A DNA stretch of 64,000 bases from Caulobacter sp. (lineage in GTDB: Bacteria; Pseudomonadota; Alphaproteobacteria; Caulobacterales; Caulobacteraceae), in the NCBI GenBank assembly GCA_021741355.1, contig JAIOXZ010000014.1:1-64000 (forward strand). Reading direction: 5' to 3'. How positions within the stretch are numbered: the first letter of the stretch is position 1; each line of letters opens with the position of its first letter. The position numbers and the translations under genes are program-made. Of the stretch, positions 1 to 64,000 are shown one piece after another. Below the pieces are notes generated by a model. It did no database searches, was not told the origin of the DNA, and saw nothing but the letters and a program-made list of their open reading frames with translations.

Positions 1-120
1 CGCAAGGCATCCGAACGCACCCGAGACAATCTCTGGGACAGGATCGGCCAAGTCCTCGACGCCTTCACACCCCAGGAATGCGCCAACTACTTCCAACATG
101 CCGGCTATGCACCAACTTAA
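1..120 (+). CDS. IS630-family transposase, C-terminal fragment (continues off the left edge)
   Basis: The first 40 codons of frame +1 are open from base 1 and end in TAA at 118-120. The peptide ends in FTPQECANYFQHAGY, which matches the usual end of IS630/Tc1-type DDE transposases ('IDLFTPQECANYFAAAGY'-like, from memory). Only the tail is visible, so the DDE residues cannot be checked and it is unknown whether the element is intact. It is too short for the ORF track. The next gene lies on the opposite strand, so this appears to be the edge of an insertion sequence inserted beside a regulator gene. Confidence 0.75.
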   Translation, partial: RKASERTRDNLWDRIGQVLDAFTPQECANYFQHAGYAPT

Positions 121-159
121 CCGTCGAACGCTCTAGGCCGGGCTGACGGCCGACAGATC

Positions 160-190
160 GGGGCCGGCTCCTTCGGGGGTCGGCCCTTTG
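160..190 (+). terminator. Hairpin with TTCG tetraloop, possible terminator of the IS transposase
   Basis: Twelve pairs, including G-T wobbles, can form between GGGGCCGGCTCC and the sequence after a TTCG loop, followed by TTTG. It lies 40 bases after the transposase stop and just beyond the stop of the opposing S24 gene. The T-run is short, so the strand and the termination role are inferred. Confidence 0.4.
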
Positions 191-193
191 TCG

Positions 194-835
194 TTACTGG
201 CTGGCCCAGAGAATGCGGGCGATCCAGGCGACGTCCTTCCGCTCGAGGGTCCGGCCGGGATAGTCCGGATTGAGCGATTTCAGCTCGATCGAACGCGCCG
301 AGATGCGGGCGACCTCCTTGGCCAGCACTTCGCCCCCGACTGTCTTGACCACCACCCGGTCGCCCCGCCGCGGCTCGGAGCCGGCGGGATCGACGACGAT
401 GCGGTCGCCCTCGCGATAGACCGGGGCCATGGAGTCGCCGCTGATCTCCAGCGCATAGACCCCTTCGCGGGCGAGGCCGGGGAAGTCGATCTCGTCCCAG
501 CCCTGACCCACGGGGAAGCCGGCGTCATCGAAGAAGCCGTCGTCGCCGGCCTGGGCGAATCCGATCAGCGGCACGCCACGAACCGCCGCCGGCCCGCCGC
601 CCTCCGCCAGGGTCGCGAACTCGGCAAAGGAGACGCCGGTCGCTTCGAGCACCTTCGACAGGCTCTCGGTCGACGGCCAGCGCGGCCGGGCCTCCGCGTC
701 GCTGGACACCCGTTTGGACCGGTTGAAGCTGGTGGGATCAAGCCCGGCCAGCTTCGCCAGCGCCGAGGCGGTCATGTCGAACCGCGCCGCCAGCAGGTCG
801 ATCGCATGCCAGATCTGGGAATGAGATGGGCGCAT
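194..835 (-). CDS. HTH transcriptional regulator with S24 (LexA/CI-like) peptidase domain
   Basis: The 213-residue protein has an N-terminal helix-turn-helix (about residues 5-75, with TASALAKLAGLDPTSFNRS as the likely recognition region) and a C-terminal S24 domain. The serine of SGDSM (S135) and the lysine of GEVLAKEV (K173) align with the LexA dyad. An Ala-Gly bond in FAQAGDDG (residues 96-97) lies where these repressors cut themselves. This is a typical build for a DNA-damage-responsive or phage-type repressor, although the family is also common as a chromosomal regulator. Only 36 bases separate it from the membrane-protein gene upstream on the same strand. That gap is AT-rich with two TTTCC repeats, a possible autoregulatory site. 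Its targets are unknown. Confidence 0.85.
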   Translation of the reverse strand: MRPSHSQIWHAIDLLAARFDMTASALAKLAGLDPTSFNRSKRVSSDAEARPRWPSTESLSKVLEATGVSFAEFATLAEGGGPAAVRGVPLIGFAQAGDDGFFDDAGFPVGQGWDEIDFPGLAREGVYALEISGDSMAPVYREGDRIVVDPAGSEPRRGDRVVVKTVGGEVLAKEVARISARSIELKSLNPDYPGRTLERKDVAWIARILWASQ

Positions 836-871
836 GGGTGGGAAAATAATCCGTCCAATAGGAAAGTAAAT

Positions 872-1276
872 CTATTTTCGATGCGTCCTTGGGGGAGCCC
901 AGGCGCCGATGGCGAACGCGCAGATCGCCGCGAAGCGCAAGGCAGCCAACAGGGGCAGATGCAGGTCCGCATGCAGATCCTGGCGGACCCAGGGTACGAT
1001 GCCCCCGGTCACGACCAGCAAATGCAGACCGCTGGCATAGACCGGCCAGGGTCTGGGCGAACGCCAGACGAGCCCGATCAGCGCGAACAGGACCGTCGCA
1101 TCGATCACCCACACCCAGACCCCGGGCGCCGTCTCTCCCGAGGCCCATTCCGCCGCCAGCCAGACCACCCATGCCGAGCAGAACAGGGCCGCGCCCTGGC
1201 GCTCAACGGATCCGCCGCGCGCGACCGCGCCGACGGTCGCGACGCCGAGCAGTGCGAGAAAGGCCCAGTGGATCAT
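872..1276 (-). CDS. Small integral membrane protein of unknown function
   Basis: The 134-residue protein has about four hydrophobic segments (near residues 3-20, 29-45, 55-70 and 80-120, with a Trp-rich stretch in the middle) and no recognised motif. It starts with ATG at 1276 and reads toward the S24 regulator, probably in the same transcript. It is divergent from the MerR gene, so bases 1277-1408 are a shared promoter region. I do not recognise the family. Confidence 0.6.
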   Translation of the reverse strand: MIHWAFLALLGVATVGAVARGGSVERQGAALFCSAWVVWLAAEWASGETAPGVWVWVIDATVLFALIGLVWRSPRPWPVYASGLHLLVVTGGIVPWVRQDLHADLHLPLLAALRFAAICAFAIGAWAPPRTHRK

Positions 1277-1344
1277 GACCCGCGAAGAATGCGAGAGTAC
1301 CGCCAGAAATACAACCTCACGTAATCTTCACGTAAACGCGACTG

Positions 1345-1360
1345 TTGACGTTGACGTAAA
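1345..1360. promoter_or_regulatory. Candidate operator TTGACGTTGACGTAAA upstream of the MerR gene
   Basis: The 16-mer fits TTNACG-N4-CGTNAA, the form I recall for LiuR-type MerR regulators of branched-chain and fatty acid breakdown. A weaker copy, TTCACGTAAACGCGAC, starts at 1327. It lies about 50 bases before the regulator's start codon, consistent with autoregulation. Similar sites occur at 13537 and 13981. Binding is inferred. Confidence 0.45.
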
Positions 1361-1408
1361 GGGCATATACGGCTCGACAAAACAAAAATGGTGGCACGGG
1401 AGGAAAAC

Positions 1409-1891
1409 ATGCCAACCGAACTGCGTCGTCCTGAGCGTACTTTCACCATCCGGCAGCTCTGCACCGAGTTCAAAGCCACGCCTCGCGCGCTGCGCTTCTA
1501 CGAGGACAAGGGCCTGCTGACCCCCGCCCGTGACGGGATGAACCGGGTCTATTCCTACAAGGACCGCGCCCGGCTGATCCTGATCCTGCGCGGCAAGCGC
1601 GTGGGCCTGTCGCTGCAGGAAATACGCGAGATCCTCGAGCTCTACGGCGAGCACGACGAGGCCATGCAGCAGAACGCCCACTCCCTGAAGAAATTCAAGG
1701 AGAAGATCGTCGACCTCGAGCAGCAGCGCGAGGACATCGAAGGCGCGATCAACGAGCTTCGCGCCGCCTGCGACAGGATCGAGAAGCACCTGGCCGACAA
1801 GCGCCCGGACCTGCTGCCGAAGGCCGCCGACTACGACCAGATGCTGCGCGCCCGTCTCGACGGCCACGGCGAGATGGTCGGCGCCAAGTAG
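1409..1891 (+). CDS. MerR-family regulator of acyl-CoA catabolism (LiuR-like)
   Basis: The product has a MerR winged helix at the N-terminus (FTIRQLCTEFKATPRALRFYEDKGLL) followed by a long coiled coil (KKFKEKIVDLEQQREDIEGA) for dimerisation. It has no metal-binding cysteines, so it is not a metal sensor. The track starts at 1388, but the in-frame ATG at 1409 has GGGAGG five bases ahead and gives 160 residues, so I prefer it. Forty bases downstream begin two acyl-CoA dehydrogenases on the same strand. That position is typical for LiuR-like regulators of leucine/isovalerate or fatty acid degradation. The ligand is inferred to be an acyl-CoA. Confidence 0.82.
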   Translation: MPTELRRPERTFTIRQLCTEFKATPRALRFYEDKGLLTPARDGMNRVYSYKDRARLILILRGKRVGLSLQEIREILELYGEHDEAMQQNAHSLKKFKEKIVDLEQQREDIEGAINELRAACDRIEKHLADKRPDLLPKAADYDQMLRARLDGHGEMVGAK

Positions 1892-1931
1892 TCTGACCGC
1901 CTGACAAGAACCCCGATCCAACGGAGCGCCC

Positions 1932-3722
1932 ATGGCCTATCAGCCGCCGGCTCGTGAGCACGTGTTTCTCCTGCGTGATGTGCTGGAGATCGACCGCTAC
2001 GCCGATCTGCCCGCCTTCGCCGACGCCTCGATGGATGTGGTCGAGCAGATCATCGAGGAGGCGGCCAGATTCACCGGCGAGGTTCTGGCGCCGCTGAATT
2101 CGGTCGGAGACAAACAGGGCTGCCAATGGAGCCCGGACTTTACGGTCAAGACGCCGACGGGGTTCAAGGAAGCCTACAAGCAGCTCTGCGCCGGCGGCTG
2201 GACGGGCCTGGGCTCTGATCCCGCCTATGGCGGCCAGGGTCTGCCGCATGTCGTGAACCTGTCCTTCAGCGAGATGTCGAGTTCGGCCAACATGGCCTTC
2301 TCGATGTATCCCGGTCTGGCGCACGGGGCCTATTCGGCCATCCACACGGGCGGCAGCGACGCCCAGAAGGATACCTATCTGCCCAAGATGGTCTCCGGCG
2401 AATGGACCGGCACCATGAATCTGACCGAGCCGCATTGCGGCACGGATCTGGGCCTCCTGCGCACCAAGGCTGTCCCCCAGGCGGACGGCAGCTATCGCAT
2501 CACGGGCCAGAAGATCTGGATCAGCGCCGGCGAGCATGACATGGCGGACAACATCGTCCACCTGGTGCTGGCGCGCATCGAGGGCGCTCCGGCCGGGGTG
2601 AAGGGCATCAGCCTGTTCATCGTGCCCAAGCACCTGCCCAACCCCGACGGCTCGGTCGGTCCGCGCAACGAGGGCGTCAAGTGCGTCGGCCTCGAAGAGA
2701 AGATGGGCATCCACGGCAACGCCACCTGCGTGATGCAGTACGAGGACGCCGAGGGCTATCTGATCGGCGAGGAGAACAGCGGCCTGCGCATCATGTTCGT
2801 GATGATGAACGAGGCCCGCATCGGCGTCGGCCTGCAGGGCGTCGCCCAGGGCGAGGCGGCCTATCAGGCGGCGCGCGACTTCGCCAAGGACCGGCTGCAG
2901 GGTCGCTCCCTGACAGGGCCGAAGAACCCCGACGGTCCGGCTGATCCGATCATTGTCCATCCCGACGTCCGCCGCATGCTGCTCGACAGCCGCGCGGTCA
3001 TCGAGGGCGGGCGCGCCTTCCTGTTCTGGACCGCCCTGCACGGGGATCTGGCCCATGCCCACGCCGACGAGGCGGTGCGGCAGAAGGCCAACGACTACAT
3101 GGGTCTGCTGACCCCGGTGCTGAAGGGCTACCTGACCGACAAGGGCTTCAAGGCCTGCGTCGACGGCATGCAGGTGCACGGCGGAAGCGGCTTCACCGAG
3201 CACTTCCCGGCCAGCCAGTACCTGCGCGACTGCCGCATCGCCCTGATTTACGAGGGCACCAACGGCGTCCAGGCGCTGGACCTCGTCGGCCGCAAGCTGG
3301 CCGCCAACGGTGGGCGGGCCGTGATGAGCTTCTTCGCCGAGATCGACGCCTTCGTCGACGAGAACGCCGCCGATCCGAAGCTGAAGCCGTTCCTCGACGG
3401 CCTGGCCTCGTCCAAGGCGCAGCTGCAGGACGGCACAATGTGGCTGATGCAGAACGGCCTGCAGAACCCCGACAACGCCGGCGCCGCCTCGACCGACTAC
3501 ATGCACCTCTTCGGCATCACCGGCCTCGCCTACATGTGGGCGCTGATGGCCAGGGTCTCGCTGGCAAAAATCGCGGCGGGGGACACCGATCCCTTTTACG
3601 CCAGCAAGATTTCCGTCGGTCAGTACTTCCTCGAACGCATCCTGCCGGACGCGGGCGCCCACCTGACCAAGCTGAAGGCCGGCTCGGCCAACATGATGTC
3701 CATTCCCGCGGAGGCCTTTTGA
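1932..3722 (+). CDS. Acyl-CoA dehydrogenase, long (DmdC/FadE-like) form
   Basis: At 596 residues this is longer than the usual 380-400, with an added C-terminal helical region as in the DmdC/FadE5-like branch. The FAD/substrate signature MNLTEPHCGTDLG spans about residues 162-174. The catalytic glutamate is in IYEGTNGVQ (E441), the classic position of medium-chain enzymes. It oxidises acyl-CoA to trans-2-enoyl-CoA, passing electrons to ETF. The start at 1932 is preceded by CAACGGAGCG. Its stop overlaps the ATG of the second dehydrogenase (TGATG), so the two are translationally coupled. Chain-length preference cannot be read from the sequence. Confidence 0.93.
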   Translation: MAYQPPAREHVFLLRDVLEIDRYADLPAFADASMDVVEQIIEEAARFTGEVLAPLNSVGDKQGCQWSPDFTVKTPTGFKEAYKQLCAGGWTGLGSDPAYGGQGLPHVVNLSFSEMSSSANMAFSMYPGLAHGAYSAIHTGGSDAQKDTYLPKMVSGEWTGTMNLTEPHCGTDLGLLRTKAVPQADGSYRITGQKIWISAGEHDMADNIVHLVLARIEGAPAGVKGISLFIVPKHLPNPDGSVGPRNEGVKCVGLEEKMGIHGNATCVMQYEDAEGYLIGEENSGLRIMFVMMNEARIGVGLQGVAQGEAAYQAARDFAKDRLQGRSLTGPKNPDGPADPIIVHPDVRRMLLDSRAVIEGGRAFLFWTALHGDLAHAHADEAVRQKANDYMGLLTPVLKGYLTDKGFKACVDGMQVHGGSGFTEHFPASQYLRDCRIALIYEGTNGVQALDLVGRKLAANGGRAVMSFFAEIDAFVDENAADPKLKPFLDGLASSKAQLQDGTMWLMQNGLQNPDNAGAASTDYMHLFGITGLAYMWALMARVSLAKIAAGDTDPFYASKISVGQYFLERILPDAGAHLTKLKAGSANMMSIPAEAF

Positions 3723-4885
3723 TGGGTGTTCTCAATCTCGACCGCACGCCCTCCCTGGCCGAGGAAGAGCTCGTCATCTTCAACGACTCTGTCGCCCGGT
3801 TCTTCGACGAGAAGGCTCCGGAATCGCGCGTGGCCAAATGGCGTGAGGCCGGGGTGGTCGAGCGCGCCTTCTGGACCGAGTCCGCGGAAGCCGGCCTCTC
3901 CTGCCTGTCGATTCCGGAGGAATACGGCGGCATGGGCGGCGACTACCGCCATGAGGTGATCCTCATGGAGCAGCTGGGCGCCAAGGGCGTCGACGGCTTC
4001 GGCCTGTCGCTGCACAACGCCATCGTCGCCCACTACTTCCTCAACTACGGAACGGAAGAGCAGAAGCAGCGCTGGCTGCCGAAGATGGCGACCTGCGAAC
4101 TGATCAGCGCCATCGCCATGACCGAGCCCGGCGCCGGGTCCGATTTGCAGGGCATCAAGACGACGGCGAAGCTGGACGGCGACTCGTACGTCATCAACGG
4201 CTCCAAGACCTTCATCACCAACGGCCAGACAGCCAATCTGGTGGTGGTGGTCTGCAAGACCGACCCGACCCAGGGCGCCCGCGGCACCTCGCTGCTGGTG
4301 GTCGAGACCGACAACGCGCCGGGCTTCGAGCGCGGCCGCAACCTCGACAAGCTGGGCATGGAGGCGGCCGATACGTCGGAGCTGTTCTTCAACGACGTGC
4401 GGGTGCCGGTCGCCAATCTGCTGGGCGAGGGCGAAGGCCACGGCTTCTTCCAGCTGATGGGCCAGCTGCCGCAGGAGCGGCTGAACATCGCCATCCAGGG
4501 CATCGCCACGATCGAGCGGGCGCTGGAGTTGACCATCGACTACGTCAAGCAGCGCGGCGCCTTCGGCAAGAAGGTCATCGACTTCCAGAACACCCAGTTC
4601 GTGCTGGCGGAGTGCAAGACCGAGGCGACCATCGCCCGGGTGTTCGTCGACCACTGCATCGAGCAGCACCTGAAGGGCAAGCTGGACGCCTCGACGGCCT
4701 CGATGGCGAAGTACTGGGTCACCGATCTCGAGAACAAGATCATCGACCGCTGTCTGCAGCTCTACGGCGGCTTCGGCTATATGTCGGAGTACCCGATCGC
4801 GCGGATGTACCGCGACAGCCGGGTTCAGCGGATCTACGGCGGCACCAACGAGATCATGAAGGTGCTGATCGCCCGCACGCTTTGA
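3722..4885 (+). CDS. Acyl-CoA dehydrogenase (isovaleryl/long-chain type catalytic base)
   Basis: The ORF track begins at 3440, but the true start is the ATG at 3722 overlapping the previous stop, giving 387 residues. The signatures IAMTEPGAGSDLQ and YGGFGYMSEYP are clear. The usual catalytic position reads IYGGTNEIM, with glycine in place of glutamate. A glutamate occurs instead in PQERLNIA (E252), where isovaleryl-CoA and long-chain dehydrogenases carry their base. This supports a branched or long acyl substrate. It is the middle gene of the putative MerR-controlled operon. Confidence 0.93.
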   Translation: MGVLNLDRTPSLAEEELVIFNDSVARFFDEKAPESRVAKWREAGVVERAFWTESAEAGLSCLSIPEEYGGMGGDYRHEVILMEQLGAKGVDGFGLSLHNAIVAHYFLNYGTEEQKQRWLPKMATCELISAIAMTEPGAGSDLQGIKTTAKLDGDSYVINGSKTFITNGQTANLVVVVCKTDPTQGARGTSLLVVETDNAPGFERGRNLDKLGMEAADTSELFFNDVRVPVANLLGEGEGHGFFQLMGQLPQERLNIAIQGIATIERALELTIDYVKQRGAFGKKVIDFQNTQFVLAECKTEATIARVFVDHCIEQHLKGKLDASTASMAKYWVTDLENKIIDRCLQLYGGFGYMSEYPIARMYRDSRVQRIYGGTNEIMKVLIARTL

Positions 4886-4906
4886 GGGCCAGGCCGGGGA
4901 GTTCGA

Positions 4907-5287
4907 ATGATCGACCACCTGTCCATCGCGGTCAGCGACCTGAAGCGGAGCGCCGGTTTCTACGAGGCCGTGCTCGGCGCGCTGGGTTTCAGCCGGCTGG
5001 TGGAACGGCCGGGGACGGTCGGGTTCGGCAAGCGCTATCCCGAAATCTGGATCAATCATCGGCCGGGGATGACCCGCGCTGACCCTGACACCGGCCACCA
5101 CGTCTGCCTGAGGGCGTCCAGCGACGAGGCGGTCCGAGCCTTCCACGCCGCAGCCCTCGCCAACGGCGGCGCCGATGCAGGCGCGCCGGGCCCGCGCCAG
5201 GCGGCGATGACGACCTACATCGGGGCCTTCATTCTCGACCCCGACGGCGCCAAACTGGAAGCCGCCTGTTTCCCGAGACCTGAATAA
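4907..5287 (+). CDS. VOC-family (glyoxalase/bleomycin-resistance fold) protein
   Basis: The 126-residue single VOC domain begins MIDHLSIAVSDLKRSAGFYEAVLGALGF, the standard first beta-alpha module, and ends with DPDGAKLEAACF, the usual metal-site end of the second module. H4 and the late glutamate are likely metal ligands. VOC proteins range from lyases to epimerases and dioxygenases, and the substrate is unknown. It lies 21 bases after the dehydrogenase, and its TAA overlaps the next ATG, so it belongs to the same transcript. Confidence 0.8.
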   Translation: MIDHLSIAVSDLKRSAGFYEAVLGALGFSRLVERPGTVGFGKRYPEIWINHRPGMTRADPDTGHHVCLRASSDEAVRAFHAAALANGGADAGAPGPRQAAMTTYIGAFILDPDGAKLEAACFPRPE

Positions 5288-5760
5288 TGGCCGGCTATAC
5301 CGCGACGATCGACTGGACACTCAAGCCCGGCGAGGACTTCGTCGCCGGCCGTTACTCCCGCGGGCACACCATCGCCTTCGATGGCGGGATCACGATCCCC
5401 GCCTCCTCCTCGCCCAGCGTGGTGCCGCTGCCCTGGTCGGTGGCCGAGGCGGTGGACCCGGAGGAGATGCTGGTGGCGGCGCTCAGCAACTGTCACATGC
5501 TGACCTTCCTGCACAAGGCGCGCGAGGCCGGCTGGGTGGTCACCGCCTATCGTGACGAAGCCCATGGCGTCATGCGCAAGACCGCCGAGGGCAAGATCGC
5601 CCTGACGAAGGTCACGCTGCGCCCGGACATCCGCTTCGACGGCGCCGGGCCGACGGCGGAACAGCTCGACGCCCTGCACCACGCGGCGCACGAGGACTGT
5701 TTCATTGCCAGTTCGGTGAAGACCGAAGTGGTGGTCGAGGCGCCCATTTCAGGCGCCTAG
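5287..5760 (+). CDS. OsmC-family protein (peroxide/organic hydroperoxide reductase-like)
   Basis: The 157-residue protein has both OsmC cysteine regions: LVAALSNCHMLTFLHKAREAG around residue 68 and HAAHEDCFIASSV near residue 138. These cysteines form the thiol-peroxidase pair in the Ohr/OsmC family. It overlaps the VOC stop by one base (ATAATGG). It closes the putative acyl-CoA operon, where it could detoxify lipid hydroperoxides, which is inference. Bases 5761-5861 follow; I see no terminator there, only one TTAACCAT half-site. Confidence 0.85.
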   Translation: MAGYTATIDWTLKPGEDFVAGRYSRGHTIAFDGGITIPASSSPSVVPLPWSVAEAVDPEEMLVAALSNCHMLTFLHKAREAGWVVTAYRDEAHGVMRKTAEGKIALTKVTLRPDIRFDGAGPTAEQLDALHHAAHEDCFIASSVKTEVVVEAPISGA

Positions 5761-5861
5761 GCGGACGTTTCCCCGGTTAACCATCTCAAAGAGCGACGTT
5801 CTTTCACTGAGTCTTAGGGAGAGCGGGTCCATCCTCTCCTGAAGACCGGGGAAACAACGGC

Positions 5862-7604
5862 GTGACGACAACGATGGAAGTGACGGACAAGTTCGGCATT
5901 CTGGCCTCCAGCAAAGCCCGGCGGCGCCATGTCGCCCTGCGCCTGGCGACGGCGGTCATCGTGGGCGGCCTGCTGCATGTCACGCTCGGCTGGTGGATGA
6001 CCTGGTTCTGGTCGGCCGCCTATGTCGGAACCCAGTTGCTCGAAGCCTGGGCGGCGCCCCGTCTGCTCCGCAAACCCGTTGAGACGCCCGCCGAGGCCGC
6101 CAATATCGCCGTGGCCCTGTTCTTCCCCGGCTCGCTGGTGTTCGGCGGCCTGGCCGTAGCGCTGTGGATCAGCGTGCCGGGCTATGGTCCGGCCCTGGGC
6201 GTGGCGGTGATCGCCAGCGCCATGATCAACCTGATCGCGCTGAGCCGGGGATCGCGCCTGTCGTTCGCCGCGTCGGCGACGCCCTACGGTCTGTACCTGC
6301 TGGTCATGCCGATGCTCGACTACGGTCGCGTCGCCGGCCCGCTGCTGACCACGATGATGATCGCCATCGGGCTGATCATGCTCAACATCATCGGCGCCTG
6401 GATCAGCACCGAGGAGGCCCGCCGCGCCCAGACGCGAGCCAATGAGGAGGCCGACCGCCGTCGCGTCGAGGCCGAGGCGGCCGTCGAGGCAAAGTCCGCC
6501 TATCTGGCGATGATCAGCCACGAACTGCGCACCCCGATCAGCGCCATTCTCGCCGGCGCGACCGAACTGGAGCGCACCTCGCCCGGACAGGGCCGCGCCC
6601 AGGCCCGTCTGATCAAGGGCGCCGGCCAGATGATGCGCGGCCTGCTCGATGATCTGCTGGACCTGTCGAAGATCGAGGTCGGGCGGATGGAGGTCGAGAG
6701 CGCGCCATTCCACCTGCGGGCGGTCATCAGCGATGCCGTGCGCATGTGGCGGCCGGAGGCGCGCGGCAAGGGGCTGCGCCTGCGTGTCGAGGGTGCGCGC
6801 AGCCTGCCGGAGTGGGTCGAGGGCGACCCGACCCGTATCCGTCAGGTGCTCAACAACCTGATTTCCAACGCCCTGAAGTTCACCGTCGAGGGATCGATCA
6901 CCCTGCGTCTGTCGGCCCAGCGCGCGGCCGGCGACGAATGGGCGCTGCAGGTCGCCGTGGCCGACACCGGTCCGGGCATGACGCCGGACCAGGTGGCGCG
7001 GCTGTTTACCCCGTTCGACCAGCTCGACGCCGGCACGGCCCGCAAGCATGGCGGCTCGGGCCTTGGCCTGGCCATCAGCCGGGAACTCGCGCGCCTGATG
7101 GGCGGTGACCTGACCGCGGCGAGCGCGCCCGGCGAAGGCGCGGTGTTCACGCTCGGCCTGACCCTGGCCGCCGCCGAGACCCCCGCGGCCGCCCAGGCGC
7201 CTGATGCCGTCGAGGCGCGGGTGCTGGTGGTCGACGACCATGCCGTGAACCGCCAGGCGATCGCGCTCGTGCTGGCCCCGCTGGGCATCGTGCCGGAAAC
7301 CGCGGCCTCGGCCGAAGAGGGTCTGGAACGGCTGGCGCACGAGGTGTTCGACGTCGTCCTGATGGACGTCTACATGCCGGATATGGACGGTCGGGAAGCC
7401 ACCCGACGCCTGCGCGCCGCCGTAGGGCCGAACCAGACCGTGCCGGTGATCGCGATCACCGCCTCGGCCACCGAACGGGACTGGGAGGCCTGCCGCGCCG
7501 CCGGCATGACCGGCCATGTCGCCAAGCCGATCGACCCGGCCCAGCTGTACGCGGCGCTCGATGCGGCGCTGGCGGGTGTCGAGGCGGCGCGAAGGGCGGC
7601 TTAG
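5862..7604 (+). CDS. Hybrid sensor histidine kinase with C-terminal receiver
   Basis: The 580-residue product starts at GTG (an ATG follows four codons later). About six membrane segments occupy residues 25-180, followed by a short coiled coil, then the H-box MISHELRTPISAIL (H220), an N-box (NNLISNALKF), G boxes (DTGPGM, GGSGLGLAIS) and a receiver domain from about residue 455 with phospho-acceptor in LMDVYMPDMDG. No periplasmic sensor loop of size is visible, so the signal is probably sensed within the membrane. No HPt or separate response regulator is adjacent; phosphotransfer to another protein is inferred. Confidence 0.93.
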   Translation: MTTTMEVTDKFGILASSKARRRHVALRLATAVIVGGLLHVTLGWWMTWFWSAAYVGTQLLEAWAAPRLLRKPVETPAEAANIAVALFFPGSLVFGGLAVALWISVPGYGPALGVAVIASAMINLIALSRGSRLSFAASATPYGLYLLVMPMLDYGRVAGPLLTTMMIAIGLIMLNIIGAWISTEEARRAQTRANEEADRRRVEAEAAVEAKSAYLAMISHELRTPISAILAGATELERTSPGQGRAQARLIKGAGQMMRGLLDDLLDLSKIEVGRMEVESAPFHLRAVISDAVRMWRPEARGKGLRLRVEGARSLPEWVEGDPTRIRQVLNNLISNALKFTVEGSITLRLSAQRAAGDEWALQVAVADTGPGMTPDQVARLFTPFDQLDAGTARKHGGSGLGLAISRELARLMGGDLTAASAPGEGAVFTLGLTLAAAETPAAAQAPDAVEARVLVVDDHAVNRQAIALVLAPLGIVPETAASAEEGLERLAHEVFDVVLMDVYMPDMDGREATRRLRAAVGPNQTVPVIAITASATERDWEACRAAGMTGHVAKPIDPAQLYAALDAALAGVEAARRAA

Positions 7605-7611
7605 CGTCGTA

Positions 7612-7685
7612 GGGGACATGTACCAAAGGTACGTGTCCCCGATATCAGCGAAGTCCGGGGACACGTACCTTCGGTACATGTCCCC
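7612..7685. repeat. REP/BIME-like double hairpin built on GGGGACATGTACC
   Basis: Two hairpins, at 7612-7640 and 7657-7685, each have 13-base arms around a 3-base loop with one mismatch. The second is the reverse complement of the first apart from one base. The same element recurs at 15782-15869. The build resembles REP sequences mobilised by REP-associated tyrosine transposases (RAYT), but no such transposase gene lies in this window. It sits between a convergent kinase and vsr and may also act as a terminator. Confidence 0.85.
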
Positions 7686-7686
7686 G

Positions 7687-8094
7687 TCAGGCCAGCATCC
7701 CGGCCAACCGCTCTTGCAGGGCGGCCTCGTCGTTCAGTTCGCACTCCCAGATCACCTCGACGCGCCAGCCCGCGGCCTCCAGCGCCGCCCGGCTGGCGAC
7801 GTCGCGTTCGCGATTGCGGCCGACCTTCGCCAGCCAGTAGTCGCGGTTGGCCTTCGGGACACGGGCGCCGCGGGCGCAGCCGTGGCCGTGCCAGAAGCAG
7901 CCATGGACGAAGATCGCCAGCCGGCGGCCGGCCATGACGATGTCCGGCTTGCCGGGCAGCTCCTTGCGGTGAAGGCGGTAGCGCGATCCAAGGCCGGTCA
8001 GCAGACGGCGGACGGTCTTTTCCGGCCCGGTGTCGCGCCCCTTGACCCGTCGCATGACAGCGGAACGCTTCGCCGGATCGAAGACGTCGCTCAC
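7687..8094 (-). CDS. vsr: Very short patch repair endonuclease Vsr
   Basis: Vsr nicks next to T in T:G mismatches that arise when 5-methylcytosine deaminates. The track starts at 8199, but the GTG at 8094 overlaps the upstream stop (GTGA) and gives a 135-residue protein beginning VSDVFDPAKRSAVMRRV, the usual Vsr start. Catalytic D51 sits in GKPDIV, with FVHGCFWHGHGC (H64, H69, H71) following as in the E. coli enzyme. It is the last gene of a minus-strand run that begins with a cytosine methyltransferase 2.2 kb upstream, which explains why a Vsr is present. Confidence 0.93.
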   Translation of the reverse strand: MSDVFDPAKRSAVMRRVKGRDTGPEKTVRRLLTGLGSRYRLHRKELPGKPDIVMAGRRLAIFVHGCFWHGHGCARGARVPKANRDYWLAKVGRNRERDVASRAALEAAGWRVEVIWECELNDEAALQERLAGMLA

Positions 8095-9287
8095 GGCCGG
8101 GTGGCGTCCGGCCAGCGGCCCAGCCTCGCCGTGCCGGTCAGGATCGCCGCGCCAAGCTGACGGATGCCCGGCGTCCGCGAGAGGGGCGTGAACAGCCATC
8201 GCCGCACGCCGGCCCAGAAACCGCCGTGCGACTGGAACAGCGGCGTCATGGCCCAGGAGACGAACTGGTAGATCATCACATGCCGCCGTCGGTCGGCCTC
8301 GTAGGCGGCCGCTGTGACCGTGACGGAGGTCGTTGCGCCATTGAAGCGTTCGCCCAGTTCGACGGCGTCGACCAGCGCCAGGTTGGCCCCCTGGCCGAGC
8401 TGTGGGCTGGTGCCGTGCGCGGCGTCGCCGATCAGCAACGTGGCCTGCGCATTCCAGCGGCCCACCCAGACATCACGATAGACGGCGCGCGCCATGCCCT
8501 GCGCGTCGGGCAGGGTTTCCAGCAGCGGCGCGATCGCCGGCCAGACGGTCCGGACCCGCGTTTTCCAGGCGTCGAAGTCGCCGGCGTAGAAGGCGTCCAT
8601 ATCGGCGACGGGCAGGGACCAGAACAGGCTGACCAGCCGCTCACCACTATCGGGTCCGCGGCCGACGGGCAGGACCCCCACCATCACCTCCGCCCGGTCG
8701 TAGATCTGACTGAGCGCGCCGTTCCACACCCCGTCCGGATCGGGGGCGTTGGCCCAGACCGCGCCCCAGGGATAGGGCCGTGCGCGCGACCCGGGTTTCA
8801 GCGCCTGGCGCAGGCCCGACGCCGAGCCGTCGGCCACCACCGCCAGGTCGAAGGGGCCGTGAGCCCGGCCCGACTCGTCGTGCAGGACGGGGCGGCGGGT
8901 ATCCTCGATCCGGGTGATCCGGGCGCCGGTGATCACGGTCACCCCCGCCGGCCCCAGCGCCGCGTGCAGGGCGTCGAACAGGGTGGCGCGGTGGATGCCG
9001 ATCCCGTGGCCGTCCTTGCGCCAGTCGGAATAGTTGACGTCCAGCACCTTGCGGCCGGTCAGGTCGCGGCCGTCCAGCCGCTCGATCGGGGCGCCGGAGG
9101 CGCGGATGGCGTCCCCAAGCCCCAGCGTCGCCAGGGCCTTCAGGCCCGTGGGTTGCAGCAGCAGGCCCGAGCCGACAGGTCGGGGCGCCGCGAAGGCCTC
9201 CAGCAGCGTCACCTCATGGCCGCGCCGGGCCAGGGCCAGGGCCGCCCCCATGCCTCCGACCCCGCACCCGACGACCCCGACTTTCAC
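8091..9287 (-). CDS. FAD-dependent monooxygenase (PHBH/UbiH-like)
   Basis: The 398-residue flavoprotein has the N-terminal dinucleotide motif GCGVGGMGAALALARRG, a mid-protein DLAVVADGSAS (DG motif) and IGDAAHGTSPQLGQGANLALVD, the second FAD motif of class A aromatic hydroxylases. The C-terminal 60 residues are basic and hydrophobic. The substrate is unknown; salicylate-, kynurenine- or tetracycline-type hydroxylation are all possible. It starts 6 bases after cysK and overlaps vsr by 4 bases, so all three are probably cotranscribed. Confidence 0.85.
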   Translation of the reverse strand: MKVGVVGCGVGGMGAALALARRGHEVTLLEAFAAPRPVGSGLLLQPTGLKALATLGLGDAIRASGAPIERLDGRDLTGRKVLDVNYSDWRKDGHGIGIHRATLFDALHAALGPAGVTVITGARITRIEDTRRPVLHDESGRAHGPFDLAVVADGSASGLRQALKPGSRARPYPWGAVWANAPDPDGVWNGALSQIYDRAEVMVGVLPVGRGPDSGERLVSLFWSLPVADMDAFYAGDFDAWKTRVRTVWPAIAPLLETLPDAQGMARAVYRDVWVGRWNAQATLLIGDAAHGTSPQLGQGANLALVDAVELGERFNGATTSVTVTAAAYEADRRRHVMIYQFVSWAMTPLFQSHGGFWAGVRRWLFTPLSRTPGIRQLGAAILTGTARLGRWPDATRP

Positions 9288-9293
9288 GGGCGG

Positions 9294-10268
9294 CTACAGA
9301 CCTTCGAACAGGGCGGTCGACAGGTAGCGTTCGGCGAAGCTGGGGATGATGGTGACGATCACCTTGCCCGCGTACTCCGGCCGCGACGCCAGGTCGAAGG
9401 CGGCGGTCAGGGCCGCGCCGGACGAGATGCCGACCGGGATGCCTTCCACCGCCGCGCACTTGCGGGCCATGGCGATGGCGTCGTCGTTGCTGACCTTGAC
9501 GATGTCGTCGATCACGCCGCGATCGAGGATGCCGGGCACGAAGCCCGCGCCGATGCCCTGGATCTTGTGGGCGCCCGGCGCGCCGCCGGACAGGACCGGC
9601 GAGGCCTCCGGCTCGACCGCGACCATCTTCAGCGACGGCTTGCGCGCCTTCAGCACCTGGCCGACCCCGGTGATCGTGCCGCCGGTGCCGACGCCGGACA
9701 CCACGGCGTCGACCGAGCCGGCGGTGTCGTTCCAGATCTCCTCGGCGGTCGAGACGCGGTGGATCAGCGGATTGGCCTCATTCTCGAACTGCTGCGGCAT
9801 CACCGAGCCGGGGATCTCCTCAAGGATCTCCTGGGCCCGCGCCACGGCGCCGCGCATGCCCTTTTCGGCCGGGGTGAGCTCCAGCCGGGCGCCCAGGATC
9901 AGCAGCATCTTGCGCCGTTCCATCGACATGCTTTCCGGCATCACCAGGGTGATGCGGTAGCCCTTGGCGGCGGCCACGAAGGCGAGGGCGATGCCGGTGT
10001 TGCCGCTGGTCGGCTCGACGATCATGCCGCCGGGCTTCAGATGACCCTGCGCCTCCAGCCACTCGATCATCGCCACGCCGATGCGGTCCTTGACCGAGTT
10101 CATCGGGTTGAAGAACTCCAGCTTGCCCAGCACCGTCGCCTTCGGCTGCAGTTCGGCCGTCAGGTTGGGCAGGCGCACCAGCGGCGTGTCGCCGACGGTG
10201 TCCAGGATGGAGTCGAAAATCCTGCCGCGACCGGCGCGCTTGTAGCGGGCGGCGTCATACGTACTCAT
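9294..10268 (-). CDS. cysK: Cysteine synthase A (O-acetylserine sulfhydrylase)
   Basis: The enzyme makes L-cysteine from O-acetylserine and sulfide with PLP. The PLP lysine is in [11 protein letters not shown] (K60). The substrate loop TSGNTG follows, and the phosphate-binding loop is [10 protein letters not shown]. At 324 residues it is the normal length. The start is preceded by GGAG within CCGGAGATCTCC, and a possible promoter is marked upstream. It sits between a DNA methyltransferase and a monooxygenase, an unusual setting with no other sulfur genes nearby. Confidence 0.94.
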
Positions 10269-10308
10269 GGGGAGATCTCCGGAGGTCAGGCGCCCTTATG
10301 CGGGGAAA

Positions 10309-10335
10309 ACTATAGCCCGGCCGCCGGGTTGTCAG
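10309..10335 (-). promoter_or_regulatory. Possible sigma70 promoter for cysK
   Basis: On the minus strand CTGACA and TATAGT are separated by 15 bases, about 40 bases ahead of the cysK start. The spacer is short for a housekeeping promoter, so support is weak. If real, cysK, the monooxygenase and vsr could be expressed without the methyltransferase. Confidence 0.3.
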
Positions 10336-10338
10336 CGT

Positions 10339-11460
10339 TCATTCTGCGGCGAGGACGCCGGCATGCTCGCCGGTCATCAGCGGTTCCAGCAGTTGGGTCG
10401 CGAGCCAGCGCACAACTGGAACGGCCACGCCGTCGCCGATCACATGAAACGCAGCCGTGCCGCCCGCCGGCAGCCGGTAGGTCTCGGGCAGCCCCATCAG
10501 TCTGGCGCCTTCGCGAGGCGTCACCAGGCGGGAGCGCGTTTCGCCGCTGCCGGCAACGATGATTGACTGCCGCGACGAGCCGCCGCGCGCGGTCCGCAGG
10601 CAGCCGGCCAGACCGTCCGTCCTGACCTCGGCCTGCGGCACGCCGCCCCGGGTCCGGCGATAGACCGCGCCCACCGTGCGCCCCGCGTCGGTCTGAAGCC
10701 TGGCGCGGTTGAGCGGCGTCATCTGGTCGAGCAGCCTGCCGGTCTGGGCCTCCGACCGCCAGGCGACCTCACTGTCGGCGTCCAGCAGAGCGGCGAGATC
10801 GGTATTGCGCGCCGGCGGCTCAGGCAGGTCCCACCAGAGCCACTGCGGCCGGAGATCGGCGGGCAGGCGGGCGTGGGCTTGTTCGATGGCCTTTGTGTGG
10901 AACGCGCAACGCCCGACGCGCGCGCCGGCGGCGTCGCGGGTGGCGATCACGAACACGCGCGGACGGCTCTGTGGCGTGAACCGCGCCGCGTCGATCTCCA
11001 GCGCGCCGAAGCGGTAGCCCTGGTCCGTCAGGGCGCGGCAGAGCGCCGTGAAATCCGCGCCGCCGTGCGAGGTGAGCAGGCCGACGACATTTTCGATCAC
11101 GATCGTTCGCGGCGCGCGGCCTTCGGCATTCAGCGCCTCGACCAGTCGCCAGAAGCCGAAGAAGGCCGAAGACCGGCCGCCTTCCAGCCCCTTGCGGTTC
11201 CCCGCAAGGCTGAAGTCCTGGCAGGGGCTGGAGGCCCAGGCGAGGTCGGCGCGGCCGGGCAGGTCCGACGGCTTCACCTGCCAGACATCACCCTCGCGGA
11301 AGTGCCGATCGGCGTCGGGGAAGTTGGCGCGATAGGTGGCGGCCTTCACCGGGTCGAAGTCGTTGGCGTAGAGGCACGACCAGGCCTCGCCCAGGCCGAG
11401 CCGGGCCATCCCGCCGCCGGCGAAGAATTCGTAGAATCCGAGAGGGGCGTTCCGACTCAT
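10339..11460 (-). CDS. DNA (cytosine-5-)-methyltransferase
   Basis: The product transfers a methyl group from SAM to C5 of cytosine. The track ORF starts at 11775, but the family's first motif follows directly after MSRNAPLGFYEFFAGGGMA, so the ATG at 11460 is used (373 residues). All key motifs are present: FAGGG (I), SPCQDFS with catalytic C80 (IV), IENV (VI), QSRPR (VIII) and GDGVAVPV (X). The target-recognition region is about residues 180-300, and specificity cannot be read. No restriction enzyme is adjacent, and the downstream vsr suggests a Dcm-like solitary methylase. Confidence 0.92.
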   Translation of the reverse strand: MSRNAPLGFYEFFAGGGMARLGLGEAWSCLYANDFDPVKAATYRANFPDADRHFREGDVWQVKPSDLPGRADLAWASSPCQDFSLAGNRKGLEGGRSSAFFGFWRLVEALNAEGRAPRTIVIENVVGLLTSHGGADFTALCRALTDQGYRFGALEIDAARFTPQSRPRVFVIATRDAAGARVGRCAFHTKAIEQAHARLPADLRPQWLWWDLPEPPARNTDLAALLDADSEVAWRSEAQTGRLLDQMTPLNRARLQTDAGRTVGAVYRRTRGGVPQAEVRTDGLAGCLRTARGGSSRQSIIVAGSGETRSRLVTPREGARLMGLPETYRLPAGGTAAFHVIGDGVAVPVVRWLATQLLEPLMTGEHAGVLAAE

Positions 11461-11506
11461 GCAAAGCGAGCGTAACCTGTTCCGGCCCCGTCGAGGAGAA
11501 GCCGTC

Positions 11507-11962
11507 ATGCGCCGCATCGTCACCCTGTCCGCCGTCGCGTTGTTGCTTGCCGCCTGTGCTCCGGAAGCGCCCGGCGGCGGCGAGAGCGCGCCGCCCGCCG
11601 ACGCGCCGGTCGAGGCGCCGCCGCCGGCGGCGGACGCCGGCGCTGCGTTCCGGGTCGACTTCAGCGCCCGGGGGACCGAGCCGTTCTGGGGCGTGGACAT
11701 CAAGGGGACGGACATCGTCCTTACCCGCCCCGACGCGGGGCCGGCGACCGCCGCCAATGCCGGCCTGGCCGCCACGGACGGTCAGGCGATCTGGACCGCT
11801 CAGGCGGGCGCGACGCCGGTCACGGTCACCGTGACGAAGGGCGACTGTTCAGACGGAATGAGCGATCTGAAGTACGGCTACACGGCCGAGGTCGTCTGGG
11901 GCGCGGAAACGCTGAAGGGCTGTGGTTTCCCGACGGCGGAGCAGCCCCGCGAAGGGCAGTAG
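11507..11962 (+). CDS. Lipoprotein with COG3650-like domain
   Basis: The start at 11507 has GAGGAG upstream and begins a lipoprotein signal, MRRIVTLSAVALLLAACAP, with lipobox LAAC (Cys17). A Gly/Ala/Pro-rich linker follows, then FSARGTEPFWGVDI, typical of the uncharacterised COG3650 domain often found with heat-shock lipoproteins. The mature protein of about 135 residues has conserved cysteines in GDCSDGMSD and KGCGFP that could pair. Only 46 bases separate it from the divergent methyltransferase. Its function is unknown; an outer-membrane or periplasmic location is likely. Confidence 0.8.
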   Translation: MRRIVTLSAVALLLAACAPEAPGGGESAPPADAPVEAPPPAADAGAAFRVDFSARGTEPFWGVDIKGTDIVLTRPDAGPATAANAGLAATDGQAIWTAQAGATPVTVTVTKGDCSDGMSDLKYGYTAEVVWGAETLKGCGFPTAEQPREGQ

Positions 11963-11966
11963 GGCT

Positions 11967-12098
11967 CTAGCCCCGGCCCACGTCCATTGTCGGAATCGAC
12001 GACGTCCGGGCTTCCGAGCGGTTGTCCGGGAGCGGGATCAGCATCGCGATGGCGACGGCCAGGGCGGTTGCGGCGGCGAAGACGGCCTTGATGGCCAT
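11967..12098 (-). CDS. Small exported or membrane peptide, 43 residues (absent from the ORF track)
   Basis: The minus-strand ATG at 12098 is preceded by a perfect AGGAGG seven to eight bases away, and the frame runs 43 codons to TAG at 11967. The peptide starts MAIKAVFAAATALAVAIAM, a single hydrophobic segment or signal peptide, followed by a short polar tail rich in Ser and Arg. It ends four bases from the stop of the convergent lipoprotein. I do not recognise it. The strong ribosome binding site is the main support. Confidence 0.55.
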   Translation of the reverse strand: MAIKAVFAAATALAVAIAMLIPLPDNRSEARTSSIPTMDVGRG

Positions 12099-12189
12099 GG
12101 GTCGGTCCTCCTGTAGGCGCGACGGGGCCACATTTACGCCTTCAGCATTAACCGCCGATGAACCGGACGGTTCCGGTCCAATACAGAAC

Positions 12190-12213
12190 GGCCCCCGGGA
12201 GGTCCCGGGGGCC
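12190..12213 (-). terminator. Perfect 10-bp hairpin downstream of the thiolase
   Basis: GGCCCCCGGG and CCCGGGGGCC pair around an AGGT loop, about 70 bases after the thiolase stop. On the minus strand it is followed by GTTCTGTATT, a weak U-rich tail. Termination of thiolase transcripts is inferred. The remaining bases of 12099-12283 show nothing else. Confidence 0.45.
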
Positions 12214-12283
12214 GCTGCGCCAAGCAGAGCAAGGCATAGACAAGATCATCCCGGCAACCGCGCCGGGACGTCCAAGGTCACGA

Positions 12284-13459
12284 TCAGCTGTAGATCTCGA
12301 ACAGGCCTGCGCCGCCCTGACCACCGCCGATGCACATGGTCACAACGCCCCACTTGGCCTTGCGGCGACGGCCTTCCTGCAGCAGGTGGCCCGTGCAGCG
12401 CGCGCCGGTCATGCCGAAGGGGTGGCCGATCGAGATCGAGCCGCCGTTGACGTTGTACTTGGCCGGGTCGATGCCGAGCTTGTCGCGGCTGTAGAGGCAC
12501 TGGCTGGCGAAGGCTTCGTTCAGTTCCCAGATGTCGATGTCGTCGACCTTCAGGCCCTGACGGGCGAGCAGCTTGGGCACGGCGTAGACCGGGCCGATGC
12601 CCATTTCGTCGGGTTCGCAGCCGGCGGCGGCCCACGACACGAAGCGGCCCATGGGCTCCAGGCCGCGGCGCTCGGCTTCCTTGGCTTCCATCATCACCAC
12701 GGCGGCGGCGCCGTCGCTGAGCTGGCTGGCGTTGCCGGCGGTGACGAAGTTGCCTTCGCCCTTGACCGGCTGCAGCTTGGCCAGGCCTTCGAGGGTGGTT
12801 TCGGGACGGTTGCACTCGTCCTTGTCCACCACGTAGTCGACCATGGTCTCTTCCTTGGTCTCCTTGTTGACCAGCTTCATCTTCGTCGCCATCGGAACGA
12901 TTTCATCGGCGAACAGGTTCGCGGCCTGGGCCGCGGCCATGCGCTGCTGGGACTGCAGGCTGTACTCGTCCTGGTATTCGCGGCTGATGTTGTAGCGCTT
13001 GGCGACGATGTCGGCGGTGTCGATCATGGCCATGAAGATCGCCGGGGCGATCTCCATCAGCTTCGGGTCGACCGTGCCCGAACCGCCCATGCCGCCGCCC
13101 GGGATGGAGATGCTCTCCACGCCGCCGGCCACGACGCAGTCGCCGCCGCTGGCGCGGATGTAGTCGGCGCCCATGGCGATGGCCTGCAGGCCCGAGGAGC
13201 AGAAGCGGTTGATGGTCACGCCGCCGGTGTTGACCGGCATGCCGGCCAGCAGGGCCGCCAGACGGCCGATGTTCGCGGCGCCGTGGGCGTTGTTGCCCAG
13301 GTAGCAGTCCTCGACGAAATCGAGCTCGACGCCCGACTTGGCCACGGCGTGCTTGATGGCGTGCGCGGCCATCGACATCGGCGGGGTGGCGTTGAACCCA
13401 CCCCGACCCGCCTTCGCGAGGCCGGTGCGGGCATAGGACACGATTACGGCTTCACGCAT
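12284..13459 (-). CDS. Acetyl-CoA C-acyltransferase (thiolase)
   Basis: The 391-residue enzyme carries all three catalytic elements: NRFCSSGLQAI with nucleophile C87, GHPFGMTGAR with H346, and CIGGGQGGAG with C376. It cleaves 3-ketoacyl-CoA (beta-oxidation) or condenses two acetyl-CoA. The direction and chain length cannot be told from sequence. It is transcribed alone, with a TTNACG-N4-CGTNAA site about 80 bases upstream that also occurs before the MerR regulator gene, hinting that it shares control with the acyl-CoA dehydrogenases. Confidence 0.94.
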   Translation of the reverse strand: MREAVIVSYARTGLAKAGRGGFNATPPMSMAAHAIKHAVAKSGVELDFVEDCYLGNNAHGAANIGRLAALLAGMPVNTGGVTINRFCSSGLQAIAMGADYIRASGGDCVVAGGVESISIPGGGMGGSGTVDPKLMEIAPAIFMAMIDTADIVAKRYNISREYQDEYSLQSQQRMAAAQAANLFADEIVPMATKMKLVNKETKEETMVDYVVDKDECNRPETTLEGLAKLQPVKGEGNFVTAGNASQLSDGAAAVVMMEAKEAERRGLEPMGRFVSWAAAGCEPDEMGIGPVYAVPKLLARQGLKVDDIDIWELNEAFASQCLYSRDKLGIDPAKYNVNGGSISIGHPFGMTGARCTGHLLQEGRRRKAKWGVVTMCIGGGQGGAGLFEIYS

Positions 13460-13536
13460 GGCGTTTTCCCTTTGCTCTCAAACAACAGTTTGAATTGTCG
13501 GCGGCGACCCTAGGCGAACCTGACGCAAAGGAAAAG

Positions 13537-13552
13537 TTCACGCGCGCGTAAA
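13537..13552. promoter_or_regulatory. Candidate operator TTCACGCGCGCGTAAA upstream of thiolase
   Basis: The near-perfect palindrome has the same TTNACG-N4-CGTNAA layout as the site at 1345. It lies 78 bases before the thiolase start and 60 bases before the divergent secreted-protein gene. The assignment to the MerR regulator is inferred. Confidence 0.42.
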
Positions 13553-13612
13553 CCGACCGGCGGGGCTTGGCCGCCGCCCGGCTCTGTGGTCCCTTTCATC
13601 AGGGAGGACGCC

Positions 13613-13969
13613 ATGCGAACCATCTGTGCAGTGCTGATTCTGGCTGCGGGGCTGACCGGTCCGGCGCTGGCCGCCGAGACGCCGGCGGGCGGGGCCTGGC
13701 TGGACTGTTCGGTGGCGACGATCGGCGCCTACCGCGATCGCGTGACCGTGTCCTGCGCCGCTTCGACACTGCGGGGCGGCGTCGACGCGCCTCGGGAGTT
13801 CGCCATCGAGGCCATGGACCCGCTGACCGATCCGGTGCTGCGGCTGGCCATGGCGGCCAAGAGCGGCGCCCGGCCTCTGGCCATCCTCTATGTGAAGGAC
13901 CCGGCCGCCAATCCGCCGGGCTGCGCCGCCGACCGTTGCCGCCGGATCGCCGCCGTCGAGCTGAAATAG
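13613..13969 (+). CDS. Small secreted protein of unknown function
   Basis: The ATG at 13613 follows AGGGAGGACGCC, a good ribosome binding site, and is preferred to the track start at 13586. The 118 residues begin with a cleavable signal, MRTICAVLILAAGLTGPALAAE. The mature part has four cysteines (DCSVAT, SCAAS, GCAADRC) that could form two disulfides. No family is recognised. It is probably periplasmic. Confidence 0.65.
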   Translation: MRTICAVLILAAGLTGPALAAETPAGGAWLDCSVATIGAYRDRVTVSCAASTLRGGVDAPREFAIEAMDPLTDPVLRLAMAAKSGARPLAILYVKDPAANPPGCAADRCRRIAAVELK

Positions 13970-13980
13970 ACCATCGTCGC

Positions 13981-13996
13981 TTGACGCGCGCGTCAC
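13981..13996. promoter_or_regulatory. Palindrome TTGACGCGCGCGTCAC upstream of the amidohydrolase
   Basis: TGACGCGCGCGTCA is a perfect 14-base palindrome and fits TTNACG-N4-CGTNA. It ends about 40 bases before the amidohydrolase start and could overlap its -35 region. It resembles the 13537 site, but the last bases differ. Confidence 0.4.
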
Positions 13997-14036
13997 CCGG
14001 CCCGACCATCCTGATCAACGATTAGGGATGGAAATC

Positions 14037-15779
<1,743 letters not shown>

Positions 15780-15781
15780 CC

Positions 15782-15869
15782 GGGGACATGTACCGCAAGG
15801 TACGTGTCCCCTAATCAGGATTCACGCGTCGCTCGATTAGGGGACACGTACCTCGCGGTACATGTCCCC
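15782..15869. repeat. Second copy of the GGGGACATGTACC double-hairpin element
   Basis: Hairpins at 15782-15811 and 15840-15869 repeat the element at 7612, again in head-to-head arrangement. In this copy the spacer adds CCCCTAATC...GATTAGGGG, so the whole 88 bases can fold as one cruciform. It fills the gap between two convergent genes and could terminate both. Confidence 0.85.
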
Positions 15870-15871
15870 TT

Positions 15872-16309
15872 CTACTCCCCGAATCCCTCGCCCAGCTCCG
15901 TGAACGGCGCCATGCGGATCAGGCGGCTGTCCTCGACGGCGGCCTGGCGGTGCTTGACGTGTTCGCGATAGCCGGGGTCGGTGACCATGGCGAGAAACGC
16001 GCCGCCGCCGGGGTATTCGGCGATGAAGGCGATGTCCCAGCGCTCGTCGGTCGGACCGGTCAGCACCACGTCCGGCCGGCCCGCCCAGACCTGCTTGCCG
16101 CCGACGCGTTTGAACACCTCGGCGCTGTCGCGGCCGTAGGCGCGGTAGGCTTCAAGGCCCGTCATGCCCCTGCCGTGGTTCGGGTGGTCCGCCGGATAGT
16201 CGGCCAGGGGCCTCAGCCGGACCAGGTTGAGCATATGGATCGGTTCGTCGCGGGGCAGGCCCTTGAAGGCGTCGAACTGCGGGCGGGTAGGGTCGATGGA
16301 GCCGGTCAT
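15872..16309 (-). CDS. DUF1330-like (dimeric alpha/beta barrel) protein
   Basis: Starting at the ATG at 16309 gives 145 residues; the track's longer start reads through repeat DNA and is rejected. The sequence contains PIHMLNLVRLRPLADYP, GLEAYRAYGRDSAEVFKRVGGKQVWAG and DIAFIAEYPGGGAFLAMVTDPGYREHVKHRQAAV, the typical layout of DUF1330 ferredoxin-like barrels. The reaction is unknown. It is a single gene flanked by two different repeat elements. Confidence 0.75.
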   Translation of the reverse strand: MTGSIDPTRPQFDAFKGLPRDEPIHMLNLVRLRPLADYPADHPNHGRGMTGLEAYRAYGRDSAEVFKRVGGKQVWAGRPDVVLTGPTDERWDIAFIAEYPGGGAFLAMVTDPGYREHVKHRQAAVEDSRLIRMAPFTELGEGFGE

Positions 16310-16355
16310 GGGGGCACTCTGACACAAACCCGCTGGTGCGGAAGCCACCCCTGAA

Positions 16356-16470
16356 CTGTCATCCCGGCCGCAGCGCAGCGGAGAGCCGGGACCCAGATTC
16401 GGCTTCAGGCACATCTTCTGGGATATAATCTGGGTCCCGGATCGTCCCTTCGGGCCGTCCGGGATGACAG
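16356..16470. repeat. Complex palindromic intergenic repeat (CTGTCATCCCGG family)
   Basis: The outer arms begin CTGTCATCCCGG and end CCGGGATGACAG. Inner arms GGGACCCAGATT and AATCTGGGTCCC pair perfectly, with small side hairpins such as GCAGCGCAGCGG. Such elements are scattered in alphaproteobacterial genomes, from memory. It abuts the stop codon of the methyltransferase. Only one copy is in this window. Confidence 0.75.
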
Positions 16471-17139
16471 TTATTCTGGCGTCTTCGCCATCCAGATGGT
16501 GTGCCGCGCGCCCCTGCCGCGATGGGCGCGGACGCCGATTTCCTCGACCGCGTAGCCGGCCCGCTTCAGGCGGTTGGTGAAGCCGTGGTCGGACGACGAG
16601 GACCAGACGCCGAGCACGCCGCCAGGCTTAAGTGCGGCCTTCGTGACGCCGAGGCCGCCGAAGCTGTAGAGCCCGTCGTTGCCGGCGCGGCTCAGGCCCT
16701 GGGGGCCGTTGTCGACGTCGAGCAGGATGGCGTCCCAGCCGCCCTCGGCGATCAGGACGGCGACGTCGGCCTCGCGGATCTCGCCGCGTCGATCGGCGAG
16801 GCTGTCACCATAGAGCCCCGCCAGTGGCCCGCTGGCCCAGGCGATGACCGCCGGGACGAGTTCGGCCACCACGATCTGCGCCTTCGGCCCGAAGGCGGCC
16901 AGGGTCGCGCGCAGGGTGAAGCCCATGCCCAGCCCGCCGATCAGCACGCGTGGCGCGGCGACACCGGCCAGCCGTTCATGGGCCAGGGTCGCCAGCGCTT
17001 CTTCCGATCCGCTGAGGCGACTGTTCATCAGCTCGATCGGCCCAGCCATGATCGAATATTCGGCGCCGCGACGCATCAGCCGCAACTCGCCGCCGTCGCC
17101 GGGGACGACAGCGGACGCAAGATGCTCCCACCGGATCAC
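16471..17139 (-). CDS. Spermidine synthase-like SAM-dependent methyltransferase fold protein
   Basis: The 222 residues contain a Rossmann glycine motif (VLIGGLGMGFTLRATL), an acidic strand end (VVAELVPAVIAWA) and DAILLDVDNGPQGL, the layout of spermidine-synthase-like proteins. It is shorter than true spermidine synthases and lacks their N-terminal domain, so the reaction is uncertain. It starts at GTG overlapping the stop of the TPM gene (GTGA), last in the lemA operon. Confidence 0.75.
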   Translation of the reverse strand: MIRWEHLASAVVPGDGGELRLMRRGAEYSIMAGPIELMNSRLSGSEEALATLAHERLAGVAAPRVLIGGLGMGFTLRATLAAFGPKAQIVVAELVPAVIAWASGPLAGLYGDSLADRRGEIREADVAVLIAEGGWDAILLDVDNGPQGLSRAGNDGLYSFGGLGVTKAALKPGGVLGVWSSSSDHGFTNRLKRAGYAVEEIGVRAHRGRGARHTIWMAKTPE

Positions 17140-17840
17140 GCCTTGCCGGGACCCGGCAGCTCGACCAGGCGGTCGGGCAACTCGTTCGGATTGTCGGCGC
17201 CCGGCGGGACGTGGGCGGCGAGGATGCGACCTGACAGCTCGACCGCGGCGACGAAGCCGTCGGCGGTCTTGCGCTTCTTCAGGCCCTTGATCAGCAGGTC
17301 GACGACCTCGTCCCAGACGGCCGGGTCGGTGACCTTGTAGATACCTTCGTCCGCAACGACCTCTGCCCGGTGCTCGGCGAGCGAGGCGAACAGCAGCACG
17401 CCGGTGCGGTCGCGGGTCGCATGCAGGCCGTGGCTGAGGAACTGTTCCATCGCGGCGCGATGCACGCGCTCGGCCTTGAGGCTGGCCGGGGTCAGGGCGC
17501 GGCGCACGGGCGGGATCGCCACCACCAGCGCCGCGACGATGAACACCGCCGCCTGCAGGGCGACATAGGTGGTCAGGGCCGCCAGGATGGTCGCGTCGGT
17601 CGCCGCCGAGTGGCCGACGGTCCAGCCGCCGAACCAGCGCGTCAGGCTCTGCGGCTCGAAGCCGAGCAACAGTGCGCCGGCCGGCAGGATCAACGCGGCC
17701 GCGGTCGCCCAGGCCAGCGGCGTCTCGCGATAGTCGGACACCGCCGGCGAGAGGACGCAGTAGATTTCGCCGGCCGTCTTCGACTCGGCTGCGGCCACCG
17801 CTGCGACGATGCGGTCGTGATCGGATTCGGTCATCGCCAT
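17136..17840 (-). CDS. TPM-domain membrane protein (COG3762-like)
   Basis: The 234 residues from ATG 17840 begin MAMTESDHDRIVAAVAAAESKTAGEIYCVLSP, the TPM-fold start, with two membrane segments near residues 40-60 and 95-120 and a cytosolic or periplasmic half containing RTGVLLFASLAEHRAEVVAD. The track's longer version reads back through the preceding gene. It begins one base after the stop of the other TPM gene. The lemA-TPM-TPM order is common, and the proteins are thought to act in the envelope. No enzymatic role is proven. Confidence 0.8.
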   Translation of the reverse strand: MAMTESDHDRIVAAVAAAESKTAGEIYCVLSPAVSDYRETPLAWATAAALILPAGALLLGFEPQSLTRWFGGWTVGHSAATDATILAALTTYVALQAAVFIVAALVVAIPPVRRALTPASLKAERVHRAAMEQFLSHGLHATRDRTGVLLFASLAEHRAEVVADEGIYKVTDPAVWDEVVDLLIKGLKKRKTADGFVAAVELSGRILAAHVPPGADNPNELPDRLVELPGPGKA

Positions 17841-17841
17841 G

Positions 17842-18645
17842 TCACCAGCCCCCAGAGGAGCCGCCGCCCCCGAATGATCCGCCGCCGCCGGAGAAGCCGC
17901 CGCCACCGCCGCCGCCACTCCAGCCGCCCCCGCCGCCACGGCCGTCGCCGAGGCCGCCGAGGATGATCCAGGGCAGGGCCGAGGCTAGGCCGCCACGGCG
18001 GCTGCCGCGAAGGGACACGACGATGATCCAGAACACGACGATCAGGATGATGAAGGGAATCGGCGGCCCGCCGCTCTTTTCCTTGGCCCGGGATGTCGCG
18101 GCCGCCACGTTGGCTTTGGCCTGGTCGTCCGGCAGGCTGAGCTGCTGCACCAGCGCGTCAGTCCCGGCGACAACGCCGGCCTCCATGTCGCCGGCCTTGA
18201 ACTTCGGCAGGATGGCGCTCTGGATGATCACGCTGGACAGGGCGTCGGTCATCACGCCCTCGAGACCGTAGCCGACCTCGATGCGGACCTTGCGCTCGTT
18301 GGGCGCGACGATCAGCAGGGCGCCGTCGTCGCGGGTCTTGTCGCCGATCTGCCAGGCGCGGCCCAGCTGATAGCCGTAGTCCTCGATCTCGAGGCCCTGC
18401 AGCGTGGGCAGGGTGACCACGACCAGCTGGTGGCCGGAAGCGGTCTCCAGGCCGGCCAGCTTTTCTGTCAGCGAGGCCTCGACGGCCGGAGACAGGATGT
18501 TGGCGTTGTCGACCACCCGTCCCGTGAGCGGCGGGAAGGTCGGGGCGGCCATCGCCGGAACAGCGATCAGCAGGAGGCTGAGCGCCGTCAGGGCGGCGAC
18601 AATCCTCCCCGCCTTCGCGGGGAGGAAGGAGCGGAAAGCGCCCAA
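17842..18645 (-). CDS. TPM-domain protein with signal peptide and Gly-rich C-terminal tail (YgcG-like)
   Basis: A signal peptide (SLLLIAVPAMAA) precedes a periplasmic TPM domain (about residues 35-160, with RVVDNANILSP and DDGALLIVAPNERKVRIEVGYGLEG). A membrane helix (IPFIILIVVFWIIVV) and a glycine/serine/tryptophan tail (GGGGWSGGGGGGGFSGGGG) follow. The start is TTG at 18645, one base after the lemA stop. The first codons contain a CCTCCCC...GGGGAGG hairpin, so repeat DNA may have shaped the N-terminus. It is a partner of LemA. Confidence 0.85.
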   Translation of the reverse strand: MGAFRSFLPAKAGRIVAALTALSLLLIAVPAMAAPTFPPLTGRVVDNANILSPAVEASLTEKLAGLETASGHQLVVVTLPTLQGLEIEDYGYQLGRAWQIGDKTRDDGALLIVAPNERKVRIEVGYGLEGVMTDALSSVIIQSAILPKFKAGDMEAGVVAGTDALVQQLSLPDDQAKANVAAATSRAKEKSGGPPIPFIILIVVFWIIVVSLRGSRRGGLASALPWIILGGLGDGRGGGGGWSGGGGGGGFSGGGGSFGGGGSSGGW

Positions 18646-18646
18646 G

Positions 18647-19291
18647 TTACTTGGTCGCCGGTGCAGCAGCCGGCGCAGCGGCCGGAGCCGGGGCGTCGAA
18701 GCTGACGGTCGGCGCGGTCTGGGCGGTGACGGCGGCCTCGAACGGCAGGGCCGGCTTCTGGCCGCTGTACATCGTCTTGGCCCAGATCACCGTCGGAAAG
18801 GTCCGCAGCGAGGTGTTATAAAGCCGGACCTGCTCGTTGTAGTCCTTGCGGGCCACGGCGATGCGGTTCTCGGTCCCTTCCAGCTGCGACTGCAGCGCCA
18901 GGAAGTTGGTGTTGGACTTCAGGTCCGGATAGTTCTCCTGGATCATCATCAGGCGGCCGAGCACGCCGCTCAGCTTGTCCTGGGCCGCCGCGTACTGCTG
19001 GAACTGGGCGGGGTTGGTGATGGTCGAGGCGTCGACGCGAACCTGGGTCGCGCTGGCGCGGGCTTCTGTCACCGCGATCAGGACGTCCTTTTCCTGGGCG
19101 GCGTAGCCCTTCACCGTGTTGACGAGATTGGGGATCAGGTCAGCCCGGCGCTGATACTGGTTCTGCACATCGGCCCACGAGGCCTTCACGGCTTCATCGC
19201 GGGTGGGAATGGTGTTGATGCCGCAGCCCGACAGGATCGCCGCGACGGCGAGCACCGGGACAAGGCGGACAAGGCGCGAAATCATGGTCAT
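18647..19291 (-). CDS. lemA: LemA-family lipoprotein
   Basis: From the ATG at 19291 (AAGGGG six bases ahead) the protein is 214 residues. It has a lipobox, AILSGCG, then the LemA signature KASWADVQNQYQRRADLIPNLVNTVKGYA and a long helical bundle, ending in an Ala/Pro-rich tail. The usual LemA has an N-terminal anchor and a helical periplasmic domain. The following TPM genes are cotranscribed (one-base gap). Its function is unknown in general. Confidence 0.88.
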   Translation of the reverse strand: MTMISRLVRLVPVLAVAAILSGCGINTIPTRDEAVKASWADVQNQYQRRADLIPNLVNTVKGYAAQEKDVLIAVTEARASATQVRVDASTITNPAQFQQYAAAQDKLSGVLGRLMMIQENYPDLKSNTNFLALQSQLEGTENRIAVARKDYNEQVRLYNTSLRTFPTVIWAKTMYSGQKPALPFEAAVTAQTAPTVSFDAPAPAAAPAAAPATK

Positions 19292-19371
19292 GGATGGCCC
19301 CTTCAATCGGCCGCCCGAGCGGCCGTGAAGGAACATATAGGAGAGATCACAGGCGAGCGGGAGGACTCCCG

Positions 19372-19779
19372 CTAGCCCGGATTTTTCGGAAAGGCCGGAA
19401 CGCCCGCCGGAATGGTCGTGCAGGCCATGGCGCTCTCGGTCCAGATGTGGATCTGCGGTTTGACCCAGCTGGCGTCGTCAAGCGTGCCGGCCTTGATGAA
19501 CACCAGCTCGGGCCGGGCCGGCGCGTCGGAGAAGAGCGGCGACCCGCACTCCGGGCAGAAGTGCCGATCCACGGTTCCGCCGCTGTCGCCCTTGTCGTGG
19601 AAGGTCTTCAGCGTCCCGGTCACCGTCAGCGCCCCGCGGGGGACACCGACGATCACCGAATAGGCCGTCCCGGCCTGCTTCTGGCAGTTCTTGCAGTGGC
19701 AGGCCGCCTGGAACAGCGGCTCGGCGTCGCCCCGATAGCGCACCTGGCCGCACAGGCAGCCGCCTTCGATATGGGTCAC
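19372..19779 (-). CDS. GFA-family zinc-binding protein (CENP-V/Gfa domain)
   Basis: The 135-residue domain has the metal cysteines in GGCLCGQVRY, ACHCKNCQKQAG and HFCPECGSPLF, the full GFA set. The name comes from glutathione-dependent formaldehyde activation, but most members have no proven reaction. It starts 12 bases after the acyl-CoA dehydrogenase and is probably cotranscribed with it. Confidence 0.87.
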   Translation of the reverse strand: MTHIEGGCLCGQVRYRGDAEPLFQAACHCKNCQKQAGTAYSVIVGVPRGALTVTGTLKTFHDKGDSGGTVDRHFCPECGSPLFSDAPARPELVFIKAGTLDDASWVKPQIHIWTESAMACTTIPAGVPAFPKNPG

Positions 19780-19791
19780 GACGTTTTCTCC

Positions 19792-21132
19792 CTACATGCC
19801 CAGTTCGCGGTCGTTCTTGCCGGCGGCGCGGCCCGCCGCCCACTCTTCTTCCAGCGCCTTGAACTCCTGACGCCTGGGACCGAGGTAGCCGAACAGGAAG
19901 GCCGCGACCTTGCGCTGCTGGATTTCCTCCGAGCCCTCGGTGATGCGGTAGCGGCGGTGGTGGCGATAGATGTGCTCGAAGGCCTTGTGCCGGGAATAGC
20001 CCATGCCGCCATGAACCTGCATGGCCCGGTCGGCGGCCTCGCAGCAGAGACGATTGCCCCAGTAGTTGCAGATCGAGACCTTGTCGGAGATCTCTCGCTC
20101 GATGGTCTTGTGGTCCATCGTGTCCATCTGCCAGGCGGTCTGGCGGATCAGCAGCCGCAGCATCTCGGCCTGGGCGTGCAGCTCGACGAGCGGGAACTGG
20201 ATCGCCTGGTTGTCGCTCAGCGCCTTGCCGAACGGCTTGCGCATGCGGGCGTACTTGACGCTTTCGTTGATGCAGTAGACCGCCGCGCCCAGCGACGAGG
20301 CCGCCTGGCGGATGCGGTTCTGGTGCACGAACGACTGGCCCAGACCCAGGCCGCGATCGATCACACCCCAGTAGCTGTCCTCGGGGATCCAGGTGTCAAA
20401 GGAGATGCGCGGGTGATCGGTGGGCATGTTGAAGGTCCACATCCACTCCTCGATCTTGATCTGCTCGCGCGGGACCAGGAAGCAGGTGATGCCCAGAGCG
20501 TCGCCGTCCTTGCCGCTGGTGCGGGCGAAGACCATGACGTGGCTGACCACGTGCATGCCCGTGGTCCACATCTTCTCGCCCTTGATCCGCCAGCCGGGCT
20601 TGCCGTCCTTCTCCTCGCGGACCCCCGTGGTTTCCATGAAGGTGGCGTCGCTGCCGTGGTTGGGTTCGGTCAGGCCGAAGGCGGCGCGAATCTCACCCTT
20701 CAGCAGCGCGTCGCCGTCGCGGGCGACCTGCTCGGGCGTGGCGAACTCCTTGAACATCAGCACGAAGGGATTGTTGCCGACGATCGAGTGCTCGTTCTGC
20801 AGATCGTTGAACAGGCCCAGACCCTTGGCGGCCAGGTGTTCGCGGATCACCGCCATCCACAGCTGGCTGCCGTCCTTGCCGCCCATCTCCTTGGGCCAGG
20901 CGAAGCGGTAGTGGCCGGCGTCATCGGCCAGCTTGCGCGCCTTGCCCAACAGTTCTTCCCACTCGTGGCGGGGCAGGCCGTTGTTGTCCCAGTCGGTGCG
21001 GGCGTGTTCGCGGCGGTGATCGAAGAACCGCTCGTTGTCGTCCTGCGCCTGCAGCGGCTTGATCGTGGTCTCGATGAACTCGTCGAGTTCGGCGAGGTAG
21101 GCGACCAGCTTCGGGTCGAGGGCAAAATCCAT
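19792..21132 (-). CDS. Acyl-CoA dehydrogenase (FadE-like, 446 residues)
   Basis: The signature FGLTEPNHGSDATFME lies near residue 160 and the catalytic glutamate in YRITEGSEEIQQRKVA near residue 415. The N-terminus (MDFALDPKLVAYLAELDEFIETTIKPLQ) is typical of this branch, sometimes annotated as long- or branched-chain dehydrogenases. The enzyme passes electrons to ETF. It is the third dehydrogenase in the window, and I find no clear copy of the 1345-type operator upstream. The downstream GFA gene shares the transcript. Confidence 0.92.
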   Translation of the reverse strand: MDFALDPKLVAYLAELDEFIETTIKPLQAQDDNERFFDHRREHARTDWDNNGLPRHEWEELLGKARKLADDAGHYRFAWPKEMGGKDGSQLWMAVIREHLAAKGLGLFNDLQNEHSIVGNNPFVLMFKEFATPEQVARDGDALLKGEIRAAFGLTEPNHGSDATFMETTGVREEKDGKPGWRIKGEKMWTTGMHVVSHVMVFARTSGKDGDALGITCFLVPREQIKIEEWMWTFNMPTDHPRISFDTWIPEDSYWGVIDRGLGLGQSFVHQNRIRQAASSLGAAVYCINESVKYARMRKPFGKALSDNQAIQFPLVELHAQAEMLRLLIRQTAWQMDTMDHKTIEREISDKVSICNYWGNRLCCEAADRAMQVHGGMGYSRHKAFEHIYRHHRRYRITEGSEEIQQRKVAAFLFGYLGPRRQEFKALEEEWAAGRAAGKNDRELGM

Positions 21133-21273
21133 GGAGCGCTCCCGTCAATCTTTATAGGTTTTCGCCAGTATGCGCCGCCTTCCGTGCGCGGCAACCGTGA
21201 CCCGACGTCAGGTTTCCGTTGCGACACGGGTTGGTGAGGAGAAAATTCACCAACATCGTGGATTTTGCCGCGC

Positions 21274-21690
21274 ATGATCCTGATCATCGCCGCCGCGATC
21301 CTGGGTGCAGCCGTTGGTCTGTTCGTTCAGCCACGCCTGTTCGCCATCGCTGTCGGGCTGTCGTTGTCGGGCGCGTCGCACCTGGTGCTGAGCTTCCTGG
21401 CCAAGCTCGCGGCCAAATCGCCGAATCGGCAGGTCCTCGCCGAGCAACTCACCCTGGTCACCAGCACCGACGTCCACGGCATCTGGCCGGTGATGGCGGC
21501 GGGCGGGGCGGGATCAATTCTGGCGGCGATCCTCTGGTCCCTGACCCAGAGGCAGTCGACCGCCGTGTTCTGGTTCCTGCCCGACGAGGGGGACCGGCGG
21601 AACGGCGTCCGCTCGATGGCGCTGGTCGAGAACCGCGAGGACGTCCACGACGAAGCCAGGCGGCGCCTGGACTCGCTGCTCGACCGCTGA
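21274..21690 (+). CDS. Small membrane protein of unknown function
   Basis: About 138 residues from ATG 21274 (the track uses an upstream TTG). Two hydrophobic segments lie near the start (ILIIAAAILGAAVGLFVQP and a second to about residue 45) and another near residues 72-90, followed by a charged C-terminus (DRRNGVRSMALVENREDVHDEARRRL). No ribosome binding site is evident and no family is recognised. Confidence 0.55.
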   Translation: MILIIAAAILGAAVGLFVQPRLFAIAVGLSLSGASHLVLSFLAKLAAKSPNRQVLAEQLTLVTSTDVHGIWPVMAAGGAGSILAAILWSLTQRQSTAVFWFLPDEGDRRNGVRSMALVENREDVHDEARRRLDSLLDR

Positions 21691-21758
21691 GAGCCGTTCG
21701 CAGAAAAATCTAAGCACTGTGAAGATTCTGCTTGCGCCCGATTTGTTATCATTGATAT

Positions 21759-21773
21759 CTAAGCAATGCTTAG
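21759..21773. promoter_or_regulatory. Palindrome CTAAGCAATGCTTAG with an upstream half-site
   Basis: Seven-base arms surround a single A. A second TCTAAGCA half-site occurs 50 bases upstream (21709-21716). Both lie in an unusually AT-rich gap (21691-21889) ahead of the small secreted protein. This looks like an operator for a dimeric repressor; the regulator is unknown. Confidence 0.4.
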
Positions 21774-21889
21774 TTCGTTTCGCGGCCTCGGTGGGGATAC
21801 CGGAGCCAGATTGGCGGAGCGGACGAGGCCAGTATCTGTCCAAGCCTGATCTCTCGATCACCACCCCGACTACGCCGGAGGGCGAACCC

Positions 21890-22198
21890 ATGAAAATCCG
21901 TATGCTGACGGCTGCCGCCGTTCTTTCCCTGTCCTTCGCCGGCGTCGCGTTCGCCGATGCCAAGGTGACCGCCTCGCTCGCCACGCCCGTGGCCGCCAAG
22001 ACCAAGGTCGTCGCCGCCGGCGCGTTGTTCACCTGCGAAGGCTCCACCTGCGTCGCCAACTCGGCCATCGCGCGCACCGTCACGGTCGCCGGCTGCAAGG
22101 AACTGGTGAAGGTGGTCGGCCCCGTCACCACCCTGACCAACGGCAAGCGCACCATCGAAGGCCAGGACCTGGCCACCTGCAACGCCGTCGCCAACTAA
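21890..22198 (+). CDS. Small secreted protein of unknown function
   Basis: The track start at 21719 is too early. ATG 21890 has GGAGGG nine bases before it and begins a signal peptide, MKIRMLTAAAVLSLSFAGVAFADA. The mature part of about 78 residues has four cysteines (TCEGSTCVANS, GCKELV, ATCNAVAN), probably paired in the periplasm. I recall similar short proteins in Caulobacterales but no function. A strong terminator follows it. Confidence 0.7.
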   Translation: MKIRMLTAAAVLSLSFAGVAFADAKVTASLATPVAAKTKVVAAGALFTCEGSTCVANSAIARTVTVAGCKELVKVVGPVTTLTNGKRTIEGQDLATCNAVAN

Positions 22199-22258
22199 GT
22201 CTCTACCCGGGCGCTTTGGGTCCGGTTTGTTTCCTCGAGCAACTCGCCAGTGGCGCAG

Positions 22259-22287
22259 GGCGGCGGTTTCAACCGCCGCCCTTTTTC
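22259..22287 (+). terminator. Rho-independent terminator
   Basis: GGGCGGCGG and CCGCCGCCC form a nine-pair stem around TTTCAA, followed by TTTTT. It ends transcription of the secreted-protein gene 60 bases upstream. It is one of the clearest terminators in the window. Confidence 0.85.
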
Positions 22288-22320
22288 TTCGTCGCGGGCG
22301 GGCGTAAGGCAGCCGCCGAC

Positions 22321-22572
22321 ATGACACAGAATCTTTCCCTCGCCGGCGTGCTCGAGCGCGCCCTGACCGACACGGCGGCCGATGGCCGCGAGGTCGCGGC
22401 CGTCTCCCTGACCCTGGACTACGGCGCTGTCGGCGACCCGGCGACCGTCGCGGTGTCGACACATGTGGAGCGGGCGACGCGCAGTCTCGTCTTCGTCCAT
22501 GGCGAGGCCCTGCTGCCGGACGGGCGCCGCGCCGCGACCGCATCCGGCGTGTTTCGGGTGGTCATGGCCTGA
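22321..22572 (+). CDS. Short hotdog/thioesterase-like protein (83 residues)
   Basis: The ATG at 22321 is preferred, since the track's start at 22216 includes the terminator. The end [25 protein letters not shown] resembles the last strands of PaaI-type hotdog thioesterases, but at 83 residues it is about 50 shorter than the family and the first helix is not obvious. It could be a degenerate or minimal hotdog protein. No catalytic claim is made. Confidence 0.5.
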
Positions 22573-22592
22573 CCGAACCACCGCCCGCGCCG

Positions 22593-22621
22593 TTGCGATG
22601 CAGCAGAACGCATGCTATCAG
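22593..22621 (+). promoter_or_regulatory. Candidate promoter of the ATP synthase operon
   Basis: TTGCGA and TATCAG are separated by exactly 17 bases, about 134 bases before the atpH start. The remaining leader (22622-22754) contains no ORF or clear hairpin that I can assign. Confidence 0.4.
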
Positions 22622-22754
22622 GCGCGCGGCTTCGGGCCGGAGGACTTTCACGGCCCGCTGGCTCTCGTGCTTTTCCAAGCACTTTCAAGACTTTAGCGCC
22701 GCGCCTGGGGGCATACCCGGGACGCGGTGCGCGACGCACCGGACGGTTGAACAA

Positions 22755-24850
<2,096 letters not shown>

Positions 24851-24881
24851 GACCGGCCGAGAGCGGAGAGAGTAGCCCTCG

Positions 24882-27356
<2,475 letters not shown>

Positions 27357-27357
<1 letters not shown>

Positions 27358-27617
27358 TGGCTGACAAGCTCCACTTCTCCCTGGTCGCGCCCGAGCGTGA
27401 GGTGTTCTCCGGCGACGTCGACCGCGTCGATGCGCCGGGCGCCGAGGGCGACATCGGCGTCCTTGCCGGTCATGCCCCGTTCATGACCGCCCTGCGAGAA
27501 GGCGTGGTGGTGGTTCACGACGGATCCGCCAGCCGCACCTTCGAGATCCACGGCGGCTTCGCCGACGTAAACGCCCAAGGGTTGACCATCCTCGCCGAGC
27601 ACGCGGTCGAGCGCTAG
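27357..27617 (+). CDS. atpC: F1 ATP synthase epsilon subunit, short form
   Basis: The 86 residues cover only the N-terminal beta-sandwich (FSLVAPEREVFSGDVDRVDAPGAEGDIGVLAGHAP). The C-terminal two-helix domain, which inhibits ATP hydrolysis in longer epsilons of about 135 residues, is missing. The frame simply stops; there is no sign of a frameshift. Hydrolysis control may rely on a separate zeta-type inhibitor, as described for other alphaproteobacteria. Confidence 0.95.
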
Positions 27618-27718
27618 GGTCAAGCCTAACCTCCGCCGCAAAGCCGCACGAAGATGGCTTGCGAGGGAACGCACTGCGGTCTTCTATGGCCGCTGACCAG
27701 AGAAAAGGACCTGTCGAC

Positions 27719-28411
27719 ATGCGCCGTCTTGCGCTCCTCAGCCTGACCGCCGCCGGCCTCATCGCCGGCTCCGCCATCGCCCAGGAACAACCGGCGCCCC
27801 CGGTCGCCCCGGAAGCGCCCGCCGCTCCCGCGCCGATGGAAGCCGCTCCCGCGCCCATGGAACCCGCTCCGGCTCCGATGGAAGCTGCGCCCGCGCCCGA
27901 AGTGGCGCCCGAGCCGGAAGCGCCCCCGCCGCCTCCGCCGGAGCCGACCGACATCACCTCCCTGGCCGTGATCAACACCATCGAGCGCGTTTGCAGCCCG
28001 ATGGTCCGCGGCACCCCGATCGCCAAGGTCGCCCCCTCGCTCGGCTTCAAGAAGAAGCGCGATGTCTGGGTGTGGGTCTACGCCAAGGGCTACCAGGTTT
28101 CGATCCAGCCCTCCTCGACCAACCCGACGGTCTGCACCATCGACGTGAACCATCCGGTCGAGTCGGTGGCGCCTGCGGCGACGCTGGCCACCGATCTGCA
28201 CTACTGGGCGGTCCGTCAGGGCGGCGGCTGGTTCCTCGCCCGCTTCGACAAGTACGTCACGGACATGGAACGCACGACCCGCTCCTGGGAGCGGGAAGGC
28301 GACGCCGAGGGTGAAGCCCTGGTGCTGATGACCGAGCGCAAGATCACGGGCGCCCCGGTCAACGCCAAGTACGACCACACCCAGGTCCTGTTCCGCATCC
28401 GTCCGAACTGA
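27719..28411 (+). CDS. Secreted protein with PAPME repeats, function unknown
   Basis: From the ATG at 27719 (AAAAGGA upstream) the product is 230 residues with a signal peptide, MRRLALLSLTAAGLIAGSAIA. A stretch of imperfect APAPMEA/PAPMEP repeats follows (about residues 24-75), then a folded C-terminal domain (VINTIERVCSPMVRG through YDHTQVLFRIRPN). The repeats resemble a periplasm-spanning linker. The folded domain is not recognised. Confidence 0.7.
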   Translation: MRRLALLSLTAAGLIAGSAIAQEQPAPPVAPEAPAAPAPMEAAPAPMEPAPAPMEAAPAPEVAPEPEAPPPPPPEPTDITSLAVINTIERVCSPMVRGTPIAKVAPSLGFKKKRDVWVWVYAKGYQVSIQPSSTNPTVCTIDVNHPVESVAPAATLATDLHYWAVRQGGGWFLARFDKYVTDMERTTRSWEREGDAEGEALVLMTERKITGAPVNAKYDHTQVLFRIRPN

Positions 28412-28419
28412 TCGGCCAG

Positions 28420-28680
28420 ATGACCTGGACCGACGCCGTCGGGGTGATCGGGGTCGCGATGATCCTGATCGCCTACGCCGGCGCGGCGCTGGGCCGGCTT
28501 GACGTCAAGGGCGCGCTGTCGCTGTTCGCCAACTTCCTCGGCGCGTCCCTGATCCTGCTGTCGCTGGCGGTCGATTTCAACCTGTCGGCGTTGCTGATGG
28601 AGGGCAGCTGGGCGCTGGTTTCCCTGGCGGGCCTGATCCGGCTGCTGGTGCTCAGGCTGCGGCGCGCCGCCCCTCATTGA
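28420..28680 (+). CDS. Small membrane protein, CBU_0592-like
   Basis: The 86 residues have three hydrophobic helices, with the pattern GVIGVAMILIAYAGAALGRL and LFANFLGASLILLSL that I associate with the CBU_0592 small membrane family. It lies 8 bases after the secreted-protein gene, and its last 29 bases overlap the end of the convergent hydrolase. The function is unknown. Confidence 0.65.
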   Translation: MTWTDAVGVIGVAMILIAYAGAALGRLDVKGALSLFANFLGASLILLSLAVDFNLSALLMEGSWALVSLAGLIRLLVLRLRRAAPH

Positions 28681-29407
28681 TCCATCCCAGACAGAGCGTC
28701 GCGACATCGTCCCAGCCCGGCTCGCCCGGCAGCCAGTGGCTCATGTCCCGCAGAACCTCGAACCGCGCCGCGAGGCGATCGGCTGTCTGTTTCACGGTGG
28801 CCGGCGGGTGGATCACGTCGCGGCCCCCGGCGATCACCAGGGCGGGCGCGTCCACCCGGCCCGACGGGATCGAGGTGGTCATGAACGGATCCAGCCACCA
28901 GTTCAGCGTCTGCCAAAGGGCCAGGCCGCTTTCGGGGACCATGCGCGAGAACACCGCCTTGCGGTCGGCCTTCTCCATCCGGTCGAGGCTGTAGAGCTTG
29001 GCCAGGGCATAGTCGGGGTCGATGGCCTGCATCCAGAACGGTCCCAGCGCATAGAGGCTCACCGCCGAGATGGCCTCTTCCATGCTGGCGCCGGGCACGC
29101 CCCAGGGCGGCGACGGGGCCAGCAGGATCAGGCCGCCGACATTGGCGCGCGCCGCCGCCAGGTGCGCCACCAGCCCGCCCATCGAGTGGCCGATCAGGAT
29201 CGGCGGCTCGGCGCTGGCCTTGCACAGCTTTGCGACATGGTCGGCATAGTCGCTCATCGATCGGTTCGCGGGCGATCCGCCGGCCGAATGGCCCGGCAGA
29301 TCGGGCGTCAGCACCTGATGGCCGGCGGACTCGAACGGCTCACGAAAGCGCTCGAAGACCCAGCCGCCGCAGAAAGCGCCATGCACCATGATCACGGGTG
29401 CGGGCAT
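28652..29407 (-). CDS. Alpha/beta hydrolase
   Basis: The 251-residue protein has the oxyanion-loop motif VHGAFCGGW, nucleophile elbow IGHSMGG, an acid in GGRDVIHPP and histidine in MSHWLPGE, a complete triad. The family includes esterases, lipases and hydrolases of unknown substrate. Its 3' end overlaps the convergent membrane-protein gene, so transcripts are antisense there. It carries a normal cap region between the strands. Confidence 0.85.
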   Translation of the reverse strand: MPAPVIMVHGAFCGGWVFERFREPFESAGHQVLTPDLPGHSAGGSPANRSMSDYADHVAKLCKASAEPPILIGHSMGGLVAHLAAARANVGGLILLAPSPPWGVPGASMEEAISAVSLYALGPFWMQAIDPDYALAKLYSLDRMEKADRKAVFSRMVPESGLALWQTLNWWLDPFMTTSIPSGRVDAPALVIAGGRDVIHPPATVKQTADRLAARFEVLRDMSHWLPGEPGWDDVATLCLGWINEGRRAAA

Positions 29408-29471
29408 AAGTTCCCCTTTTCATTCCCGGCGGCGCGCCTGCTTTGGGCATGCCTGTCCGGACCGGGAGACC

Positions 29472-30485
29472 TTACGTTGATTTCGCTTTGCGAACAGGTG
29501 TTTTGGCCTTCGGCGTCGCTTTGGCCGCAGGTTTCGCCTTTGCGGCCGGGGGTTTGACGGCTGCCGCCTTTGCGGGAGCAGCTCCGGCCTTCGATGCAGC
29601 CTTCGCCGGCGTGGCTTTCGTCTTCGCCGCGGGCTTTGCCGCCTTTACCGACGTCGCCGGCGCGGCCCGGGCGGCGGATTTCGGCCCGGCCGTTGCGGGT
29701 GAAACGCCTTTGGACGCCAGCCAGGTTTCGATATCGGAGATCACCTGGTCCGTGCCCGGCTCGTCGAGGATCCAGTGGGCGTTGTCCGGATACTCCAGAT
29801 AGTCGCCACCGATCCGCGAGTATTTCTCTGCGGTCAGACGCACGTCGCCGATAGGCACGGCCCGATCCTTGACCGCGCCCAGCGTCAGCACCGGCGCTGT
29901 GATCTTCGTCTCGTCGACAAAGGCGATCCGTTCAGGGTCGCGGTCCGGATAGGCGATGTCGTTGTAGACGCCGCCGCTGTCGTAGACCGTGCCGGCGAAA
30001 ATGCCCGCGTGCTTGGCCCTGGGCACCCGGTTCAGGACGCCCCAGGAAAAGCCCCAACGCCAGATCTTGTGACTCTTGCCCGCGACATCGCCGCTGAACA
30101 GGATGTTGGCGAAAGTCACCGCCTGGGCCAGATCGCGGGCGCCGCGGCAGTCGCCGGGGGAGGCGGGCGTGATCAGCACGCCGGCGCGGCCGACGCCCCG
30201 CTCAAGCACCTTCTGCACGATCAGTCCGCCCATCGAATGGCCGAACAGCACCGGCGCGACCCCGGTCTCGGCTTCCAGCGCGCGCGCCATCGCCTCGATG
30301 TCGGCCACATAGTCGCGGAACCGCAGCTTCGGCAGGTCGGCGGGTGGATTCTCCGCGACGCGGCTGTCCGGCCGCAGGGTCGGGGTTTCGACGCGCCAGC
30401 CCTTGTCCCGGAACGCCGGGGCCAGCCGTGAAAACGCGTCGGCGGTGCCGCCCACGCCATGCACCATCAGGATAACGCCGCTCAT
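29472..30485 (-). CDS. Alpha/beta hydrolase with histone-like Ala/Lys/Pro C-terminal tail
   Basis: Residues 1-255 form an alpha/beta hydrolase (VHGVGGTAD, FGHSMGGLI, a late ...PDNAHWIL with the histidine). From about residue 268 the protein becomes a basic low-complexity tail (SVKAAKPAAKTKATPAKAAS and similar), resembling histone H1 or phasin tails. This tail is not part of known hydrolases of the family. It may bind DNA, RNA or polyhydroxyalkanoate granules, all inference. The gene is 60 bases downstream of the other hydrolase's start and may be in the same transcript. Confidence 0.82.
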   Translation of the reverse strand: MSGVILMVHGVGGTADAFSRLAPAFRDKGWRVETPTLRPDSRVAENPPADLPKLRFRDYVADIEAMARALEAETGVAPVLFGHSMGGLIVQKVLERGVGRAGVLITPASPGDCRGARDLAQAVTFANILFSGDVAGKSHKIWRWGFSWGVLNRVPRAKHAGIFAGTVYDSGGVYNDIAYPDRDPERIAFVDETKITAPVLTLGAVKDRAVPIGDVRLTAEKYSRIGGDYLEYPDNAHWILDEPGTDQVISDIETWLASKGVSPATAGPKSAARAAPATSVKAAKPAAKTKATPAKAASKAGAAPAKAAAVKPPAAKAKPAAKATPKAKTPVRKAKST

Positions 30486-30505
30486 GTCAGGTTCCTTGCC
30501 GGCGG

Positions 30506-30979
30506 TCAGCGCGCGAAGCGCTGGAACGCGGTCGCCACGGTTTCATAGGTTGATCGCTTGAAGGGTACGATCAGTCCCGGCGCCTCGTCGAGCCGCGCCC
30601 AGCGCCAGGCGTCGAACTCGATCTGGTGATGGGCGTCCAGTCTGATCTCGGAGTCGTCGCCCTCGAAGCGGAAGGCGAACCAGATCTGCTTCTGGCCCTT
30701 CCACTTGCCGCCGCGCGCGAGGACCTCGGGCGGGAAGTCATAGACGACCCAGTCGCCTGTCCGATCCAGCAGGGACACGGTGGTAACGCCGGTCTCTTCA
30801 TCGAGCTCGCGCAGGGCGGCCTCGTGCAGGTCCTCTCCGGGATCGACGCCGCCCTGCGGGAACTGCCAGTTCCACGGCGCGGGAGTGTGGGTGCGGCGGC
30901 CGAGCCAGACCAGGCCCTCGGTGTTGAACAGCACGACGCCGACGTTCGGCCGATGCCTGGGATAGTCGTCGGTCTTCAC
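30506..30979 (-). CDS. rppH: RNA pyrophosphohydrolase
   Basis: The Nudix hydrolase removes pyrophosphate from the 5' end of mRNA, starting decay. The Nudix box GGVDPGEDLHEAALRELDEETGV is intact, and the preceding WQFPQGG is the RppH-specific sequence. The length, 157 residues, is normal. Its ATG overlaps the stop of the upstream deacetylase gene (ATGA). It is the last gene of the long minus-strand cluster. Confidence 0.94.
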   Translation of the reverse strand: MKTDDYPRHRPNVGVVLFNTEGLVWLGRRTHTPAPWNWQFPQGGVDPGEDLHEAALRELDEETGVTTVSLLDRTGDWVVYDFPPEVLARGGKWKGQKQIWFAFRFEGDDSEIRLDAHHQIEFDAWRWARLDEAPGLIVPFKRSTYETVATAFQRFAR

Positions 30980-32160
30980 TTGCGGGCCAGGGCCGAGGCC
31001 GGGGCCAGCTGGAAGCCGCGGGCCGCCAGGCCCCGCGCCCAGATGGCGGCCTGGTCGACCGTCACCGGATAGGCGAAGCCCGAGCCCAGCGCCTGACCAC
31101 GCGTCCGGGCGGCGGCCTCAAGCGCGGCGAGCTGCTGGTTGATGGCGTCGGCGGACAGGTCGTCGTCGATCACGCGATTGGCGGAGGCGCGCAGTGGTCC
31201 CGCGCCCTTTCCGGCCGCGGCGCCGTCATCGATGAACGCCAGGCCCCGGGCCTTCAGCGCGCCGGAGAAGGCCGTCATGGCCCCGGGCGTCGCGACGAAG
31301 CGCGAACCGAGATAGTTGGTCAGGCCGAAATAGCCGGTGGCCCGCGACAGCAGCCACTCCAGCTTGCGCACCGTCTCCGGCGGGGCGCTGGCGGCGAGCA
31401 GGGTCATCGGGCCGGGGTCGTTGGACGGATAGTCGGTCGGTTCCATCGGCGCTTCGAGCAGCACCTCATGGCCGTTGGCGCGCGCCAGGTCGATCCAGCC
31501 CTGAAGGCCCTCGGCATAGGGGGCGAATGACAGGGTGATCTCGGGCGGCAGGGTCTCGATGGCCCTGCGGGTGAGGGCGGCGTTGAGGCCGAGCCCCCTG
31601 ACCACCAGCGCCGCGCGCGGCTTGCCGTTGGCTGTGAACGGGCGGGCGTAGGCTTCGGCCGGCGTGCGGCCGCCCGCGCCGATGATCGGCAGCGGCGCGC
31701 CGCCGGGTCCCGGTTCGGTCAGGCCGGCGAGGGGCGAAGCGGGCAGGGCCGCAGCCGGCGCGTCGGTGCTGTCGCCACCTTCCGGAAGGGTGATGAAGGC
31801 GGAACCCGCGATCGGCCCGGCCTCGGCGATCTGGATCGGACCCTCCGACAGGTCATAGACGCCCGTGGTCAGGGGCGCTTCGGCGGATTCGGGCGCGAGC
31901 GCCTCACGCCAGCCCGGCACCGCCGCGCCGCTGGCGGCGGCCTGGGCCAGGGATATGCGCACGCTCGGCGCGCCGGCCTTCGGATCGCTGGTGATCGCCA
32001 CCAGCGTCGCCAGGGTCAGCACGAACAGGAAACCCGCTCCGCCCGCGCTGATCCAGGGGTTCTGGATCGCTGTCAGGGCGGCGGCGCGTGCGGAGGCGAA
32101 CCGGCCGGACCCGGCGGCGTTGCTCACGGCATAGGCGGGGGCTGGCTTCTTCGAGAACAT
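30976..32160 (-). CDS. Divergent polysaccharide deacetylase (YibQ/DUF610)
   Basis: The start at ATG 32160 gives 394 residues. One membrane helix (FLFVLTLATLVAITS) is followed by a Pro/Ala-rich linker and a divergent NodB-fold domain (RAALVVRGLGLNAALTRRAIETLPPEITLSFAPYAEGLQ; EVLLEAPMEPTDYP; LGSRFVATPGAM). The family usually sits beside envC and ctpA, as here. It is thought to be an envelope protein, and the substrate is unknown. The catalytic metal-site residues of true deacetylases are not obvious. Confidence 0.85.
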   Translation of the reverse strand: MFSKKPAPAYAVSNAAGSGRFASARAAALTAIQNPWISAGGAGFLFVLTLATLVAITSDPKAGAPSVRISLAQAAASGAAVPGWREALAPESAEAPLTTGVYDLSEGPIQIAEAGPIAGSAFITLPEGGDSTDAPAAALPASPLAGLTEPGPGGAPLPIIGAGGRTPAEAYARPFTANGKPRAALVVRGLGLNAALTRRAIETLPPEITLSFAPYAEGLQGWIDLARANGHEVLLEAPMEPTDYPSNDPGPMTLLAASAPPETVRKLEWLLSRATGYFGLTNYLGSRFVATPGAMTAFSGALKARGLAFIDDGAAAGKGAGPLRASANRVIDDDLSADAINQQLAALEAAARTRGQALGSGFAYPVTVDQAAIWARGLAARGFQLAPASALARK

Positions 32161-32216
32161 GATCGGGTGACGGAAACTGAGCCCCGCCACCCTCGCCGGT
32201 TATGGTTAATGAAGCC

Positions 32217-33650
32217 CTATTTCGGCTTGCTGTCAGAGGCCGCCGGCGGGATCACGCGGCCATCCACGACCGAGGCCACGCGCGGGGCCGGCTTGGGCAG
32301 CTTGGGCGTTGCGGCGACCGAGCCATAGCGCAGCACATCCAGCGCCCGCTGCAGCTGGAAGTCGCAGCGCAGCTCGAGCGTATTCGACGGCGGGCGCTTC
32401 TTGCAGCCCTCCTCGTCGAAGGTCATCGGCGGCGCCTCGGCGGGGGCGTGGGCTCCGCGACGCACCGCGCCGGACTCGGAGTCGAGCGCGCCGCGCAGGG
32501 AGGCTTCACTGAACTGGAACGAGCGGGTGGCGATCAGTTCGGCCTGTTCACGGCTCGAGGCGACCTCGAGGTTCGGCTCGATGCCGGTGCGCTGGATCGA
32601 GCGGCCCGAGGGGGTGAAGTAGCGCGCCGTCGTCAGCTTGAGCGCGCCATCGGCGCCGCCGCGCAGCGGGATCACGGTCTGGACCGAGCCCTTGCCGAAG
32701 CTGGTCAGTCCGACGACCTCGGCGCGCTTGCGGTCCTGCAGGGCGCCGGCGACGATCTCCGCGGCCGAGGCCGAGCCGGAGTTCACCAGCACCACGACCG
32801 GCAGGCCGTTCAGCATGTCGCCCGCACGGGCGTTGTAGCGTTCGATATCGCGCGGATCACGGCCACGCTGGCTGACCACTTCGCCGCCGTCGAGGAACAC
32901 GTCCGAGACGCCGACCGCCTGGTCGAGCAGGCCGCCCGGATTGTTGCGCAGGTCGAAGACCAGGCCCTTCATCTTCGGGTTCTGGGTCTGCAGCAGACGG
33001 ATCGCCGCGACGACTTCGTCGGTGGCCTTCTCGTTGAAGCCCGACAGCCGGACATAGCCGTAGTCGCCTTCCATGCGGGCGGTGACCGACTTGGGCTTGA
33101 TGACTTCGCGGATCAGGGTGACGTCGAAGCCGTCGGTCTTCTCGCGGGCGATGGTCAGGGTGACCTTCTCGCCGGCCGGGCCGCGCATCAGCTTGACGGC
33201 CTCGTTGGTCGGCAGACCCACGACGCTCTCGCCGTTGACCGCTGTGATGTAGTCACCCGGCTGCAGACCGGCGCGCGACGCGGGCGTGCCGTCCATCGGG
33301 GAGATGATCTTGACCACCCCGTCTTCGCTGGTGATCTCGATGCCCAGGCCGCCGTATTCGCCGCGGGTTGAGTCCTGCATGTCCTCAAAGCTCGCCGGAG
33401 CGAGGTAGCCGGAGTGCGGGTCCAGCGACGAGACCATGCCTCCGAGCGCGGCCTCGATCAGTTTTCGGTCGTCGACCTCGACGACATACTGGTTCTGGAC
33501 GATGTCGAGGACGTCGCCGAACAGCTCGAGCATCTTGTACGTCTGGGCCCGCGGCTGGGCCGTGGCCTCCGCCTTCTGGCCGACGTAGGCCATCGATCCG
33601 GCGCCGAGAACAAAGGCGCAAGCGCCGATCAGGAGGTTCTTCTTCAACAT
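32217..33650 (-). CDS. ctpA: Carboxy-terminal processing protease (S41)
   Basis: The 477-residue periplasmic serine protease has a signal sequence (LIGACAFVLGAGSMAYVG), a PDZ domain (about residues 98-170) and a catalytic core with the serine in VNSGSASAAEI (near 291-297) and lysine in SFGKGSVQ (K320). C-terminal proteases of this kind degrade or mature envelope and cell-wall enzymes. The extended tail to residue 477 is low-complexity. It lies in the run envC-ctpA-deacetylase-rppH. Confidence 0.95.
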   Translation of the reverse strand: MLKKNLLIGACAFVLGAGSMAYVGQKAEATAQPRAQTYKMLELFGDVLDIVQNQYVVEVDDRKLIEAALGGMVSSLDPHSGYLAPASFEDMQDSTRGEYGGLGIEITSEDGVVKIISPMDGTPASRAGLQPGDYITAVNGESVVGLPTNEAVKLMRGPAGEKVTLTIAREKTDGFDVTLIREVIKPKSVTARMEGDYGYVRLSGFNEKATDEVVAAIRLLQTQNPKMKGLVFDLRNNPGGLLDQAVGVSDVFLDGGEVVSQRGRDPRDIERYNARAGDMLNGLPVVVLVNSGSASAAEIVAGALQDRKRAEVVGLTSFGKGSVQTVIPLRGGADGALKLTTARYFTPSGRSIQRTGIEPNLEVASSREQAELIATRSFQFSEASLRGALDSESGAVRRGAHAPAEAPPMTFDEEGCKKRPPSNTLELRCDFQLQRALDVLRYGSVAATPKLPKPAPRVASVVDGRVIPPAASDSKPK

Positions 33651-33728
33651 AGCCTGGCTGGAGGCTCCCTGTGCGGCCCTACGCGCCGCGTGATGACTTA
33701 AAGCCCCGCGAGAGGCCGAAATTGTGTC

Positions 33729-34826
33729 CTACCCCGGCGTTGCCGATGCAACTCCGGCGCCGTTCGTCCTGAGCCAGGGCGCCGGATCGACCGGTGTCCC
33801 CGAACGCCTGAGCTCCAGATAGAGCTCCGGCTCTCCATTCCCCGTTCCGCCGCCCCTCGCCATGCGTCCGATCGGCGCGCCGGCGGCGATGGTCTGACCC
33901 GGGGCCACCGTAACCTCCCCGAGCCCGGCAAGCACCAGATGATAGGCCCCGCTTGTCCGGACAATGAGAATGACGCCCCAGCCTGTCACCGGCCCAGCGA
34001 ATTCAACCAAGCCTTGAGCCGGACTGGCCACGGCGGCGCCGGCCTTGAGCCGGAACGAGACCCCCTCGGCGGCCCCGCCGAAGTCGCGAACCTGTGTCGC
34101 CCCGACGGGACGCAACAGGCGGCCCGGCCCGCTGTCAGGGCCGGTCAGACGGGGGAAGCTGTCGGCCAGCTGTCCCGGACTGCCCACCGCGCGACCGGCG
34201 GCGACAGCCTCATCGCTGAACTGGCGCTCGATCTCGGCCTGGCGGGTCAGCAGTCTCTCGACATCGCCCCGGCGGTCGGCGGCGAGGCTCTCTGTGGTGA
34301 ACAGGGTCTCGTTGGCGGCGGCCGCCTGACGGCGCAGGCCGGCGATTTCGCGCGCCTCGGCGCCATAGGCGCGGGCGCGGCGTTCCAGCGCCGGCGTCAT
34401 GGCGCGGATCAGGATGGCGGCCCGCACGGCATCGCGGGCGTCCTCGGGCCGAACCAGGAGCGCCGGCGGCGGCTCGCGGCGGAACAGTTGCAGGGCGCCC
34501 AGAAGCCGCGCCAGCCGGTTGCGGTCACGGCCCAGCTCGGCGGTCAGCGAGGTTTCGCGCACATTCAGCATCTGCAGCCGCGCGCGGGCGTTGGCGACGT
34601 CGCGACCGCTCTGGGCCTGACGGGACGCCAGCCGGCGAAGCTCCTCGCGGAGGGTCTCGATCTGGCGGCGGGCCTCGGCGCTTCCGGAAGCGCCGGCGGC
34701 GCCCGGCTGCACCGCATAGACCTCCATCAGCCGGGGCGAGGGGGCGTCAGCCGGCTCCTGCGCCGCGCTGCGGGCGGCGACGGCGCAGAGGGTGATGACG
34801 GCAAGGGTGGCCAGGCGGCGACGCAT
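33729..34826 (-). CDS. EnvC-like murein hydrolase activator with degenerate LytM domain
   Basis: The 365 residues comprise a signal peptide, a long coiled coil (about residues 50-215) and a C-terminal LytM/M23 fold. The metal residues HxxxD and HxH of active M23 peptidases are missing; the strand reads LYLEL where HxH would be, and GAYHLVLAGLGE remains. This fits an activator of amidases rather than a hydrolase. The neighbourhood (rlmH upstream, ctpA downstream) is the standard place for envC. Confidence 0.88.
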   Translation of the reverse strand: MRRRLATLAVITLCAVAARSAAQEPADAPSPRLMEVYAVQPGAAGASGSAEARRQIETLREELRRLASRQAQSGRDVANARARLQMLNVRETSLTAELGRDRNRLARLLGALQLFRREPPPALLVRPEDARDAVRAAILIRAMTPALERRARAYGAEAREIAGLRRQAAAANETLFTTESLAADRRGDVERLLTRQAEIERQFSDEAVAAGRAVGSPGQLADSFPRLTGPDSGPGRLLRPVGATQVRDFGGAAEGVSFRLKAGAAVASPAQGLVEFAGPVTGWGVILIVRTSGAYHLVLAGLGEVTVAPGQTIAAGAPIGRMARGGGTGNGEPELYLELRRSGTPVDPAPWLRTNGAGVASATPG

Positions 34827-34853
34827 GAAACGCTGATAGCAGACGCCGCGGCG

Positions 34854-35318
34854 TCAGTCGCGGTGGTAGGGGCTTCCGGCGAGGATCGTGACGGCGCGAT
34901 AGACCTGCTCGGCCAGCATCGCGCGGGCCAGGGCGTGCGGCCAGGTCTGTGGTCCGAACGCCAGCTTCGCGTCGGCGGCGGCGAGGATCGACGGGTCCAG
35001 GCCGTCCGCGCCGCCGATCAGGAACACCAGCCGCCGTACGCCGTCGTCCCGCAGCCGGCCGATCTGGCCGGCGAAGTCCCGGGACGGCCGCACCGCGCCA
35101 TGTTCGTCGCAGGCGATGACGTGTGCGTCCTTCAGGTGCGGCAGCAGAACCTCGGCCTCGGCGGCCTTGCCCGGCTTGCGCGCCTCGACCTCGAGGATCT
35201 CCACCGGGCCGAGACCGAGCGAGCGGCCGCTGGCGGTGGCGCGTTCGACATAGTCCTTCGCCAGAAGCGCCTCGGGGGCGCGGCCCAGCCTGCCGATGGT
35301 GAGGATGGTGATCTTCAT
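34854..35318 (-). CDS. rlmH: 23S rRNA (pseudouridine1915-N3)-methyltransferase
   Basis: This SPOUT methyltransferase modifies helix 69 of 23S rRNA. The 154 residues carry the knot motifs VFLIGGADGLDPS and LAEQVYRAVTILAGSPYHRD, the expected C-terminus. Signature and length are normal. It is separated from rsfS by a palindromic repeat, although the pair is usually adjacent. Confidence 0.95.
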   Translation of the reverse strand: MKITILTIGRLGRAPEALLAKDYVERATASGRSLGLGPVEILEVEARKPGKAAEAEVLLPHLKDAHVIACDEHGAVRPSRDFAGQIGRLRDDGVRRLVFLIGGADGLDPSILAAADAKLAFGPQTWPHALARAMLAEQVYRAVTILAGSPYHRD

Positions 35319-35327
35319 GGGTGCGCG

Positions 35328-35421
35328 GTTCGAGACGCGATCCCGAGGGATCGCTCCTCACCATGACGAGTGTTCGTCTTCGTCATCCTGAGGAGCGAGC
35401 CTCAAGCGAGCGTCTCGAAGG
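35328..35421. repeat. Palindromic intergenic repeat, family with 38-base arm (copy 1)
   Basis: One arm ends GAGCGAGCCTCAAGCGAG followed by CGTCTCGAA. A perfect 38-base reverse complement of this arm appears at 46659-46696 in the second copy (46657). The other arm starts GTTCGAGACGCGATCC. It sits between rlmH and rsfS, splitting an otherwise tight operon. I do not see its mobilising enzyme. Confidence 0.85.
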
Positions 35422-35422
35422 A

Positions 35423-35824
35423 TCAGTTCGCCGGCGTGATGTGCGGCGAGTCGACCGCCCAGATCTTCTCGATGTTGTAGAAGCTGCGCACCTCGGGACG
35501 GAACAGGTGGACGACGACGTCGCCCGCGTCAATCAGCACCCAGTCGCAGTGCGGCAGGCCCTCGACCCGCGCCTTGCCGTGACCGGCTTCCTTGAGCGCG
35601 CGCATGACATGGTCGGCCAGCGCGCCGACATGGCGATGCGACCGGCCGGACGCCACGATCATGGAGTCAGCCATGGGGCTCTTGCCCCGCAGATCGATGT
35701 GAACGATCTCTTCCGCCTTGTCGTCATCAAGACGGCTCAAAATCAGGTCTTCGAGCGAACCGAAACTTTGTCGGGGTTCGTCGGATGAAGTCCCCGAAAG
35801 GACCTCGTGCGCCTCGGGCGCCAA
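35423..35824 (-). CDS. rsfS: Ribosome silencing factor
   Basis: The protein binds L14 and blocks 50S joining with 30S in starvation. The 133 residues contain DLRGKSPMADSMIVASGRSHRHVGALAD and DWVLIDAGDVVVHLFRPEVRSFYNIEKIW, the family core. The track start is TTG. Upstream in frame are CTG (with AGAGGAG about eight bases before) and no ATG, so the exact N-terminus is uncertain. It lies downstream of nadD, as is usual. Confidence 0.92.
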   Translation of the reverse strand: MAPEAHEVLSGTSSDEPRQSFGSLEDLILSRLDDDKAEEIVHIDLRGKSPMADSMIVASGRSHRHVGALADHVMRALKEAGHGKARVEGLPHCDWVLIDAGDVVVHLFRPEVRSFYNIEKIWAVDSPHITPAN

Positions 35825-35915
35825 CTCGCGATTCAGCGGAATGCTCCTCTATTCGCCTCGCCAAGCGGCACCCCATAGCACGTCCTGGCCCGAACGTCAG
35901 CGAATCAGTGTCGCG

Positions 35916-36578
35916 CTATGTCCCGGGAGTCCCGCGTTGCCGGTCGCGGATCGCGGTAGAGCTGGCGAAGTTGAACGGGCCACGCAGATAGACCCAGGCC
36001 GGGGCCTTCATCGTCGCCAGCAGAGGCCCCTCGCGGGCCGGGCGCCGGGCGTGGCTGAACCGCTTGGCCGCCGGCGAGGTGCGCGCCTTGAGCGCCGCCC
36101 ACGGACGCGACACGATGGCCACCGGCAGCTCGCGCATGATCTGGGTCCAGCCGCGCCAGCGGTGGAAGCCGGCCAGGCTGTCGGCGCCCATGATCCAGAC
36201 GAAATGCACGCCGGGAAAGCGCGCCTTGAGCACCCGCACCGTATCGATCGTGTAGAGCGAGCCGATCCGGGTCTCGGCGTCGGAGATGATCATCGCCGGT
36301 CCGCCCGCGCGGGCGCGCACCCCGGCCATGCGCTCGGCCAGCGGAGCGGTGTCCTGCCGTGATTTCAGCGGGTTCTGCGGGGAGACCAGCCAGACGACGC
36401 GGTCCAGACGCAGGTTCTTCAGCGCCGTCTCGGCGACGTGGACATGGCCGTCATGCACGGGATTGAACGAGCCGCCATAGAGTCCCACCCGCATGCCGGG
36501 CTTCAGGTCGAAGCCGAGGCGCAGGGTGCGGGGCCTCCCGGCCTCAGGGACGAGTCTGGCCGGTCCCGCGAACCACAT
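35916..36578 (-). CDS. nadD: Nicotinate-nucleotide adenylyltransferase
   Basis: The enzyme converts nicotinate mononucleotide plus ATP to deamido-NAD. GGSFNPVHDGH is the nucleotidyltransferase motif, and FASSTAIRDR is the ISSTxxR-like ATP site. The track start gives 220 residues and overlaps proA by 35 bases. An internal ATG at 36494 (MRVGLYGGSFNP) would give a compact protein, so the true start is open. Confidence 0.92.
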   Translation of the reverse strand: MWFAGPARLVPEAGRPRTLRLGFDLKPGMRVGLYGGSFNPVHDGHVHVAETALKNLRLDRVVWLVSPQNPLKSRQDTAPLAERMAGVRARAGGPAMIISDAETRIGSLYTIDTVRVLKARFPGVHFVWIMGADSLAGFHRWRGWTQIMRELPVAIVSRPWAALKARTSPAAKRFSHARRPAREGPLLATMKAPAWVYLRGPFNFASSTAIRDRQRGTPGT

Positions 36579-37818
36579 ACTTGTACGTTGTCAATTGCTC
36601 GGCCCCGACCGGACCGCGGGCGTGAAGTTTGTCAGTGGCGATGCCGATCTCGGCGCCGAAGCCGAACTCGCCGCCGTCGGCGAACTGGGTCGAGGCGTTG
36701 ACCAGCACGATGGCCGAGTCGACCAGGGCGATGAACCGCTCCGCCGCCGCGGCGTCCTCGGTGACGATGGCATCGGTATGGCCCGAGCCGCAGGCGGCGA
36801 TATGGGCGGCGGCGCCTTCGACTCCATCGACTACGGCCACGTTGAGGATCGGCGCCAGGTGTTCGGTGGTCCAGTCGTCGCTGGAGGCCTGTTTCATCGT
36901 CGGTTCGATGGCCCGGGCGGCGGCGTCGCCGCGCATCTCGCAGCGTTCGCGGATCAGGGCGTCGGCGATCGGGGGCAGCAGCCGTTCGGCCGCCGCGCGG
37001 TCGATCAGCAGCGTCTCGGCCGAGCCGCAGACCGAGACCCGGCGCAGCTTGGCGTTGACGACGATGTCGCGGGCCTTGGCGATGTCCGCGTCCGCGTGGA
37101 CGAACACGTGGCAGAGCCCTTCGAGATGGCCCAGCACCGGCGCCCGCGCCTCCGCCTGCACCCGGGCGACCAGGCTCTTGCCGCCACGCGGGATGATCAG
37201 GTCGATGTGCCGGTCGAGGCCCGACAGGATCGCGCCCACGGCCGCGCGGTCGGTCGTGCGGACCTGCTGGATACAGCTGGCGGGCAGGCCGGCCTTCACC
37301 AGCCCCTTCACCATCGCCGCATGCAGGGCGAGGTTGCTGCGCAGGCATTCGGAGCCGCCGCGCAGGATCGCCGCGTTGCCCGAGCGGATGCACAGGGCCG
37401 CCGCGTCGGCGGTCACGTTCGGGCGGCTCTCGTAGATGATGGCGATCACGCCGATCGGGGTGCGGACGCGGGCGATGTCCAGGCCGTTGGGCCGGATCCA
37501 GCGGGCGATCTCCGCGTCGAGCGGGTCGGGGATGGCGGCGATCTGCGCAACCGCGTCGGCGATAGCCGCGAGGCGGGCCTCGTCCAGCATCATCCGGTCG
37601 AGCATGGGCGCGGAAAGGCCGGCGGCCTTCGCTGCGGCGAAGTCGGCGGCATTGGCGGCGAGGATGGTCGCGGCGCTGTCGCGGATCGCTTCGGCGGCGG
37701 CGAGAATGGCCGTGGAGCGCTGCTGCGGCGTCGACAGACGCAGGGCGCGCGCGCCCTCGCGGGCGGCCCGACCGGTCGCCAGCATCGTCGCCTGCAGTGA
37801 TGCCCCCGCGTCGTCCAC
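36544..37818 (-). CDS. proA: Gamma-glutamyl phosphate reductase
   Basis: This is the second enzyme of proline synthesis, reducing glutamyl phosphate to the semialdehyde with NADPH. The 424 residues include VRTPIGVIAIIYESRPNVT, GNAAILRGGSE and the catalytic cysteine in RVSVCGSAETLLI. It begins 32 bases after proB, so the two are coupled and cotranscribed with nadD. Confidence 0.96.
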   Translation of the reverse strand: MDDAGASLQATMLATGRAAREGARALRLSTPQQRSTAILAAAEAIRDSAATILAANAADFAAAKAAGLSAPMLDRMMLDEARLAAIADAVAQIAAIPDPLDAEIARWIRPNGLDIARVRTPIGVIAIIYESRPNVTADAAALCIRSGNAAILRGGSECLRSNLALHAAMVKGLVKAGLPASCIQQVRTTDRAAVGAILSGLDRHIDLIIPRGGKSLVARVQAEARAPVLGHLEGLCHVFVHADADIAKARDIVVNAKLRRVSVCGSAETLLIDRAAAERLLPPIADALIRERCEMRGDAAARAIEPTMKQASSDDWTTEHLAPILNVAVVDGVEGAAAHIAACGSGHTDAIVTEDAAAAERFIALVDSAIVLVNASTQFADGGEFGFGAEIGIATDKLHARGPVGAEQLTTYKYVVRGTGQTRP

Positions 37819-37850
37819 GGATCAAAGCCCTGTTTTGCTCAGACTGAGCC

Positions 37851-38993
37851 TTAGCGGCTTTCCGGCGACCCGACCAGCGCCAGGTCATCGGCGTGGATCA
37901 GCGGGCCGGCCGTGTAGCCGAGCGCCGCCTCGATCGCGTCCGAGCGCAATCCGGCGATCTTGCGCGCGTCGGCGGCGTCGTAACGGGCGAGGCCGCGGCC
38001 GATCTCGCCGTTCGGCCCGCGCACCAGCACCGCGTCGCCCTTGCCGAAGCGGCCCTCGACCGACGTGACTCCGGCCGCCAGCAGGCTCTTGCCGCCGCGC
38101 AGGGCGGTCGCAGCGCCGGCGTCGACGGTCAGGGTCCCGGCCGGGGCCAGGGAGCCGGCGATCCAGCTCTTGTAGGCGGCGGCGGAACTGACGCCGGCCT
38201 CGATGATCGTCGCGGCGGCGCCGTCCTCGACCGCCTGCAGCGGGTCAGGGCGGCCGCCCAGGGTGATGATCGTCGCGCAGCCGGCCGCGCGGGCGATGCG
38301 GGCGGCGGCCAGCTTGGTCGCCATGCCGCCCGTACCGACGCCGGCGCCGGCGTTGGCGCCGCCGGCCATGGCCTCGATCTCCGGCGTGATCTCGCGGACC
38401 CGCTCGAGCCGCGTTGCGGACGGATTGCGGCGCGGGTCGGCGGTGTAGAGGCCGTCGATGTCGCTGAGCAGCACCAGCACATCGGCGCCGATCATCTGCG
38501 CCACGCGCGCCGCCAGGCGGTCGTTGTCGCCGTAGCGGATTTCCTCGGTGACCACCGTGTCGTTCTCGTTGACCACCGGCACGACGTTCAGGGCCAGCAA
38601 GGTGTCGACCGTGGCGCGGGCGTTCAGCCAGCGGCGGCGGACCTCGGTGTCGTCGCGGGTCAGCAGCACCTGGGCGACGGCCTGGCCGTGCGGCTCGAAG
38701 GCTTCCTCCCAGGCTCGCATCAGCAGCGACTGTCCCGCGGCGGCGGCGGCCTGCTTTTCCGGCAGGGTGAGGGCCTTGCGCTTCAGCCCGAGCCGGCGAC
38801 GGCCGAGCGCCACCGCGCCGGAGGAGACCACGAGCAGTTGCTGGCCGCGCGCGCGCAGGCGGGCGGCGTCGGCGGCGAAGGCCGCCAGCCAGGCGCGGGC
38901 GGGAAGGCCGGTGTCAGCCTCAACGACCAGGGCCGAGCCGACCTTGATCACGACCCGGCGAGCCGTCGTCAGTTCCGACGACGAGCCGGTCAT
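37851..38993 (-). CDS. proB: Glutamate 5-kinase
   Basis: The first enzyme of proline synthesis phosphorylates glutamate. The ATG at 38993 overlaps the upstream stop and gives 380 residues; the track's 39101 start is rejected. The kinase domain is clear ([39 protein letters not shown]), and a C-terminal PUA domain (about residues 280-370, [18 protein letters not shown]) completes the protein. Feedback inhibition by proline is known for the family. Confidence 0.96.
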
Positions 38994-39451
38994 CAGGGCG
39001 CCTTCAGCAGGTCGACGAAGCCGCGGCAGACCTCCGGCGCGCCGGTTACGGCCCAGGCCTTGACGATGCCGGCCGTGTCGAACGCCATGGCGAGGCGGCA
39101 CTGCAGGGGATCAGCACGCAGGCAGCGCATCGCGCCGCTGGCCGGATCCACGCCGCAGTTCATCTCCTGCTGGACGTTGATCATCCAGAACACGACCTCG
39201 CCATCGCTGGCCTTCCGAGTCCCGGCCGAGAAGCCGAGCTTGCCGCGCAGCCGGTTGCCGGACTTGCCGCGATAGGGCTCGATCAGGGCGTTGATCTCGG
39301 CGGTGACCGGATTGACCGGGGCGACCGCCGGGGCGGCCGGAGTCGCTGCCACAGCGGGCGCGGTCGCTGCGGGAGCCGGTGCGGGCGGCGCGGCCGCGAC
39401 GGGCGCTTCGGCGAACAGCAGCATCAGGACAGCGATCATCGGACTGAGCAT
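38993..39451 (-). CDS. Secreted protein of unknown function between obgE and proB
   Basis: ATG 39451 follows CTAGGAG, which overlaps the obgE stop, and gives 152 residues. The N-terminus is a signal peptide ([21 protein letters not shown]) followed by an Ala/Pro linker. The mature domain has two cysteine pairs ([27 protein letters not shown]). The gene is tightly packed in the obgE-proBA operon. I do not recognise the family. Confidence 0.68.
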
Positions 39452-39461
39452 GCTGGCGCTC

Positions 39462-40574
<1,113 letters not shown>

Positions 40575-40642
40575 TCAGGCCGGTCGCAAAGATGCCAGGA
40601 TCGCCGCATACCAGCGCTATCGAGACCCTGGGGAAGGACCGG

Positions 40643-41275
40643 ATGCGCACCCTGCTGAGACTGCTTGTCGGGCTGACGGCCCTGATGCTGCTGCCGGCAG
40701 CCTCGATGGCGGCCCGACCGGCCGTACGCGCCGACGACATGACGCTGGGCAATGCGAAGGCGAAGGTCGTGGTGGTGGAATACGCCTCGCTCAGCTGCCC
40801 GCACTGCGCGAAGTTCCACAACGACGTCTTCCCGGCCTTCCGCAAGAAGTACATCGACACCGGCAAGGTGCAGTTCGTCTATCGCGAATACATCACCGGC
40901 CCGGCCGAGATCGCCGTGCCGGCGACCATGCTGGCCCGCTGCGCCGGCAAGGACCGCTATTTCCAGGTGATCAGCCGGGTCTTCGCCACCCAGGATGAGA
41001 TGTACCGGGGCGGCACGGTCCGCGGCGTTCACGAGATCCTGCGGCGAGAGGCGGCGGCTCTTGGGATCGACGCGGCGGCCTATGAGGCCTGCATCAGCGA
41101 CGAGGCGGCGTTCGAGGCGCTGAAGGTCCGCCTCACCCGCGCCGACGAGGTCGACAAGGTCACCGGCACGCCGACGTTCGACGTCAACGGCGTGCGGGTG
41201 GAGCCCCCGCTGGGCAAGGAGATCGATCTGGCCATCCTCGACGCCGCCATCGCCGCGGCGCTGAAGCGGAAGTAG
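40643..41275 (+). CDS. DsbA-family thioredoxin-like thiol oxidoreductase
   Basis: From ATG 40643 (GGAAGGA upstream) the protein has 210 residues with a signal peptide (LVGLTALMLLPAASMAA) and an active-site CPHC (C52-C55). A helical insertion follows, and the cis-proline loop is TGTPTFDVNG. The fold is the DsbA/Thioredoxin_4 type. It oxidises or isomerises disulfides in the periplasm. It stands alone between obgE and a GNAT gene, on the opposite strand. Confidence 0.87.
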   Translation: MRTLLRLLVGLTALMLLPAASMAARPAVRADDMTLGNAKAKVVVVEYASLSCPHCAKFHNDVFPAFRKKYIDTGKVQFVYREYITGPAEIAVPATMLARCAGKDRYFQVISRVFATQDEMYRGGTVRGVHEILRREAAALGIDAAAYEACISDEAAFEALKVRLTRADEVDKVTGTPTFDVNGVRVEPPLGKEIDLAILDAAIAAALKRK

Positions 41276-41283
41276 GCGGGCGG

Positions 41284-41817
41284 CTAAGCCAGCCAGATCA
41301 TCCGGCGCGACGGCGCAGGCGCCGGACGGCCCAGCGAGGTCTGCATGACCACATCGCCGGTGTAGAGGAACCCCGCGCGGCAGAGGACCACGCCCGAGGC
41401 CGGGTTGTCCGAGAAATGGCCGGCCGCGACCACCCGGCGCCGCCAGTCCCGCGCCGCCCAGGCCATGGCGCCGACCAGCGCCTCGCTGGCGATGCCGCGA
41501 CCGCGGAACGGCGCGCCGATCCAGTAGCCGACCTCGATGGGGCCGTCGCCCTTCGTATGGAAGCCCAGGCCGCCGACCACGCCGACATCGTCCAGATCGA
41601 TGAGGAACGGCGCGTGCTGGCGCGGGTTCGCCGCCGCGCATCGATCGATGAAGGCGTCGGCGTCTTCCCGGCGATAGGGCGAGGGCATGGTCGCGGTCAT
41701 CCGCGCGATGTCAGGATCGTTGCAGAGCTCGGCCAGGCGCGCGGCGTCCTGATGGCCGGGTGACCGCAAGGTCAGCCGTCTGGTCTCGATCCGGGGCGTG
41801 GTCTCGATCACGCTCAT
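41284..41817 (-). CDS. GNAT-family N-acetyltransferase (RimJ/RimL-like)
   Basis: ATG 41817 gives 177 residues. The start IETRRLTLRSPGHQDAARLAELCND, the PFLIDLDDVGVVGGLGF strand and the acetyl-CoA loop PFRGRGIASEALVGAMA match RimJ/RimL-type enzymes. The substrate may be an N-terminus or a small molecule. Its position after rplU-rpmA is the usual GNAT slot in alphaproteobacteria. It is convergent with the DsbA gene, with an 8-base gap. Confidence 0.87.
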   Translation of the reverse strand: MSVIETTPRIETRRLTLRSPGHQDAARLAELCNDPDIARMTATMPSPYRREDADAFIDRCAAANPRQHAPFLIDLDDVGVVGGLGFHTKGDGPIEVGYWIGAPFRGRGIASEALVGAMAWAARDWRRRVVAAGHFSDNPASGVVLCRAGFLYTGDVVMQTSLGRPAPAPSRRMIWLA

Positions 41818-41857
41818 GGGGTGGTCCTCCCGGCCCTTCTGCGAGGGCCTGAACATG

Positions 41858-41893
41858 CAAAAGCGGGGAGCCCGGCGTCCGGACTCCCCGCTT
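41858..41893 (-). terminator. Terminator after rpmA
   Basis: AAGCGGGGAG and CTCCCCGCTT form a 10-pair stem around a 13-base loop. On the minus strand the stem is followed by TTTTGC. It lies about 57 bases after the rpmA stop and separates rplU-rpmA from the GNAT gene. Confidence 0.8.
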
Positions 41894-41949
41894 GAGGAAT
41901 TGCATGTCCGGATCGCCTGTATCGGGCGATCCGGAGAAGGTCGGGTCGC

Positions 41950-42225
41950 CTATTCGGCGGCCTGGGCGACCTCGGCCGGAACGACCGTCGCGTAGGTGCG
42001 ATTGTTGCGCTTGGTCACAAACTTCACCGCGCCGTGTACGAGCGCGAAGAGGGTGTGGTCCTTGCCGATGCCGACGTTCGTGCCCGGCCAGAACTTCGTG
42101 CCGCGCTGACGAATGATGATGTTGCCGGCGAGGACCTTCTCGCCGCCGTACTTCTTCACGCCGAGGCGACGGCCGGCGGAGTCGCGACCGTTGCTCGAGG
42201 AGCCGCCTGATTTCTTGTGAGCCAT
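41950..42225 (-). CDS. rpmA: 50S ribosomal protein L27
   Basis: The 91-residue protein starts [24 protein letters not shown], the canonical N-terminus reaching toward the peptidyl-transferase centre. There is no N-terminal cleaved extension of the Firmicutes type. It is cotranscribed with rplU (33-base gap). Confidence 0.98.
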
Positions 42226-42258
42226 TGTGCTCTCCTGTCTCTCTGGAGGCGCCGCCGC

Positions 42259-42888
42259 TTAGGCGTCGCCGTCCTTCTTGGCGGCCGGCTTCTTGGCAGC
42301 GGCCTTCTTGGCGGGGGCGGCGTCGCCGTCGGCCTTGGCGGCCTTCGGAGCAGCGGCTTTCTTCGGCGCGGCGGCCTTGGCTTCGACCGGAGCGGTGTCA
42401 GCGGCCTTGGGGGCCGGAGCAGCCTTCTTCGCCGGAGCGGCCTTGGCGGCCGGAGCCGCCTTTTCCGCCTTGGGGGTCGCGCCGCCGAGCGGCTGGAAGG
42501 CCAGGCCACGGGCGCGGGCGTCGAGCTCGCGCTTGGTGGTCAGGCTGACTTCGCCGTCCCACTTGTCGGTCTTGCCGGCGGCGGCGACGGAGGTCACGCG
42601 CAGCACGGTCTCGTGCTGGCGGTGGCCCTTCGTGCGGCGATAGCCCTGACGGCGGATCTTCTTGAAGATCTTCACCTTGTCGCCCTTGCGGGTCTCGATC
42701 AGGGTCGCGTTGACGGTCGCGCCGTCGACCAGCGGAGCGCCGATCGTGACCGCGTCGCCATCGCCGACCAGCAGCACATCGCCAAAGGCGACGTCCGCGC
42801 CGGGTTCACCGGCCAGCTTTTCGACCACGAGCAGATCGCCTGCCTGGACCCGGTATTGCTTGCCGCCGGTTTTGATCACCGCGTACAT
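42259..42888 (-). CDS. rplU: 50S ribosomal protein L21 with long Ala/Lys-rich C-terminal extension
   Basis: The first 100 or so residues are a normal L21 ([20 protein letters not shown] ... [23 protein letters not shown]). The protein then extends to 209 residues with a low-complexity basic tail ([18 protein letters not shown] and similar). Similar tails are known on L21 in some alphaproteobacteria. The tail probably does not pack into the ribosome core. A promoter and a leader hairpin are marked upstream. Confidence 0.96.
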
Positions 42889-42928
42889 GGTGTTCGCCTT
42901 GAAAATCTTGAGTTCGCAAAATAGATCG

Positions 42929-42952
42929 CGCCCGCGAGGTGTCCCGCGGGCG
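42929..42952 (-). other. Leader hairpin in the rplU 5' UTR
   Basis: CGCCCGCG and CGCGGGCG form a perfect 8-pair stem with an 8-base loop, about 40 bases before the L21 start and inside the transcript predicted from the promoter at 42963. Ribosomal protein leaders often regulate their own genes, so this could be a site of autogenous control. The structure is direct; the role is inferred. Confidence 0.45.
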
Positions 42953-42962
42953 AGGGAGCGGT

Positions 42963-42990
42963 CTTATACAGCCGGCGACTTCTGAGTCAA
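42963..42990 (-). promoter_or_regulatory. Sigma70-type promoter of rplU-rpmA
   Basis: On the minus strand TTGACT is followed after 16 bases by TATAAG, the best -35/-10 match I found in the window. It predicts a leader of roughly 65-70 bases before the L21 ATG. Confidence 0.65.
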
Positions 42991-43078
42991 CGCCGCGAGG
43001 CCCCGCAAAGCATGATCGTCAGGCGGTTCGTGACGATTGACCGCCGGCGACCGCCCGGACCGGGCAAACACTCTGGCG

Positions 43079-43093
43079 TGTTACTTTGTAACA
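43079..43093. promoter_or_regulatory. Palindrome TGTTACTTTGTAACA, Zur-like operator
   Basis: Perfect 6-base arms flank TTT. It ends 16 bases before the GTG start of the membrane-protein gene and overlaps its likely promoter. The form GTTAY-N3-RTAAC resembles Zur boxes (GTTAT-N3-ATAAC-like, from memory). Because the operon encodes a His-rich CobW GTPase, Zur is the natural candidate regulator, but this is inference. Confidence 0.5.
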
Positions 43094-43108
43094 GGCTATA
43101 GGCCGGGA

Positions 43109-43756
43109 GTGACTTCGCCCTTCTTCCTGTCCTTCGCGGCGGCCGGTTTCGGCGTGGCCCTGGTGCATGTGGCCATCCCCACGCACTGGCTTCCGTTCGT
43201 GCTGGTCGGCCGGGCCCAGGGCTGGCCGCTGCGGCGCGTGCTGACGGCGGCGGGCGCGGCGGCCGTGGGCCATATCCTGACAACCTCCATCGTCGGCGTG
43301 CTGATCCTCACCGCCGGCCGTTTCGTTGAGCAGTGGATCCAGGGCGTGCTGCATTACGCCGCCGCGGCGCTGCTGCTGGGGTTCGGACTCTATTACCTGA
43401 CGCGCGCCTTCCAGCGCCGCGTGGCGCTGGCGGGGCTGGAGGAGTCCGCGCTCGCCGCGCCGCCCCGCGTTGACGACCGCGCCGCCTGGTGGGGCGTCGT
43501 CGGGGCGCTGGCCCTGTCGCCGGGCGAGGTGCTGCTCTCTTTCTATCTTACAGGGGATACGCACGGCTGGCCCGGCCTGGTCCTGCTCAGCCTGGTGTTC
43601 CTCGTCGGCACGATGGCCGGGATGGCCGCCCTGATCACCCTGACCTGGGCCGGGATGGCGCATTTCCGCATGGACCGGCTGGCCCGCTATGAATCAGCGA
43701 TCCTCGGGGCGGTTCTGGTGACTCTGGCCATCGTGGTGGTGGTTTTCACGCCCTGA
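43109..43756 (+). CDS. Multi-pass membrane protein, possible metal transporter
   Basis: From GTG 43109 (GGGA upstream) the product is 215 residues with about six helices. The first helix carries HVAIPTHWLPF and the second GHILTTSIVGV, with polar His residues in the membrane. This is reminiscent of UreH/HupE/NiCoT-type transporters, but I cannot assign the family. It is followed 19 bases later by a CobW metallochaperone, and a palindromic operator lies upstream. The track's start at 43037 would include that operator and is rejected. Confidence 0.7.
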   Translation: MTSPFFLSFAAAGFGVALVHVAIPTHWLPFVLVGRAQGWPLRRVLTAAGAAAVGHILTTSIVGVLILTAGRFVEQWIQGVLHYAAAALLLGFGLYYLTRAFQRRVALAGLEESALAAPPRVDDRAAWWGVVGALALSPGEVLLSFYLTGDTHGWPGLVLLSLVFLVGTMAGMAALITLTWAGMAHFRMDRLARYESAILGAVLVTLAIVVVVFTP

Positions 43757-43775
43757 GCCGCCTATCTAGCCGGTC

Positions 43776-44849
43776 ATGACCGACGCTTCCCCCGCCCGCA
43801 TTCCCGTCACCGTGCTCACCGGCTACCTCGGCGCCGGCAAGACCACCCTGCTCAACCGCATCCTCACCGAGGATCACGGCAAGCGCTACGCCGTGATCGT
43901 CAACGAGTTCGGCGAGATCGGCATCGACAACGACCTGGTCGTCGGCGCCGACGAGGAAGTGTTCGAGATGAACAACGGCTGCGTCTGCTGCACGGTGCGC
44001 GGCGACCTGATCCGGGTGGTCTCGGGCCTGATGAAGCGCAAGGGCGGCTTCGATGCGATCATCGTCGAGACCACCGGCCTGGCCGACCCCGGCCCGGTGG
44101 CCCAGACCTTCTTCGTCGATGATGACGTCCGGGCCCGCACGAAGCTGGACTCGGTGACGACCGTCGTCGACGCCCTGCACCTGCCGCTGCGGCTGGCGGA
44201 CAGCCGCGAGGCGGTCGAGCAGATCGCCTTCGCCGACCAGATCCTGCTGAACAAGACCGACCTGGTGACGCCAGAGCAGCTGGCCTCGGTCGAGGCCCAG
44301 ATCCGGCGGATCAATCCGCTGGCCCCGATCCACCGCACCCAGCGCTCGGCCGTGCCGCTGGACGCGATTCTCGGCCGGGGCGGCTTCGACCTCGACCGCA
44401 TCACCGAGCTGGAGCCGGAGTTCCTCAATCCGGCGCACGGCGAGGCGGGGCATGTGCATGACGAGCACTGTGATGACCACGTGCACGACCATCACCACCA
44501 CGACCATGATCACGGCCACCACGACCACGCCGCCCACGATCACGTGGCCGAGGCGGGCATCCGCGGCGTCTCGCTGACCTTCGAAAAGCCGCTCGACGGC
44601 ATCAAGGTGACCAACTGGCTGAACCAGCTGTTGCAGGACAAGGGGCCCGACATCCTGCGCGCCAAGGGCATCCTCGATGTGAAGGGCGAAAGCCGCCGCC
44701 TGGTGTTCCAGGCCGTGCACATGATCCTCGAGGGCGACTTCCAGCGCGACTGGAAGGACGGCGAGCATCGCTATAGCCGGATGGTGTTCATCGGGCGGGA
44801 TCTCGACGAGGCGATGCTGAAGGCGGGCTTTGAGGGGTGCGTGGCGTAG
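43776..44849 (+). CDS. CobW/ZNG1-family GTPase, His-rich zinc metallochaperone
   Basis: The 357-residue protein has a Walker A motif, GYLGAGKTT (residues 16-24), and the metal motif CVCC (C69, C71, C72). A histidine/aspartate-rich linker follows (about residues 226-252, [20 protein letters not shown]), then the CobW C-terminal domain. The family inserts zinc into client enzymes under zinc limitation. Coupling to a membrane protein and a Zur-like palindrome fits that role. Clients are unknown. Confidence 0.9.
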
Positions 44850-44860
44850 GAACTTGATGA

Positions 44861-44974
44861 TCCTCCCCGCAAAGCGGGGAGGGGGACCACGCGGAGCGTG
44901 GTGGAGGGGAGTCGGTGCACGGACTCCCCTCCACCGCCTCCGGCGGTCCCCCTCCCCAACTGCGTTGGGGAGGA
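44861..44974. repeat. Palindromic repeat with CCTCCCC/GGGGAGG hairpins
   Basis: A set of nested hairpins runs CCTCCCCGC...GCGGGGAGG, GACCACGCGGAGCGTGGT, GGAGGGGAGTC...GACTCCCCTCC and CCCCAACTGCGTTGGGG. It lies between the CobW gene and the ExbD terminator. Smaller CCTCCCC/GGGGAGG hairpins also appear at 18605. Confidence 0.7.
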
Positions 44975-44993
44975 ATAATCAGTCCCCAAAAGC

Positions 44994-45021
44994 AAAAAGG
45001 CCGGTGTTTCCACCGGCCTTT
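44994..45021 (-). terminator. Bidirectional terminator between CobW and ExbD genes
   Basis: AAAGGCCGGTG and CACCGGCCTTT pair around a TTTC-type loop. A-run and T-run lie on both sides, so it can act in both directions. It ends 24 bases from the ExbD stop, and its T-run is better on the minus strand. Confidence 0.75.
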
Positions 45022-45045
45022 CGCATGTCTGGCTGTAAGTCCGAC

Positions 45046-45498
45046 CTATTCGATGTCTTCGTTGATCAGGCCGATCTTGAAGTAGCCGTTGGCCTGCAGG
45101 ACGTTCAGCACGGCCATGAACTGCTCGTACATCACGTCGGCGTCGGCGCGCACGAACACGCGCTCCTCGGTGAAGTTGCCGGTGACGCCTTCCTTCTGCA
45201 TGGCGACGGGAATGTCGGCCGGCAGGTTGACGAGGCTGGACTGGACCGCTTCGCCCACGAAAATGGCGCCGGTCTTCTGGATCGAGATGAAGACGGGCTT
45301 CTTGGGCTTGGGATCGTCAGCCTTGGGCGGAACCGCCGGCGGCAGGTCGAGCGCAATCGAGACGGTCGCCATCGGCGCCGCCACCATGAAGATGATCAGC
45401 AGCACGAGCATGACGTCCACGAACGGCGTGACGTTAATCTCGCTGTTCTGGCCAAGATCGTACTTGCCGCCGCCGCTTCCGCCCAGTTTCGCCGCCAT
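45046..45498 (-). CDS. ExbD/TolR-family biopolymer transport protein
   Basis: The 150-residue protein has one N-terminal membrane helix containing the essential aspartate (EINVTPFVDVMLVLLIIFMV, D28) and a periplasmic domain. It uses the proton gradient with ExbB to energise TonB. No exbB or tonB is adjacent, so this is a lone exbD, as often seen in organisms with several. A terminator follows. Confidence 0.9.
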   Translation of the reverse strand: MAAKLGGSGGGKYDLGQNSEINVTPFVDVMLVLLIIFMVAAPMATVSIALDLPPAVPPKADDPKPKKPVFISIQKTGAIFVGEAVQSSLVNLPADIPVAMQKEGVTGNFTEERVFVRADADVMYEQFMAVLNVLQANGYFKIGLINEDIE

Positions 45499-45652
45499 TC
45501 CGACACTCCCTTACGCGGGCAAACGCGTGCCGCCCGCTGTCATTCGTCAAACCCATTACGCGACTGAAGGCGCTTGTAAAGCCTGTCTCGCTTGGCAGGC
45601 GAAAAGGAACGGCCGCTGGGCAAGGCCAAGCCTGCGTTATAAACGCGCCACC

Positions 45653-46645
45653 ATGACCTTCGATTTCGACGCCTATGTGACCGCCGCGCTTTTCGACCGT
45701 TCCGGACGAACATTGTTCGCTCTGGGTGATGGAACCGTGCGCGCCGTGACGGGAGACGGGTTCGTCACCGTCGAGGCCCACCAGGGGGCCGTGCTGTCCG
45801 CCTGCGTCCATCCCTCCGGCGTGGGCATCCTGACCGGCGGCGACGACGGCCGGGTGGTCTGGACCCGGCTGGAGGGGGGCGAGATCGCCGCCGATCTGGT
45901 CGGGGAGGTGAAGGGCCGATGGATCGATTCCGTCGCCGCCAGCGCCGAATCGGGCCTGATCGCCTTCACCGCCGGCCGCGAGCTGCACGTGCGCGATTCG
46001 AAGGACCCGGCCTTCAGCCGCGTGTTCACCCATGAGAAGTCCGCCGCCGACGTGGCGTTCGACCCCAAGGGCCGGCGGCTGGCCGTGGCGACCTACAACG
46101 GCGCGGCGCTCTGGTATGCGCGGATCGCCGACCAGAAGCCGCAAATCCTGAAATGGGCGGGCAGCCATGTGCTGGTCGCCTGGAGCCCGGACGGCCGGTT
46201 CCTGATGAGCGCCATGCAGGAGAACCAGCTGCACGGCTGGAAGGTCGCCGACGACAAGAATCTGCGCATGGGCGGCTACCCGGGCAAGGTGAAGAGCATG
46301 AGCTTCCTGTCGAACGGGCTGATGATGGCAACATCAGGCTCGAACGGCGCGGTGGTCTGGCCGTTCGCCGGCGCGACCGGCCCGATGGGCAAGGACGCGG
46401 CCGAGATCGGCTACGACCAGTCGGCCATGGTCGCGCGGGTGGCCGGCACGCCGAACGCCTCGGTCCTCGCCGCCGGCCTCGACGACGGGCGCGTCTGGGC
46501 GGCTGACCTGAAGAGCGGCAAGATCGAGCATCTGAAGGCGGAGAAGGGCGCGGCCATCAGCGCCCTGGCCATCAGCCTCGACGGCTCGCGGGTCGCCTGG
46601 GGTGACGAGGACGGCGCGGCGGGTGTGCTGGAGACGGGGCTGTAG
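45653..46645 (+). CDS. WD40-repeat protein
   Basis: The true start is ATG 45653 (the track starts 188 codons too early), giving 330 residues. Blades begin MTFDFDAYVTAALFDRSGRTLFALGDGTVRAV, with repeats such as VHPSGVGILTGGDDGRVVWTRL and AWSPDGRFLMSAMQENQLHGW. About seven blades form a single propeller. There is no signal peptide, so it is cytoplasmic and probably a scaffold. No partner is indicated. Confidence 0.85.
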   Translation: MTFDFDAYVTAALFDRSGRTLFALGDGTVRAVTGDGFVTVEAHQGAVLSACVHPSGVGILTGGDDGRVVWTRLEGGEIAADLVGEVKGRWIDSVAASAESGLIAFTAGRELHVRDSKDPAFSRVFTHEKSAADVAFDPKGRRLAVATYNGAALWYARIADQKPQILKWAGSHVLVAWSPDGRFLMSAMQENQLHGWKVADDKNLRMGGYPGKVKSMSFLSNGLMMATSGSNGAVVWPFAGATGPMGKDAAEIGYDQSAMVARVAGTPNASVLAAGLDDGRVWAADLKSGKIEHLKAEKGAAISALAISLDGSRVAWGDEDGAAGVLETGL

Positions 46646-46656
46646 GGCTCCGTGCG

Positions 46657-46764
46657 TCCTTCGAGACGCTCGCTTGAGGCTCGCTCCTCAGGATGACGTA
46701 GAGGTGCAGGCTTCAAGGAGGTTCGTCATGGTGAGGAGCGAGGCGTCAGCCGAGCGTCTCGAAC
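46657..46764. repeat. Palindromic intergenic repeat, family with 38-base arm (copy 2)
   Basis: The first arm is the exact 38-base reverse complement of the arm in copy 1 at 35328. The second arm (GTCATGGTGAGGAGCGAGG...) is also shared, with a variable tip. It sits between the WD40 gene and the convergent nitroreductase. Confidence 0.85.
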
Positions 46765-46776
46765 CACGCAACCTGC

Positions 46777-47439
46777 CTACTCAAATCCCCTCATCTCCGC
46801 CCACACATCAAACGGATCCCGCCTTGTCCGCAGGCTGTTGATCGGCGCGCTGTCGTCCGGCCAGCCCAGCGCCATGCCGGAGAACAGCAGGTGGTCGTCG
46901 GGCAGTCCGAGGTGTTCGGCGACCGTCTTCGGATAGCGGGCCCAGAACTCCTGGGCGCAGGTGGCCAGGCCGCGTTCGGTCGCCAGCAGCATCAGGGTCT
47001 GCATGTACATGCCGACGTCCGACCACTGGGGCGGGCCCAGCTTGCGGTCGAGGCTGAAGAACAGGCCTACGGGCGCGCCGAACAGCTGGGTGTTCTTGAA
47101 CAGCTGCTGCAGCCGGGCCGGCTTGTCCTCGCGCGGGATGCCGATGGTCGCGTAGAGATCCTCGCCGCACTGAAAGCGCCGCGTGCGGAACGGATCCCAG
47201 AGGTCGGCCGGATAGACGTCGTACTCGGGGGTCTCGCCGGCGAGGTTAGCGGCGACCTTCGCCTTCAGCCCCTCCAGCGCCGCGCCGGTCAGGGCGTGAA
47301 CCCGCCAGGGCTGGAGGTTGCCGCCCGAGGGCGCGCGCTGGGCGGCCAGCAGCAGCTCCCGCACGGTCTCGCCGGAGACCGGCTTGTCCAGATAGGCGCG
47401 GACGGAGACGCGACGATCAACGGCTTCGGAGACGTTCAT
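46777..47439 (-). CDS. Nitroreductase-family FMN oxidoreductase
   Basis: ATG 47439 gives 220 residues; the track's upstream extension is an antisense reading of the mtgA repeat tract. FMN-binding elements are RRVSVRAYLDKPVSGE and the substrate loop APSGGNLQPWRVHAL. The C-terminus (FSGMALGWPDDSAPINSLRTRRDP) is typical. It reduces nitro, quinone or other substrates using NAD(P)H. The substrate is unknown. Confidence 0.9.
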   Translation of the reverse strand: MNVSEAVDRRVSVRAYLDKPVSGETVRELLLAAQRAPSGGNLQPWRVHALTGAALEGLKAKVAANLAGETPEYDVYPADLWDPFRTRRFQCGEDLYATIGIPREDKPARLQQLFKNTQLFGAPVGLFFSLDRKLGPPQWSDVGMYMQTLMLLATERGLATCAQEFWARYPKTVAEHLGLPDDHLLFSGMALGWPDDSAPINSLRTRRDPFDVWAEMRGFE

Positions 47440-47519
47440 GACGGATGCTTTCGGCCAGCGACAGATGCGACGCCAGTGGCTAGCATCCGTCCGCCGCGTC
47501 AAGGCAAGGGGAGGCGGGA

Positions 47520-48629
<1,110 letters not shown>

Positions 48630-48653
48630 CCCCGTCTCCTCACTATCTCGCAG

Positions 48654-48774
48654 CGTCATGGCCCGGCTTGTCCGGGCCACCCAAGGACACCGCACTCGCT
48701 GATCTCGCTCCCGGCTCGTTTTCTTCCTGCGGGCAGCCCACGCTTGGGTGGCCCGGACAAGCCGGGCCATGACG
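48654..48774. repeat. Palindromic repeat with perfect 31-base arms (copy 1)
   Basis: The arms begin CGTCATGGCCCGG and end with the exact reverse complement, 59 bases apart. The second copy is at 63090. It lies between mtgA and the M2 peptidase. The arms contain an inner GGCCCGG...CCGGGCC hairpin. Confidence 0.88.
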
Positions 48775-48870
48775 CAGTATTGGGGACGGGCTCTTCAACC
48801 CGCCGCTTGACGGAACCCGCGCTCGCCCTTCCCATGCCGCGCAATAAATTCCCCTGTGAGGATGCGTCCC

Positions 48871-50712
48871 ATGTTGAAGACCAAACTTCTGGCCGCCGGC
48901 GCGGCCCTGGCGATCGTGGCCGGGATCGGCGGCGTTGCGGTCGTGGCCCAGGCCCAGACCCCCGCCGCCGCGCCGACCCCCGCCGCTCCGACCACGGCTG
49001 ACGCCGTGGCCTTTATCGCCAAGGCCGAGACCGATCTGGCCGCGCTGTCGCAGTATGTGAACCGGGCCTCGTGGGTCCGCGCGACCTACATCACCGAGGA
49101 CACCCAGTGGCTGGAGGCCAAGGCCGGGTCGGAGATCACCGACCTCGCCACCCGTCTGGCCATCCAGGCGGCGCAGTACGACAAGGTCGCGGTCGACCCG
49201 GTCACCCGCCGCAAGCTCGATATCCTCAAGCGCGCCCTGGTCGCGCCGGCGCCGCAGCGTCCGGGCGCGGCCGACGAGATGGCGACCATCGCCTCGCGTC
49301 TGGACTCGACCTACTCGACCGGCAAGTTCACCTACAAGGGCAAGACCCTGACGCTGAACGACGCCGAGGACATCCTCGCCACGAGCACCGACCCTGAGGA
49401 GCTCAAGGCCGTCTGGGAGGGCTGGCACTCGATCTCGCCCGGCATGGTGACCGACTATTCCCGCCTCGTGGCGCTGTCCAACGAGGGCTCGCTGGCGCTG
49501 GGCTACAAGGACACCGGCGCCCTGTGGCGCTCGGGCTACGACATGGACCCCGACGCCTTCGCCGCCGAGACCGACCGGCTGTGGAAGCAGCTGGAGCCGT
49601 TCTACAAGAACCTGCACTGCTATGTGCGGGCGCGCCTGAACGAGAAGTACGGCGATGCGGTCCAGCCGCGCACCGGCCCGATCCGCGCCGACCTGCTCGG
49701 CAACATGTGGGCCCAGCAGTGGGGCAACATCTATCCGATCGTCGCGCCCAAGAGCACGACCCCGTCCTACAATCTCGACGAACTGCTGGTGAACGCCGGC
49801 TATGATGCGACGAAGATGGTCAAGACCGGTGAGGCCTTCTACGTCTCGATGGGCCTGGCGCCGCTGCCGGAGACCTTCTGGACACGCTCGCAGATCACCC
49901 GCCCGCGCGACCGCGAAGTCGTCTGCCACGCCTCGGCCTGGGACCTGGATGACGCCGACGATATCCGCATCAAGATGTGCACCAAGGTCAACGGCGAGGA
50001 CTTCTACACGGTCCACCACGAGCTGGGTCACAACTACTACCAGCGCGCCTACAAGGCCCAGCCCTACATCTTCAAGAACGGCGCGAACGACGGCTTCCAC
50101 GAGGCGATCGGCGACTTCGTCGGCCTGTCGGCCCTGACCCCGACCTATCTGCAGCAGATCGGTCTGCTGAAGGACGCGCCCGGGCCGGACGGCGACATCC
50201 CGTTCCTGCTGAAGATGGCGCTCGACAAGATCGCCTTCATGCCGTTCGGCCTGATGGTCGACCGCTGGCGCTGGGAGGTGTTCTCCGGCCAGCTGACCCC
50301 GGCGCAGTACAATGACGGCTGGTGGGCGCTGCGGACCAAGTACCAGGGCATCACCCCGCCGGCGACGCGCCCCACGGACGCCTTCGATCCGGGCGCAAAG
50401 TACCACGTGCCGGGCAACGTTCCGTACACGCGCTACTTCCTGGCCCACGTCTACCAGTTCCAGTTCCAGCGGGCCGCCTGCAAGCAGGCCGGCTGGACGG
50501 GCCCGCTGCACCGCTGCTCGACCTACGGCAACAAGGAGGTCGGGGCGAAGTTCAACGCGATGATGGAGATGGGCGCCTCGCGGCCGTGGCCTGAAGCGCT
50601 GGAGGCCTTCACCGGGGAGACCCGCACCGACGCCAGCGCGGTGGCCGACTATTTCAAGCCGCTGAACGTCTGGCTGGTGAAGCAGAACAAGGGCGAGAAG
50701 TGCGGCTGGTAA
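48871..50712 (+). CDS. M2-family metallopeptidase (ACE-like peptidyl-dipeptidase)
   Basis: ATG 48871 (GAGG nine bases before) gives 613 residues with a signal peptide (KTKLLAAGAALAIVAGIGGVAV). The zinc site is HHELGHNYYQ (H383, E384, H387) with the third ligand E411 in FHEAIGDF. The length and fold match bacterial homologues of angiotensin-converting enzyme, which release C-terminal dipeptides from peptides in the periplasm. Alternative starts at 48856 and 48862 are in frame but lack better sites. It is monocistronic, and a terminator follows. Confidence 0.93.
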   Translation: MLKTKLLAAGAALAIVAGIGGVAVVAQAQTPAAAPTPAAPTTADAVAFIAKAETDLAALSQYVNRASWVRATYITEDTQWLEAKAGSEITDLATRLAIQAAQYDKVAVDPVTRRKLDILKRALVAPAPQRPGAADEMATIASRLDSTYSTGKFTYKGKTLTLNDAEDILATSTDPEELKAVWEGWHSISPGMVTDYSRLVALSNEGSLALGYKDTGALWRSGYDMDPDAFAAETDRLWKQLEPFYKNLHCYVRARLNEKYGDAVQPRTGPIRADLLGNMWAQQWGNIYPIVAPKSTTPSYNLDELLVNAGYDATKMVKTGEAFYVSMGLAPLPETFWTRSQITRPRDREVVCHASAWDLDDADDIRIKMCTKVNGEDFYTVHHELGHNYYQRAYKAQPYIFKNGANDGFHEAIGDFVGLSALTPTYLQQIGLLKDAPGPDGDIPFLLKMALDKIAFMPFGLMVDRWRWEVFSGQLTPAQYNDGWWALRTKYQGITPPATRPTDAFDPGAKYHVPGNVPYTRYFLAHVYQFQFQRAACKQAGWTGPLHRCSTYGNKEVGAKFNAMMEMGASRPWPEALEAFTGETRTDASAVADYFKPLNVWLVKQNKGEKCGW

Positions 50713-50737
50713 GCCGGCTTACATCCTGACCGGAACG

Positions 50738-50769
50738 GGGGAGGCGAAGCGATCCGCCTCCCCTTTTTT
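50738..50769 (+). terminator. Rho-independent terminator after the M2 peptidase
   Basis: GGGGAGGCG and CGCCTCCCC pair around an 8-base loop and are followed by six T. It is 25 bases after the stop codon. The remainder of 50770-50884 shows no other element. Confidence 0.88.
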
Positions 50770-50884
50770 CGTCCCGCCACAAGGCCAACGTGGTTTCCCG
50801 ACTTTCACCCTGCCTGGTGGCCCAAGCGTTTACCGCGATGTCGCCATCATCCCCCGTTGATCGCAATTCTGTCGGGGCAGGGCG

Positions 50885-52240
50885 ATGAAGACGGGTCTGA
50901 AGAGTCTGGTTCTGGCGCGCCGTATTCTGGACGGCTGGCGCCGTGATGACGGTGCGGTGGCGATCCAGTTCGCCGTCGCGATCGTGCCGATGGCCGTGAT
51001 GGTCTTCGGCGCGCTCGACGTAAGCCGGGCGTCCGGCGAGAAGTCGCGATTGCAGGACGCGCTCGATTCCGCCGCGCTCGCCGCCGCCCGGTCCACGGAG
51101 ACCACGGACGCCGGTCTGAAACTGGTCGGCGACAAGGTCCTGGTCGCCAATCTCGCGGCGTCGAAGGCGACCCTCGGCGGCTCGACCTTCCGCCTGGAAG
51201 GCTCGAAGATCATCGCCACCGCCCAGGCGTCGATGGCGACCACGGTCGCAGGCCTGTGGATGGACGGCGACATGACCATCGGCGCGGAGTCGGAGGTCAC
51301 GCGGTCGTCGAACAATGTCGAGGTGGCGCTCGCGCTCGACGTCACGGGCTCGATGTCCGGACAGAAGATCACCGACCTGAAGGCCGCCGCCAAGGATCTG
51401 GTCGACCTCGTCGTCCAGGACCAGCAGACGCCCTACTACACCAAGCTGGCGCTGGCGCCGTACTCGGCCGCCGTGAACGTCGGACCCTACGCCGCCGACA
51501 TCCGCGGGACCTACAGCGGCGGGACCTGCACGACGCCGGGCTGCGCCAGCTACAAGTTCACCAACGCCCAGGGTAACCTGAAGACCTTCGCCATCAGCAC
51601 CTGCGCCACCGAGCGGACCGGGTCGGACGCCTTCACCGACGCGGCGCCGGGCTCCAGCCCGCTGGGCCGCAACTATTCCAGCAGCGCGAACGGCTGTCTG
51701 GCCAGCACCATCACGCCGCTGTCCACCGATCGGACCGCCCTGAAGAGTCAGATCGAGGGCCTGACCGCCGCCGGCTCGACCGCCGGGCATCTGGGCCTGG
51801 CCTGGGGCTGGTATCTGGTGTCGCCCAACTTCGCCTCGCTCTGGCCCTCCGCCAGCCAGCCGGCGGCCTATGGGACCGACAAGCTGCTCAAGGTCGTGGT
51901 CCTGATGACCGACGGCGCCTTCAACACCACCTACTGCAAGGGCGTGATCAGCAAGGACTCAGGGTCCGGCAGCGGCTCGTCGTCTGATCACATCAACTGC
52001 AACGCGCCGAACGGCGGCGCCTTCGCCCAGGCCCAGGCCCTCTGTTCGAACATGAAGGCGCAGGGCGTCATCATCTATACCGTGGGCTTCGACGTCGCCG
52101 ACGACGAGAACGCGCAGGACATCGTCCGCGAATGCGCCACCGACGCGGACCACGTCTACATGCCGTCCACCGGGGCCGCGCTGAAGACGGCGTTCCGCGC
52201 GATCGGCGAGGACATCTCCCGGCTGCGGATATCCCGATAG
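50885..52240 (+). CDS. TadG-like pilus assembly protein with von Willebrand A domain
   Basis: The 451 residues begin with a TadE/G N-terminal motif (DDGAVAIQFAVAIVPMAVMVFGALDVSRAS), which is a membrane helix, followed by a vWA domain with MIDAS DVTGSMSG (D152) and VVLMTDGAF. Cysteine-rich segments (GGTCTTPGCASY, ISTCATERTGSD) probably form disulfides. Such proteins accompany tight-adherence (Flp) pili, but no other tad gene is nearby. A paralogue follows 91 bases later. Confidence 0.85.
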   Translation: MKTGLKSLVLARRILDGWRRDDGAVAIQFAVAIVPMAVMVFGALDVSRASGEKSRLQDALDSAALAAARSTETTDAGLKLVGDKVLVANLAASKATLGGSTFRLEGSKIIATAQASMATTVAGLWMDGDMTIGAESEVTRSSNNVEVALALDVTGSMSGQKITDLKAAAKDLVDLVVQDQQTPYYTKLALAPYSAAVNVGPYAADIRGTYSGGTCTTPGCASYKFTNAQGNLKTFAISTCATERTGSDAFTDAAPGSSPLGRNYSSSANGCLASTITPLSTDRTALKSQIEGLTAAGSTAGHLGLAWGWYLVSPNFASLWPSASQPAAYGTDKLLKVVVLMTDGAFNTTYCKGVISKDSGSGSGSSSDHINCNAPNGGAFAQAQALCSNMKAQGVIIYTVGFDVADDENAQDIVRECATDADHVYMPSTGAALKTAFRAIGEDISRLRISR

Positions 52241-52331
52241 GGCCGCGGATCGTAACGCCCGATTCACCAAGGCTGTTGGGGGTTTTCTTACCCTCATGCG
52301 CGATGATCGCCGGCTCAAGGGGTGATCATCC

Positions 52332-54161
52332 ATGAACCGTGCCACGAAACGGCCCGCCAGCGGGCTCCTCGCGCCCATCGGACGTTTTCTCCGGCGCTTC
52401 CGCAGCGAGCGCGGCGCCGTGGCCATCTGGTTCGCCGTCATGGCCCTGCCGACCGCCGTGCTGGCCTTCGGCCTGATCGATGTCAGCCGCGCCAGCGTCG
52501 AGAAGCGCCAGCTGCAGGACGCGCTCGATGCGGCGACCCTGATGGCCGCCCGCTCGACGTCTACGACCGACGGCCAGATGCAGGCCATCGGCGCACCGGC
52601 CCTGGCGGCCCAGCTCTCGGGCGTCAGCGACGCCACGATCCAGAGCTCCAGCTTCAAGATCGTCGGCACCAAGGTGACCGGCACTGCGACGGCCTCGGTC
52701 GTTCCCGTCATCGCCAACCTCTGGCTCCAGGGCAACATGACCGTCGGCGCGGAGTCGGAGGTGGCCCGGTCCTCGACCAACCTTGAGGTGTCGATCGTGC
52801 TCGACATCACCGGGTCGATGAGGGGGCAAAAGCTCACCGATCTGAAGGCCGCCGCCAAGGACCTGATCGACCTGATCGTGTCGGACGTCCAGACGCCCTT
52901 CTATTCCAAGGCCGCCCTTGTGCCGTTCGAGGTGGGGGTAAACTTGGGCAGCTATGCCGACAGCGCCCGGGGCGCGGTCGAAAACGCCAAGACGATCACG
53001 GCGGCCTCCTGGTCGACTGGCTCGCCCAAGGCGATCAGCGGTGTGTCCAAAAGCAATCCGGCAAAAGTGACGGCGACGGCGCACGGGTTCAACAACGGTG
53101 ACGTGGTCTGGATCACCGGCGTGAAGGGCATGACCAATATCAACAACCGGGCCTTCGTCGTCGCCAACAAGACGGCCAATACGTTCGAACTCGCTGGCGT
53201 CAACAGCGGGAGCTACAAGAAATACAAGTCGGCCGGAACCGCGACCAAGTGCACATTGGCCGATTGTTCGATCGTGCTGACCTCGAACGGGCATGGGTTT
53301 GACAACGGAGACAGCGTCTACATCACCGGCGTTGGCGGTATGACGCAGATCAACAACGAGGTTTTCACAGTCGCCAGCAAGACCGCCAACACCTTCTCGT
53401 TGTCCGGTGTGAACGGCGCCGGCTATGGGACGTTTACGTCGGGCGGCGCGATCTGGTGTCTGGTCGCGGGGTGCAAATACTACCAGCTGACCGACAATGA
53501 CGGCGACGAGCGACTGTTCGAGATCACCACCTGCGCGACCGAGCGCGTCGGGACGGACGCCTATCTGGACACCGAGCCCGGCGGCTCGCCCGTGGGCAAG
53601 ATGTACACCCCCGACGGAGACGGCTGCCCCTCGGCCACCATCTTCCCCCTCTCGACCGACAAGACGGCGCTGAAGGCGGCGATCACCGACCTCGACGACG
53701 GCGGTGCGACCGCCGGCCAGATCGGTGCTGCCTGGGGCTGGTACATGCTGTCGCCGAACTTCGCCTCGTTGTGGCCGACCGCCAGTCAGCCGGCCGCCTA
53801 TACCGCCACCGACGTGCTGAAGGTCCTGATCATCATGACCGACGGCGACTTCAACACGGCCTACTGCAACAACGTGCTCAGCAAGGATTCCAACGGCCGC
53901 GACGACGAGCAGATCAACTGCAACGCCACCAACGGCAACCCGACGACACAGGCCCAGGCGATCTGTACGGCGGCCAAGGCCAAGGGCGTGGTGATCTATA
54001 CCGTCGGCTTCCAGGTCGGCGCCGGCTCTACGGCGGAGGCCTTCATCAAGGCCTGCGCGACGGATGCGGACCACGTCTACCTGCCGTCGAGCGGCTCGCT
54101 GTTGAAAGACGCCTTCGCGGCCATCGGCCGCGACATCACCAAGCTGAGGCTGTCCCGCTAG
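52332..54161 (+). CDS. TadG-like vWA protein with two inserted repeat domains (paralogue of the previous gene)
   Basis: The 609 residues share the layout of the upstream gene (RGAVAIWFAVMALPTAVLAFGLIDVSRAS, MIDAS DITGSMRG at D158, DLIDLIVSDVQTPFYSKAALVPF). Between SYADSARG and the GCKYYQ cysteine region it carries about 160 extra residues with two copies (about 244-302 and 312-372) of a module with HGFxNGDxVxITGVxGMTxINN and KTANTFxLxGVN. This resembles the FCCH-type beta domain known from phage and surface proteins. The first paralogue lacks it. The domain probably extends the extracellular part. Confidence 0.85.
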   Translation: MNRATKRPASGLLAPIGRFLRRFRSERGAVAIWFAVMALPTAVLAFGLIDVSRASVEKRQLQDALDAATLMAARSTSTTDGQMQAIGAPALAAQLSGVSDATIQSSSFKIVGTKVTGTATASVVPVIANLWLQGNMTVGAESEVARSSTNLEVSIVLDITGSMRGQKLTDLKAAAKDLIDLIVSDVQTPFYSKAALVPFEVGVNLGSYADSARGAVENAKTITAASWSTGSPKAISGVSKSNPAKVTATAHGFNNGDVVWITGVKGMTNINNRAFVVANKTANTFELAGVNSGSYKKYKSAGTATKCTLADCSIVLTSNGHGFDNGDSVYITGVGGMTQINNEVFTVASKTANTFSLSGVNGAGYGTFTSGGAIWCLVAGCKYYQLTDNDGDERLFEITTCATERVGTDAYLDTEPGGSPVGKMYTPDGDGCPSATIFPLSTDKTALKAAITDLDDGGATAGQIGAAWGWYMLSPNFASLWPTASQPAAYTATDVLKVLIIMTDGDFNTAYCNNVLSKDSNGRDDEQINCNATNGNPTTQAQAICTAAKAKGVVIYTVGFQVGAGSTAEAFIKACATDADHVYLPSSGSLLKDAFAAIGRDITKLRLSR

Positions 54162-54222
54162 ACCGGCAGGCCTCGTCCGGAAGCGGGCGGGGCCGAGCGG
54201 CCGGTCGCGACAACGATAAGGA

Positions 54223-56649
<2,427 letters not shown>

Positions 56650-56720
56650 GCCGTTCCCCCCGCTTCCTTGCGCGTCATGGTGAAAGCGCAGGGTTAATGT
56701 GGGGTGACCTCAGGCCGGGC

Positions 56721-57671
56721 TCAGAGCAGCTTTATCTCCTTCAACCGCTGCATCAGGAATTCATCTGCGGTCAGGGGTTCGGGATAGCGGTCCGGATTAT
56801 CGGGCGTCGCGCAGCCGGGCAGGGTGCGGATCTCGTAGTCCGGCGCGAAATGCAGGAAGAACGGCGTCGAATAGCGGGCGAAGCCCCGCCGTTCCGGCGG
56901 CGGGTTGACCACCTGGTGGATCGTCGAGGGCAGGACGTGGTTGGTGGCCCGCTCCAGCATGTCGCCGATATTGCAGACCAGGCAGCCCGGCGGCGGATTG
57001 ATCGGCAGCCACTGGCCGTCGCGGTCCTTGACCTGCAGGCCGCCTTCCTCGGCGCCCAGCAGCAGGGTGATGGCGTTGATGTCGCCGTGCGCGCCGGCCC
57101 GTACGCCGGTCGCGTCGGCCGGGATCGGCGGGTAGTGCAGCAGGCGCAGGATGCTGTTGCCGAACTCGACGGCGCCGTCGAACTGGTGGCGCGGCAGGCC
57201 CAGATAGTGGGCGATCGCCTGCAGCACCTTCACGCCCATGCTGTCGAGGGCGTTGTAGAGCCAGGCGACCTTCTCGTGGAAATCGGCGATCTCGGCCGGC
57301 CAGACGTTCGGCGGCATCTGCGGCTCGTAGCGATGGCCGGGCGGCAGGTCGCGGCCCATGTGCCAGAACTCTTTCAGGTCGTAATGAGTCGCGCCCTTGG
57401 CGGTTTCGATCCCGAACGGAATGTAGCCGCGCTGGCCGCCCTTGCCGACGGCGTACTGCGTCTTCACCGCGTCCGGCAGGGCGAAGAAGCGCTTGGCCGC
57501 GTCGATGGCGGCGTCGATTTTCGCCTGGTCGAGGTCGTAGTTGCTGATCGCGGCGAAGCCGTAGCGACGGAAACTGTCGCCGAGCGCCTTCGAGAAGGCC
57601 TCGAAGTCGGTGTCGTAGAGCGAGAACGAGACGGGCTCGATCGCGGATCGGGTCTGCGCGGTGTCGGTCAT
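56721..57671 (-). CDS. 2-oxoglutarate/Fe(II) oxygenase (isopenicillin N synthase-like)
   Basis: ATG 57671 gives 316 residues. The facial triad is H195 and D197 (AHGDIN) with H252 (STIHQVV). The 2-oxoglutarate-binding RxS motif is R266-Y-S268 (FARYSTPFF). The N-terminal region (PVSFSLYDTDFEAFSKALGDSFRRYGFAAI) is the DIOX_N domain. Bacterial members act in many oxidations; the substrate is unknown. It is divergent from the OmpA lipoprotein. Confidence 0.9.
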   Translation of the reverse strand: MTDTAQTRSAIEPVSFSLYDTDFEAFSKALGDSFRRYGFAAISNYDLDQAKIDAAIDAAKRFFALPDAVKTQYAVGKGGQRGYIPFGIETAKGATHYDLKEFWHMGRDLPPGHRYEPQMPPNVWPAEIADFHEKVAWLYNALDSMGVKVLQAIAHYLGLPRHQFDGAVEFGNSILRLLHYPPIPADATGVRAGAHGDINAITLLLGAEEGGLQVKDRDGQWLPINPPPGCLVCNIGDMLERATNHVLPSTIHQVVNPPPERRGFARYSTPFFLHFAPDYEIRTLPGCATPDNPDRYPEPLTADEFLMQRLKEIKLL

Positions 57672-57793
57672 GGCGGCCCTTTTACACCCGCCGCGACGCC
57701 CGCGCACCTGACCTGAATCAAGCGCGGGCGGGCGATGGCGGAACCGCTGCGGGCGCGGGGCGTTTGGGCCGCACAATCTCACCGGAGCCACCC

Positions 57794-58468
57794 ATGTTGA
57801 AAACCTCGGCGCTTGCCGCCTGCCTGCTCGCCGCCACCGCCCTGGGCGCCTGCACGACCATCGACCCGAACACCGGCGAGACGGTCCGCAACAACGCCGG
57901 CACCGGCGCGATCGCCGGCGCTGTCGGCGGCGCCCTGCTGGGTTACCTGACCAACACCAGCGATGGCGAGCAGGGCCGCAAGAACGCGCTGCTCGGCGCC
58001 GGCATCGGCGCGCTCGGCGGCGCGGCCGTCGGCAGCTACATGGACCGCCAGCAGGCGGAGCTCCGGCAGGAGCTGCAGGGCACCGGCGTCAGCGTCACCC
58101 GCGACGGCGACAACCTCGTGCTGAACATGCCGAGCGACGTGACGTTCGGCGTCGATCGCTCCGACATCCAGCCGCAGTTCGTGCGGGTGCTCGACGGCGT
58201 GGCGACCATCCTGAACCGCTACCCGCAGACGCTGGTCGATGTGATCGGTCACGCCGATTCCACCGGTGACGACAGCTACAACCAGGCGCTTTCCGAGCGG
58301 CGCGCCAGTTCGGTGGCGATGTTCCTGACCGACCGCAGCCGCGTGCTGCCGGGTCGTCTGTTCGTGCAGGGGCGCGGCGAAAGCCAGCCTGTGGCCAGCA
58401 ACGAGACCGCCGAAGGCCGCGCCGTGAACCGTCGCGTCGAGATCGTGCTGCGGCCGTTCCGCGGCTGA
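57794..58468 (+). CDS. OmpA-family lipoprotein with glycine-zipper
   Basis: ATG 57794 gives 224 residues. The lipobox is ATALGACTT. A glycine-zipper segment follows (GAIAGAVGGALLGYLTN...GALGGAAVGSYMD), and the C-terminal OmpA domain begins VTFGVDRSDIQPQFVRVLDGVATIL with the diaminopimelate-binding residues in VIGHADSTGDDSYNQALSERRA. It anchors the outer membrane to peptidoglycan. It is convergent with the KefC gene (4-base gap). Confidence 0.92.
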   Translation: MLKTSALAACLLAATALGACTTIDPNTGETVRNNAGTGAIAGAVGGALLGYLTNTSDGEQGRKNALLGAGIGALGGAAVGSYMDRQQAELRQELQGTGVSVTRDGDNLVLNMPSDVTFGVDRSDIQPQFVRVLDGVATILNRYPQTLVDVIGHADSTGDDSYNQALSERRASSVAMFLTDRSRVLPGRLFVQGRGESQPVASNETAEGRAVNRRVEIVLRPFRG

Positions 58469-58472
58469 TGCG

Positions 58473-60383
58473 TCAGGCAGGCCGGGCAGGACCGTCCTGC
58501 TCGGCCGCCTCGCGCTGGTCCTCGTCGCGGCCGCTGGGATCCCAGCCGTCCGCGGCGCCGGGCTTCATTGTCGCCAGGTCGGCGGCCAGCAGGCGGTCCA
58601 TGGTCTGGGCCGCGTCGCGCGACGCCAGCATGTAGGCCTCGGTCTGGCCCCACATCGGCCGCAGCTCCTCGAACGTGCGCAGGTCGTGCCGGCGGAAGTA
58701 GTCGGCCGCCCGGTGCGCGCGGTGCGCGCGGAAGCCGAGCGACTTGAGCGCCGTGACGCCCATCGCCAGCGCGCCTTCGAAGGTCTCGCGTTCCACGGCG
58801 TCGGCCCCGTTGGCCAGCATGTCGTAGGCGTGCCGCCGGTCGAAGGCGCGGGCCAGGATCGTCAGGTGCGGGAAGGCCTCGCGCGCACGCTCGACCAGTT
58901 CGGCCGCCTTCTCCTGGTCGTCGATCGCCACGATCAGCATCCGGGCCCGCTCGGCGCCGGCCTGCCGCAGCAGGTCCAGACGCGTGGCGTCGCCGTAGTG
59001 CACCCGCCTGCCGAAGCGCCGCAGCAGGTCGATCATCTCGATATCGGCGTCCAGCACGGTCGACTTGAAGCCGTTGGCCATCAGCAGGCGTCCCGTGACC
59101 TGACCGAACCGGCCGAAGCCGGCGATGATGATGTCCGGCTCGGCGTCTTCTTCCTCGAAGGTCGGGTCGGCGATGCTCTCGGTCGGGTTCTTGCGGTCGA
59201 GGAAAGTCAGGATCTTCTCGTAGACGATCACCGTCAGCGGGGTCATGGCCATCGAGACAGCCACCACGGCGGTCAGCAGGTCCGCCAGCGGCTGGCTGAT
59301 CACCCCCGCGCCGACCGTGAAGGTCAGCAGCACGAAGGCGAACTCGCCGCCCTGGGCCAGGGCCACGGCCACGGTCGCCGCCAGCCGGTTGGACGCCCCG
59401 CCGACCCGCGCCAGGGCGAACAGCACGACGAACTTCAACGCCATCAGTCCCAGCACCAGCCCGATCAGCAGCAACGGCTCGCGCAGGATCAGACCGAAGT
59501 CGATGGTCGCGCCGACGGTGATGAAGAACAGGCCGAGCAGCAGGCCGCGGAACGGCTCGATGTCGGTTTCCAGCTCGCGCCGGAACTCACTTTCGGCCAG
59601 CACCACCCCGGCCAGGAAGGCGCCGAGCGCGGGCGACAGGCCGACGATCTGCATCAGCAGGGCCACGCCGACGACGATCAGCAGCGAGGTGGCGGTGAAG
59701 ATCTCGCGCAGGCGCGACTGGGCGATGAAGCGGAACACCGGCCGCACCACGAACCGGCCGCCGCCGACGACCGCCCCCACCGCCGCCAGCACCGCCAGCG
59801 CCTGCATCCAGGCGGGCAGGTCGGCGACCAGGCTGGTGGAATGGGTGTCCGAGGTCAGCTGCACCGGTCCGGTGGCCAGCAGCGGCAGCAGGGCGAACAG
59901 CGGGATGATCGCCAGATCCTGCAACAGCAGCACGCCGAAGGCCGCCCGGCCGACGGGCCCCTGTCGCAGCCCCTTCTCGTCGAGGGTCTGCAGGACGATC
60001 GCCGTCGAGGACATCGCCAGCACGAGGCCGGCCGCCAGCGCCGTCGGCCAGGGCAGGCCGAAGATCATGCTGGCGCCGGCGATGGCCAGGGCCGTGGCCA
60101 CGACCTGCGCCCCGCCAAGGCCGAAGATGGTCTTGCGCATCGACCAGAGCAGGGCGGGCCGGACCTCCAGCCCGATCAGGAACAGCAGGATGACCACGCC
60201 GAACTCGGCGAACGCCATCACGTCCTCCGGATCGCCGGTCAGGTTCAGCGCGAAGGGACCGATCAGGGCGCCGGCGATCAGGTAGCCGAGCACCGAGCCG
60301 AGCCCGAGCTTCTTGGCCGCCGCCACCGTCACGACGCCCGCGGCCAGATAGACCAGCGCCTGGGTCAGGAAGTCGCCGTGCAT
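58473..60383 (-). CDS. Monovalent cation:proton antiporter (KefB/KefC-type)
   Basis: ATG 60383 overlaps the kefF stop and gives 636 residues. The first 390 residues are 12 or 13 membrane helices of a CPA2 antiporter (GYLIAGALIGPF, LLQDLAIIPLF, GAFLAGVVLAESEF). A cytosolic RCK/TrkA-N domain follows (AGFGRFGQVTGRLLM, YGDATRLDLLRQAGAE). The Kef system releases K+ in exchange for protons when glutathione adducts build up. Cotranscription with kefF supports a Kef role, although KefC and KefB cannot be distinguished here. Confidence 0.9.
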   Translation of the reverse strand: MHGDFLTQALVYLAAGVVTVAAAKKLGLGSVLGYLIAGALIGPFALNLTGDPEDVMAFAEFGVVILLFLIGLEVRPALLWSMRKTIFGLGGAQVVATALAIAGASMIFGLPWPTALAAGLVLAMSSTAIVLQTLDEKGLRQGPVGRAAFGVLLLQDLAIIPLFALLPLLATGPVQLTSDTHSTSLVADLPAWMQALAVLAAVGAVVGGGRFVVRPVFRFIAQSRLREIFTATSLLIVVGVALLMQIVGLSPALGAFLAGVVLAESEFRRELETDIEPFRGLLLGLFFITVGATIDFGLILREPLLLIGLVLGLMALKFVVLFALARVGGASNRLAATVAVALAQGGEFAFVLLTFTVGAGVISQPLADLLTAVVAVSMAMTPLTVIVYEKILTFLDRKNPTESIADPTFEEEDAEPDIIIAGFGRFGQVTGRLLMANGFKSTVLDADIEMIDLLRRFGRRVHYGDATRLDLLRQAGAERARMLIVAIDDQEKAAELVERAREAFPHLTILARAFDRRHAYDMLANGADAVERETFEGALAMGVTALKSLGFRAHRAHRAADYFRRHDLRTFEELRPMWGQTEAYMLASRDAAQTMDRLLAADLATMKPGAADGWDPSGRDEDQREAAEQDGPARPA

Positions 60384-60949
60384 CAGACCGTCTCCCGCGC
60401 GCCGGCCGCCAGGCCCTCGAGGCGCGCCCGGTAGCGGTCGGCCTCGCCCTGGATGTGGGCGCTGTCCTTCAGGCGCGCGCCGTGGACGACGTAGGGATTC
60501 TCCCAGGTCATGCCGCAGAGAGCTGCGGTCTGCTCCAGCGGGCGCAGGAACTCCTCCATCGTAAAGCGGTTGTAGCCACGCTTGTGGTAGGCCTGCGCCG
60601 GGCCGCCGGTGGTGCAGGCGACGAACAGCTGCTTGCCTTCCAGCCTGTCGCCGCCCTTGCCGTAGGCGAAGCCGTGCAGCCAGACGAGGTCCAGCCACTC
60701 CTTCATCAGGGCAGGCGTCGAGTACCAGTACATCGGGAACTGCAGGGCGATCACCTGATGCGCCAGAAGCTTCCGCTGCTCGGCTTCCACATCGATCACG
60801 AAGTCCGGGTAGGTCTCGTAGAGATCATGGAACCGCACGCCGGCGGCGTCCCGCGCCGCGTCCGCCAGCACCGTGTTGGCGCGCGAGCGCTCCAGCGCCG
60901 GATGGGCGAAGACAACCAGCACCGAGGGTTCGCGGCCTTCAGGCTCCAT
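60383..60949 (-). CDS. kefF: NAD(P)H oxidoreductase, KefF-like ancillary flavoprotein
   Basis: The 188 residues carry flavodoxin-like motifs VVFAHPALERSRAN, LQFPMYWYSTPALMKEW and CTTGGPAQAYH. KefF-type proteins bind FMN, reduce quinones and activate the antiporter. The gene precedes the antiporter with a one-base overlap. The assignment rests on context as well as sequence, since the same fold includes MdaB and NQO1 relatives. Confidence 0.85.
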   Translation of the reverse strand: MEPEGREPSVLVVFAHPALERSRANTVLADAARDAAGVRFHDLYETYPDFVIDVEAEQRKLLAHQVIALQFPMYWYSTPALMKEWLDLVWLHGFAYGKGGDRLEGKQLFVACTTGGPAQAYHKRGYNRFTMEEFLRPLEQTAALCGMTWENPYVVHGARLKDSAHIQGEADRYRARLEGLAAGARETV

Positions 60950-61044
60950 GATAGCGTTCCGGACTGGATCTCATTTTATTCACCAAGGGTTGAATTTCTC
61001 GCCGGATCGGGCGAGAGGGGCCGACCTTTTCGAGCGGAGCGATC

Positions 61045-61755
61045 ATGGCGGACAAGGTTGCCAAGGACGCCGTCGAGGCCCTGTCGGGGCTTCTCTTCGA
61101 CGGCATGACGATCATGGCCGGGGGCTTCGGGCTCTGCGGCATCCCCGAAAACCTGATCGCGGCGATCCGCGAGAGCGGGGTCAAGGACCTCACGGTCGTC
61201 TCCAACAATTGCGGCGTCGACGGGTTCGGCCTCGGCATCCTGCTGGAGTCCCGCCAGATCCGGAAGATGATCAGCTCCTATGTGGGGGAGAACAAGCTGT
61301 TCGAACAGCTCTACCTCTCCGGCGAGCTGGAACTGGAGTTCAATCCCCAGGGCACCCTGGCCGAGCGCATCCGCGCCGGCGGCGCGGGGATCCCGGCCTT
61401 CTTCACCAAGACTGGCGTCGGCACGCTGGTGGCCGAGGGCAAGGAAGTCCGCGAGTTCGACGGCGAGGTCTATGTGATGGAGCGTGGCCTCGTCGCGGAC
61501 CTGTCTATCGTCAAGGCCTGGAAGGGTGATGCCGAGGGCAACCTCGTCTATCGAAAGACCGCGCGGAACTTCAATCCGATGATGGCCACCGCCGGCAAGG
61601 CGACCGTGGTCGAGGTCGAGGAGATGGTCGCCATCGGCGCGCTCGACAAGGACAACATCCATACGCCCGGCATCTACGTCGACCGCCTGTTCAAGGGCGC
61701 CGTCTTCGAGAAGCGCATCGAGCGCGTCACCACCCGCGTGAAGGAAGCCGTCTGA
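61045..61755 (+). CDS. 3-oxoacid CoA-transferase subunit A
   Basis: The 236 residues show the subunit A signature [18 protein letters not shown] and a C-terminal [23 protein letters not shown]. It forms the donor half of succinyl-CoA:acetoacetate (SCOT-type) transferase, which activates ketone bodies such as acetoacetate. It is translationally coupled to subunit B (TGATG). Another acyl donor is possible. Confidence 0.94.
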
Positions 61756-62396
61756 TGGCCTGGACCCGCGAAGACATGGCCGCCCGCGCGGCCCGCGAGC
61801 TGCGCGACGGCTTCTACGTCAACCTGGGCATCGGCATCCCGACCCTGGTGGCCAACTACATCCCCGAGGGGATGCATGTGACCCTGCAGAGCGAGAACGG
61901 CATGCTCGGCATGGGCCCCTTCCCCTACGAGGGCGAGGCGGACGCAGACCTGATCAATGCCGGCAAGCAGACCATCACCGAGCTCGATTCCAGCTCCTAT
62001 TTCTCGTCCGCCGACAGCTTCGCCATGATCCGCGGCGGGCATATCGCCCTGTCGATCCTGGGCGGGATGCAGGTTGCCGAGAACGGCGACCTGGCCAACT
62101 GGATGGTGCCCGGCAAGATGGTCAAGGGCATGGGCGGGGCGATGGACCTCGTCGCCGGCGTCAAGCGCGTGGTGGTGGTCATGGATCACTGCGAAAAGAC
62201 CGGCGCGCCCAAGCTGCTGCACCGCTGCAACCTGCCCCTGACCGGGGCCGGTGTGGTCGACCTGCTGATCACCGAGCTGGGTGTCTTCGAGATCAACCGC
62301 GGCAAGACACCGGTGCGTCTCATCGAGCTCGCGCCGGGCGTGACGGTGGACGAGGTGAAGGCGAAGACCGAGGCCGCGTTCACGGTCGCCGTCTAG
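61755..62396 (+). CDS. 3-oxoacid CoA-transferase subunit B
   Basis: The 213 residues begin [30 protein letters not shown] and contain SENGMLGMGP, whose glutamate (E47) carries CoA as a thioester during catalysis. It completes the enzyme with the upstream subunit. It could feed acetoacetate derived from branched-chain acid breakdown to the thiolase. Confidence 0.95.
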   Translation: MAWTREDMAARAARELRDGFYVNLGIGIPTLVANYIPEGMHVTLQSENGMLGMGPFPYEGEADADLINAGKQTITELDSSSYFSSADSFAMIRGGHIALSILGGMQVAENGDLANWMVPGKMVKGMGGAMDLVAGVKRVVVVMDHCEKTGAPKLLHRCNLPLTGAGVVDLLITELGVFEINRGKTPVRLIELAPGVTVDEVKAKTEAAFTVAV

Positions 62397-62461
62397 TTCC
62401 TTCACGGGCAGTTGTGCGACGGTGACTTGCCCCTGCGCCGGGGTGCGCCATCTTGCAGCGC

Positions 62462-63049
62462 ATGAACATTATGCGCTTTCTGGCGGTCATCACCGCATCG
62501 TTCGCCCTGACCGCCGCCACCGGCGCCGCCCGGGCCGCGCCGACTCTCGAAACCGCCTGGTTCGCCGGCGGCTGTTTCTGGTGCCTCGAACACGACATGG
62601 CCAAGATCCCCGGCGTCGTCGACGCCGTGTCCGGCTATGCCGGCGGTGATCTGCAGAACCCGACCTACGAGAACCACGAGGGCCATCGCGAGGCGGTGCG
62701 GGTGACCTATGATCCCGCGCGGATCAGCTATCGGCAGCTGGTCGACCGCTTCTGGCCGCTGGTCGACGTGACCGACGCGGGTGGCCAGTTCTGTGACCGG
62801 GGTCCGCAGTATTCGACCGCCGTCTGGGTCGCGACCGAGGCGCAGCGGCAGGCGGCCGAGGCCTCGAAGGCCGCCGCCGCCACCCGGCTGAAGGGCCGGA
62901 CGATCGTCACGCCGATCCTGCGCTACACCTCGTTCTGGAAGGCCGAGGGCTATCACCAGGACTACGCGGCGAAGAACCCGGTGCGCTACGCCTACTATCG
63001 GGCGTCCTGTGGCCGCGACGCGCGGGTGAAGGCGGTCTGGGGCAGGTAG
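62462..63049 (+). CDS. msrA: Peptide-methionine (S)-S-oxide reductase, probably exported
   Basis: The 195 residues from ATG 62462 (62471 is also possible; the track's TTG at 62453 is not preferred) begin with a hydrophobic segment (FLAVITASFALTAATGAARAA) that looks like a signal peptide. The catalytic GGCFWC (C38) and VSGYAGG follow, then the C-terminal YHQDY...YRASCGR with a resolving cysteine. It repairs oxidised methionine, apparently in the periplasm. No msrB is adjacent. Confidence 0.92.
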   Translation: MNIMRFLAVITASFALTAATGAARAAPTLETAWFAGGCFWCLEHDMAKIPGVVDAVSGYAGGDLQNPTYENHEGHREAVRVTYDPARISYRQLVDRFWPLVDVTDAGGQFCDRGPQYSTAVWVATEAQRQAAEASKAAAATRLKGRTIVTPILRYTSFWKAEGYHQDYAAKNPVRYAYYRASCGRDARVKAVWGR

Positions 63050-63089
63050 GCCCGCTGCCGAGGTCCAATCGACTTTCAACCCTAGCCGA

Positions 63090-63214
63090 CGTCATGGCCC
63101 GACTTGTTCGGGCCATCCAAGCGCGGTGAGGCCAGAAATTGTCCCGCGAAGGTCAGCGGTTGCCCATCTGAGCGACCGTGTTCTTGGGTGGCCCGAACAA
63201 GTCGGGCCATGACG
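63090..63214. repeat. Palindromic repeat with 31-base arms (copy 2)
   Basis: The arms begin CGTCATGGCCCGACTTG and end CAAGTCGGGCCATGACG, with one mismatch between them, 63 bases apart. It is the same family as 48654, with changes to the base pairs mirrored in both arms (compensatory). Confidence 0.87.
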
Positions 63215-63274
63215 GGTTCAATAATTCCACCAAACGTCCGGCATCAACCGTTGCAGGGCTGAATGTCGACGGGC

Positions 63275-64000
63275 CTAGTCCCGGTCCGCCACCGGCCTCA
63301 GCCCCTCGCCGAGAATCAGCGTCTGGCGACGTCTGCAGCGGTGGGCGTAGGCCTTTTCGTCGTCGCGGTAACGCACGGCGCATTTGATGCTGAGGATCTG
63401 GTGCAGGATCCCGGCGGTCTGGCTCCTGTCGAAGTCGGCGATGATCCGCTCCGCCTGCAGACCTTCCAGGCTGACCACCAGCACCCGCCGGCCGAGCGCC
63501 GGCGTCAGCGGCGCGGTCGCCTCGGCCTGGTTGCCCGCATGACTGCGCCGCAGCCAGATGGTCAGCGGCGGGGCGTCCGGCGTGCCGATGTAGTCGCGGC
63601 CATAGTAGGACAGGGCGTTGAACAGGAAGCGGTCGTCCACCGCGATCGACGACAGCCCGCCGTTGAGGGCCTCGAGCTGCGCCCGCTGGTTCACCTGGCG
63701 GGCCATCTGCTCCCAGCCGCGGACGCGCTTGATGTCGTTGGACCGGCCCAGGGCGTCGACGATCTCGGGTCTTGCGACCGCCACCAGCATGAAGGCCGCC
63801 AGCACCGCCTGCGCGCCGAGCCCGCCGATCACCCACCATTTCGCCCGCCAGCGCATCAGCAGGGCCGCTGTCAGCACGGCCCCGGCGACATAGGCGCTGG
63901 CCGCCCAGTTATCGTTGGCCCGCGACAGCAGCGCGCCGAGTGTCACCACCGCCAGCGGCGGGACGACGAAACACAGCAGCAGCAGATCCTGCGGCAACAG
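63275..64000 (-). CDS. GT39-type membrane glycosyltransferase, C-terminal part (runs off the right edge)
   Basis: The frame is open to base 64000 on the minus strand; the ATG/TTG at 63997 in the track is not a real start. Visible residues begin LPQDLLLLCFVVPPLAVVTLGALLSRANDNWAASAYVAG, characteristic of the last membrane helices of ArnT/PMT-like glycosyltransferases, then a soluble C-terminal domain (VDDRFLFNALSYYGRDYIG, PPLTIWLRR). The catalytic N-terminus is outside the window. It probably transfers a lipid-linked sugar in the inner membrane. Confidence 0.8.
   Translation of the reverse strand: MLPQDLLLLCFVVPPLAVVTLGALLSRANDNWAASAYVAGAVLTAALLMRWRAKWWVIGGLGAQAVLAAFMLVAVARPEIVDALGRSNDIKRVRGWEQMARQVNQRAQLEALNGGLSSIAVDDRFLFNALSYYGRDYIGTPDAPPLTIWLRRSHAGNQAEATAPLTPALGRRVLVVSLEGLQAERIIADFDRSQTAGILHQILSIKCAVRYRDDEKAYAHRCRRRQTLILGEGLRPVADRD

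Follow-up and report, generated by a model that had tools for sequence, protein, structure and literature searches.

A CpaL-type protein with FCCH-like modules inserted in its vWA domain, and a tandem paralogue that has probably lost them

The longer member of a tandem gene pair in a Caulobacter-group bacterium is, on the combined grounds of architecture, MIDAS motif and synteny, almost certainly the orthologue of cpaL. By sequence and predicted structure, the insert that interrupts its vWA domain is a pair of FCCH-like barrels related to the FCCH domain of ubiquitin E1 enzymes and to phage tail proteins. Taken as a whole, the account we favor, namely a CpaL orthologue with an old two-barrel insert and a role at the pilus tip, accompanied by a short paralogue from which the barrels were lost, is likely to hold. 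The identification of the CpaL barrels as FCCH modules goes beyond the paper describing CpaL, which reported no structural match for them (PMC12607857), and a literature search found no paper linking FCCH modules either to phage tails or to CpaL.

The pair lies in the window, i.e. the whole stretch of 64,000 nucleotides that was analyzed, and both open reading frames were recovered on the forward strand exactly where the preliminary description had placed its tandem TadG/vWA paralogues. The short gene (50885..52240, 451 aa) lies 91 bp upstream of the long one (52332..54161, 609 aa). Pfam searches recover a Tad segment, two copies of E1_FCCH and a VWA domain in the long protein, all over their cut-offs, and the same set without E1_FCCH in the short protein, which combines a Tad/TadE pilin N-terminus with an uninterrupted vWA domain bearing the MIDAS motif. 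In BLAST alignments residues 13-208 of the short protein match 18-214 of the long one and residues 208-451 match 366-609, such that the shared flanks claimed earlier are indeed present on either side of an insert of about 160 residues, which within the pair is found in the long protein only. With the insert left out, the two cores are 55% identical over 440 residues. Compared with their nearest relatives both genes show purifying selection, strong in the short one (dN/dS 0.14) and with dN/dS of 0.24 in the long one.

The long protein can be divided into five parts, all encoded on the forward strand. The pilin-like N-terminal segment (residues 28-74; 52413..52553; PF13400, E 9.9e-10) holds a prepilin-type A-X4-F site at residues 29-34, which reads A29-VAIW-F34. 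It is followed by the first part of the vWA domain (about residues 148-213; 52773..52970), with D158-x-T160-x-S162 of the MIDAS motif at positions equivalent to those published for CpaL (PMC12607857). FCCH-like modules 1 (residues 239-307; 53046..53252) and 2 (residues 309-376; 53256..53459), both delineated by Pfam E1_FCCH, the predicted structure and Foldseek, come next, and the second part of the vWA domain (about residues 377-606; 53460..54149), located by Pfam, alignment and predicted structure, supplies T460 and D504. The MIDAS is thus complete (D158, T160, S162, T460, D504), and its residues are invariant or nearly so in the alignment. In the predicted structure the two FCCH-fold beta-barrels enter the vWA domain after its second strand.

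This layout is that of CpaL of Caulobacter crescentus (CCNA_0199), a protein of 626 aa with a pilin region at 27-147, a vWA domain split between 148-203 and 384-626, and a MIDAS formed by D160/T162/S164/T470/D515. Its residues 204-383 form two beta-rich domains, described as six-stranded barrels interrupting the vWA domain, for which Dali gave no strong match (PMC12607857). CpaL and the long protein therefore have in common the pilin-like N-terminus, the split vWA domain with full MIDAS and the two tandem barrels at the same place. Among the relatives, the protein at locus L015 is also 626 aa long, has all five published MIDAS residues at identical positions and carries FCCH modules at 242-379; given this match in length and residue positions, it is taken to be CpaL of C. 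crescentus or of a near strain, and the long protein is about 48% identical to it. The full model of the long protein also matches the vWA pilus adhesins SpaC, PitA, RrgA and Mfa5 in Foldseek searches, the kind of match reported for CpaL; these adhesins have a vWA domain with MIDAS as the long protein does, but belong to other pilus types.

The gene neighborhood points in the same direction. Upstream of the pair is an M2-family peptidase-like gene (48856..50712, forward strand), and downstream are genes for a hybrid histidine kinase-like protein (54223..56649, reverse), a 2OG-Fe(II) oxygenase-like protein (56721..57791, reverse), an OmpA-like protein (57764..58468, forward) and a KefB-like protein (58473..60698, reverse), all conserved neighbors named by sequence recognition. 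The 2OG oxygenase, OmpA and KefB genes also lie near the cpaL gene of L015 (a reference locus identified by its length and the five residues), with the oxygenase adjoining cpaL in that C. crescentus-like genome. A gene order running from the M2 peptidase through one to three CpaL-like genes and, in some cases, the histidine kinase to the 2OG oxygenase and OmpA recurs in many relatives, including Brevundimonas and more distant ones. From these common neighbors and the retained gene order it follows that the long gene is the positional orthologue of cpaL; the window adds to the C. crescentus arrangement a module-less paralogue directly upstream, which, unlike CpaL, has no two-barrel insert in its vWA domain. 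Beyond the peptidase gene, a transglycosylase-like frame (47520-48629, again named by sequence recognition) contains an extended series of Pro-Glu repeats close to the N-terminus.

That both genes of the pair stand outside a tad cluster could be read to mean that they encode periplasmic or surface vWA proteins with merely a TadE-like anchor and no part in a pilus. We consider this highly improbable: cpaL is itself an orphan gene, recovered from a phage-resistance screen, whose loss lowers piliation, raises holdfast production and alters phage sensitivity (PMC12607857), the long protein has the prepilin-type site, and the genome of the window encodes Flp pilins as well as CpaB/CpaC-like proteins. 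The location of these genes on other contigs is expected for an orphan such as cpaL. The Flp pilin genes are spread over three contigs of this genome (G000: C13, C40 and C52), with CpaB/CpaC-like genes beside the copy on C52, which suggests that the genome has more than one tad-type cluster.

Both modules of the insert pass the Pfam E1_FCCH (PF16190) cut-off, also when each is searched singly, and the whole protein gives an E-value of 1.5e-22, placing the match far from chance. Searching the genome of the window with E1_FCCH returned no match beyond the long gene. The motifs HGFxNGDxVxITGV and TANTFxLxGVN singled out in the preliminary description are both present, but the modules are not near-identical, as it had them, being 53% identical across 68 aligned residues. 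AlphaFold models the insert as two well-defined beta domains (pLDDT 93.6), in support of a separate fold inside the vWA domain. Against solved structures Foldseek places ubiquitin E1 enzymes on top (for 4p22_B, rmsd 1.4 A over 80 columns for the predicted model), with the tail tube protein of phage T1 lower among the matches (E 7.9e-4). A profile of the inserts searched against PDB sequences likewise recovers the UBA1 FCCH domain with an E-value of 4.4e-8 and phage tail proteins with values from 1e-3 to 0.6.

The occurrence of such modules in phage tail proteins, proposed from the start, is supported from several sides. PHROGs assigns the modules to a major tail protein family (phrog_584), Foldseek searches of viral predicted structures yield many phage proteins, some of them annotated as FCCH-containing, and tail tubular proteins, e.g. 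tail tubular protein B of a Pelagibacter phage, are among the phage proteins on record with similar modules. Identity to phage tail proteins reaches 58.6%, in joined pieces. On the basis of this similarity and of where the modules occur, the two-barrel insert plausibly came from a protein of the phage tail type. The long protein itself was assessed as a member of either family and rejected in both cases. Only its FCCH stretch matches the E1 model TIGR01408, scoring 27 bits where the cut-off is 750, and, unlike UBA1, it has none of the E1 enzyme domains (neither adenylation nor catalytic cysteine domains); in this exported protein FCCH serves instead as a tandem insert. With phage tail tube and tail tubular proteins, which differ in having neither Tad nor vWA domains, it shares the FCCH-like barrels alone, and its neighbors are conserved chromosomal genes.

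A recognizable FCCH match is present in 108 of 299 Caulobacteraceae genomes, a minimum figure, since the Pfam model misses diverged modules present in further genomes. Long CpaL-type frames lacking a Pfam FCCH match (e.g. in G056 and G064) were considered as possible carriers of some other inserted domain, but two diverged modules were found there; thus, Pfam counts underestimate the spread of FCCH. Apparent larger proteins of 850-970 aa in genomes of this type were discarded, as the frames are upstream extensions without sign of coding. Within the genus of the window, too, CpaL-type proteins at loci L150-L156 have two diverged FCCH modules which Pfam misses or reports weakly. In an order-wide sample every FCCH locus read out was of the CpaL type, and in a class-wide sample the FCCH proteins outside the order lack the Tad/vWA core, one of them having a Baseplate_J domain.

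Across Caulobacteraceae and Hyphomonadaceae, CpaL-type proteins usually have the two-module insert, with carriers spanning Caulobacter, Brevundimonas, Hyphomonadaceae and Alphaproteobacterium SO-S41. By the preliminary description, its reading would fall if all orthologues contained the insertion as a core part of the fold; this is half the case, as most orthologues do carry it, but as a separate beta domain outside the vWA core. Module number in CpaL-type proteins nevertheless varies between 0, 1, 2 and 4. Four-module inserts are seen at L087:4001-6391, L090:3941-6478 and L131:577-3150, and single-module proteins at L008, L010, L033, L062 and L063. The single module starts like module 1 and ends like module 2, and hence these forms may, judging from their sequences, be fusions of the two, as recombination between repeats would give.

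The module tree sets first modules apart from second ones: a single clade (SH-aLRT 99) contains all 47 first modules found in two-module proteins, together with the six single modules and one of the modules from a four-module protein. This separation implies a single assembly of the two-module array, before Caulobacteraceae and Hyphomonadaceae diverged, and we regard as very probable a single old origin of the insert, inherited since with changes in module number. As the two-module insert is both old and the usual state in CpaL-type proteins, it is most likely the shorter gene that is derived. Of the alternatives first offered, a gain by the longer gene or a loss by the shorter, the distribution and the module and core trees thus leave loss as the better reading, and that the short gene of the window lost its modules is, though not proven, quite probable. 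In core trees computed with the modules left out, module-less clades, including that of the short gene, are nested among module carriers, and the AU test rejects the grouping of all carriers as one clade (p = 0.010).

Under the converse reading, the tandem duplication came first and the long gene then acquired the modules, leaving the short gene in its original form. This agrees with the lack of modules in distant Hyphomicrobiaceae relatives, and when the AU test is limited to the short clade of the window the result is borderline, an early short lineage not being rejected at 5% (p = 0.058). Such a recent gain is improbable all the same, since carriers run through all the lineages named above, the division between first and second modules holds throughout them, so that the array predates those splits, the broader AU test speaks against it, and the members of the short clade that have a genus code are all from the window's own genus. 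The junction in short proteins (GTYSGGTCTTPGC) resembles the end of module 2 and, judged from the window pair, looked good as a deletion scar; given a similar stretch in the module-less outgroup L091, however, the junction is no clean scar.

Tandem CpaL-like copies at the locus differ in number and kind between genomes. Beside the CpaL-type genes, relatives encode a third, divergent type of module-less vWA paralogue, which measures 478-537 aa and shares about 33% identity with the short protein (L068:3050-4516; L072:6779-8215; L074:2183-3796 and 5817-7373; L076:2742-4286; L077:2284-3828 and 5814-7385). In L068 it stands between the short and long genes, a position in which it is absent from the window. 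The tandem copies recall Myxococcus with its several tip complexes, in which several paralogous tips occur in one genome. These TadG-type or Kil tips (e.g. KilN) resemble the window proteins in being large minor pilins with a C-terminal modular domain and a predicted place at the Tad tip; the extra domain of KilN4 had no structural relative in that study, which does not mention FCCH modules (PMC12075869).

By analogy with CpaL, whose place at the Tad pilus tip alongside CpaJ and CpaK is itself a prediction (PMC12607857) and which is included in the machine model of PMC13170226, the pilin part would place the long protein at the pilus tip together with CpaJ and CpaK. The vWA/MIDAS part, comparable to that of CpaL and the vWA pilus adhesins, would touch surfaces and respond to tension, and the two barrels would form an arm projecting from the vWA domain away from the MIDAS, which could serve as a second contact surface or a lever. 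That this arm acts in contact or adhesion is, on such analogies, a possibility of somewhat less than even weight, and the earlier suggestion that the insert brings a changed ligand or spacing is a guess. A slightly weaker case can be made for passive modules, which would space or stabilize the vWA domain without contacting a ligand: the vWA core is conserved whereas module counts range from 0 to 4, the modules evolve faster than the core (dN 0.289 against 0.062 and 0.072 between the window and L068), and those of some relatives are too diverged to reach the Pfam threshold. Yet most lineages have retained two modules from that old origin onward, under purifying selection (dN/dS 0.33), which fits some function.

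The two paralogues would then yield two kinds of pilus tip, a long one with the arm and a short one without. More speculatively, one to three alternative Tad-pilus tip proteins might make up a conserved array between the M2 peptidase and 2OG oxygenase genes, in which a surface-contact arm of phage-tail-type FCCH barrels varies (0, 1, 2 or 4 modules). If true, such an array would let one cell field pili with armed and unarmed tips. CpaL ranks among the leading candidates for the force sensor in the Caulobacter pilus, and no relatives of its barrels had been reported; the natural module-less paralogues and single-module forms described here are ready variants for testing what these barrels do.
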